The notes below the pieces were generated by a model. The model did no database searches, was not told where the DNA came from, and saw only the letters and a program-made list of their open reading frames with translations. Of a DNA stretch of 35,725 nt, positions 1 to 35,725 are shown piece by piece. The first letter of the stretch is position 1. Every line of letters starts with the position of its first letter. The stretch is from NCBI GenBank assembly GCA_021790455.1, contig JAJYDY010000006.1, forward strand, positions 1 through 35,725, written 5' to 3'. This DNA is from Microcaldota archaeon (lineage in GTDB: Archaea; Micrarchaeota; Micrarchaeia; Micrarchaeales; Micrarchaeaceae). Made by a program: the position numbers and the translations under genes.

Positions 1-552
1 CTCCGGACTGACTGTCTGCTGCTTGCTCTCAAGGTTCTTGACGTACTCAAAGAAAGGCGGAAGTTTTTCTGTATTTATGTACCACGCGAAGGAGAGCCAA
101 CCATTCACATTCTTCGCTATGTAATAGTTTGTTACTCCCTGGCCCTGCATAAGGTTGAGTATCCTCCTAACTGCGTTTATCTTCATATCTAGCTCCAGCG
201 CAAGCGCCTCATCAGTCTTCGGTGTTGAAAGCGCATTCAGAACATCAATCGCCCTCTTGCTTACATTCTTCTTGAGGTAAGAGATTGCAGCCTCGTTCCT
301 CGCAAGCGTTGCGATTGCGTTCTGCATCTTCTGCGGGTCATGGCGCGGTGCAGCGCTCTCTCTCCTGCTTCTTGTCCTTACCTCTTTGGCCTCCGCAGGC
401 ACTCTTTTTGTCTGCTTCAGCTGTGCATGCGTTCTTGTTCCTGCACTAACCTCTCTCGCGGTCCTTACAATCGCTTTCTCTACATGCCTTGGCTTCGCCT
501 TCTTTGATGCATGCATGATCTTTTTCGTCGATTTTTTAGCATGATTCTTCAT
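1..552 (-). CDS. tfe: Transcription factor E (TFE, TFIIE-alpha homologue), 5' part only
   Basis: TFE helps TBP and TFB open promoter DNA and stabilises the RNA polymerase open complex. The 184 codons present begin with a basic, probably flexible tail of about 70 residues. A winged-helix domain follows: TDEALALELDMKINAVRRIL resembles the TFE recognition-helix region, and WLSFAWYIN matches the family's W-x-Y/F-x-W wing segment. The zinc ribbon expected further on lies outside the window. I chose the ATG at 552 because a TATA element sits about 22 bases upstream, which fits a leaderless mRNA. An in-frame ATG at 516 is the alternative and would shorten the tail by 12 residues. The basic N-terminal tail is longer than in typical TFE. 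The winged-helix match is good, but the missing C-terminus leaves some doubt. Confidence 0.85.
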   Translation of the reverse strand, partial: MKNHAKKSTKKIMHASKKAKPRHVEKAIVRTAREVSAGTRTHAQLKQTKRVPAEAKEVRTRSRRESAAPRHDPQKMQNAIATLARNEAAISYLKKNVSKRAIDVLNALSTPKTDEALALELDMKINAVRRILNLMQGQGVTNYYIAKNVNGWLSFAWYINTEKLPPFFEYVKNLESKQQTVSPE

Positions 553-570
553 AAAAAACACTTGACTCAA

Positions 571-578
571 TATAAAAT
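571..578 (-). promoter_or_regulatory. TATA box of the TFE gene
   Basis: The minus strand reads ATTTTATA, centred about 22 bases upstream of the chosen ATG at 552. That spacing places the transcription start at or next to the start codon. Confidence 0.5.
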
Positions 579-606
579 AGGTGTTTTTCAGTATTTATAC
601 CTTCAC

Positions 607-1260
607 TTATCGCAAATTTTTTGCCTGATTTGTTTCGTTTTTGTCCTGTTGTTTTTCATCACTTTTTGCCGTGCTCATACTACTTCTCTCAAACTGCTCC
701 CTCGTCTGCCTGTTCACCAGCTCTCCAGGCCTGTAAGGCCTGTTGAGCACCAATACGTCGAAGGTAGCGCCGGTTTTAAGGTCTACTGCAACATGCCGCT
801 GCTCATTGCCAAACAAATCTATCTCAAAGACGCCGATCCTCCTGCTGAAAGTAAGGGAATAGGCCTTTTCAACAGCGCTGAACTGCTGTCCATTCTGCAG
901 TCCAATCAACCTTGCCTCGCTGTCCGCACCGAAATCCTTCATATACTTCGACAACATAGCGTCATCTTCCTTCCCAAATTCACCAAACCTATATACGAGC
1001 GCACGCCTGCTGCTCTGATTGAAGACTACCAACATCGCATCGTACACGAGGTCTGTGCAGGCAACATACCGTTTCCCCAGCGCATCGTAGCTCCCGACAT
1101 AAATCCCCTGTGCGTTCAGGTACTCGCATCCAGAATCGGAATCAAGGCGCAGCCTTGACAGGTTCTGGCGCTCCTTGAAGTTCCTTATGTACCTCTCCTT
1201 CCCAAAACCTTCCTTGCTGGCATCTTCGTCAAGAAACTTCTCGAAACTCAAAAGCACCAC
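607..1260 (-). CDS. Uncharacterised protein, possibly a degenerate CheD-like fold
   Basis: This 217-residue soluble protein has no membrane segment and ends in a charged, Gln/Lys-rich tail of about 30 residues. I do not recognise it with confidence. Residues of about 75-180 follow the spacing of CheD-type chemoreceptor deamidases: a hydrophobic strand (AMLVVF), then RALVYRF, then GLQNGQQFSAVEKA where CheD has an IGxRNVxxV-like segment, and finally FGNEQRHVAVDLKTG where CheD has GGxxxRxVxFxxxTG. The CheD catalytic Cys and His are not conserved, so an enzymatic role is not supported. The start is uncertain. The frame opens with GTG at 1260 and 1257 or TTG at 1251, with no early ATG. A TATA element at 1266-1276 lies close upstream. 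The reading frame itself looks real, with archaeal AGG/ATA codon use. Confidence 0.6.
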   Translation of the reverse strand: MVLLSFEKFLDEDASKEGFGKERYIRNFKERQNLSRLRLDSDSGCEYLNAQGIYVGSYDALGKRYVACTDLVYDAMLVVFNQSSRRALVYRFGEFGKEDDAMLSKYMKDFGADSEARLIGLQNGQQFSAVEKAYSLTFSRRIGVFEIDLFGNEQRHVAVDLKTGATFDVLVLNRPYRPGELVNRQTREQFERSSMSTAKSDEKQQDKNETNQAKNLR

Positions 1261-1380
1261 CTACATATATAAATATATCCCTGTCTAAATGTATCAGAAA
1301 GGCAGGCGCTAATCTTTAGCATTTAAGCTTATTATAGCTATTTGAGCGCCTTACGAAAAGCTTGATTTTCACGTGAATAC

Positions 1381-1953
1381 ATGAAGATAGATGCAATAGA
1401 GGCAACAGGCAACGCGCTTAAGTTTACTCTCAAGGATGCAATACCAGGATATGCGAATGCGGTGAGGAGGGCAGGAGCGCTGGTTCCGACGTTCGCCATC
1501 GACAAGGTAACTGTGTACGAGAACACGAGCGCGATGTTCGACGAGTACATTGCTCATAGGATAGGCATGGTCCCAATTAAAACACCAACGAAGGGTTACT
1601 CAGAGGAGGATGAAGTCATTTTCAACCTCGACGCGACAGGCCCCAAGGTTGTTTACTCAAGGGAGCTAGAGACAAGCGACAAGGACATCAGGGTCGCGAA
1701 TGAGGAGATTCCACTGATAAAGCTCGGAGAAGGCCAGCGAGTGAGGCTCGAAGGCAAGGCACTTCTTGGAACAGCGAGCAGGCACGCAAAATTCCAGGCA
1801 GGCCTCGTGACTTACGAGCAGAAGAACGACACCACATATGACTTTTACGTTGAAGGTTTTGGCCAGATGCCACCCAAAGAAATAGTTAATAAGGCTTTTG
1901 AGGTAATAAAAGAGGAGCTCAAGGAGCTGGAGAAGGAAGCAAAGAAACTATAA
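1381..1953 (+). CDS. rpo3: DNA-directed RNA polymerase subunit Rpo3 (subunit D)
   Basis: Rpo3 pairs with Rpo11 to form the assembly platform of archaeal RNA polymerase, equivalent to bacterial alpha or eukaryotic RPB3. The 190-residue protein has the alpha-motif region near the N-terminus (PGYANAVRRAGALVPTFAID) and the conserved IAHRIGMVPI segment at about 58-67. A C-terminal dimerisation helix rich in Glu and Lys ends the chain. It is short because the insert domain has no Cys-rich ferredoxin-like module; such iron-sulphur-free versions are known. GTGA lies five bases upstream of the ATG at 1381. It opens the rpo3, tRNA-Leu, rpl18e, rpl13, rps9, rpo10 run, an arrangement common in archaea. 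Confidence 0.96.
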   Translation: MKIDAIEATGNALKFTLKDAIPGYANAVRRAGALVPTFAIDKVTVYENTSAMFDEYIAHRIGMVPIKTPTKGYSEEDEVIFNLDATGPKVVYSRELETSDKDIRVANEEIPLIKLGEGQRVRLEGKALLGTASRHAKFQAGLVTYEQKNDTTYDFYVEGFGQMPPKEIVNKAFEVIKEELKELEKEAKKL

Positions 1954-1962
1954 CCTTTACAG

Positions 1963-2047
1963 GCGGGGATGGCAGAGTTTGGCCAAATGCGCTGGGTTGA
2001 GGGCTCAGTGTCGTAGGACTGCGTGAGTTCAAATCTCACTCCCCGCA
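1963..2047 (+). tRNA. tRNA-Leu (anticodon GAG)
   Basis: The acceptor stem GCGGGGA pairs with TCCCCGC, with discriminator A at 2047. The anticodon stem CTGGG/CTCAG encloses loop TTGAGGG, giving anticodon GAG. A long variable arm follows, and the T-arm is GTGAG, TTCAAAT, CTCAC. There is no intron and no encoded CCA. It begins nine bases after the rpo3 stop and so is probably released from the operon transcript by RNase P. Confidence 0.95.
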
Positions 2048-2070
2048 TATAATATTAAATAAGTGAAAAG

Positions 2071-2415
2071 ATGGCAAACGAAAAGAGGAATGTAAGCGAA
2101 TGGCTCGCTGTGCTCAGCGAGGCATCGAGAGGGAAGCACTACCCTGCGCTCTACAAGAGAGTCTACATCCTCCTCTCGGCCCCGTCGAGACGCAGGAATG
2201 CGGTCAGCCTCGAGAAGCTGAGAAAGCACACGAGCGCAGACGAGAACGTCATAGTGCCAAGGAAGATTCTCGGCACGGGGAAGATAGACCACAAAGTGCG
2301 GATTGCAGCACTCGAGTTCTCCTCAAGCGCCAAGGCGTCGCTGCAGGCTGCGGGATGTGAGTTCGTTGACATAAAGGAGATGGTGAAGAGGGACAAGGTG
2401 CGCCTTATAGTGTGA
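2071..2415 (+). CDS. rpl18e: 50S ribosomal protein L18e
   Basis: This is the archaeal/eukaryotic large-subunit protein L18e (bacterial uL15 superfamily), 114 residues, close to the family length. Recognisable segments are SRRRNAVSLEKLRKH, VIVPRKILGTGKIDHKVRIAALEFSSSA and the basic C-terminus. It follows tRNA-Leu after 23 bases. Its stop codon overlaps the ribosome binding site of rpl13, as is usual for the archaeal L18e-L13-S9 operon. Confidence 0.96.
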   Translation: MANEKRNVSEWLAVLSEASRGKHYPALYKRVYILLSAPSRRRNAVSLEKLRKHTSADENVIVPRKILGTGKIDHKVRIAALEFSSSAKASLQAAGCEFVDIKEMVKRDKVRLIV

Positions 2416-2420
2416 TGCTC

Positions 2421-2867
2421 ATGAAGGACATGAAAATGGATATTGTATACGATGGGAAGGGCAAGATCCTCGGCAGGCTTGCAAGCACTGTTGCGAAGCA
2501 GCTCCTGCTCGGGAAGAACGTCGCAGTCGTAAACGCGGAGCAGTGCATAATAAGTGGAGATAGGAAGGGCATAGTTGCCAAGTACAAAGTCAGGGTTGAC
2601 ATAATAGAGAAGGCGAACCCGGAGCACTCTCCCTACTGGCCGAGAAGGTCAGACCTGCTTGTCAAGAGGGTGATAAGGGGCATGCTCCCATACCACAAGA
2701 AAGCTACGGGAAAAGTGGCTTACAAGAAGCTGCGCGTATACATAGGGATTCCAGACTCGCTAAAGGATGCAAAGCCTGTGGAGATAGAATCGAAGAACCC
2801 CAAGGAGCTCTACGTAAGCTACATGACTGTTTCAGAGGTTTCAAAACTATTGGGATACAACAAGTGA
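2421..2867 (+). CDS. rpl13: 50S ribosomal protein L13 (uL13)
   Basis: uL13 is an early-assembly large-subunit protein that binds 23S rRNA. The family pattern is clear: VYDGKGKILGRLASTVAKQL near the start, VVNAEQCIISG, and the central RGMLPYHKKATGKVAYKKLRVYIGIP block. Several starts are possible (GTG 2412, ATG 2415, 2421, 2430, 2436). I chose 2421 because GTGAT at 2412-2416 then sits four bases upstream, the same geometry as at the downstream rps9 junction. The true N-terminus may start a few residues later, at MKMDIVYDG. Confidence 0.95.
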   Translation: MKDMKMDIVYDGKGKILGRLASTVAKQLLLGKNVAVVNAEQCIISGDRKGIVAKYKVRVDIIEKANPEHSPYWPRRSDLLVKRVIRGMLPYHKKATGKVAYKKLRVYIGIPDSLKDAKPVEIESKNPKELYVSYMTVSEVSKLLGYNK

Positions 2868-2871
2868 TGTT

Positions 2872-3390
2872 ATGACGGAAGCACAGCAGCAGGCGCAGGC
2901 AATTACACAAACATCAGCGCAAGCAGCACCGGCAGACGAGAAGAAGAGGGCTCCTGCGAAGAGGAAGGCGCAGAAGAAAGGGGAGAAGATAATCATAGCC
3001 AAGAGCAAGAGGAAGACCTCCATCGCAAGAGCCTACATAAAAAAAGGGAAGGGAATAATCAGGATAAACGGGAAGAGCATAGACGCGCTCGAATTCAGCG
3101 TGATAAGAGACATGATTATGGAGCCGCTCGCGATTTCAAACACAGCAAGGGACATCTCAAAGAGAGTTGACATACGCGTAAATGTCCATGGAGGAGGGGT
3201 CAGCTCGCAGATGCAGGCCATTCGGGGCGCTATAGCCCGCGGATTTGTGGAATATTCCGGCAGCGAGGCGCTAAAGACAGAGCTGATGGATTATGACAGG
3301 ACGCTTATAGTTGACGATCCGAGAAGGGTCGAGCCAAAGAAATTCAAGGGACCAAAGGCAAGGGCGAGATTCCAGACCTCATACAGATAA
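2872..3390 (+). CDS. rps9: 30S ribosomal protein S9 (uS9) with N-terminal extension
   Basis: uS9 reaches with its C-terminal tail toward P-site tRNA. The core begins near residue 40 (IIIAKSKRKTSIARA) and runs through VDIRVNVHGGGVSSQMQAIR to the invariant C-terminal ...KGPKARARFQTSYR. At 172 residues it is about 35-40 longer than most archaeal S9. The extra part is an N-terminal tail rich in Ala, Gln and Lys that looks disordered. It follows rpl13 after four bases, with GTGAT of the stop region as the ribosome binding site. Confidence 0.95.
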   Translation: MTEAQQQAQAITQTSAQAAPADEKKRAPAKRKAQKKGEKIIIAKSKRKTSIARAYIKKGKGIIRINGKSIDALEFSVIRDMIMEPLAISNTARDISKRVDIRVNVHGGGVSSQMQAIRGAIARGFVEYSGSEALKTELMDYDRTLIVDDPRRVEPKKFKGPKARARFQTSYR

Positions 3391-3404
3391 TAGTGATATA
3401 AATG

Positions 3405-3602
3405 ATGATGCCTGTGCGATGTTTCACGTGCGGAAAGGTAGTCGCAGACAAGTGGGAGGAGTACGACAAGCGCGTCAACAAGGACAAGGAAGATGCGGCG
3501 AAGGTCCTCGACGAGCTCGGCTTCACTCGCTACTGCTGCAGGCGCATGTTCGTAAGCAATATAGAGCTCATAGACGAATTCATAACCCTCAACAGAAAGT
3601 GA
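3405..3602 (+). CDS. rpo10: DNA-directed RNA polymerase subunit Rpo10 (subunit N)
   Basis: This small zinc-binding subunit is shared with eukaryotic RPB10 and docks on Rpo3. The signature [11 protein letters not shown] is followed by the CCRRM motif, giving the atypical zinc site made of the CFTC and CC cysteines. The length of about 65 residues fits the family. Three consecutive ATG codons (3402, 3405, 3408) precede PVRCF. I chose 3405, seven bases after GTGAT. It closes the run that began with rpo3. Confidence 0.95.
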
Positions 3603-3604
3603 TG

Positions 3605-3613
3605 TTTTAATAA
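3605..3613 (+). promoter_or_regulatory. TATA-like element of tRNA-Pro(GGG)
   Basis: TTTTAATAA is centred about 26-27 bases before the first base of the tRNA. That would start transcription at the mature 5' end of the tRNA, with essentially no leader. Confidence 0.4.
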
Positions 3614-3635
3614 TATGATAGAAAAAGATAAGGCA

Positions 3636-3723
3636 GGGGCCATCTGCTAGTCTGGTAGGCTTCGGGCATGGGGTGCCTGAGACCCGAGTTCAAAAGCAAT
3701 GGCTGAAAATCTCGGTGGCCCCA
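3636..3723 (+). tRNA. tRNA-Pro (anticodon GGG) with a 15-base intron in the T-loop
   Basis: The acceptor GGGGCCA pairs with TGGCCCC, discriminator A. The anticodon stem CGGGC/GCCTG encloses ATGGGGT, giving anticodon GGG. The T-stem CCGAG/CTCGG encloses 22 bases instead of seven. Removing 3695-3709 restores the standard T-loop TTCAAAT, so the intron sits at 59/60. The precursor folds into a bulge-helix-bulge. Exon UUCA (3689-3692) pairs with UGAA (3704-3707). A three-base bulge AAA lies on the 5' side and AAU on the 3' side, and a short GC/GC stem lies beyond. Cutting after the second base of each bulge gives exactly the predicted exons. Confidence 0.92.
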
Positions 3724-3757
3724 AATTTAAAGATGCACCGAAAAGGAAGTGAAGCTA

Positions 3758-4483
3758 ATGGAAGAGGAGATCAAGGAAAATGAAGGAAACGAACTGGCAC
3801 AGGATGCCGACATCGAGAGCGCAGAAGCTCCAGAAAAGGGAAGCAGCGCAGGAGAGAACGGCCTTCTGGCCGGGCAGAACGATTATCTGGAAGTGGGAGT
3901 GCACATCGCGACAAAAGTTAAGAGTGCAGGAATGAAGCGATTCATCTACAAAGTCAGGGAAGACGGGCTCTATCTGCTGGACCTGAAGACCATAGATCAG
4001 AAGATAAGGGTAGCCGCTTCGATGATCGCAAGGTACGACCCAAAGGACGTAGTAGTGACGGCTTCTAGGATATACGCGATAGTCGCCGCGGAGAAGTTCG
4101 CGAACATAATAGGCGCGAAGTTCATAAAGGGAAGAGTCACTCCAGGTACGTTCACAAACCCGCACAGGACCGACTACATGGAGTCGAAGCTGATAATGAT
4201 TAGCGATTCAAGGAACGAGAAGCAGGCGATAAAGGAGGCAAGCATGAAGAACATACCGATAGTCGCGCTAAGCGACACCGATAATTCGACAAAGTTTGTG
4301 GACCTGATAGTTCCGGCGAATAACAGGGGAAGAAGATCGCTAGCATTCATCTATTACCTCATCGCAAGGGAGGTGCTCAAGGCGAGGGGCGACATAAAAG
4401 AAAACTCTGAATTCAAATACAGCCTTGATGAGTTCGAGGCGAAGAGCGAAGGAAGACCTGCAGTGCAGCAGATGCAGCAATAA
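3758..4483 (+). CDS. rps2: 30S ribosomal protein S2 (uS2)
   Basis: uS2 joins the small subunit late, between head and body. The core starts near residue 40 with the archaeal VGVHIATKVKS, then IYKVREDGLYLLDLKTIDQKIRVAASMI. It continues with FIKGRVTPGTFTNP and ends with IPIVALSDTDNS and the NNRGRRSLAFIYYLIAREVL helix, all S2 hallmarks. The 241 residues include an acidic N-terminal tail of about 40. I chose the ATG at 3758 because GGAAGTGA lies five bases upstream; a GTG at 3749 would overlap that site. It stands alone downstream of tRNA-Pro rather than in its usual cluster. Confidence 0.95.
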   Translation: MEEEIKENEGNELAQDADIESAEAPEKGSSAGENGLLAGQNDYLEVGVHIATKVKSAGMKRFIYKVREDGLYLLDLKTIDQKIRVAASMIARYDPKDVVVTASRIYAIVAAEKFANIIGAKFIKGRVTPGTFTNPHRTDYMESKLIMISDSRNEKQAIKEASMKNIPIVALSDTDNSTKFVDLIVPANNRGRRSLAFIYYLIAREVLKARGDIKENSEFKYSLDEFEAKSEGRPAVQQMQQ

Positions 4484-4692
4484 CACTGCACCCTATTTTA
4501 ATCCTAAAACCTCGCAACGGAGCGCCGATGAAATTTGTGGGTGAAAGCCTCGACAGAGGCGTCCGCGTCTCGTTGCGATGCAGCGCACCTTTCACTGCGC
4601 TACAATACTATATGGCAGCCGGAAATACTTATGCTTTCTCCAAGTATATACGCATTTCTGGCCAGTTGCACTGCTGTCAAACATCTCATCAG
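4484..4692. other. Non-coding gap between convergent rps2 and ubiA with nested stem-loops
   Basis: No convincing gene lies here. Three inverted repeats stand out. TCGCAACG (4512-4519) pairs with CGTTGCGA (4571-4578) and encloses GCCTC/GAGGC (4547-4560). A separate AGCGCA/TGCGCT hairpin (4582-4601) is followed directly by ACA. This could be a structured 3' end of the rps2 mRNA or a small RNA, for example of the H/ACA kind. A TATA-like CTATTTTAA at 4493-4501 is too close to the first stem to be its obvious promoter. Confidence 0.35.
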
Positions 4693-5565
4693 CTAGATTC
4701 CGACGTAGAATATTGGTGCCGCGAGGAACGCGATGAGAGCTATCCCCATTCCAGCAAGGCTCAGGTTCCTGGAAAGATCAAAGAACTTCCTGTTATCCCT
4801 CCCGCCAAGGTAGCCAAAAGCCACGAATGCGAACATTAGGTTGGCAATCGTGACGAGAGCGAGGTATAAGAAATTATACTTGAAAGGGAAGTCATAGAAA
4901 AATAGGAAGATGCCCATCCCTATCGCCTCAACGTAGAGGATCAGTGCGATAGTCGCAGATTTCTTTACACCAATGTACCTTATCAAGTTCCTTGCACCCC
5001 TCACCTTCATATCTCCAGACCTGTCCCGTATCATTCCATGTATCTCTCGCGCGAGCCCGCTGGAGAATACCACGAATGAGATTAGCACTATGCTTATGCT
5101 TATCGTGCTGGATACGACTATGTTCCCGAAGATGAATGGGATGACCATGGAGAAGGCGACATAGACATTGCCGACAAGCAGCATGTCCTTCATCTTCTGT
5201 GCGTACAGATAAGCGAGGCCTGCGAAGACGAGCGCGATGATAAACACATACCTGTTGATGAACGCACTCGCGGCTATTCCGATTGCAAAGCTTGCTATGG
5301 CGACGTAATATGCGCTCCTCCTGCTTATTGCGCCTGACACTATCGGCCTATCCGTGCGCTTGTTCGCCTTGTCGGTCTCAACGTCAAAGTAGTCGTTGAT
5401 TGCAAATGCGCCCATGCTGACAAAGAAGGGCGTGATCAGCGACAGCGCGAATACAGGAAGCTGCGGTATGCCGCCGCTTATCAACTCTGCGGCAACCACA
5501 GCTATTATCAGAAGCAGCGAATGCTCTATGCGCGTCAACTTTGCCACTGCGCTCAAAAAGCTCAT
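4693..5565 (-). CDS. UbiA-family prenyltransferase, probably digeranylgeranylglyceryl phosphate synthase
   Basis: UbiA enzymes transfer isoprenyl chains within the membrane. In archaea the usual member adds the second geranylgeranyl group to form the ether-lipid precursor DGGGP. The 290 residues form about eight or nine hydrophobic helices. The first metal-diphosphate motif is NDYFDVETD at 57-65, followed by the NKRTDRP substrate loop. The second Asp-rich motif is DRSGD at 181-185, after REIHGM. The length fits the family. Assignment to DGGGP synthase rather than another UbiA activity is inferred from the archaeal context. A TATA element (5587-5596) lies about 27 bases upstream of the ATG, inside the 3' end of the preceding ATPase gene. 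It can therefore be transcribed alone or with that gene. Confidence 0.88.
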   Translation of the reverse strand: MSFLSAVAKLTRIEHSLLLIIAVVAAELISGGIPQLPVFALSLITPFFVSMGAFAINDYFDVETDKANKRTDRPIVSGAISRRSAYYVAIASFAIGIAASAFINRYVFIIALVFAGLAYLYAQKMKDMLLVGNVYVAFSMVIPFIFGNIVVSSTISISIVLISFVVFSSGLAREIHGMIRDRSGDMKVRGARNLIRYIGVKKSATIALILYVEAIGMGIFLFFYDFPFKYNFLYLALVTIANLMFAFVAFGYLGGRDNRKFFDLSRNLSLAGMGIALIAFLAAPIFYVGI

Positions 5566-5572
5566 GGTAGAC

Positions 5573-7405
5573 TTATACAGAGTCCGCTTTAAAATTGTTG
5601 TGCTTGGCAGGAATAATTAGCCCCGATGAGGTGAAAATCCTGGCGAGCGTGTCCAGTTCTCCGAATTTTAGTATATGAATGTTGCCTCTGCTGAAGTTTC
5701 TTACATATCTCTCATAGTGCTCGTCCGCGACGAACACATAGACCTCCCTGTAGGCGATAGCCCTCCTATCTAGCATCTCGCGAGTGCTATCGTCCGACTT
5801 GCTTCCGGTTTCGTATTCGACCGCCGCTTTCCAGCCGCACCCGAACCCGATTATGTCGGGCTTGTTGGTGCCATTCACGGTTATCACATTCGGCATGCCT
5901 AGGTTCCTCAGCCCGTCGGATATCTTCCTCACATAAACCTCGTGCTGAACCGAGAGGTTTCCCCTGCTTGCCATGCACCAGAGCTCGTCCCTTCCCTCTT
6001 CCTTCCACTGCAATGTGTCAATTCTCTTATCAGAAATAAGCTCGTCAAGCCGCCCACCAGCTTCCTTCCCTAATTTCCCGATGAGCGCCTCCCTGGTTGT
6101 AGGCCTGTACGCGAACGAAAGGATGTTGTCGACAAGCTCCCTCTCCTTTTCATCCTTCACTGATCCAAGTTCCGAAAGTTTTGATATGACCTCCGCCGCA
6201 GTCTCAGTTTTTACCAGCGCAGGCGCGGAGAAGCCAGCCTTCATCATTAGCGCCTCGTGCTTTCCAAGGCCCATCATCCTCTGCCGCACCCTATCCATTA
6301 TCTCTCTATGGCCTCCGCCGAGCAGACCAGCGACATAATCAACCTCGTCCGGCTCCCTCGAGTAAAAACTTATGAATGTTGATGCGTTTGCAACTATTTG
6401 CCTGTCAAGGTTGTTTGCCGAGTGGGTGGCCACTATAAGGCCTACGCCATATTTCCTGCCCTCCTCTATAAGCCGCCTTATCAACTCCCCCGCTCCATTC
6501 CCGCTGCCTATCAGGAACTGTGCTTCATCTATCATTATGTAGTGGCGCACCCCCTTCTCCTTCTCGTTATCTTTCATCGACGCGTAGAGCCTTTTCAGCA
6601 GTTCGCTGATATATATCGTGCGCGCCTCCTTGTTCTTCAGCTTCGCAAGGGAAAAGGAGAGAATGGAGTTCTTCAGATCTTCAATAGAGATAAAGTCACC
6701 ATTGAATGCAGGGCAGTTCAAAGGAAGGAACTTGCTGCGCATGCTGCGCAGGCCCTGGCGTTCCGTGGCGCTTTTCGAGAGTTTTAGGAAGACCGTAAGC
6801 TCGTCAACAAGGTCCGAGATTGTAGGCGTGTGTTTTATCACCTTTGCCGTCTTGCTCGGCGCGCCCATTTTTCGGTAGGTGTACCAAAGGCATATCGCAA
6901 GAAGCGCCGATTGAAGGTTTCCAAGGTTGTAGACATCGGTGAACAGGTTCGTGAGGTCGTTTATCCTGTCTGCAACGCTCATCCCGTCTAGCGCGAATAC
7001 GTTTATTCCGGCATGGACTGCACTGAGCACTTTCCCGCCCGCACTTTTTATTACATCACCATGCTCGTTGTGAACATCGAATACCATCATCTTCCTTCCT
7101 GCCCCGCAGATCTCGAATATCAACGACTTGCAGAGGGTGCTCTTTCCATAGCCGCTCATCCCTACTATCAGGATATGGGGATTCGGCTCCTTCTCAAGGT
7201 CGAGCACGGCCTCTCCAGAATGCGGCTTCCAGCACCATTCGCGCATGGAATTCGCCGTCGCGAAACCGCTCCCGGCGCGTCTCATTGCCTGCACTCTCTT
7301 TTCTACGAGCCTTTCAGCAAACCTTCCTACTGTTATCGTGCCTGCGTCAGCAGGCTTTTCCCTATTGCCCATCATTAGTTTTACAAATTTTTGTATATCA
7401 AACAT
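5573..7405 (-). CDS. HerA/VirB4-like ATPase with a C-terminal PD-(D/E)XK-like domain
   Basis: This 610-residue DNA-pump-type ATPase has Walker A GMSGYGKST at 82-90, preceded by HILIV. Walker B is YIMIDEAQF with Asp293-Glu294, and an ATHSANN sensor-like segment follows, as in HerA, FtsK and VirB4 proteins. The region near 440-500 looks like one or two small winged-helix units. The last about 120 residues contain KPDIIGFG (Asp517) followed by AVEYETGSKS (Glu530, Glu532). This D...ExE pattern with a later Lys resembles the PD-(D/E)XK nuclease fold. The ATG at 7405 has GGTGA four bases upstream, so I exclude the longer frame that reaches into tRNA-Ser. Archaeal HerA usually works with a separate NurA nuclease; here an equivalent may be fused. 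Conjugation-type or DNA-end-processing roles are both possible. Confidence 0.8.
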   Translation of the reverse strand: MFDIQKFVKLMMGNREKPADAGTITVGRFAERLVEKRVQAMRRAGSGFATANSMREWCWKPHSGEAVLDLEKEPNPHILIVGMSGYGKSTLCKSLIFEICGAGRKMMVFDVHNEHGDVIKSAGGKVLSAVHAGINVFALDGMSVADRINDLTNLFTDVYNLGNLQSALLAICLWYTYRKMGAPSKTAKVIKHTPTISDLVDELTVFLKLSKSATERQGLRSMRSKFLPLNCPAFNGDFISIEDLKNSILSFSLAKLKNKEARTIYISELLKRLYASMKDNEKEKGVRHYIMIDEAQFLIGSGNGAGELIRRLIEEGRKYGVGLIVATHSANNLDRQIVANASTFISFYSREPDEVDYVAGLLGGGHREIMDRVRQRMMGLGKHEALMMKAGFSAPALVKTETAAEVISKLSELGSVKDEKERELVDNILSFAYRPTTREALIGKLGKEAGGRLDELISDKRIDTLQWKEEGRDELWCMASRGNLSVQHEVYVRKISDGLRNLGMPNVITVNGTNKPDIIGFGCGWKAAVEYETGSKSDDSTREMLDRRAIAYREVYVFVADEHYERYVRNFSRGNIHILKFGELDTLARIFTSSGLIIPAKHNNFKADSV

Positions 7406-7445
7406 AAAATCACCTGTTAAAAGGAAAGTGCGCGAACTGCCAAGC

Positions 7446-7456
7446 CTTATAAATAT
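7446..7456. promoter_or_regulatory. Bidirectional TATA element between the HerA-like gene and tRNA-Ser
   Basis: The sequence CTTATAAATAT reads as a TATA box on both strands. On the plus strand its centre is about 27 bases before the tRNA-Ser 5' end, so transcription would start at the mature end. On the minus strand it predicts a leader of roughly 20 bases ahead of the ATPase ATG at 7405, enough for its GGTGA site. Confidence 0.55.
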
Positions 7457-7477
7457 TGGTCGGTAAATCATTAGCGT

Positions 7478-7620
7478 GCCAGGGTGGCAGAATCCGGTAA
7501 TGCGCCGGTCTTGAGTTTTCAAAACATCAAGAGCTGATTAGTGATGCAAAAAGAAAACCGGCGCCCCTCGGGGCTTTAGGGTTCAAAAGCAGAAACCTGC
7601 TGAAATTCCCTACCCTGGCG
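7478..7620 (+). tRNA. tRNA-Ser (anticodon UGA) with two introns
   Basis: The acceptor GCCAGGG pairs with CCCTGGC and the discriminator is G, as in archaeal tRNA-Ser. The anticodon stem CCGGT/ACCGG holds C-U-UGA-G, giving anticodon UGA. A 40-base intron at 7516-7555 follows G37, the canonical 37/38 site. The long variable arm is GCCCC/GGGGC. The T-stem TAGGG/CCCTA encloses 26 bases; removing 7588-7606 (19 bases) restores TTCAAAT, a second intron at 59/60. That precursor region forms a full bulge-helix-bulge: UUCA/UGAA core, AAA and AUU bulges, and a GCAG/CUGC inner stem. The anticodon-loop intron has a weaker core (CUU/AAG) and an internal CATCA/TGATG stem. Confidence 0.93.
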
Positions 7621-7632
7621 TACGACGTTTGC

Positions 7633-7648
7633 GATAGCTGTAGCTATC
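7633..7648 (+). terminator. Short perfect hairpin just after tRNA-Ser
   Basis: GATAGC and GCTATC form a six-pair stem with a TGTA loop, starting 12 bases after the tRNA. It could mark the 3' end of the tRNA transcript, but no clear T-run follows, so the role is uncertain. Confidence 0.3.
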
Positions 7649-7686
7649 TACAAATATCCGGAAAGGCGAGTTGATCTATCGAGAAA

Positions 7687-8068
7687 ATGTCCTCACCAAA
7701 CCTGGTTACCACCCAGCGTAGGGGAGTCCCCAGCAGAATGGGAGAATAGCGCCCCGCACACAGGCGCCAGAGCAAGTAGCGCATGGCTGGATTATGGGGC
7801 AGCAGGGGCGCCAACACCTTGGTTCGAAGAGCTCAAAAGCGGATTTCAGGACCTTGCGGGCAGGCTTGGCAGGATAGCCGCATGCGCGAGCGCACTGCAG
7901 AGCGCAAAGCAGAAGATAGGGCAGTATCTCGAAGAGGAGAAGTCGCGTGCGAAGCTGGGGGCAGGGACCGGGGAGAGCACCGATGACTATTTCAAGGGAG
8001 CAATGGCCAGGCTAGACTCTATACTCAGAAAAGCGCCAACATCGTCGCAAAATGGCGACAAGAGTTAA
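7687..8068 (+). pseudogene. Unknown small protein gene, apparently split by a +1 frameshift
   Basis: An ATG at 7687 opens a frame (MSSPNLVTTQRR...) that stops at 7747-7749. From about 7720 the +1 frame reads a convincing protein: GESPAEWENSAPHTGARASSAWLDYG, then PWFEELKSGFQDLAGRLGRI, KQKIGQYLEEEK and a C-terminal LDSILRKAP, ending at TAA 8066-8068. That frame has no upstream ATG, GTG or TTG before residue-rich sequence begins. Joined near the GGGGAG/TCCCC run at 7721-7731, the product would be about 126 residues. It would have a Pro/Ala-rich first half and a helical second half. The cause may be a homopolymer sequencing error, a decayed gene or a programmed shift. A GGCGAGTTGATC stretch upstream of the ATG resembles a ribosome binding site. 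Confidence 0.45.
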
Positions 8069-8192
8069 CCTGTTTGTATTGCGCCGGTAAACGCACTTTC
8101 AGCATTCTTGTGAACATTCCCCTTTAAATATCTTCCATTCAAGGGTGCAAAGAATATTATTAGGAGCAAAAGATATCAGCCCTTTCCCTGCT

Positions 8193-8210
8193 GTTTGACA
8201 AGTGTCAAAC
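8193..8210. promoter_or_regulatory. 18-base palindrome, operator-like or terminator stem
   Basis: GTTTGACA and TGTCAAAC are perfect 8-base arms separated by AG. The palindrome lies 23 bases upstream of the TATA box at 8233 that serves the gene at 8262. That position suits a repressor or activator site. The arms are followed by T-rich sequence, so a terminator for a short transcript from the TATA-like CTTTAAATAT at 8132 is an alternative. Confidence 0.45.
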
Positions 8211-8232
8211 CTCACTTCCGCTTTTTCCTTTG

Positions 8233-8240
8233 TTATAAAT
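8233..8240 (+). promoter_or_regulatory. TATA box of the gene at 8262
   Basis: TTATAAAT is centred 25 bases before the ATG at 8262, which predicts a leaderless mRNA. Confidence 0.6.
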
Positions 8241-8261
8241 ATTAAGTGAGCGAATTAGGTT

Positions 8262-8723
8262 ATGGGGGCTGCAATGACACACATGATACGCGATGAACCA
8301 TGTCCCTGGGCCGCGACAGCACCGGCGGTGAGCGCCAGGAATACCGCACTTTCCAGAATTGACTTCGTGGTACTTGCGTATCTGAGAGTCCACGATGACG
8401 CGGTGCATCGCGCTGAATTGAATGGGCACAAGATTCCAGACCAGCATGCGGAAGTCCTGAGGCTGCTGCGTGCAGCAGCGATGCAGGTTAGCAAGGATCA
8501 CCTTTTCCCTCTCGAAGCCGCAAACTCCGCCGCTATTTTCGACAGCAGGAACAGAGGCCTCGCGCGCGTTCAGATAACCATAAACAAGTTAGCCGCAAGA
8601 TTCAGGGAACTTTGGTCAAAGCCAGAACCAAGCGTGAGCGAGGTAGCAATCGCATTCAGGGCTATTTCCACAGAGATATTCAATCAGCACTACAACACAA
8701 ACAGAAGGATGTGGAGCGATTAG
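8262..8723 (+). CDS. Uncharacterised small protein
   Basis: I do not recognise this 153-residue, mostly helical protein. After a short N-terminal part it reads RIDFVVLAYLRVHDDAVHRAE and then several amphipathic helices, with QHYNTNRRMWSD at the end. There is no membrane segment, signal peptide or Cys cluster. The perfectly spaced TATA box and the leaderless ATG support a real gene. Its stop overlaps the stop of the convergent DUF92 gene by four bases. The 8-2-8 palindrome upstream suggests specific regulation. Confidence 0.6.
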   Translation: MGAAMTHMIRDEPCPWAATAPAVSARNTALSRIDFVVLAYLRVHDDAVHRAELNGHKIPDQHAEVLRLLRAAAMQVSKDHLFPLEAANSAAIFDSRNRGLARVQITINKLAARFRELWSKPEPSVSEVAIAFRAISTEIFNQHYNTNRRMWSD

Positions 8724-9439
8724 ATAAGGACGACCAGCGCGAACCCTACGAGCGCACCAGCTACGCTGCAGATGAAGTTCGAGGTGTACTTGTTCCCTAT
8801 TCCCTTCTCCTCAAAGTATCCCAGATAGGAGTCTGATATCGTCCCTACGAAACCGCCGACTATCGCCGATGCGATAAGGAGCAGGAGAAGAGGTGGGACG
8901 CTGCTGCATCCGCCAACAGAGCAGTTGAAGAGGGTTGGGTTGAAGAAGAAGAAAACAAGCGCGGAAACTATTGCGATGAGGAATGCACCGAAGACCCCCA
9001 TGCCGATGCCGAAGAGCGTAACGCCGCCAGACGTGCCCTTCTCGACTTTCTTAAACGTGACTATGGATGTAGGCTCCCCATCGAGGACCCCTATCTCGCT
9101 GCTGAACTTGTCTGCTGTGACTGCGGCAACGCTAGCCATGAAGGTGAAGGTGTAGACAGTACCGGACAGGCCGAAGGCCTGGAAGTGTGCGAGGAGCACG
9201 AAGATAAGGGGGCCCAAGCCGTTCGCAACAACGTTCTTTATTCCCCTGGTCTTCTGGTACTGCCTTATCTTCTTCTTGTATTTAGTGCCAAGGTGGGTGA
9301 CCATTGCGGATAGCACAAGGAAGTAGATCATGACGAAGATGTAGAAGCTGCCAAGGAGTGGACCTCCAAGATAGAGCATAACCAGAGCGATGAGCAGAGC
9401 TAGCAAAACGCCCTTGATATCGAGGGTAAGTATATCCAC
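8720..9439 (-). CDS. DUF92/TMEM19-family membrane protein
   Basis: This 239-residue integral membrane protein has about six hydrophobic helices. Family marks are the RGIKNVVANGLGP segment, the AAVTADKFSSEIGVL motif (usually ADT-x-SSEIG), and KGTSGGVTLFGIGMG. Another SDS segment (TISDSYLGYFEEKG) follows. The plant homologue VTE6 is a phytyl-phosphate kinase, so a role in isoprenoid phosphate salvage is possible but unproven here. A Cys-containing loop (FNCSVGGCSS) interrupts the C-terminal half. The start is a GTG at 9439; no ATG is available in frame nearby. Confidence 0.82.
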   Translation of the reverse strand: MDILTLDIKGVLLALLIALVMLYLGGPLLGSFYIFVMIYFLVLSAMVTHLGTKYKKKIRQYQKTRGIKNVVANGLGPLIFVLLAHFQAFGLSGTVYTFTFMASVAAVTADKFSSEIGVLDGEPTSIVTFKKVEKGTSGGVTLFGIGMGVFGAFLIAIVSALVFFFFNPTLFNCSVGGCSSVPPLLLLLIASAIVGGFVGTISDSYLGYFEEKGIGNKYTSNFICSVAGALVGFALVVLI

Positions 9440-9497
9440 AGCATCAATCCATAACTATGAAAGCAGACTGGAACGTCCGAAGTTATACATCTCGTGA

Positions 9498-9515
9498 GAA
9501 GCTTTTTAAAGCTTC
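9498..9515. promoter_or_regulatory. 8-2-8 palindrome containing a TATA-like core
   Basis: GAAGCTTT and AAAGCTTC are perfect arms around TT. The centre TTTTTAAA can act as a TATA box toward either side: toward the DUF92 gene at 9439 (leader of about 40 bases) or toward the structured stretch starting near 9532. Confidence 0.4.
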
Positions 9516-9531
9516 TTTTTCCATATTTTAT

Positions 9532-9640
9532 TACGGGTTCTCTAAAGGAAGGTCGTGAAAGAACTGGTCGCCTTGCCGGTGTGGCTTAAAAACCCGCCGG
9601 CACTTGTTCTTTTTGAAACAAGTGCGTAGTTTTCTTCTCC
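9532..9640 (+). ncRNA. Candidate small structured RNA upstream of radA
   Basis: There is no gene between 9440 and 9733. From a TATA-like centre at 9506, a transcript would begin near 9532. It contains GGGTT that can pair with AACCC. A seven-pair stem GCCGGTG/CGCCGGC (9575-9581 with 9595-9601) is followed directly by an eight-pair hairpin CACTTGTT/AACAAGTG (9601-9624) and then T-rich sequence that could terminate it. No C/D or H/ACA box is convincing. The two stems share C9601, so they may alternate or stack. Confidence 0.35.
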
Positions 9641-9681
9641 TGCAGTTGCATTTTTCCCTCGAAGAGTGTGCTGTGTTCCAA

Positions 9682-9691
9682 CCTTTAAATA
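9682..9691 (+). promoter_or_regulatory. TATA box of radA
   Basis: CCTTTAAATA is centred about 47 bases before the ATG at 9734, predicting a leader of around 20 bases that contains AAGGTG. Confidence 0.5.
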
Positions 9692-9733
9692 TCTTCTCCT
9701 TCATAATTAAGGTGTCAAAATAGTCGTGTTTTA

Positions 9734-10684
9734 ATGGCAAAGGAAAAAGCGATAAGGGAGCTGGAGGACCTGCCTGGCATCGGGGAAACCACAGCCGAGA
9801 AGCTCAGGGCCCTGGGCATAGCATCCCTCGAACAGGTTGCTGTAAAGTCCCCCCACGAGCTTGCGGAGATAACTGGCATCAGTGTAGAGGCCGCGAAGAA
9901 GGCTGTCCAGGCAGCTCAGGAATCCACGACCATAAACTATGAGACTGGAGAAGCCATCCTCGAGAAGAGGAAGGAGATAGGCAAGATAACCACAGGCAGC
10001 AAGGACCTCGACGAACTCATAGGTGGCGGAGTGGAGACGAACGCCATCACTGAGGCATATGGCAAGTTTTCCTCAGGGAAATCGCAGATAGCGTTCCAGC
10101 TGGCCGTCAACGTGCAGCTGCCGAAGAAGGACGGCGGGATGGATGGCGCTGCGCTGTTCATAGACACAGAAGGCACGTTCAGGCCTGAGAGGATAGCCAG
10201 CATGGCCGCGGCGGCAGGCATGGACCAGAAGAAGGTGCTCGAGAACATAATAGTGGTCAGGGCAATCACGACAGACCAGCAGATTCTCACTGCGGAAAGG
10301 GCTGACAAGCTAATTCAGGAAAAGAACATCAAGCTCATTATCGTCGATTCGATGACCTCCCTATTCAGGAGCGAGTTCCTGGGAAGGGGTGCACTCGGAG
10401 AGAGACAGCAGAAGCTCAACAGTCATGTGCACAGGCTGCAGACCCTTGCCGATAAATACAACATCGCGGTCTACATAACCAACCAGGTGATGGACAATCC
10501 AGGGATAATGTTCGGCGATCCGACTACGCCGATAGGGGGCAACGTGCTGGCTCACGCCGCCACGACAAGGCTTTACCTGAGGAAGAGCAAGGAGGAGAAG
10601 AGGATAGTCAGGCTTGTGGACTCGCCGAGCCAGCCAGAGGGGGAATGCGTGATAAAAGTCACGCCGAATGGCATAAAGGACTAA
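9734..10684 (+). CDS. radA: DNA repair and recombination protein RadA
   Basis: RadA is the archaeal Rad51/RecA-family recombinase that forms filaments on single-stranded DNA and drives strand exchange. The 316 residues start with a helix-hairpin-helix domain (LPGIGETTAEKLRALGI, about 14-60). A linker motif TTGSKDLDELIGGG and the ATPase core follow. Walker A is GKFSSGKS at 110-117, where most RadA have GEFGSGKT, so the loop differs in three positions. Walker B is KLIIVDSM, and the GERQQKLNSHVHRLQ segment and YITNQV strand are typical. Length and domain order fit the family. dph5 follows after 17 bases. Confidence 0.97.
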   Translation: MAKEKAIRELEDLPGIGETTAEKLRALGIASLEQVAVKSPHELAEITGISVEAAKKAVQAAQESTTINYETGEAILEKRKEIGKITTGSKDLDELIGGGVETNAITEAYGKFSSGKSQIAFQLAVNVQLPKKDGGMDGAALFIDTEGTFRPERIASMAAAAGMDQKKVLENIIVVRAITTDQQILTAERADKLIQEKNIKLIIVDSMTSLFRSEFLGRGALGERQQKLNSHVHRLQTLADKYNIAVYITNQVMDNPGIMFGDPTTPIGGNVLAHAATTRLYLRKSKEEKRIVRLVDSPSQPEGECVIKVTPNGIKD

Positions 10685-10701
10685 GAGCGGTGCGTGATAA
10701 T

Positions 10702-11457
10702 GTGCTTTATCTAATAGGAATAGGGTTGAACAAGAAGGACTTCCCTATAGGCGCAGTAGCTCTCTGCGAGAAGTGCGACGTCTACATAGACAGGTACACA
10801 ACATTCGTCGACGAAGAGAAGATGTCGTATATAACAGGGCTGCTTGGAAAGAGGCCCGTGGAGCTTGGGAGGGCGCAGATGGAAGAGGAACTGCCAGAGC
10901 TGCTCGAAGAGGCAAAGGGGAAGGATGTAGCGTTGCTGATAGGCGGCGACCCGCTTGTTGCCACTACGCACAAGATAATATTTATAGAGGCGAAGAAAGC
11001 AGGAGTGAAGGTCGAGGTGAGGCATGCTTCGTCAATCCTCTCAGCGATAATAGGCGAGAGCGGACTGGACTTCTACAGGTTCGGCGCGATATGCACGGTG
11101 TCGAGGTGGACAACCAACTACACACCCACCTCTTTCTACGAGACGATAAAGAGGAACATCGACAGCAACTTACACAGCATTGTGCTCTTGGACTACGACC
11201 CAGTGAGGAACTCATCGCTCGAGACGAAGGAGGCGATAAGGATAATGGAGGCTGCCGAGTCGAAGTATGGGAACGGCATAATTACAGATTACAGTACCGT
11301 CTTCATAATGCACAAGATAGCGCTTGACGACCAGCAGAAGCTCCTCACAACGATAGGCGAGGCGAAGAGGCTCACCTTCCCGAGCGGCCCTACGGCCATG
11401 GTCATCCCGGCGAACCTAAGCGACATAGAGAAGGAGACGATCGAAAGCATGTACTAG
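10702..11457 (+). CDS. dphB: Diphthine synthase (diphthamide biosynthesis methyltransferase)
   Basis: Dph5/DphB methylates the modified histidine of elongation factor 2 with S-adenosylmethionine on the way to diphthamide. The 252-residue chain starts with the family's LYLIGIGL strand and contains GGDPLVATTH, HASSILSAIIGESGL and YNPTS-like YTPTSFYETI, all characteristic of this tetrapyrrole-methylase-fold family. I chose GTG at 10702 because the family begins at M-LYLIG and because GCGTGAT lies four to five bases upstream. In-frame upstream GTG codons would add residues that belong to the radA tail region. It lies between radA and endA in one probable operon. Confidence 0.94.
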   Translation: MLYLIGIGLNKKDFPIGAVALCEKCDVYIDRYTTFVDEEKMSYITGLLGKRPVELGRAQMEEELPELLEEAKGKDVALLIGGDPLVATTHKIIFIEAKKAGVKVEVRHASSILSAIIGESGLDFYRFGAICTVSRWTTNYTPTSFYETIKRNIDSNLHSIVLLDYDPVRNSSLETKEAIRIMEAAESKYGNGIITDYSTVFIMHKIALDDQQKLLTTIGEAKRLTFPSGPTAMVIPANLSDIEKETIESMY

Positions 11458-11464
11458 TGGGTAA

Positions 11465-12619
11465 ATGGCACTTCTACTGGAGCTTGTTGACGGGAAGAGC
11501 GCGATAGCCTCAGACCAGTCTACGAAAGACATACTTGCGAAGGGCCACTTCGGCGAGATAAAAGGCAACATCCTATACCTGCAGCCAGAGGAGGTGCTCT
11601 ACCTGGTCGACGTGAGGAACGCAGAGCTGAAGAAAGATGGAAGGGCGCTGGACTTCAACGAAGCGGCAAGGGCCTTCGGGATAAAGGGGAAGATGCTGGC
11701 AAGGTACCTCACTTACAAGGACTGGAGGGACAGGGGGCTTGTCATAAAGGGGCCGGAGTTCCTGAAAAGGGAGAGCACGAAGACGCCGATAAAGAGGTAT
11801 CCCCCTGGAACCCTGAAGATGAAGCCCTACAAGCTCGAGGGTGTATTCTACCCTGAAGACCTTACAACGATAGTCAGCAGCAGAGAGGACGCCAGGGAAA
11901 TATACCTGCAGCACTGGTTCGGGCAGTATGGGACCTACAAGGTGAGCAACAGGGGGTCGCTGAACAAGCTCGACGTCTACGAGACAATATTCCTCCTCGA
12001 CAACGGGAACCTGAAGGTATCCAACTTCACGAGAGCAGAGATTTTCGCGCATGCAGCCAAGAGGAGGAAGGATTTCCCAAAGCTGTATGATGTCTACGCA
12101 GACTGGAGGAGCAAAGGGTACGTAGTAAAGACCGGATTCAAGTTCGGGACGCATTTCAGGATTTACTTCCCGGGCGCGAGGCCGGACAACAATGAGGAAT
12201 GGTCGCACTCGAAGCACGTAGTCCATGTATTCCCTAGGGACGTGAAGCTGCTGATATCAGAGTGGGCGAGGGCGATAAGGGTTGCGCATTCTGTCAGGAA
12301 GACGTTCATACTTGCAATCCCTGGAAAGAGCAGGGAGAAGAAGCTCGCGATCGACTTTATCCTCTACCACAGGAAGAAAGGCAACATCGAGGTTCCAGAG
12401 GAGGACGCGCCAAGGTTCGGCATGCTCTCCTTGAGCGAGGACGAATACATAGGGGGAGCAGAGCTGTCAGCGATAATAAGCCAGGCGAAGGCGCACAAGC
12501 TGGAACTCGTAATTGCGATAGCAGACAGGGAGACGGCTGTGACTTACTACAAGGTGAGAAGGATAGAGCTTCCAAGAAGCGACTACGAATACTACGAGAT
12601 AGACTGGATGCAGCCCTAG
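11465..12619 (+). CDS. endA: tRNA splicing endonuclease, three-unit ARMAN (epsilon-2) type
   Basis: EndA cuts bulge-helix-bulge RNA to release introns from tRNA and rRNA. The 384 residues fit an alphaN-alpha-betaC chain: an N-terminal EndA-like unit without catalytic residues (about 1-110), a catalytic unit, and a C-terminal beta-like unit (about 285-384). In the middle unit GYVVKTGFKFGTHFRIY carries Tyr219 and His230, and RVAHSVRKTF carries Lys279, the expected Tyr-His-Lys triad. The stretch between His and Lys is longer than in Archaeoglobus EndA. Single-chain dimers of this type were described from ARMAN and accept non-canonical sites, which matches the T-loop introns in this window. It starts eight bases after dphB. 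Confidence 0.9.
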   Translation: MALLLELVDGKSAIASDQSTKDILAKGHFGEIKGNILYLQPEEVLYLVDVRNAELKKDGRALDFNEAARAFGIKGKMLARYLTYKDWRDRGLVIKGPEFLKRESTKTPIKRYPPGTLKMKPYKLEGVFYPEDLTTIVSSREDAREIYLQHWFGQYGTYKVSNRGSLNKLDVYETIFLLDNGNLKVSNFTRAEIFAHAAKRRKDFPKLYDVYADWRSKGYVVKTGFKFGTHFRIYFPGARPDNNEEWSHSKHVVHVFPRDVKLLISEWARAIRVAHSVRKTFILAIPGKSREKKLAIDFILYHRKKGNIEVPEEDAPRFGMLSLSEDEYIGGAELSAIISQAKAHKLELVIAIADRETAVTYYKVRRIELPRSDYEYYEIDWMQP

Positions 12620-12643
12620 GCGCCTGGAGCAAAATAGATCGAC

Positions 12644-13606
12644 CTATTGGCTCTCGGTAACGAATGGCTTGCTCTCGGTCTTGCGCAGCACCTCGTTTAT
12701 CGCGCGGACGACCTTCTCCCCCGCCTCCCTGTCATTTCCAAATGCCGCCATGGTGCGCCTGTTCAAGGAGCGAATGAATCTTTTCTCAGTGTAGCTCATT
12801 ATCCTCGTCGGCAATTCAGCTCTCCTCCTGAGTTCGGCGTCGTACATCACAGCCAGGGTCGAGGCGAGCTTATCACTGTTGCCATATATGACAAGTCTGC
12901 CAGCCAGCCTGAAGAAAAGAAGCTTCGGCGTCGGCAGTATCGCAAGCCTGAAACCTTCGCTTTCGCTTTCCAAATCAAGCGCGGTCACAAGGCGGCAGTG
13001 GTGCATTTTGCTGCTTGCACTGACGAAGAACCCGCGCTTCCTGAAAGTTTCGATTACCCGCTCCTTCTCGGCTTCAATGCTCCGCATGATTGCGCTTGCG
13101 CTGCTCTCATTACGGGATTCTTTGTAGCCCTCCGGGTCATTTACGAAGCGCAGATAGGTCTCCACCGTCTTCAGAGTGAGCTCATGCCTGGCTGCAATGT
13201 CCTTGTTGCTATATCCTGCAAGCTTCATGATCAGGCATTTCCTCACGTGCGGAGGCGCCTCCTGCAATAAGCCGTTCCCATCTGAGCGCAGGATCCATCC
13301 GTATGGGTGCATGAATTTTTCCCTCAGGAATTGCAGCAGCTCCCTCCTTTCTATCTGCGATGCAGGCGATAGCCTGAGCATGCGCCCGGATCCAACCGGC
13401 GACCTCTCAATCAGGTCTGCTTTCGCCAGCTCAAGAACAAGGCGTTTTCCTCCATCCTTGCTCAATCCAGAAATCTTGTGGAACTCTCTCTGCAACGGAT
13501 TTTCATAAAGCGCATTGCACACGCTCTCCGCTAGCCTGAATGCCTTGCTTTGCCCATCGGCATAGGCTGAGCCGCCCATTGCGCTAACGCTGAAAGGCCG
13601 TTCCAT
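12644..13606 (-). CDS. Putative helix-turn-helix regulatory protein
   Basis: The 320 residues suggest two DNA-binding parts. The first is an N-terminal winged-helix-like segment (ESVCNALYENPLQREFHKIS, about 30-85). The second is a LuxR/GerE-type helix-turn-helix around 125-160 (MKLAGYSNKDIAARHELTLK followed by TVETYLRF). The C-terminal half is alpha/beta with strands such as FRLAILPTPKLLFFRLAGRLVIY and no recognisable motif. I used the ATG at 13606 because a TATA-like AACTTAAATA (13631-13640) is centred 29 bases upstream, implying a leaderless mRNA. Target and ligand are unknown. It is convergent with endA, leaving 24 bases between stops. Confidence 0.65.
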   Translation of the reverse strand: MERPFSVSAMGGSAYADGQSKAFRLAESVCNALYENPLQREFHKISGLSKDGGKRLVLELAKADLIERSPVGSGRMLRLSPASQIERRELLQFLREKFMHPYGWILRSDGNGLLQEAPPHVRKCLIMKLAGYSNKDIAARHELTLKTVETYLRFVNDPEGYKESRNESSASAIMRSIEAEKERVIETFRKRGFFVSASSKMHHCRLVTALDLESESEGFRLAILPTPKLLFFRLAGRLVIYGNSDKLASTLAVMYDAELRRRAELPTRIMSYTEKRFIRSLNRRTMAAFGNDREAGEKVVRAINEVLRKTESKPFVTESQ

Positions 13607-13689
13607 GAGTCTCAACTCTTAACGAACAGATATTTAAGTTTTTCGAAAAGAGGCTGGAATAAGGGAACTGAGGGATAGAGTACTGCGCA

Positions 13690-13995
13690 TCAGCCCTGGC
13701 TGTGCCTCATTACCTCCCTTCTCCCGGATGTCCTGCACATCGTACATATCCCTATGTTCGGGTCGTAGTGCGAACCGCAGACCATCTGGCCACACAGCTT
13801 GCACCTGTGCTCAGCCGGGCTGTAACACACAGCGCAGACGGCCCTCCCCCTGCCCTTGCAAGAGAGGCAGATTCCTGTAGAAATGTCGAAGTGCTCGCTG
13901 CACACCTTCTTGTGGCAGATAGTGCACGTATGGCGTGGCGCCCCACCGCAATAGGCACAGGTGTCCTTGTTCTCCATGATATGCATTGGCACCAT
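13690..13995 (-). CDS. Tandem zinc-finger protein (B-box/HIT-like repeats)
   Basis: This 101-residue protein is built from two near-identical Cys/His modules. Each follows C-x2-C-x(7-8)-C-x2-C-x4-C-x2-H-x(7-8)-C-x2-C. The first is CAYCGGAPRHTC...CSEHFD...CLSC and the second CAVCYSPAEHRC...CGSHYD...CTMC. Such cross-brace modules bind two zinc ions each and usually mediate protein or RNA contacts. The duplication is internal to this gene. I chose the ATG at 13995 because AAGGTG lies nine bases upstream; ATG at 13977 is an alternative that removes six residues. Partner and function are unknown. Confidence 0.7.
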   Translation of the reverse strand: MVPMHIMENKDTCAYCGGAPRHTCTICHKKVCSEHFDISTGICLSCKGRGRAVCAVCYSPAEHRCKLCGQMVCGSHYDPNIGICTMCRTSGRREVMRHSQG

Positions 13996-14127
13996 GCATT
14001 TTAACACCTTCGCAGAAAGGCAAAGGTGCAGGTTTTCTTTAAGAAGGCTTTGTTTTTTGTCGTTCTCTTTCAAGCGCTTAAATAATCCAATTGAGATTCT
14101 TTTCTAGGGGGTAGTACGCAAACAGAA

Positions 14128-14745
14128 ATGAATGGCGAATACATTGCCACTCAGCAAACAAAAACAAAAGAGACAAGGACTCACAAGATATTCCGGTTGA
14201 TGAGAGCTGGGGTAAAAGAGGTACTACCCTCCACATATTCATCGAACCGCGAGAAGGAACGCAGGCGAGATGGGATGAACCAGCATCTGTTGAGGGCTGA
14301 TTCTGCCAAGGCAGCAGCCGCAAGGGAGATACCGATGCGCGGCACTGACCGGATAAGCGTGCAGGTCAAGGAATCTTTCGATGTCGGTGCTGGCTTCTGG
14401 GAAGACGAATCGCGCAAAGAGCGGAACGCCACAGCAAAGTTCAGCATACTCTACGACATAGATGATGGCGTGCACAACGTAGCAAGGCTCGGATTCCTCG
14501 CGACGGTGATTGATGCGGGAAGGTCGCTGTTCTTCGAGAACAACAGCATAATGTTCACACTAACTGACAAATGGGTCTTCATACCTGCGCTTGGAACAGC
14601 GATGTTCTTCACAACGCACTATGCACTACGCTCCTTCATAAGATTCCTTGAAGAGAGAGCGAGGAGCAAGGAGATGGAAATGCAGAGGGAGAGGAGCATG
14701 GCGCAGACGAGAATCCCTGGATCGGGCGTGCCGATGTTCGGCTGA
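14128..14745 (+). CDS. Uncharacterised protein with a C-terminal membrane segment
   Basis: I do not recognise this 205-residue protein. The first about 90 residues are polar and basic and look flexible. A folded part (AKFSILYDIDDGVHNVARLG) precedes one probable membrane helix around 148-172 (WVFIPALGTAMFFTTHYALR), possibly with a second hydrophobic stretch at LGFLATVIDAG. The tail is a highly charged helix (EERARSKEMEMQRERS). It is tail-proximal membrane anchored if the prediction holds. AGGGGGTAG upstream may serve as ribosome binding site. Confidence 0.55.
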   Translation: MNGEYIATQQTKTKETRTHKIFRLMRAGVKEVLPSTYSSNREKERRRDGMNQHLLRADSAKAAAAREIPMRGTDRISVQVKESFDVGAGFWEDESRKERNATAKFSILYDIDDGVHNVARLGFLATVIDAGRSLFFENNSIMFTLTDKWVFIPALGTAMFFTTHYALRSFIRFLEERARSKEMEMQRERSMAQTRIPGSGVPMFG

Positions 14746-14805
14746 GAGCAAAAGAGGCGCATCTAGTAAAAAAGCAGTTTGAAGTCGAGAGTTGCGAGAT
14801 CCTGC

Positions 14806-14839
14806 CAGTGGAATATCACATGGCTTCCGCTTTCCACTG
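14806..14839. repeat. Inverted repeat upstream of the rpl15e promoter
   Basis: CAGTGGAA (14806-14813) and TTCCACTG (14832-14839) are perfect 8-base arms separated by 18 bases. The repeat ends 14 bases before the TATA box of rpl15e, so it may be a regulator site or the terminator of the upstream gene. Confidence 0.35.
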
Positions 14840-14853
14840 CCAATGCGAGCTTT

Positions 14854-14861
14854 TTTATATT
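14854..14861 (+). promoter_or_regulatory. TATA box of the rpl15e operon
   Basis: TTTATATT is centred about 42 bases before the ATG at 14899, predicting a leader of about 16 bases. Confidence 0.55.
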
Positions 14862-14898
14862 TTTAGCATAAAGCATTATCGCTTATTCTGTGATTCAA

Positions 14899-15465
14899 AT
14901 GAGCATGTACAAGTCAATGAGAGGCACGTTCATACAGGAGTATAAGGAACGCTCGCCGCAATACAAGGAGAGGATAGTCAAGTGGAGCTCAGAGCCTCCA
15001 GTGCTCAGGATAGACGGGCCGACAAACATAGCGAGGGCAAGGACGCTCGGATACAAGGCGAAGGAAGGCGTCATAGTCGCACGTGTGCACGTCCTAGGCG
15101 GGACAAAGAAGCGCCCAGCAAACAGCGGCGGCAGGAAGCCATCGAAGTCAGGAAGGTTCTTCACAAGGAGGAAGTCAACGCAGGCAATCGCAGAGGAGAG
15201 GGCGAACAGGAAGTTCACAAACTTCGAAGTGCTTAATTCTTACTTTGTGGGCGCGGCAGGATCGGATCAGTTCTATGAGGTGATACTCCTGGAAAAGGCG
15301 AACCAGGTCATTCTGTCAGACCCGCACTACGCGCCAATAGTTTCCCAGGCCAACAGGGCAGCCCGCGGACTAACCTTCGAGGGAAGGAAGCACAGGGGAA
15401 TCTCAAGGAAGGGCTTCGGCACGATAAGGTTCAGGCCGAGCAAGAGGGCGAACGACAGAAGCTAA
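14899..15465 (+). CDS. rpl15e: 50S ribosomal protein L15e
   Basis: L15e is an archaeal/eukaryotic large-subunit protein. The chain begins MSMYKSMRGTF, matching the family's MSMYKYI-like start, and shows ARARTLGYKAKEGVIVARV, the KKRPANSGGRKPSKSG loop, FEVLNSYFVG and the C-terminal GLTFEGRKHRGISRKGFG. Its 188 residues fit the usual length. The ATG at 14899 is preferred over an in-frame GTG at 14890. It leads a three-gene run with the Brix-like gene and pcc1. Confidence 0.96.
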   Translation: MSMYKSMRGTFIQEYKERSPQYKERIVKWSSEPPVLRIDGPTNIARARTLGYKAKEGVIVARVHVLGGTKKRPANSGGRKPSKSGRFFTRRKSTQAIAEERANRKFTNFEVLNSYFVGAAGSDQFYEVILLEKANQVILSDPHYAPIVSQANRAARGLTFEGRKHRGISRKGFGTIRFRPSKRANDRS

Positions 15466-15469
15466 TTCC

Positions 15470-15748
15470 ATGCCCTACATCACCTTCTCGAGGAACCTCA
15501 GGGATGTCGCCAAGATCCACAGAATTTTAAGGGAGAGCCATCCGAAGGACTCGATCGTGGAGAGGAGGGGAAGCAAGACGATTAGGAAGGTTGTTGAGAG
15601 GGCTGCGTCGAAGGGATTTAATAGCGCACTGGTAATAACAAGCAAGAAGGGAAGTGCATTCCTTGCGCAGGAGATAAGGATAAAAAGGAAAGGAAATGCG
15701 CTTGACTGGAAGTCCGGGAAGGAAAAGTCTATATCGGTGAAGAGATGA
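15470..15748 (+). CDS. Short Brix/IMP4-like protein (ribosome biogenesis)
   Basis: Brix-domain proteins act in rRNA maturation and large-subunit assembly. The 92 residues resemble the first half of an archaeal Brix domain. ITFSRNLRDVAKIHRIL corresponds to the TSRxP-type strand and helix. DSIVERRGSKTIRKVVERA corresponds to the RG-x-L-S region, and NSALVITSKKGSAFLAQEIRI to the VIVVxxKKGNP strand. Most archaeal members are 150-190 residues, so the second half is absent or lost. The neighbour pcc1 supports the call, because a Brix gene next to pcc1 is a recurring archaeal arrangement. It overlaps pcc1 by four bases (ATGA). Confidence 0.65.
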   Translation: MPYITFSRNLRDVAKIHRILRESHPKDSIVERRGSKTIRKVVERAASKGFNSALVITSKKGSAFLAQEIRIKRKGNALDWKSGKEKSISVKR

Positions 15749-15972
15749 AGGCCTACTCTGCAAAGATTGTCATGCCTAAGAAGGCAGGGATAGACTACAA
15801 GACAGCGCTCGGCGATATCAAGGAGCACGAGCGCAGCGGCGTCTCGATAGAGGAAACCGATAAGGCGCTCGTTGTTGAGATAGAGGCGAACGATGCTGCG
15901 TCACTCAGGGCATCTGTGAATGCAATACTCCGTGACATACAAACAATAGACGGCGCGCTCAGCGCACCGTAG
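15745..15972 (+). CDS. pcc1: KEOPS complex subunit Pcc1
   Basis: Pcc1 dimerises and holds Kae1 in the KEOPS complex, which makes t6A at position 37 of ANN-decoding tRNAs. The 75 residues fit the small CTAG/Pcc1 fold: an opening strand, YKTALGDIKEHERSGVSIEE, a strand ALVVEIEANDAASLRASVNA and the final helix ILRDIQTIDG. The EANDAASLRASVNAILR block is the best match, since family members read A-x-D-x2-x-LRAS-x-N-x2-LR. Start overlaps the previous stop, so translation is probably coupled. Confidence 0.85.
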   Translation: MKAYSAKIVMPKKAGIDYKTALGDIKEHERSGVSIEETDKALVVEIEANDAASLRASVNAILRDIQTIDGALSAP

Positions 15973-15997
15973 TAGTCAATAACCAAAGTCACAAAGT

Positions 15998-16006
15998 ATT
16001 ATATAT
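15998..16006 (+). promoter_or_regulatory. TATA box of the gene at 16029
   Basis: ATTATATAT is centred about 27 bases before the ATG at 16029, predicting a leaderless mRNA. Confidence 0.55.
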
Positions 16007-16028
16007 CAGAGCAAAGCCTTGTTGATTT

Positions 16029-16784
16029 ATGGTTATGACTGGTAGATCAAAGCCGATAACTGCGCCAGCCGGTGGCAATTCAATAGGCGAGATACAGCCA
16101 CGGAGAGATATTATCGCCACCTGGAACACGCTAAAAAGGAGTGATCCGAATTTCCAAAGGCTGCAACTCAGATTGCTCTCTATCCTGGCGCTGCTGAGGC
16201 ACGGCAATAAGATGGCCCTCAGCGAGCTCGCAGATAGGGCAGCCGAACTCACCGGAAGCCAGCGTGCGTCGATTAGAGATATGATTTACAGAAGGCAGGA
16301 GGGCTCACCAAGGGCGGGCTACTTCTCACTTGTAAAAGAAGAGGATGAGTACAAAATGGCCATCTCCCTCCGCGGTGCAAGCCTTCTATACATCGCCGGC
16401 AATCTACTGAGGCCTTTCTACTTCTGCAAAGCCGGTGAATCGCATCATAGATTCATAGCAGGGAAAAACAGCATCTCCCTCCCAGACGGCACGCGTGAAG
16501 CTATTGCGGGCTGCAATGGTTTTGAGGTTGCAGACCTTGCGTTCATCGTCTTTGCGAGCCTGCAGGGAGGGATAAATGACACGCAGGTGCGCTTCAACAT
16601 ATATACGAGTGGCCACGGCCGCAATGCTGAAGAAAAGCAGAGCTATATAAAGGGAAGAATCGGCACTCTTTTGGAGAGCGGGTTCATACTGGAATCCGGT
16701 GAGAAGAGCCCATGGATTAAAATATATTCAATAACGGACAAGGGAAAGAGATTCGCAGATGCGTTTTACCATCTCCTCTGCTGA
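16029..16784 (+). CDS. Uncharacterised protein with winged-helix features
   Basis: This 251-residue soluble protein has an N-terminal helical region (FQRLQLRLLSILALLRHGNK then MALSELADRAAELTG) that looks like a helix-turn-helix. A C-terminal segment (EEKQSYIKGRIGTLLESGF and WIKIYSITDKGKRFADAF) ends in a wing-like ITDKGKRFA, as in archaeal MarR/PadR-type winged helices. The middle contains two Cys residues and no catalytic motif I can name. ATG at 16035 (third codon) is an alternative start. Its leaderless promoter separates it from pcc1. A regulatory role is inferred from shape only. Confidence 0.55.
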   Translation: MVMTGRSKPITAPAGGNSIGEIQPRRDIIATWNTLKRSDPNFQRLQLRLLSILALLRHGNKMALSELADRAAELTGSQRASIRDMIYRRQEGSPRAGYFSLVKEEDEYKMAISLRGASLLYIAGNLLRPFYFCKAGESHHRFIAGKNSISLPDGTREAIAGCNGFEVADLAFIVFASLQGGINDTQVRFNIYTSGHGRNAEEKQSYIKGRIGTLLESGFILESGEKSPWIKIYSITDKGKRFADAFYHLLC

Positions 16785-16830
16785 AGGCAACGCATCCCCT
16801 GGGAACCCGACTTCCGTAAATCAGCAACCT

Positions 16831-16838
16831 TTTTAAAT
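16831..16838 (+). promoter_or_regulatory. TATA box of the rpl3 ribosomal operon
   Basis: TTTTAAAT is centred at about 16834, which predicts transcription starting near 16860, exactly where a leader hairpin begins. A second TATA-like CTAATATATT lies at 16848-16857. Confidence 0.5.
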
Positions 16839-16859
16839 GCATTCCATCTAATATATTCT

Positions 16860-16927
16860 GCCGTAAGCAGTTCTTATTTTCCCGACGGCTGCATCTGGCA
16901 AGTTAGTATACACACTAAGTGTTCAAA
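16860..16927 (+). promoter_or_regulatory. Structured 5' leader of the rpl3-rps3 operon
   Basis: About 68 bases precede the rpl3 start. GCCGT (16860-16864) pairs with ACGGC (16885-16889), and TTAGT (16903-16907) pairs with ACTAA (16914-16918) just before the start region. A leader of this length is unusual in a window where many messages appear leaderless. Autoregulation by a product such as L4 is a guess. Confidence 0.4.
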
Positions 16928-17896
16928 ATGGGACGATTCGGTTCATTGCAATACTGGCAAAGAAGGAGGGCTCACAAGAGGATGCCTAGACTGAGGACTG
17001 CGCCTTCGATGAAGGAGGCGCTCCTGACAAACCTTGTCGCATACAAGGCGGGAATGACGCACCTGACTATGATAGACGACGGCGAAGGACCGGCAAAGAA
17101 TCAGGAAGTCGCCCGCGCATGCACGGTGCTCGAGGTCCCAAGGATGGAAGTATATGGCATGAGGATGTACGGAGCTGAAGGAGGAACGAAGTACCGCAAG
17201 ACGAGGACAGAGTTCTACAGCAAGGCGGCAGCGCAGAAGCTTGGGATAAAGAATCTCAAGAACGACGAGACGAAGCTTGAGCCGATGAAGGGAAAGCTCG
17301 CAGATTACACAGATGTTTCAGCCCTTGTTGTTGCATATCCTAAGGATGTAAGCAGCATCGGGCAGCACCACCCCATGAGGTTCGAATCGAGGGTCGGCGG
17401 CAGCACGGTGCAGGAAAAGTTCGATTATGTTTCAAAGCTCCTCGGCAAGGAGGTAAAGATGAATGAGATATTCAAGCCAGGTGAATTCATCGACGTCTCT
17501 ACGGTCACTACAGGAAAGGGATGGGCTGGAGTCATAAAGAGGCACGGGGTGCACAGGAACGCGCACAAGGCGACCAACAAGATAAGGCACGGCGGCCCTC
17601 TCGGTTCATTCGGGGATGGAAGGATTTTCTTCACAGTGCCCAGAGCAGGGCAGATGGGATTCAACTACAGAACGGAGCACAACAAGAGGATACTTAAGAT
17701 AGGCCAGAAGACAGACACAGAGCAGATAAACCAGAGCGGCGGATTCCAGGACTACGGGGTTGTGAGGAACGACTTCGTTGTCGTCGATGGATCCATAGGC
17801 GGAACCGCGAAGAGGCTTGTCAGGATAAGGAAATCGATAAGGGAAAGGAATGCAGCAGGCATCAAGGAGCCGCGGGTCCTTTTCATAGCAAAGTGA
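16928..17896 (+). CDS. rpl3: 50S ribosomal protein L3 (uL3)
   Basis: uL3 reaches the peptidyl-transferase region and is among the first large-subunit proteins to assemble. The 322 residues match the archaeal form: RRRAHKRMPRLRTAP near the start, NLVAYKAGMTHL, VEVPRME-like VLEVPRMEVYG, and GKGWAGVIKRHGV. The conserved loop segment RHGGPLGSFGDG is present, followed by GQMGFNYRTEHNKRILKIG. I prefer ATG 16928 (MGRFGSLQYW) over the GTG at 16919. It is the first gene of the run rpl3, rpl4, rpl23, rpl2, rps19, rpl22, rps3. Confidence 0.97.
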   Translation: MGRFGSLQYWQRRRAHKRMPRLRTAPSMKEALLTNLVAYKAGMTHLTMIDDGEGPAKNQEVARACTVLEVPRMEVYGMRMYGAEGGTKYRKTRTEFYSKAAAQKLGIKNLKNDETKLEPMKGKLADYTDVSALVVAYPKDVSSIGQHHPMRFESRVGGSTVQEKFDYVSKLLGKEVKMNEIFKPGEFIDVSTVTTGKGWAGVIKRHGVHRNAHKATNKIRHGGPLGSFGDGRIFFTVPRAGQMGFNYRTEHNKRILKIGQKTDTEQINQSGGFQDYGVVRNDFVVVDGSIGGTAKRLVRIRKSIRERNAAGIKEPRVLFIAK

Positions 17897-17900
17897 GAGT

Positions 17901-18704
17901 ATGAACGCTAATGTATTGAGCTTGCAGGGAACGCAGAAAGGCAGCATAGAGGTGCCTGCACTCTTCAGCGAAACAGTGAGGGAAGACCTCATAAGGAGGG
18001 CTGTCATCGCGGAGCAGACCACGAAGCTGCAGCCGAAGGGGCACTACCTGCTGGCTGGAATGAACACCACAGCCAGGTACTACGGCGCGATGAGCTCGTA
18101 CAGGACCGGAAGGCACATGGGAATCGCGATAAGGCCAAGGCAGAAGCTCGGTGGAGGACAGCAGGGCCAGGTGCGAAGGATCCCGTCTTCAGTAAAGGGA
18201 AAGAGAGCCCACCCGCACAAGATAGAGAAGACGCTTATAGAGAGGATAAACAAGAAGGAGTACCAGAAAGCGGTGAGGAGCGCGATAGCTGCTACCGCCG
18301 TTGCCGATATTGTGATGAAGAAGCATGCAATCGAGAGGATGCAGCTCCCGATAATCCTCTCAAACGAGATAGAATCCATAAAAAAGACAAAGGACGTCAT
18401 TGCCATGCTCGCAGCACTAAAGCTTTCAGCAGACCTGGAGAAGAGCCGGAATCCGTCTCTTAGGAAGGGGATCAGGAGGCTCTCGCAGAGGAGGCACTTC
18501 AGGAAGTCTGCATTGATAGTCGTCGGAGAAGACAGAGGGATAGTAAGGGCTGCCCGCAACATAGCTGGGGTGGACGTTTGCACTGTCGGAGAGATAAAGG
18601 CGGACCTGCTCGCGCCCGGCGGAGTCCCTGGAAGGATTACTATCTGGAGCGAATCAGCGGTGAAGAGCATTCCTTCGGAAGTGGAGAAATTATCATTGAT
18701 GTGA
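17901..18704 (+). CDS. rpl4: 50S ribosomal protein L4 (uL4)
   Basis: uL4 lines the peptide exit tunnel. Marked by FSETVREDLIRRAV, the long tunnel loop with YGAMSSYRTGRHMGIAIRPR and GGGQQGQVRRIPSSVKGKRAHPHK, and a C-terminal RNIAGVDVCTVGEIKADLLAPGG. At 267 residues it has the usual archaeal length. The spacing to rpl3 is four bases, with GTGAG containing the rpl3 stop serving as binding site. Confidence 0.97.
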   Translation: MNANVLSLQGTQKGSIEVPALFSETVREDLIRRAVIAEQTTKLQPKGHYLLAGMNTTARYYGAMSSYRTGRHMGIAIRPRQKLGGGQQGQVRRIPSSVKGKRAHPHKIEKTLIERINKKEYQKAVRSAIAATAVADIVMKKHAIERMQLPIILSNEIESIKKTKDVIAMLAALKLSADLEKSRNPSLRKGIRRLSQRRHFRKSALIVVGEDRGIVRAARNIAGVDVCTVGEIKADLLAPGGVPGRITIWSESAVKSIPSEVEKLSLM

Positions 18705-18708
18705 TGTT

Positions 18709-18960
18709 ATGGCAGTTTTGAAATACCCGCTTGCTACAGAAAAGGCGATATCACTTATCGACAAAAGCAACGTAATCACCTACATAGCGGACTTCAGGGC
18801 GACGAAAACCGAGATAAAGAAGGAATTTGAGTCGCAGTTCGGCGTAAAGGTGGATTCTATAAGGGCGGTGAACACATCAACGAACCTGAAGAAGGCTTAC
18901 ATAAAGATAGCAAAGGGATTCAAGGCCAGCGATGTTGCATCGAAATTGAAGCTGGCATAA
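18709..18960 (+). CDS. rpl23: 50S ribosomal protein L23 (uL23)
   Basis: uL23 sits at the tunnel exit and docks signal recognition particle and secretion factors. Its 83 residues show LKYPLATEKAISLID, the VDSIRAVNT strand and a KKAYIKIAKGFKASDVASKL end, typical for archaea. It follows rpl4 by four bases, and the junction GTGATGTTATG is identical to that between rpl13 and rps9. Confidence 0.96.
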   Translation: MAVLKYPLATEKAISLIDKSNVITYIADFRATKTEIKKEFESQFGVKVDSIRAVNTSTNLKKAYIKIAKGFKASDVASKLKLA

Positions 18961-18996
18961 CCGCATGACAATGAATGACCGCGTAATGGTGTAAAA

Positions 18997-19713
18997 ATGG
19001 GAAAGCGATTGAAGCAGCAGCGAAGAGGCAAAGGCTCTGTGGCATACAGAAAGGCGCCGGGGACCTTTGACATCAGCGTCAGCTACACGACAAAGCGCGA
19101 TTCCCAGCTTGTCGGGGAGGTGGTAGACATAATCCACCACACTGGCCACACTGCCCCGCTGGCCGAGGTGAGGTACGAGGACTTCACAACCGGGTATCTG
19201 ATCGCTCCCGAAGGAATAAGGATAGGGGACAGGATACACATAGGCCCGACCCCGCACTACACACCGGGAAGCGTCATGAAGCTCGGCGACATCCCTGAGG
19301 GAATTCCTATTTACAACATCGAGTCGATGCCCGGCGACGGCGGAAAGATGACAAGAAGCGCGGGGAGCGTTGCATACGTCTCCGCGCACACGGGCAAAAT
19401 GACGACCATCGCTATGCCATCCAAGAAATCAATAACCATAAGCAGCGAGTGCAGGGCGCAGCTCGGAGTAGTCGCCGGTGGCGGAATGGACGAGCAGCCG
19501 ATAGTCAAGGCCGGGAAGAACCATTACATAATGCACGCTATAAACAAGATGTGGCCAACATACAGGGGAGTCAAGTTAAACCCGGTAGACCACCCGTTCG
19601 GCGGAAAGCAGCACCACAAGGGTAAGAGCAGCATGACGAGCAGGAATGCGCCTCCAGGAAGAAAGGTTGGACACATCGCAGCCCGCAGGGTCGGGAGAAA
19701 GAAGAAAGGCTAG
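18997..19713 (+). CDS. rpl2: 50S ribosomal protein L2 (uL2)
   Basis: uL2 is needed for subunit joining and peptidyl-transferase function. The 238 residues contain GKRLKQQRRGKGS at the start, YTTKRDSQLVGEVVDIIHHT, GTPHYTPGSVMKLGDIPEG-like sequence, and the conserved VAGGGMDEQPIVKAGKNHY with the functional His. NPVDHPFGGKQHHKGKS and the basic tail KVGHIAARRVGRKKKG end it. GGTGTAAAA precedes the ATG. A 36-base gap separates it from rpl23, longer than at other junctions in the operon. Confidence 0.97.
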   Translation: MGKRLKQQRRGKGSVAYRKAPGTFDISVSYTTKRDSQLVGEVVDIIHHTGHTAPLAEVRYEDFTTGYLIAPEGIRIGDRIHIGPTPHYTPGSVMKLGDIPEGIPIYNIESMPGDGGKMTRSAGSVAYVSAHTGKMTTIAMPSKKSITISSECRAQLGVVAGGGMDEQPIVKAGKNHYIMHAINKMWPTYRGVKLNPVDHPFGGKQHHKGKSSMTSRNAPPGRKVGHIAARRVGRKKKG

Positions 19714-19718
19714 AGTAA

Positions 19719-20111
19719 ATGGCAGAACGAATAGCATTTAGGGGAAAGACGGCGCAGGAGGCGCAGGAGATAAAGCCGGAGGAATACATTGGCCTAGTCA
19801 AGTCGCGCCAGAGGAGGGCGATGAAGAGGCAGGGCCTAGTCTACAAGAGGCTTATCCAGAAAGTGGAGATGCACAAGAAGAAGGGAATAACGAAGCCGAT
19901 AAGGACGCACGTTAGAGAGGCCGTCATCCTTCCGTCATGGATAGGGATGAGGTTTGACGTTCACAACGGAAAGGAATTCCAGATACTCGAGATAAACGCA
20001 GGAATGCTCGGCCACAGGCTCGGAGAATTCGCGTTTACCACAAAGAGGGTGCAGCACAGCGCACCTGGAATAAGGGCAACGAAGGGGAGCAAGTTCCTAG
20101 CGGTGAAGTGA
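19719..20111 (+). CDS. rps19: 30S ribosomal protein S19 (uS19)
   Basis: uS19 lies in the 30S head near the A site. The archaeal form is recognised by KPEEYIGLVKSRQRRAMKRQG, PIRTHVREAVILPSWIGMRF, VHNGKEFQ and the end LGEFAFTTKRVQHSAPGIRATKGSKF. The 130 residues fit the family. Its TGA stop lies within the GTGAT binding site for rpl22. Confidence 0.97.
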   Translation: MAERIAFRGKTAQEAQEIKPEEYIGLVKSRQRRAMKRQGLVYKRLIQKVEMHKKKGITKPIRTHVREAVILPSWIGMRFDVHNGKEFQILEINAGMLGHRLGEFAFTTKRVQHSAPGIRATKGSKFLAVK

Positions 20112-20113
20112 TT

Positions 20114-20875
20114 ATGCAATACTCATACAACCAGGACAAGCGCGACATCGTCTTCGCGAACGCGCAGAACCTCAACGCCAGCTTCAAGGATCTTGGGATC
20201 GTCTGCGATGCGATAAGATACAAGAGCGTGCCAAACGCAATCGACACGCTCGACGCAACGATATCCGGAGTAATGCCTATGCTCTACAGGAAGCACAACA
20301 AGCACATGGGCGCCAGGCACGAACTCGGCGGAAGGAAGGGAAGGTGGCCAATAAAGTGCGCGAAGGAGGTAAGGAGAGTGCTTGTCAATGCAATGGCGAA
20401 TGCAACGAACAAGGGATTCGACCCTGACCTGATGTATGTCGTCCATGCATCAGCGAACAAGACGCTTATTGCGCAGAGAAGACCGTCGAAAGGGGCGCTC
20501 TTCGTTACCGGGGGGCCAAGCGGTTATGTGAGCGCCAGGATGTCCAACCTCGAGTTTGCAAGAGTGGAGGTAGGCCTTTCAACGCTTGATGAGAAGAAGC
20601 TCAGCAACACCATGGTAAGGAGGATAAAGGCGATAGCCAAGATAGCTCCGAAGAGGAAGGTTGAGCAGAAGAAGGAAGCGAAGAAGGAGAAGAAGCCCCT
20701 CCTGCAGAAAGGGGAAAAGAGGGAGGAGAAGAAGGAAGAGAAGAAAGAGGAGAAGAAGGCTGCGATAGTACTGGAGAAGCAGCAGCCTGCGCAGCCTGTA
20801 GCAGAGAAGAAGGAGCAGGCGCAGCCTGTGAAGCAGGAAGCTCCAAAGGCAGCTGTAGTAGAAGAGAAGAAGTGA
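20114..20875 (+). CDS. rpl22: 50S ribosomal protein L22 (uL22) with a long charged C-terminal tail
   Basis: uL22 lines the exit tunnel with a hairpin. The core includes KDIVFANAQN-like KRDIVFANAQNLNASFKDLG, the NKHMGARHELGGRKGRWPIK segment, EVRRVLVNAMANATNKG, and VVHASANKTLIAQRRPSKGA. The core ends near residue 180. About 75 further residues are almost pure Lys, Glu, Ala, Gln and Pro with repeated KKEEKKEE and AQPV units, not part of the standard fold and probably disordered on the ribosome surface. I chose ATG 20114, just after GTGAT. Confidence 0.96.
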   Translation: MQYSYNQDKRDIVFANAQNLNASFKDLGIVCDAIRYKSVPNAIDTLDATISGVMPMLYRKHNKHMGARHELGGRKGRWPIKCAKEVRRVLVNAMANATNKGFDPDLMYVVHASANKTLIAQRRPSKGALFVTGGPSGYVSARMSNLEFARVEVGLSTLDEKKLSNTMVRRIKAIAKIAPKRKVEQKKEAKKEKKPLLQKGEKREEKKEEKKEEKKAAIVLEKQQPAQPVAEKKEQAQPVKQEAPKAAVVEEKK

Positions 20876-20879
20876 AGAC

Positions 20880-21503
20880 ATGACAATAGAGAGAAAATTT
20901 ATAGACAATTCGATAATCAAGCTTAAGATATCAAGATACCTTGAGAAGGAGCTGATAAGGGCCGGCTTCTCCAGCGTGGAGATACAGAAGACTCCCGTGC
21001 TCACGAGAATTACTGTGCATGTCCTCAATCCGGGAAAGGTGATAGGGAGAGGAGGCCAGACGATTGACAGGCTCACAGAGACGATAAGGACGAAGTTCCA
21101 GGTTGAAAATCCACAGATAAACGTGGTCGAGGTGGAGAACAAAATGCTCGAGCCGATGCTTGTGGCGAGGGACATAGCTGAGAAGTTCGAAAGGGGGCTC
21201 AACGCAAGGAAGGTCCTACAGATGGCGCTCAGGATAATCATGGAGAACGGCGCACTCGGCGCCGAGGTAATCGCGGCCGGGAAGCTCGCAGCAAAGGGAG
21301 CCAGGGGAAGGACGATAAAGAAGAGCATTGGCTACATTCCAAAAGCAGGGCAGGTGACGGACCTTGTCAGGGAGGCAGAGGCAGTTGCATACCCGAAGTA
21401 CGGCGCAATCGGAGTAAAAGTGCGAATAGTGCCTCCTGGAACCCAGTTCCCCGACCGAGTGATAAAGAAGATAGAGATTCCAAAGTCCATACTCAACGCC
21501 TGA
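20880..21503 (+). CDS. rps3: 30S ribosomal protein S3 (uS3)
   Basis: uS3 sits at the mRNA entry site. The 207 residues start with IERKFIDNSIIKLKISRYLEKEL. They carry the KH-type motif (VIGRGGQTIDRLTETI, about 58-73), the helix DIAEKFERGLNARKVLQMAL and the C-terminal KYGAIGVKVRIVPPGTQFPD. It ends the ribosomal run. The usual next genes of the archaeal S10/spc order, such as rpl29 and rps17, are absent, and aglB follows after 132 bases. Confidence 0.97.
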   Translation: MTIERKFIDNSIIKLKISRYLEKELIRAGFSSVEIQKTPVLTRITVHVLNPGKVIGRGGQTIDRLTETIRTKFQVENPQINVVEVENKMLEPMLVARDIAEKFERGLNARKVLQMALRIIMENGALGAEVIAAGKLAAKGARGRTIKKSIGYIPKAGQVTDLVREAEAVAYPKYGAIGVKVRIVPPGTQFPDRVIKKIEIPKSILNA

Positions 21504-21635
21504 AGACAGTACGGCACTCCATCATAATCTGCGTTGGCGCGGCGCTAGACAAACTTAATAAACCCTTTCCTTCTAATATAATCGAAGATTTGACTTCTTT
21601 TTTGGGGTCTTTCAGATTTGTTTAGAGTGTAGTAG

Positions 21636-24600
21636 ATGTTGGGCACAATCCTAGTCGCATTCATAGCGTTTTTGACCGCGATAATACCTGGCTTCCTCCT
21701 TGCGCTTGCGCTGCTCAGGCAGACAGGCCTGCATCTGATGGAAATCATAATAATCGGGTTCATCTTCGGGTTGGTCGCAGCGCCGGTGATGACGTGGATG
21801 GAATCATATCTCATAAGCTCCATTCACTTCTTCTCCTTCTCACTCAGCCTTTACCTTATCAACACGCTGGTGCTCACGGTAATCGGGCTGGCCCTCTGCC
21901 TCTGGCAGGGAGCGTTCAAGGACTTCAGGAGCGAGTTCCTCCCGAAGAAGGGAGAGCCTCAGCAGCCGCATATGGGGAAGAAGGTATCGTGGTTGGTCTG
22001 GGCCGCGCTCATCATAATAATGCTGTCGGTGTTCGCTACAAGGATGCAGAGCATAGGAATTGCTCCGAAGTTCTTCGAGTTCGACCCGTATTTCGACATG
22101 GTAGACACGAACCAGATACTTGCCTTCGGACAGCAGCTTGCATGCGATCCATCCGCATGGCCTGTGCCTTCCACGCCGCAGCAGTGCGCGGTTGGAAGCG
22201 TCCACAGGATAGAACCGATAGTCCCTTATCTGGAAGCTTATTGGTACAGCCTGTCCAACTCCCTTGGCCCTAACCTGAATTATCTCAGCACGACGATGAT
22301 GAGCGACGTTGGCAGCCTCTATCCGCCGATCGCAGCCGCACTTCTTGTCTTTGTCATCTTCATGCTGATATACCACGAGTACGACGAAAAGCTAGCGCTC
22401 ATCGGGGCGGGGCTTGCCGCAACGATGCCGGTCCTGTTCACAACGTTCATAGCTGGCGAACAGCTCGTAGAGCCGTGGGGAATATTTGCGCTTTTCTTCT
22501 TCTTCGCGGCGTATATGCTTGCGGTTAAGAAGCCTGAGAGCAAGAGGCTTGCGATCTTCGCAGGTCTTGCATTCGTATCCAACTTCCTTGGAGCCCACTA
22601 CTATTCGGTGACTGCGGGCGTGTTTGCTGCGTACATACTCGCGCAGGGGCTCGTATCCGTGCTGCGCGGCGACCTGAAAAAGGATTTCTACAAGATGAAT
22701 GCCATAGTGATAGCAGTCATAGTCGTATTCGCAATCATATTCATACCATACGGGTCTACGCTTGGCGCATTCTCCTCCGAGATACCTATAGTGATAATAG
22801 GGTTCCCCATAATCTCGCTGCTTGCGGTGTGGGTCGTTGACTTCCTCACAAAGGCGGCAGCCGGCAAACTGCAAAAGTCCCCGCTGCTTGTCATAGCCCT
22901 TGATCTGCTGTCGATATTGCCGATAGTGCTTGTTTCGTTCATAATCCTGACCTCGCTCGGGTTGGCATTTGCAATCTGGATACCGCCGGCCATTGCCGCT
23001 GCCTTGCTTGTGGTAATGATGCTTAGGAGATCGGTTAAGGAGAACATGCCGCTGCTTTCAAGGTATGCCGTCGTCTCGGTCATCATGACAATCGCAGTGT
23101 TCGCAGTGTTCTTCACGCCACTCGGTTCGCCTGTGCAGCGCTACATACAGCTGACGCGCCACTTCACCACTCCTTCCGTCCCGCTGTTCATGACGGTGCA
23201 GGAATACGCGCTCACAGGAATAGCGTATAACTTCGGCGCAGCCGGCCTCGGACCGATTGCCTCCTCGATAGGGGGTTTCCCTCTGGTGATACTTGCAGTG
23301 ATGATGGTGGCGCTGTTCCTTGTGGAGCTTAGCATAATACTCAGGAACAGCAAAACCGGCGTTTTCTACCTTGCGGTCTCGCTAATCGCGCTCGCAGGAT
23401 TCTCCGAGGTAAAATACCTGCCCCACCTTGGCGCCGTCTATATAGTGCTATTCTGCGTTATGCTGGGAGAGCTTGCATATCTTGCGGAAAACCGCTTCAA
23501 GCTGAAGAGCGCCACCAGGGCGGAGAACGCTATCGAGCAGCAGGGCGAGCTCCTCACCAAGAATGAAGATATAAACAAGCATTACACGACAATGATATTG
23601 GGAGTAGGGCTATTCCTTCTATTCAGCGTCTTCGGGCTCGTGTACGTGCTTTACAATGCCATACAGAAGGGCATGGCTGGGAAGGCAAGGGATTACATGT
23701 TGGTGCTGTTCTTTGTCCTCGTGCTCGTAACCGGGGTATCATCCCTTGCCAAGGGAAGCTTCTTCATGGGAGAGGGCTCCTCATATGCAGACTCGATAGG
23801 ATCCGCGATGCTTGCCGGGAGCGCGGCGACGCAGACGCAGCTCTGCAACCAGATATCGGCAGCAGGCTATGCGATAGGCTCAGACTTATACTGCAACACA
23901 ATACCACAGTACTGGCTCAACGCGATGCAATGGATTAGGCAGAACATAGGACCAAGCGCACCGCGCGTGCTTTCATGGTGGGACTATGGCGACTGGATAA
24001 ACTGGTTCGGCAACAGCAATGCTGTGCTCAGGGGTGACAACAACAACCCGAAGGCCGACTATGCGGTGGCGGCGCAGTACGTTCTCGGCTCCAAACTCGG
24101 ATATACTCCGCAGACCCTCGCAAACATGATGGACCACAACCAGACCGAATATGTTCTCATGGACCAGGACCTAATACAGAAGTGGTCCGCGCTGAACTTC
24201 CTAGGCTGCGTGCACGCCAACCTAACATCTGAAGAAGCAGCCATCTCGGCCGGACAGGGAGAGAATCCTCCTGCTCCGTACGCAACCGGCGGCTCTACGT
24301 GCGAACTCACGCACATACCGCAGATGGTGCTCCTTCCGCTTGCAGCTCTAGTGCCGACGAACAGCACGCAGCAGAGCATAAACTACTACTGCCCATTCTC
24401 GAACAGCACAACCCAGTATATAGTCGGCTTCCTCAGCCCGCAGTCTAATGCGACGAACCAAAGCCAGGTCTGCGTCGACTCTACTCCGAACGCAAACGGG
24501 GTGCTGCAGGTCTATACGAGCAACCACACAAAGATGAACGCGGTGGTACAGATTGCGGCGTACCTCGGTGTGGTGTATTCGCAGAACCCGAACACCGGGC

Positions 24601-24884
24601 AGCCAGTGCCATTCGTTGAATACATGATGATATACTTCCCGAACGGCCCGAACCAGACCATAACAGATGCGCCGACGCAGTTCTACAGCTCAAACTACTA
24701 CAAGGGTTTCATGCTGGGCAACCTAACCGGATTCCATGAAGTGTATCCTGCCAACGCATCGGGAATCAACTATGTCAACGGCACGTATCCGGTGCGCATA
24801 TTTGCGCTCAACAACTACACTGGAGGCAATGCACCGGTGCCGCAGAAACCTACATGGATAACGAACAACTATTCGATGCCATGA
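21636..24884 (+). CDS. aglB: AglB, dolichyl-phosphooligosaccharide-protein glycotransferase (STT3 family)
   Basis: AglB transfers lipid-linked oligosaccharide to Asn in N-x-S/T sequons on the outer face of the membrane. The 1082 residues start with about 14 hydrophobic helices. An acidic catalytic loop (FEFDPYFDMVD, Asp150 and Asp154) resembles the metal-binding EL1 motif of STT3. A second loop, GAHYYSVTAG, follows. The soluble domain begins near 720 and contains WWDYGDW at 781-787, the family signature that binds the acceptor Ser/Thr. Many N-x-T/S sites occur in its own tail (NSTQQS, NNYTGG), so it may be a substrate. An extra N-terminal membrane part precedes the acidic loop by about 140 residues. 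It has its own spacing, separate from the ribosomal run. Confidence 0.93.
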   Translation: MLGTILVAFIAFLTAIIPGFLLALALLRQTGLHLMEIIIIGFIFGLVAAPVMTWMESYLISSIHFFSFSLSLYLINTLVLTVIGLALCLWQGAFKDFRSEFLPKKGEPQQPHMGKKVSWLVWAALIIIMLSVFATRMQSIGIAPKFFEFDPYFDMVDTNQILAFGQQLACDPSAWPVPSTPQQCAVGSVHRIEPIVPYLEAYWYSLSNSLGPNLNYLSTTMMSDVGSLYPPIAAALLVFVIFMLIYHEYDEKLALIGAGLAATMPVLFTTFIAGEQLVEPWGIFALFFFFAAYMLAVKKPESKRLAIFAGLAFVSNFLGAHYYSVTAGVFAAYILAQGLVSVLRGDLKKDFYKMNAIVIAVIVVFAIIFIPYGSTLGAFSSEIPIVIIGFPIISLLAVWVVDFLTKAAAGKLQKSPLLVIALDLLSILPIVLVSFIILTSLGLAFAIWIPPAIAAALLVVMMLRRSVKENMPLLSRYAVVSVIMTIAVFAVFFTPLGSPVQRYIQLTRHFTTPSVPLFMTVQEYALTGIAYNFGAAGLGPIASSIGGFPLVILAVMMVALFLVELSIILRNSKTGVFYLAVSLIALAGFSEVKYLPHLGAVYIVLFCVMLGELAYLAENRFKLKSATRAENAIEQQGELLTKNEDINKHYTTMILGVGLFLLFSVFGLVYVLYNAIQKGMAGKARDYMLVLFFVLVLVTGVSSLAKGSFFMGEGSSYADSIGSAMLAGSAATQTQLCNQISAAGYAIGSDLYCNTIPQYWLNAMQWIRQNIGPSAPRVLSWWDYGDWINWFGNSNAVLRGDNNNPKADYAVAAQYVLGSKLGYTPQTLANMMDHNQTEYVLMDQDLIQKWSALNFLGCVHANLTSEEAAISAGQGENPPAPYATGGSTCELTHIPQMVLLPLAALVPTNSTQQSINYYCPFSNSTTQYIVGFLSPQSNATNQSQVCVDSTPNANGVLQVYTSNHTKMNAVVQIAAYLGVVYSQNPNTGQPVPFVEYMMIYFPNGPNQTITDAPTQFYSSNYYKGFMLGNLTGFHEVYPANASGINYVNGTYPVRIFALNNYTGGNAPVPQKPTWITNNYSMP

Positions 24885-24970
24885 AAGGCCGGGATAATGG
24901 CGATGCGGTTTACGGGATAAAGGGCCCGAAGGCAGAGCCCTCCGCCTCGTTATCAAAATCCAGTAAGGAT

Positions 24971-24979
24971 TATATATCT
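24971..24979 (+). promoter_or_regulatory. TATA box of tRNA-Ile
   Basis: TATATATCT is centred about 32 bases before the tRNA, so a 5' leader of about seven bases is expected. Confidence 0.5.
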
Positions 24980-25006
24980 TGTCTCGGCAAGTCTTATGCT
25001 TTATGT

Positions 25007-25081
25007 GGGCTCGTAGCTCAGCCTGGTCAGAGCGATGGTCTTATAAGCCATAGGTCGTGAGTCCAAATCTCACCGGGCCCA
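25007..25081 (+). tRNA. tRNA-Ile with anticodon UAU
   Basis: The acceptor GGGCTCG pairs with CGGGCCC, discriminator A. The D-stem is GCTC/GAGC. The anticodon stem ATGGT/GCCAT encloses CTTATAA, so positions 34-36 read UAU. The T-arm is GTGAG, TCCAAAT, CTCAC; position 55 is C instead of the near-universal U. There is no intron. Most archaea read AUA codons with a CAU anticodon modified to agmatidine, so a UAU gene is uncommon. AUA is a very frequent Ile codon in this window. Confidence 0.9.
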
Positions 25082-25380
25082 CTAACTCTTTATAAGCGGC
25101 GAAATTACAGGCCCTTTTTTCAGTGCACGAAGGTTTTTTAGCAATGCGAACGGGAAATCTCATATGCTTTAGCGGTGGGATGAAAGCGAAACGCGGGAAA
25201 ATCCAGCGGCAAATATCTTCTACTTTCTTCCAAACATGCCAAGGCCGGCAGCGTTGACTGGGAACCGCCTGGGATAGGCGCAATCTCTGCTGGAATCTTG
25301 CAGAGATGTATTCAAAAGGCGCGGCATGGCATCCCCCGTGCAATTTAAGTGTCTATTCGGGTGAAGGCTGCGGCGCGCAG
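25082..25380. other. Non-coding stretch with a multi-stem inverted-repeat structure
   Basis: No gene is visible between tRNA-Ile and rnp4. Three inverted repeats nest. CATGCC (25235-25240) pairs with GGCATG (25323-25328). Inside are CGCCT/AGGCG (25266-25280) and a perfect eight-pair ATCTCTGC/GCAGAGAT (25283-25307). On the minus strand a TATA-like ACTTAAATTG at 25341-25350 would start a transcript near 25322, at the outer stem. A plus-strand TTTATAAG at 25088 is the alternative. I could not match it to RNase P RNA, SRP RNA or a box C/D or H/ACA RNA. Confidence 0.4.
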
Positions 25381-25686
25381 TCAGTAATGCACATGGATCT
25401 CTTTTCCGCATTTGATGCATTGTGTAGCCACGTATCTCTTTGAGCTCACTATCCTAACGCTTGCGTTCAACCCCGGGACCATGACCTCATTGCAATGTTT
25501 GCATATCCCGTTCCGTATCCTCTTTGGAAGCGGCACTTTGTAGTGGCTGCTCAGGTAGCGCATCCTCTTCACGTATCTGCCGGCCTGCTCTCTGTCACTG
25601 CCAATCGTCTTCGAGGCGAAGCCGAAAAGGAGGTCTATCCGCTCTCCAGCAATTTCTTTAACAATATTCTTTTTGTTCTGATGCAT
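25381..25686 (-). CDS. rnp4: RNase P protein component 4 (Rpr2/RPP21 family)
   Basis: Rnp4 binds the specificity domain of archaeal RNase P RNA together with Rnp1 and helps mature tRNA 5' ends. The 101 residues have the typical helical start (ERIDLLFGFAS and GRYVKRMRYLSSHYKVPLP) and a zinc ribbon with Cys62-x2-Cys65 and Cys90-x2-Cys93. Between them stands the VPGLNASVRI strand, followed by the final CGKEIHVHY. Length and Cys spacing fit the family. It is the last gene of the pcn, PfpI-like, rnp4 run, 20 bases after its neighbour. Its presence argues that this archaeon keeps a protein-rich RNase P. Confidence 0.92.
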   Translation of the reverse strand: MHQNKKNIVKEIAGERIDLLFGFASKTIGSDREQAGRYVKRMRYLSSHYKVPLPKRIRNGICKHCNEVMVPGLNASVRIVSSKRYVATQCIKCGKEIHVHY

Positions 25687-25706
25687 TCAAACACGGGCAA
25701 ATAAAA

Positions 25707-26225
25707 TCAGATAGCACCTATGTGCTGGAGCAGCTCCTGCACCTGCTCTTCCAGGCTGCCGCCTTTTATGGTGACGATATTCCCTGATATTTCAACATTT
25801 TTTTCAGACGGAACTCCATGGAAAAGTAGGACAGTCCTCTTCGTTTCTATGTCTTCAGGGACTGCAACTTTCTTACCATTGATGATGTTAGCGCGCGCCA
25901 CAACCTTTATTGCATTGTTGACAGCACCAATTATCTTGTTCTGGCTGTTGAACTTTAGAAGCAGGTCCAGGAGAGGCCTGTATTCATACAGCTTGTAGTC
26001 CTCTACGCCATTCCCGTCGACGAGCACTATTCCGTCGTAGTTCGCCACCGCTGCGACATTGGTGTTGATGGATGGATTGTAGACGGCGCCGTGCGCACCG
26101 ACACACTCCTTCTTCGAATAGCTTGATATGTCATAATCGACTCCCCAGCGCTCGAAGAACACCTTTATTGTCGAAACCGTCTCATCGCGGAAATTATTCG
26201 GTGCGATAAAGACAAGGAATTTCAT
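25707..26225 (-). CDS. DJ-1/PfpI-like protein lacking the catalytic cysteine
   Basis: DJ-1/PfpI proteins share a class I glutamine-amidotransferase fold with a Cys on a nucleophile elbow. This 172-residue protein has the opening strand KFLVFIAPNNFRDET, the middle YDGIVLVDGNG strand (family D-A-L-V-I-P-G-G) and the post-elbow NIINGKKVAVP strand. Where the family reads A-I-C-H-G, it reads A-V-N-N-A (101-105), so the nucleophile and its neighbour are both Asn. It is therefore probably not a working hydrolase or deglycase. I chose ATG 26225, with GTTGATC upstream overlapping the pcn stop. It lies between pcn and rnp4. Confidence 0.8.
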   Translation of the reverse strand: MKFLVFIAPNNFRDETVSTIKVFFERWGVDYDISSYSKKECVGAHGAVYNPSINTNVAAVANYDGIVLVDGNGVEDYKLYEYRPLLDLLLKFNSQNKIIGAVNNAIKVVARANIINGKKVAVPEDIETKRTVLLFHGVPSEKNVEISGNIVTIKGGSLEEQVQELLQHIGAI

Positions 26226-26229
26226 CAGA

Positions 26230-26973
26230 TCAACTTTCCATGTATGGGGCCAGGTAGTAATTGAGGGTTGCATCCCCTATCTTGTAGTCTATGCGGATCG
26301 GCTCCTCTGTCTTTAGGGAAAGCGATACCGCATTCTCAGCAGGGCATGCGCCTATTATGCGTTCAAGATACTCGAGGTTGAATGTAGCCGAAGACGCCTT
26401 GTCGACGCTTAGCTTCTTTATCGCATCTGTGTTGTTGAGGTGCTCCTCCTCAAGCTCTCCCGCATCGCCCTTCGCCAACACCATGAACGAGTTCTTATCG
26501 GTCTTGAACCCTATGTAGGTGGAGAGCAGGTTCGCGTCCTTGAGTATATCCTTGAGCGCATCGCTCCTTACCTCGATGTTGGACTCGAATGCAATCTTTG
26601 GCTCCTTGTCAGCGTCCTTTTTGACGTCTATCATCGGGAGCTTGTACCTCCTCTTCCCGTTAGGGCCTATGAACTCCATCGATAGCTTGTTTCCTGCGTC
26701 CTTCATAACGAGCTGCTCGTTCTGCCTTGCGCTCGCGAGTATCTTGCCGAGGTTATCGAGGTTCAGGCCAACACCCGCTGTTTTCTCGACCTCAAACTTG
26801 GAGAATGCCTTGTTTGGGATGAAGAAAGACACCATGCTTATTCCGGACGGGTCCATCGCCTTGAGCGATATGCCTTCCTTGCTTATGTTGAACGTACCTT
26901 CGTCGACGAGGCTGACTATCGAATCAACACAACTCTTCCAGTATCTAGCATCATCTATCTTAATTTCAAACAT
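26230..26973 (-). CDS. pcn: DNA polymerase sliding clamp (PCNA)
   Basis: PCNA forms a trimeric ring on DNA that tethers polymerase, FEN1 and ligase. The 247 residues match archaeal PCNA: FEIKIDDARYWKSCVDSIVSLVDEG, ISLKAMDPSGISMVSFFIP, LNLDNLGKILASA, the interdomain segment near IDVKKDADKEPKIAFES, and YLERIIGACPAENAVSLSLK with the final YYLAPYMES. Length fits exactly. GGTGAG precedes the ATG and a TATA box lies 45 bases upstream. It leads an operon with the PfpI-like gene (four-base gap) and rnp4. Confidence 0.96.
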   Translation of the reverse strand: MFEIKIDDARYWKSCVDSIVSLVDEGTFNISKEGISLKAMDPSGISMVSFFIPNKAFSKFEVEKTAGVGLNLDNLGKILASARQNEQLVMKDAGNKLSMEFIGPNGKRRYKLPMIDVKKDADKEPKIAFESNIEVRSDALKDILKDANLLSTYIGFKTDKNSFMVLAKGDAGELEEEHLNNTDAIKKLSVDKASSATFNLEYLERIIGACPAENAVSLSLKTEEPIRIDYKIGDATLNYYLAPYMES

Positions 26974-27012
26974 TTTCTCACCTAGAATATAGCGATATTA
27001 TTGCACCGAAAA

Positions 27013-27023
27013 GGAATATAAAC
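27013..27023 (-). promoter_or_regulatory. TATA box of the pcn operon
   Basis: The minus strand reads TGTTTATATTC, centred about 45 bases upstream of the pcn ATG. It predicts a leader of about 19 bases that contains the GGTGAG site. Confidence 0.5.
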
Positions 27024-27062
27024 ACATCGAAATTCTCTATAGACAAGCATGCTCTGCCCAAG

Positions 27063-27480
27063 GCTTTTAAAGGTTTGGAGTTGGAGCTGTGAATTTTACG
27101 GAGGTCCCCCGGTGAGAAAGCGCAGATGTTCTGTATACGCTCTACGCCAGGTTGGCGTGCGCAATCCGCCGTGGGTCTGGCAAGGCAGCGTCTGGCTGAA
27201 GCTATTGAATGCAATCCAATGAACCGGAAAAACCACAAAGATGAAGCCTACAATAAAAGTTATGATGGGCAATGCGCAGCATTTGCAGGCCCCGTCAGCT
27301 TGCCCTGCACCGGCGGCTGCAGTTTAGGGTTTTGGTGGTTGTGCAGCCGGTTCCGTCTCGAAGCCCTTTCTTTTCCACCCATTAGGATGCGGATGGAATA
27401 CGCCCCCTTCTTCGGCGCCCACTTTCATCTGTTGGTTTCTTGTTAGCCTTTGCTATACAATCACTCCCCTTGCGGCGGCC
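27063..27480 (+). ncRNA. Probable long structured RNA locus, family not identified
   Basis: Between pcn and the next gene 523 bases hold no believable protein. A TATA-like CTTTTAAAG at 27064-27072 would start a plus-strand transcript near 27092. Stable stems follow. ACGCCA/TGGCGT is closed by GCGCA/TGCGC near 27118-27170. GCAATGC pairs with GCATTTGC around 27270-27290. ACC plus GGCTGCA pairs with TGCAGCC plus GGT at 27309-27351. A length of about 350-390 bases would suit RNase P RNA or SRP RNA, both of which must exist in this organism. I could not find their conserved sequence blocks, and the minus strand remains possible. Confidence 0.4.
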
Positions 27481-27496
27481 ATAATGAAAATGGAAT

Positions 27497-28168
27497 TTAC
27501 TGCTTGCTTTGTGCAAGTATGACGACCGCGAAAGGCGTCAGCAGAAATACCAATCCGAATACATAGACGCTGGCAAAGCTCAGCAGGGCAGCAAGCACTG
27601 TGATGAACAGGAATATGCCTGCATTGCTTGAGCCCTTCTGTACGTTCTGGAATACCTGGACGAAGTTCAAGTTTGGTTTGTTTATGTAAGCGCAAAGCGC
27701 GATTCCACTGTAAGCAACAGCGAACAGCGAAGCTATGAATCCAGCTCCAAAGCCCAAAATGAATGACCCGGCTATAAATCCACCTACGAAGCCAAGCCCA
27801 ACCACTGCCAAAAGGCTTGTTTTTGTGGCAAGAGCCTTTGATAAGCCAGTAGTAATCCATTTCATGTAGTCAGGGTTCTTTGAACTGGCAGCACCAACAG
27901 CCACGTTAAGTGCTCCAACATACCACAAGTAGATAAAGCCGCCGATCGCACCACCAATAGCCAATAGTATTGCATAAGTAGCGCTGAAAGCAACTCCACC
28001 TGTATAAATCCCGGTATAGATTCCTGATAGAAGTATGTTTATTGTCAACTGTGCAAATATCCAGTTGACTACAAATGCTATGATTGCAAAGATTACGAAT
28101 ACTATAACTAAGCTCATAACGTTGTCTGTAGCCCATTTCATCGCATTGGTCCAAAGATCTCCAGCCAT
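27497..28168 (-). CDS. Polytopic membrane protein, unknown function
   Basis: This 223-residue protein is almost entirely hydrophobic, with about five or six membrane helices, including VMSLVIVFVIFAIIAFVVNW near the start. Gly/Ala-rich helices such as LLAVVGLGFVGGFIAGSFIL and GFGAGFIASLFAVAYSGIAL follow. A loop (VGAASSKNPDYMKWITTGLS) separates the halves. The pattern resembles small archaeal DUF-type or Yip1-like membrane proteins, but I see no diagnostic motif. GGTGTAAG precedes the ATG, and CTTTTTAAAC upstream on the minus strand may be its TATA box. Confidence 0.7.
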   Translation of the reverse strand: MAGDLWTNAMKWATDNVMSLVIVFVIFAIIAFVVNWIFAQLTINILLSGIYTGIYTGGVAFSATYAILLAIGGAIGGFIYLWYVGALNVAVGAASSKNPDYMKWITTGLSKALATKTSLLAVVGLGFVGGFIAGSFILGFGAGFIASLFAVAYSGIALCAYINKPNLNFVQVFQNVQKGSSNAGIFLFITVLAALLSFASVYVFGLVFLLTPFAVVILAQSKQ

Positions 28169-28401
28169 TCTTACACCTTATCTAGATTTAATTACCAACA
28201 ACAGTTTAAAAAGGTTCCTAATCCCGACCCCAATATAATTTTTTGTTTTTAGACGCCAATTCTTATCAAAGCAAATTTGGCCTCATATGCCAGAAAGAGC
28301 AGCTTAACTTCTTTCCATCAAAAGGTACAGTCCATCAACAATGATTTAAGCGTCCCCAACAGATCGAATTCTTCAAGCGCGGGAAAAAGGGTTAATTTGA
28401 G

Positions 28402-28474
28402 TGGGGCCGCCGGGATTTGAACCCAGATAACCGACTCCCGAAGCCGGCAGTCTACCAGGTTAGCATACGGCCCC
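28402..28474 (-). tRNA. tRNA-Pro (anticodon CGG)
   Basis: Read on the minus strand, acceptor GGGGCCG pairs with CGGCCCC, discriminator A. The anticodon stem CCGGC/GTCGG encloses TTCGGGA, giving anticodon CGG. The T-arm is CTGGG, TTCAAAT, CCCGG, without an intron, unlike tRNA-Pro(GGG) at 3636. A TATA-like ATAAATGC lies about 30 bases upstream (28499-28510). Confidence 0.94.
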
Positions 28475-28476
28475 AT

Positions 28477-28522
28477 GCAGTAAGCATTGTCCTAACTAGC
28501 ATTTATTTCTAATGTTTACTGC
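28477..28522. repeat. Inverted repeat framing the tRNA-Pro(CGG) TATA element
   Basis: GCAGTAAGCAT (28477-28487) and ATGTTTACTGC (28512-28522) pair over 11 positions with one G-T. The TATA-like element lies in the 24-base loop between the arms. It could be a regulator site or a relic of an insertion next to the tRNA. Confidence 0.4.
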
Positions 28523-28540
28523 ATTTTAAGAATTAGGAGT

Positions 28541-29227
28541 TCAATTTTCTTTTTCCTTCTTCGCTACAAGCGCCCTTGCCCTCCACAATATGGATTTGCT
28601 GTCATAGTCCTTCAGCTTCCTCTCCTTTTCCGGGGCCTTTGGCCTTCTCCTCGCCGGCTCGTTCTCTTTTTCGTCGAGAATTATAGTGGAGCTGAAGGCT
28701 GGTTCAATATTTCCAGTCTTCGGGTCCCTTATGAATTTCTGGTTCAATCTTGGTACTGCTTTTATCCTCGTTGAAGGGGCGGTTATAAACTCGCTCTCCG
28801 TCTGCGCCTCAATGCTTTCTGCGCCTGAGAACTTGAACTCCATCGGCGCTATCTGCGGCGCTGTTATCATACCCGCAGGATAATCCGGCTTGTATATGCC
28901 AGCATGCTGTGCCCTCGTTTCGGTTGCAACTATTCTCTCTGCCTTTGCCTCAACCACAGGCTGCGGCGTTGCTGCTGGTTTCCATACCTCTGCCTTGCGC
29001 TCTCCAGCTTCTTTCGCAATCTGCATGGCCAGCTGCACCTCCCCCGGCGTTATTTCCTGCAGCCCTACCGCAACTGGCGGGTTCTCCTTCATCAGCTCCG
29101 TTACTTCCCTGAGGTAGCGGTTGGGCTGCCTCACTACTGCATCAACCTTGCCGTGGATGTCAAATGTCAGATTTGGCACCTTCGCAGGTCTTGTTTCCGT
29201 CTCAGAACCCATGGCCGTCACATTCAT
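28541..29227 (-). CDS. Uncharacterised, largely disordered protein
   Basis: I do not recognise this 228-residue protein. It is rich in Pro, Ala, Glu and Lys, with no membrane segment and only short predicted structure (DIHGKVDAVVRQPNRYLREV and EVQLAMQIAKEAGERKAEVW). The C-terminus is strongly charged (PARRRPKAPEKERKLKDYDS). A TATA-like TAATATTTAA (29255-29264) lies upstream. ATG 29227 and ATG 29212 are both possible starts; the latter has GTGA five bases upstream. It sits between two membrane-protein genes and may be a scaffold or adaptor, which is only a guess. Confidence 0.6.
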   Translation of the reverse strand: MNVTAMGSETETRPAKVPNLTFDIHGKVDAVVRQPNRYLREVTELMKENPPVAVGLQEITPGEVQLAMQIAKEAGERKAEVWKPAATPQPVVEAKAERIVATETRAQHAGIYKPDYPAGMITAPQIAPMEFKFSGAESIEAQTESEFITAPSTRIKAVPRLNQKFIRDPKTGNIEPAFSSTIILDEKENEPARRRPKAPEKERKLKDYDSKSILWRARALVAKKEKEN

Positions 29228-29400
29228 CTTCCTACTATAATAAAGTGAAATTTCTAATATTTAAACAAGGGGAAAACGGCAAAAATGAGCAGAAAAGTTT
29301 ACGTTTTTGTCTCACCTTCCTGAGAGGAGTTTTACAGGAAAAGCAAAGAAAAAGGAGGAAAATTAAAAAGAAAGGGGAGGGGGCTTTACCCTCTCGCCAG

Positions 29401-30075
29401 TCATATAACGCCCGTCCCGCCACCGAGAATAAGCGGCAGTATCCCACTGGCTATGTTGAACACAGAGGCGAAGAAGACTATCAGGGCGATGAACACTATC
29501 ACCGCTATTATGAAAGGCACGAGCCAAGTGAGGAACGCCTTTCCCTTAGTCGTCTTGTGCACAGCTGCAAACGAGAAGACGAACACTATGATCTCCCATA
29601 CAAACAATATCAGGAGTATTGCCAGGATGATGTAAGGCGCGCTTATGAGCGTACCAGTTACAAGGCTGAAAAGGATCTGCCATACGAAGAACAGCGATAC
29701 ATAAGGCATGAACGAATGCATCGTTGCGCTGACCGTATCTCCGAAATCACCCTTCGCTATAGCGCCTACCATCTCCCCAAATATATTATACACGATTGCA
29801 ATGACCAATATGCTTATCGGTATCGTTACCAGGAAGGAGAGCAGCAGGCTGGCGAGCGAGGCACCGAGAATTGACCCCATGAATGTTGGCAGAAGCGCTG
29901 CTGCCGGGCCCGACTCGACGAGCCAGATTTGGATAATAAGCGCAAGTATGAGGGGGATTATCATCCTCTTGTAATACTTGCCGAGGGCACCGCCGATGCT
30001 CCAGCTGCCTGTCGCAGTCTTCGGCATGAAGGTTTCCCTAAGTGCCTCGAACCAATCTCCAACTACGGGTATCAT
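29401..30075 (-). CDS. Polytopic membrane protein (Yip1-like topology)
   Basis: This 224-residue protein begins with a soluble amphipathic part (GDWFEALRETFMPKTA), followed by five or six membrane helices. The order is a short cytosolic N-terminal segment, helix, Gly/Ala-rich helix pair, then FMPYVSLFFVWQILFSLVTG and two long Ile/Val/Phe-rich helices. This matches the Yip1/YIPF-type plan, and no catalytic motif is visible. I infer only an integral membrane role. The stop is followed by a T-rich stretch on the minus strand (29340-29390) that could terminate transcription. Confidence 0.68.
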   Translation of the reverse strand: MIPVVGDWFEALRETFMPKTATGSWSIGGALGKYYKRMIIPLILALIIQIWLVESGPAAALLPTFMGSILGASLASLLLSFLVTIPISILVIAIVYNIFGEMVGAIAKGDFGDTVSATMHSFMPYVSLFFVWQILFSLVTGTLISAPYIILAILLILFVWEIIVFVFSFAAVHKTTKGKAFLTWLVPFIIAVIVFIALIVFFASVFNIASGILPLILGGGTGVI

Positions 30076-30133
30076 AAAATCACGTTCTTAATTGGCAGGA
30101 AAGGAATAAAAGAGCGCGTTTTAGGACTTTCCT

Positions 30134-30673
30134 TTATTTGCTCGGGGAAACCCACGCTTTGTATGGGTCGAAGCTGCCAGAACCGCGCAGCCTTGCGTGC
30201 TGCGGTGCACTTGGCACGAAGAACGTTGCTCCTGTCGATGCGCCGTGCGTCTCTTTCTGCGTCTGCCTCAGGTACTGCACTGGCGTCGGGTATTCCGATG
30301 CTGGGATCTCAAAAGAATATCTTACCTTCAGCGCTGCTAACAGCTTCCTATACGGCTCTGAAAGCAGATTTGTGAAGCTGTCCCTGTACATCTCATGCCA
30401 GGAAGCTACCTCCTGTGGCAGCCTCTCAATATCATCAGCATACCAGAAGAATGACTCTACGTTGTTTGAAAGGAAGCAGTTGAACCTGCCTGCCTGGATC
30501 CTTTCTCCTATTGCGATTATATTGCTTATCGTGCCGTGCTTGTTGTTCCTTGCAAGGAACGAGGCCACTTTCTCGAGCTTACCGAACGCCGACCTCTCTT
30601 CGCTGTCGGTCAGCTTCCCTATGTTCATTGCCCTTACTGTCTGGTAGTCAGACTCTTTCTGTGCCATTGCCAT
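30134..30673 (-). CDS. Uncharacterised soluble protein
   Basis: This 179-residue protein is mainly helical: RSAFGKLEKVASFLARNN, then NIIAIGERIQAGRFNCFLSN, then FWYADDIERLPQEVASWHEM. The Pro/Gly-rich tail (GATFFVPSAPQHARLRG) is probably flexible. No known motif is present. GTGAT precedes the ATG at 30673; a second ATG two codons later is possible. It is 58 bases upstream of the Yip1-like gene on the same strand, so the two may be co-transcribed. Confidence 0.6.
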   Translation of the reverse strand: MAMAQKESDYQTVRAMNIGKLTDSEERSAFGKLEKVASFLARNNKHGTISNIIAIGERIQAGRFNCFLSNNVESFFWYADDIERLPQEVASWHEMYRDSFTNLLSEPYRKLLAALKVRYSFEIPASEYPTPVQYLRQTQKETHGASTGATFFVPSAPQHARLRGSGSFDPYKAWVSPSK

Positions 30674-30810
30674 TTTATCACTTCTAGAATTTTTTATCGA
30701 AAATAGATGAGGCAGGCTACAGTATCGGGTTAGCCTGTGGAATCATCAGCTCTTGGCGCGAATCCGGGTCGTGGGCCGGAATGCGACGGAAATGATTTAC
30801 AATAGCTGCT

Positions 30811-30819
30811 TATTTAAAC
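30811..30819 (+). promoter_or_regulatory. TATA box of the MFS transporter gene
   Basis: TATTTAAAC is centred about 54 bases before the ATG at 30869, predicting a leader of about 28 bases that includes GAGG. Confidence 0.45.
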
Positions 30820-30868
30820 CTTCCTGCCTTCTCTTATTATCATCGGTGTTTTTCTGTCTCGAGGATGG

Positions 30869-32032
30869 ATGAACAGGGACGTGCTGCTGATTTCCTTCTC
30901 TGCGTTCTTCGCAGACTTTGGCTACCAGGCTATCCATGCCATTTTCCCGATATTCCTCGTTATAACTCTCTCTGCGCCTGCGTCCGCATTCGGGCTTGCG
31001 AATGCCATCGCTTACGGCATAGGTTCATTCTTCGGATATCTCGGCGGCATCGTCAGCGACAAGTACAGCGACAAGAAGGTCGCGATACTCGGGAACCTCT
31101 TCATACCCCTAATGTCACTTGTCGGGCTGACTGTAAGTCCAGCCGTCGCGATAGCGCTTTTCGCAGGTGGCTGGTGGGCTAGGAACTTCAGGACCCCACC
31201 CAGGCGGTCCCTGCTCGTAGGCTCGACCACAGAGCGGAACAGGGGCAGGGTGTTCGGCTTCCTCCACGCGCTGGACATAGGCGGCGGCATGCTCTCAGTT
31301 GCGATACTGCTTATACTAGTCGCTGCCGGGATTGCGTTCAGCTCGATACTTCTGCTCACGATAATACCGCTGGCCATATCAACGCTGCTGCTCCTTCCGA
31401 CGAGAGACATAAGGCGCAACGACAAAAAGTCGAAACCAGTGCAGGCCAGGACCAAGAGGGAGCGAATAAACAGGAGAACCTTCAGGGGGATAGTCCTCTC
31501 TGCAGCGCTCTTCGGCTTCAGTTATTACAGTCTCGGCTTTCCGATACTCACAATAGCGCAGAAATCGACCGACATCCTAGGCATAGCGTCTTATGGCGTG
31601 TACCTGGGGGTGTCTGCAATAACCGGCTACTGGATAGGCTCGAAGAAGCTCAACTACGTTAAGGGGCTTTCGATACTCGGATATACTCTCTCAGGAATCG
31701 GCACTGCAATTCTCGCGCTCGGCTACCTATATAACTCAAGTGTAGCAATCCTGTATGTAGGAGTTGCAATACTTGGCTTCGCGCTCGGCGTGATAGAGAC
31801 GTTCGAGCCGACTATAATATCGTTCGTGAAGGGGATAAGGAAGCTCGGGAAGGGCATGGGCACGCTCACAGCCTCGAGGAGCGTAGGCATATTCATGGGA
31901 AACCTGATAATGGGCGTGCTCTATGTGCTCAGCCCGCTCTACTCATACTCTTATGCCGCGATCGTGTCGGTCGCTGCCGGAGTGATAATGTACAGGATGG
32001 GGTCCGGCTTCAAGGATGGGGATAAAAGATAA
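30869..32032 (+). CDS. Major facilitator superfamily transporter
   Basis: MFS proteins are single-chain secondary transporters. The 387 residues form 12 membrane helices in two halves. The loop between helices 2 and 3 reads GGIVSDKYSDKKVAILG, the MFS motif A (G-x3-D-x2-[ST]-x-[KR]). FRTPPRRSLLVGSTTERNRGRVFGFLHALD is typical of the drug/metabolite efflux subgroups. A basic central loop (KKSKPVQARTKRERINRRT) separates the halves. Substrate cannot be read from sequence. The gene stands alone with its own promoter and is convergent with the gene at 32054. Confidence 0.88.
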   Translation: MNRDVLLISFSAFFADFGYQAIHAIFPIFLVITLSAPASAFGLANAIAYGIGSFFGYLGGIVSDKYSDKKVAILGNLFIPLMSLVGLTVSPAVAIALFAGGWWARNFRTPPRRSLLVGSTTERNRGRVFGFLHALDIGGGMLSVAILLILVAAGIAFSSILLLTIIPLAISTLLLLPTRDIRRNDKKSKPVQARTKRERINRRTFRGIVLSAALFGFSYYSLGFPILTIAQKSTDILGIASYGVYLGVSAITGYWIGSKKLNYVKGLSILGYTLSGIGTAILALGYLYNSSVAILYVGVAILGFALGVIETFEPTIISFVKGIRKLGKGMGTLTASRSVGIFMGNLIMGVLYVLSPLYSYSYAAIVSVAAGVIMYRMGSGFKDGDKR

Positions 32033-32053
32033 AAGAAAGAGAAAAAAAGAAGT

Positions 32054-32719
32054 TCAGCGCCTTCCGAGCATGCTGAATCTCTCCGCAGGGTTGCTGGAAA
32101 CTTCCCCTTCCTTCTGCGTAAGCTCCTGCCCTTTCCTGATCCTGAGCTTTACCTCGAATGCGCCGCAGTTCAGGCTTCCGACAAAATCGTCCATCGCAGC
32201 AACGAAACCACGCGCTTCCTTGCTATGGTCGAATTTTATCTGTTTGGCTGGCTTTGTCTTCGATAGCGAATCGAGTGACAGTGACAGGACCTTTAGAGGG
32301 TTAACGCTTGGGTTGCACCTCATCGCGCGCTCGAACGCGTCTGTCCAATCCTCTCCATCTATCATGTAATTCTTTCCCGAAATCCTCTTCATAAATGACT
32401 TTGCAGCCTCTGGCGTTGCATGCAACTTAAGCAACAGCTCTGCGCATGCCTTTGCTTTCCCCGAACCGTCTGGAGTCGCAATCGCCATTTCTCTCAGTTT
32501 TAACATTATTGCAGCGGCCTCGTCAATATAGACAGTTCTTGTCATGGGCTTTCCCATGTTCCTGCGGTTGACCTTCGTTTCTAAAATCTTTGTGCTCGGA
32601 GCCCTGAGATAAATGTCCTCGGCGAGCGCCCTGAATGATCTTATACAGTACTTCTGAACCCGAGAAAGATCCTGTTGGCCTGTCTGTGCGGTTCCACATC
32701 CGTGCGTTTCGTTTCCCAT
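32054..32719 (-). CDS. Uncharacterised soluble protein
   Basis: I cannot place this 221-residue, mostly helical protein. It has CIRSFRALAEDIYLRAPS near the start, TVYIDEAAAIMLKLREMA, a helical centre (KACAELLLKLHATPEAAKSF) and a C-terminal beta-like piece (NCGAFEVKLRIRKGQEL). Cys residues are scattered and do not form a zinc pattern. The ATG at 32719 follows GGTGAATC, which overlaps the stop of the small gene upstream, so the two genes are probably translated together. Confidence 0.62.
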   Translation of the reverse strand: MGNETHGCGTAQTGQQDLSRVQKYCIRSFRALAEDIYLRAPSTKILETKVNRRNMGKPMTRTVYIDEAAAIMLKLREMAIATPDGSGKAKACAELLLKLHATPEAAKSFMKRISGKNYMIDGEDWTDAFERAMRCNPSVNPLKVLSLSLDSLSKTKPAKQIKFDHSKEARGFVAAMDDFVGSLNCGAFEVKLRIRKGQELTQKEGEVSSNPAERFSMLGRR

Positions 32720-32724
32720 TAGAT

Positions 32725-32895
32725 TCACCTAAGCTTTATCCCGTTGCCATTGCTTCCGGTACCTCTCGGCTGGACGTCGACAACAACCATGCCCGTGCCG
32801 CCAAGTTCCTTGTTAATGAGCTTCTTTCCAAAATTCCTTACTCCCGTTATGCTGCTATTAGAAAAGTCTGCGTCTATAGGTGTCTGGATTTGCAT
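32725..32895 (-). CDS. 56-residue protein of unknown function
   Basis: A short frame encodes MQIQTPIDADFSNSSITGVR followed by a Gly-rich body with a strand MVVVDVQPRG and the basic end GIKLR. GTGAT lies three to four bases before the ATG at 32895. Its TGA lies inside the GGTGAATC site of the next gene, a coupling seen at several junctions here. A strong TATA box (32936-32947) stands upstream. I recognise no family. Being below typical gene-calling length, it is easily missed. Confidence 0.55.
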   Translation of the reverse strand: MQIQTPIDADFSNSSITGVRNFGKKLINKELGGTGMVVVDVQPRGTGSNGNGIKLR

Positions 32896-32935
32896 CGAAT
32901 CACGTGAAAATACATGGTAAACTGTTTAATTTTCA

Positions 32936-32947
32936 TATTATATAAAT
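32936..32947 (-). promoter_or_regulatory. TATA box of the 32895-32054 operon
   Basis: The minus strand reads ATTTATATAATA, about 47 bases before the ATG at 32895. It predicts a leader of about 20 bases. Confidence 0.55.
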
Positions 32948-32977
32948 GTTACGTCGCCTGCCATATAAGATAAAAAA

Positions 32978-32986
32978 GCTTTTAAA
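32978..32986 (+). promoter_or_regulatory. TATA box of the methyltransferase gene
   Basis: GCTTTTAAA is centred about 35 bases before the ATG at 33017, predicting a leader shorter than ten bases. Confidence 0.45.
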
Positions 32987-33016
32987 CCAAGAAACCACCA
33001 TCGAGAGAGTGCCCAA

Positions 33017-33538
33017 ATGGAAAATCAAAAAGTTTACGAGCCTGCTGAGGATTCGTTCCTTCTTGAAAAGGCAGTAGAGAGGTTCGCATTCGGCAAGGTG
33101 CTCGATATAGGCACTGGATCCGGCATACAGGGGATAGCAGCGGCGAGGAAGGGCTGCGAAGTTACCTTCTCCGATATAAGCGGAGAGGCACTCGAAGCCG
33201 CAAGGAAGAATGCGGAAATGGGCGACATCAAGGGGAGCTTCATCAAAAGCGACCTCTTCAGCAGAATAACAGGGAGGTTTAACACGATAATATTCAACCC
33301 GCCGTATCTCCCGTCTAAAGGAATTGCTGTCAGGCACCTGGACGGAGGCAGGAACGGCAGGGAAGTAATCGACAGGTTCCTCAATGAGTACGAGAACCAC
33401 GTCCTCGAAAGACACACAGTGCTCCTCCTGGAGAGCAGCCTTAACAACTATGAGGATGACGTAAAGCGGCTTAAGGCAGAGGTGGTCGGGAAGGCGCACA
33501 TCTTTTTTGAAGATCTGGTTGTGCTAAAGTTTGAATGA
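33017..33538 (+). CDS. HemK2/Mtq2-type N5-glutamine methyltransferase
   Basis: This class I methyltransferase has 173 residues. The AdoMet motif is VLDIGTGSGIQG at about 28-39, an acidic post-I residue lies in FSDIS, and the catalytic NPPYLP is at 94-99. The start VYEPAEDSFLLEKAV is the hallmark of the Mtq2/HemK2 branch, which in archaea and eukaryotes methylates the Gln of the GGQ motif of release factor aRF1/eRF1 (with Trm112 as partner). Length fits the short archaeal form. The specific substrate is inferred from the family. Confidence 0.88.
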   Translation: MENQKVYEPAEDSFLLEKAVERFAFGKVLDIGTGSGIQGIAAARKGCEVTFSDISGEALEAARKNAEMGDIKGSFIKSDLFSRITGRFNTIIFNPPYLPSKGIAVRHLDGGRNGREVIDRFLNEYENHVLERHTVLLLESSLNNYEDDVKRLKAEVVGKAHIFFEDLVVLKFE

Positions 33539-33655
33539 GCTGATAACAGGTCCAAAAGCGTAAACTTTCCCCCCAAAACCGGAGCTTTCCGGCGAATTTA
33601 AATATTAGGCAAAACAGCATAGCTATTGCACTTAATTGTGCGATGGAGAGATAAA

Positions 33656-35725
33656 ATGGAGGGCAACGACAATAAGCCAAAAGAGATTACATTGCTGCAC
33701 ATAGCCGGCGTGCGATTCGAAGGCATCAAGATACTGCCTACGCTTGAGGAGCTTCCGGTTTACTCTGAGGACATGCTGCCGCCAGGGATAAAGAACAAGG
33801 ACGAGCTTCTCACCGAAGCCGCGCTTGCTATCGCAACTTACACTAAAAACCTTTTTGATTTGATATCAGCAGAGGGGCCGCAGACTCAAGAATCGCTACT
33901 AAAAATCACGCCTGGAAAATTCGATCTTCCCAGTAATGTGAAGGCGCAGATACTCGAGCAATTGGCCGCTGATGGCAAGCTGCTGCTTACCGAGGCAAGG
34001 GAATACTCGTCTCCGAGATCAAACCATAGCTTCTATCCTATAGTGCAGAACGTGAGGGAGAAGCTGGAGAGCGCTCTCCCCTTCGAAGTTGCAAGGACGA
34101 TACGCGGAAAGGTCGGCGTGGCTGGCGGGAGGATAATTAGTGAGGCAGAAGTGCCTGGAGACCCTGATGGTCTTTACAACCTGGTTCCCGCAGGGATGTT
34201 CAGGGATACATTCGGAACCAGCGGAGTTATAGACAAATTCTCTGCTTTGACAACCGCTCTCAGCAAAAGAATTCCGGAAGATGACGTGAACAAGGTCATG
34301 AGACACGTAGCTGAATTTGTGATAGGCGGCGTTGAAGAAGAGATTGTATGCAGGGCGAAGGGTGCATTGAAGTCGAGGGAATCAAACAGGCCGCTAAATG
34401 AGGCGGAGGTATCTTCCTTCTGGACCGGAAAAGTGGATGAGATAATACCCTCTTTGATAACCAACCTCGAATCACGGGAAAGGCTTGAGAAGAGCCTGCA
34501 GACCGCATTCGGAGGAAGGGAGGAGACAGGAGAGCTTCTCTCCGCACTCAATGCTGCTATTGCGGAAAGGCTTGACTTCGTCCCTAAAGGCGGAATCGAG
34601 TCTAGGCCGATAAGCCCAAAAGTGCTCAGGGAGGATTCCATATATATGTCAAAATTGGCAGAGCTAGCCAAGCAGCTCCGCACCACCATCATGCTTGATT
34701 TAGAAGTCTCGCGCACAATTTCACCAGAGCTCGGATCCGCAAGGCTAAGGATTCGCGGAAAGGAGATTGCCAGCATGTTCGGAGACCTGAATGGGTTGGA
34801 CAATGCGATAAAGACTGAGGAGGCTAAGCGCGCGCTTCAGGAAAAAGCTGATGCGAATCTAGCGGGGGCAATCACCGCATATTCAAAGTCGACAATCGCA
34901 ATAGAGAAGGACATCGTGGGGACGAACGGCCAGTCAGAAAAGATAAGGGAGGCGCTCGCTAACCCCCTTTCGAAGAGGCTCAACGAGGTAAAAGACTTTT
35001 TGCTAAGTCCTGAAACTGGTTTGGCTCTTACAATCGACAGCATTGCACAGAGGATGGAATATCTCGAGAAGCTCAACCGCTTCATAGAGAAGGTGTCCGT
35101 TGCAAAGATAGCCATATACCACGCGCTTTCTGAAAAGGAGACCGCCGCTGTCGGAGAATACCTGTTGGCTGACATAGGGAGGAATGTTACAGCGTGCCTT
35201 TCGGAAAGCACTGCAGAGTCCGTCTCGTCAGCAACAGAAAAGATTGTTGAGAACACGGAAGTTTATGGGTCAATTGCAAAGCTATCCCTCTCGATTACTG
35301 CGTCGAAGTCAGCCGTGACTGCGCGGCTCGACGACCTGAAGGAGCTGGAGAGCACTACGCAGATAATAAGGGAGAGGCTTGATGCAGGGGCATCTGGTGC
35401 TCTTGAAATAAAGGCAGGCGCAACGCTCAGGGAGGTAGAGCAGCAGCTTAGCTCCGGAAATGAGGGGATAGATGCGCTGAAGGCCCTGTCGGGCAGCCTT
35501 GCGGCCGCGCGATCCAGGATTGTTTCGCAGTTCAGGAATTACACGCCGCTCGTGGGCTTCGGCTACCATCTGCTGCAGGTGCTGCACAACAAGATAGCTG
35601 TCGATGCGGAAAAGCTCGGAACGATAGAAGGCCTGCAAGTCGAGATAAAATTCATTGATGCTGTATATTCCGAGAATGTGATGCAGAAGATTCAGGATGC
35701 TTTTACGACTCTCGCGGAGAGCGAC
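33656..35725 (+). CDS. Long helical protein of unknown function, 3' end outside the window
   Basis: The frame runs 690 codons to the window edge with no stop. The protein is rich in Ala, Glu, Leu and Ser and appears almost wholly helical, with long charged segments that could form coiled coils (SIAQRMEYLEKLNRFIEKVS and AGATLREVEQQLSSGNEG). The N-terminal 60 residues may be a small alpha/beta domain (ITLLHIAGVRFEGIKILPTL). No signal peptide, membrane helix or nucleotide-binding motif is visible. A TATA box (33596-33605) and a GGAG site seven bases before ATG 33656 support the start. I see no match to SMC, ESCRT or known structural families. Confidence 0.65.
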   Translation, partial: MEGNDNKPKEITLLHIAGVRFEGIKILPTLEELPVYSEDMLPPGIKNKDELLTEAALAIATYTKNLFDLISAEGPQTQESLLKITPGKFDLPSNVKAQILEQLAADGKLLLTEAREYSSPRSNHSFYPIVQNVREKLESALPFEVARTIRGKVGVAGGRIISEAEVPGDPDGLYNLVPAGMFRDTFGTSGVIDKFSALTTALSKRIPEDDVNKVMRHVAEFVIGGVEEEIVCRAKGALKSRESNRPLNEAEVSSFWTGKVDEIIPSLITNLESRERLEKSLQTAFGGREETGELLSALNAAIAERLDFVPKGGIESRPISPKVLREDSIYMSKLAELAKQLRTTIMLDLEVSRTISPELGSARLRIRGKEIASMFGDLNGLDNAIKTEEAKRALQEKADANLAGAITAYSKSTIAIEKDIVGTNGQSEKIREALANPLSKRLNEVKDFLLSPETGLALTIDSIAQRMEYLEKLNRFIEKVSVAKIAIYHALSEKETAAVGEYLLADIGRNVTACLSESTAESVSSATEKIVENTEVYGSIAKLSLSITASKSAVTARLDDLKELESTTQIIRERLDAGASGALEIKAGATLREVEQQLSSGNEGIDALKALSGSLAAARSRIVSQFRNYTPLVGFGYHLLQVLHNKIAVDAEKLGTIEGLQVEIKFIDAVYSENVMQKIQDAFTTLAESD

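Follow-up and report, generated by a model that had tools for sequence, protein, structure and literature searches.

The tRNA-Ser(UGA) gene and its two introns

The window that has been analysed here is a stretch of 35,725 nucleotides from a Micrarchaeota assembly, which is 84% complete and comprises 782 kb. A tRNA-Ser(UGA) gene with two introns is located at positions 7478..7620 of the forward strand (the strand of all the window features given below), as identified from the sequence, from ARAGORN and from relatives; about 30 nt 5' of the gene, at 7447..7456, lies a presumably functional TATA-like element, TTATAAATAT. The anticodon UGA occupies 7512-7514, with nucleotide 34 at 7512. The first intron, 40 nt long, is located in the anticodon loop between tRNA positions 37 and 38 (7516..7555), where it is supported by ARAGORN and by a BHB motif and is conserved in the order; the second, 19 nt long, is located in the T-loop between positions 59 and 60 (7588..7606) and has a perfect BHB motif.

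Standard tools overlook this gene because it has two introns: the raw sequence is detected neither by ARAGORN nor by Rfam, the latter finding no tRNA or snoRNA above threshold over the region. When nucleotides 7588-7606 are deleted, ARAGORN calls a tRNA-Ser(tga) that is interrupted by 40 nt after its position 38, which corresponds to tRNA position 37; with the T-loop intron thus removed beforehand, excision of the anticodon-loop intron leaves a standard tRNA, and excision of the T-loop intron restores the mature tRNA-Ser(UGA). An initial annotation of this locus had proposed a serine tRNA with introns of 40 nt after position 37 and of 19 nt after position 59, and both the intron positions and the serine identity agree with the ARAGORN call and the BHB motifs. 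It had also placed the T-loop intron at a site common with tRNA-Pro(GGG), and the tRNA-Pro(GGG) gene of the window (3636-3723), the raw sequence of which is likewise missed by ARAGORN and Rfam, does carry a 15-nt intron at 59/60. The gene is more than a chance resemblance, as a gene that is 97% identical, with both introns present, occurs in a sister genome, and the anticodon-loop intron is conserved in relatives; no uninterrupted tRNA-Ser(UGA) that could replace it has been found in the 84%-complete assembly. The double-intron interpretation is right about both introns and where they lie, about the serine identity and about the site common with tRNA-Pro(GGG), but it missed the conserved box C/D elements, and the guide to the tRNA's own anticodon, that lie within the anticodon-loop intron.

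The T-loop intron and the splicing endonuclease

The T-loop intron forms an hBHBh' motif, with all four central pairs (UUCA/UGAA), two 3-nt bulges (AAA and AUU), a 4-bp inner helix (GCAG/CUGC) and a 5-bp outer helix. The enzyme that is expected, from its sequence, to remove both introns is encoded in the window at 11465..12619: an epsilon2 (three-unit) tRNA splicing endonuclease of the ARMAN-2 type, 384 aa long, with both domains recognised by Pfam and with PDB entries 4fz2/9w2k (ARMAN-2 epsilon2) as best matches (E 8.6e-161, residues 3-384).

Among 128 non-redundant tRNA-Ser(UGA/CGA) genes, the T-loop intron occurs in two, those of the window species and of its sister (L009, isolate YP3.bin74), the endonuclease of which is 91% identical to that of the window. 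To judge from these sequences, the T-loop intron belongs to the ordinary BHB introns and is a recent gain in the lineage of the window. It has been considered as the main novelty of the locus and set aside, given its presence in 2 of the 128 UGA/CGA genes and the interruption of the same site in many tRNA-Ser(GGA) genes and in tRNA-Pro(GGG). Eleven such tRNA-Ser(GGA) genes of relatives (L139-L143, L146, L147, L149, L152, L155 and L158) combine an intron at the T-loop site with a short anticodon intron that has no C/D boxes. Since tRNAs with two introns, and introns in the T-arm, have been described from ARMAN-1/2 and elsewhere, the double-intron reading alone would be ordinary.

Conserved box C/D elements in the anticodon-loop intron

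A BLAST search with the gene has given matches in 60 of 60 relatives, the strong ones mostly spanning the anticodon-loop intron. When 48 genes are aligned, two blocks, (U)CxAGAGCUGA and UGAUG, stand out from an otherwise variable intron. As this alignment had been seeded by similarity, the collection was repeated with exon sequence alone as the anchor: the pattern CUGA-N(3-8)-RUGAUG is found in 126 of the 128 exon-anchored genes, a proportion that is not wholly free of bias, because most of the loci were originally fetched with intron-containing queries; this residual bias has been addressed by a check for intron-free UGA genes, given with the distribution below. The two exceptions are L209, which lies outside the order, and L269, a degenerate CGA gene. 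In the latter tRNA-Ser(CGA), which runs from position 120 onward on the reverse strand, neither box D nor box C is intact (AGTGA, TGATC).

In the window, box D (CUGA, invariant in alignment A1) is located at 7534..7537 and box C (GUGAUGC, with the core UGAUG) at 7541..7547. The spacing between the two boxes is 3 nt in 99 genes, 4 nt in 21 and 6-8 nt in six, which is the arrangement of a predicted K-loop. The seventh base of box C, an A in the consensus RUGAUGA, is never A in the 126 genes, being C in 118 and U in eight; it can always pair with the G that precedes box D (G-C in 118 genes, G-U in eight), as the last C of the window's box C can. This pair, which would extend the K-loop stem, accounts for the guide not beginning until the second base upstream of box D.

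Two C/D pairs are the rule in archaeal sRNAs, and a half-guide on its own may be weak. Here, one D-C pair is recognised per intron and the duplex spans 6-9 bp, so that the intron departs from the canonical double-guide form of archaeal sRNAs (K-turn plus K-loop, 10-12 nt guide). In eukaryotes, C/D RNAs with a single pair are known (PMC7994747).

The motif is rare in the window's own genome: CTGA-N3-RTGATG has just three copies in 782 kb, the other two of which lie in unrelated sequence and are not C/D introns, and the six other tRNA introns of this genome that were inspected have no C/D motif. Two alternative structures have been examined and rejected: a 5-bp helix CAUCA/UGAUG, which can form in the window intron, is lost in relatives (e.g. 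UCUCAAGAG...GUGAUG), and a hairpin N-UCA/UGA-N' around the guide has mismatched flanking bases in many relatives.

The guide segment and its covariation with the anticodon

Directly upstream of box D, at 7527..7533, lies the candidate guide UCAAGAG, of which UCAAGA pairs with tRNA positions 36-31; its target strand (UCUUGA, positions 31-36) is located at 7509..7514, in columns 33-38 of alignment A1. Between the anticodon and the guide, at 7515..7526, a capping hairpin, GUUUUCAAAAC plus A, is included in the MFE fold of the window gene; its sequence varies, while its arms are still complementary in many relatives. The guide of the relatives, UCAAGAG or UCGAGAG, also adjoins box D, and it forms six pairs with positions 31-36 in 115 of the 126 genes and five pairs in the remaining 11. 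The duplex extends over 6-9 bp, where 10-12 would be usual.

The base chosen for 2'-O-methylation by a C/D guide is the one opposite the fifth nucleotide upstream of box D (PMC7994747). In the window, this D+5 base, A7529, faces U34; the register is fixed, with D+5 opposite nucleotide 34 in 126 of 126 genes, and the two bases match in 122. Nucleotide 34 is the one target base that differs between the UGA and CGA isoacceptors, and the guide changes along with it: the 126 genes comprise 87 with U34:A, 35 with C34:G, four with C34:A and none with U34:G. The four mismatches, located at the predicted methylation site, belong to tRNA-Ser(CGA) genes (L110, L281, L293 and L294) in which the guide still suits U34.

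Fisher's exact test of this covariation gives 7e-11 in the 48-gene alignment, a value to be read with the caveat that related genes are not independent; none of 500 shuffles attains a covariation as strong, and when the helix is shifted by 1-3 columns, 28-51% of the cells are paired, versus 99% in register. On a gene tree from which the test columns were masked, at least 18 changes of nucleotide 34 are needed (shuffled minimum 27), so that a single inherited event is unlikely and many independent changes are likely, although this tree, built on ~130 columns, is weak. Some CGA introns are similar to the UGA intron found alongside them, as in G012 (L091 and L122), where both have the rare CUGACUA; this would be expected from gene conversion after which the match was restored.

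Competition between the guide helix and the splicing motif

The intron strand of the BHB core at the anticodon site, AAAG (7550..7553), pairs with positions 35-32. In agreement with the initial annotation, which had pointed to a weak core at this site, three of the four central pairs are formed in the window (C32-G, U33-A and U34-A), with a mismatch between G35 and A. The core uses positions 32-35, which overlap with the target of the guide, so the two helices are mutually exclusive. The core also covaries with the anticodon, but less strictly than the guide does: C34 is matched by G in the BHB core in 19 of 39 genes and in the guide in 35 of 39. All four core pairs are present in 74 of the 126 genes, many others having a relaxed BHB. 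The weakness of the core is thus accounted for by the anticodon bases serving two helices, of which the relatives keep the guide more strictly.

In unconstrained folds of the precursor, the guide helix has a median pair probability of 0.89, versus 0.001 for the BHB core, and with shuffled introns the probability of the guide helix is near zero. Since proteins may shift the balance between the two folds, the order in which methylation precedes splicing is one that we infer.

Distribution across the order

The C/D intron is found in tRNA-Ser(UGA), and often in tRNA-Ser(CGA), in 145 of 161 genomes that were sampled from the two families of one Micrarchaeota order. A covariance model gives strong matches (E < 1e-20) in 144 of them, about 126 of these matches having been read individually, and one of the 17 genomes that lack a strong match bears a C/D intron at the end of a contig. 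An intron-free tRNA-Ser(UGA) of the searched form has not been found in any of the remaining 16 genomes, many of which are incomplete, so that the absence of the C/D intron there reflects either loss or missing sequence. Outside the order, C/D boxes are absent from the tRNA-Ser genes that were inspected, and the introns of these genes, where there are any, are ordinary; the simplest reading of this distribution is one origin of the C/D intron at the base of the order. The genome also has genes for the proteins of the C/D pathway: Nop5, fibrillarin and two members of the L7Ae family.

Some CGA genes within the order are without the C/D intron. Eight tRNA-Ser(CGA) genes that lack it (L144, L145, L153, L212, L230, L231, L232 and L236) have a short insert within the 5' strand of the anticodon stem (e.g. 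CCAGA-AGCAATGGCGAAA-CTCGAGATCTGG), which looks like an intron at an unusual site, and several of these genes also have T-loop introns. Two intron-free tRNA-Ser(CGA)-like genes (L154, 62-147, and L226, 1501-1585, both on the forward strand) have the loop CCCGAAA, in which C33 replaces the near-universal U33. Lastly, an apparent tRNA-Arg(UCU) gene with a long anticodon intron (L166, G000:C22:13496-13614), which ARAGORN calls tRNA-Pyl, contains an intron segment, AAGAAG, that is complementary to its own anticodon; proper C/D boxes are absent from it.

Proposed mechanism and alternative explanations

Taken with the invariant boxes, the fixed register and the covariation, we consider it probable that the anticodon-loop intron is an intramolecular box C/D guide, which would direct the 2'-O-methylation of nucleotide 34 ahead of the refolding and splicing of the precursor. 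In the precursor, the intron segment UCAAGA would pair with the tRNA's own positions 31-36, usually capped by a small hairpin or a tight loop; CUGA and RUGAUG, 3-8 nt apart, would fold as a K-loop and be bound by L7Ae; Nop5 and fibrillarin would then be positioned so that the wobble base 34, opposite D+5, is 2'-O-methylated. Afterwards, the precursor would refold, positions 32-35 pairing with the 3' end of the intron as the BHB, and the epsilon2 endonuclease would excise the anticodon-loop intron. We infer the binding of L7Ae, the methylation of nucleotide 34, its precedence over splicing and its action in cis. The points that speak against a guide are the single C/D pair, the non-A seventh base of box C, the short duplex, the four C:A mismatches and the CGA genes without the intron.

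The closest alternative is that the excised intron is circularised, its one C box and one D box being joined by the K-loop, and guides the methylation of nucleotide 34 of other tRNA-Ser molecules in trans. Around such a circle, the elements would follow one another as box C - guide - box D, as they do in a minimal single-guide C/D RNA; archaea are known to have both tRNA introns and C/D RNAs in circular form, and a trans-acting role has been described for the tRNA-Trp intron (PMC7994747). Yet a short loop or hairpin already holds the guide in a duplex with the anticodon loop of its own molecule, which favours pairing in cis, and the guide suits the anticodon of its own gene in 122 of 126 genes, which would not be expected of one circle that serves all isoacceptors. 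We regard this alternative as unlikely. It is very unlikely, in our assessment, that the pairing of intron and anticodon and the K-loop serve folding or splicing only, for instance by offering the endonuclease a scaffold to which L7Ae is bound, with no methylation: the helix is stable and does involve the anticodon loop, and covariation by itself is no proof of methylation, but the guide helix competes with the very BHB that splicing requires, a scaffold has no need of the exact D+5 register on nucleotide 34, and other introns of the same genomes are spliced without such elements. The reading of the initial annotation, an ordinary double-intron archaeal tRNA with no further function, is hardly tenable, for although tRNA genes of ARMAN-1/2 and Thermoproteales are known to carry several introns, also non-canonical ones (PMC4033280), and the window encodes a matching epsilon2 endonuclease, it leaves unexplained both the invariant boxes and guide within an otherwise variable intron across the order and an anticodon covariation that is stronger for the guide than for the BHB.

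If the intramolecular guide is real, Um34/Cm34 is predicted in the tRNA-Ser of Micrarchaeota, and the guide role would give a reason for the anticodon-loop intron being kept across the order while the T-loop intron is gained and lost; because anticodon and guide covary in nature, the mechanism can be tested directly. More tentatively, it is possible that precursor tRNAs throughout the order act as their own modification guide, with target, guide and K-loop in one pre-paired hairpin, and that the exclusive pairings of the anticodon put wobble methylation before splicing as a built-in quality-control switch; two competing folds would be a simple means of ordering modification and splicing.

Comparison with known systems

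Methylation of nucleotide 34 in archaea has been reported for tRNAs that include Met, Trp, Gln and Leu (PMC7668247, PMC7994747); for tRNA-Ser, we have found no report of it in the open-access sources consulted (PMC7668247, PMC7994747), and an earlier mention elsewhere is possible.

With regard to its introns, the gene resembles the multi-intron tRNA genes of ARMAN-1/2 and Thermoproteales, which have BHB introns at canonical and non-canonical sites and an epsilon2 endonuclease, and for which we have found no guide function described (PMC4033280, PMC12397907). With regard to the predicted guide, it shares the boxes, the D+5 rule and the wobble target with the stand-alone archaeal C/D box sRNAs that act at nucleotide 34 of tRNA-Leu (CAA/UAA), tRNA-Met and tRNA-Trp in Pyrococcus (PMC7994747), but these act in trans, whereas the Ser intron is predicted to act in cis, and they have two C/D pairs. 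The Ser intron also differs from the minimal single-domain C/D snoRNA of Drosophila, which is eukaryotic and has an antisense element of 14 nt as well as a terminal K-turn stem (PMC7994747).

Among known cases, the euryarchaeal tRNA-Trp intron (Haloferax) comes closest. As in the tRNA-Trp(CCA) intron guide (sR50; Haloferax volcanii, Pyrococcus), an anticodon intron carries box C/D elements directed at the tRNA's own nucleotide 34, which is 2'-O-methylated there (PMC7994747, PMC4090602) and predicted to be so here; the tRNA-Trp intron targets C34 and U39, whereas the tRNA-Ser(UGA/CGA) intron has one predicted target. The Ser intron further differs in its single C/D pair, arranged as a K-loop, in the short loop or hairpin that joins guide and target, and in its occurrence in another archaeal clade. 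If the prediction is true, tRNA-Ser would join tRNA-Trp as a second tRNA family in which an intron encodes the modification guide, here in a simpler layout, with a single K-loop and an intramolecular guide.
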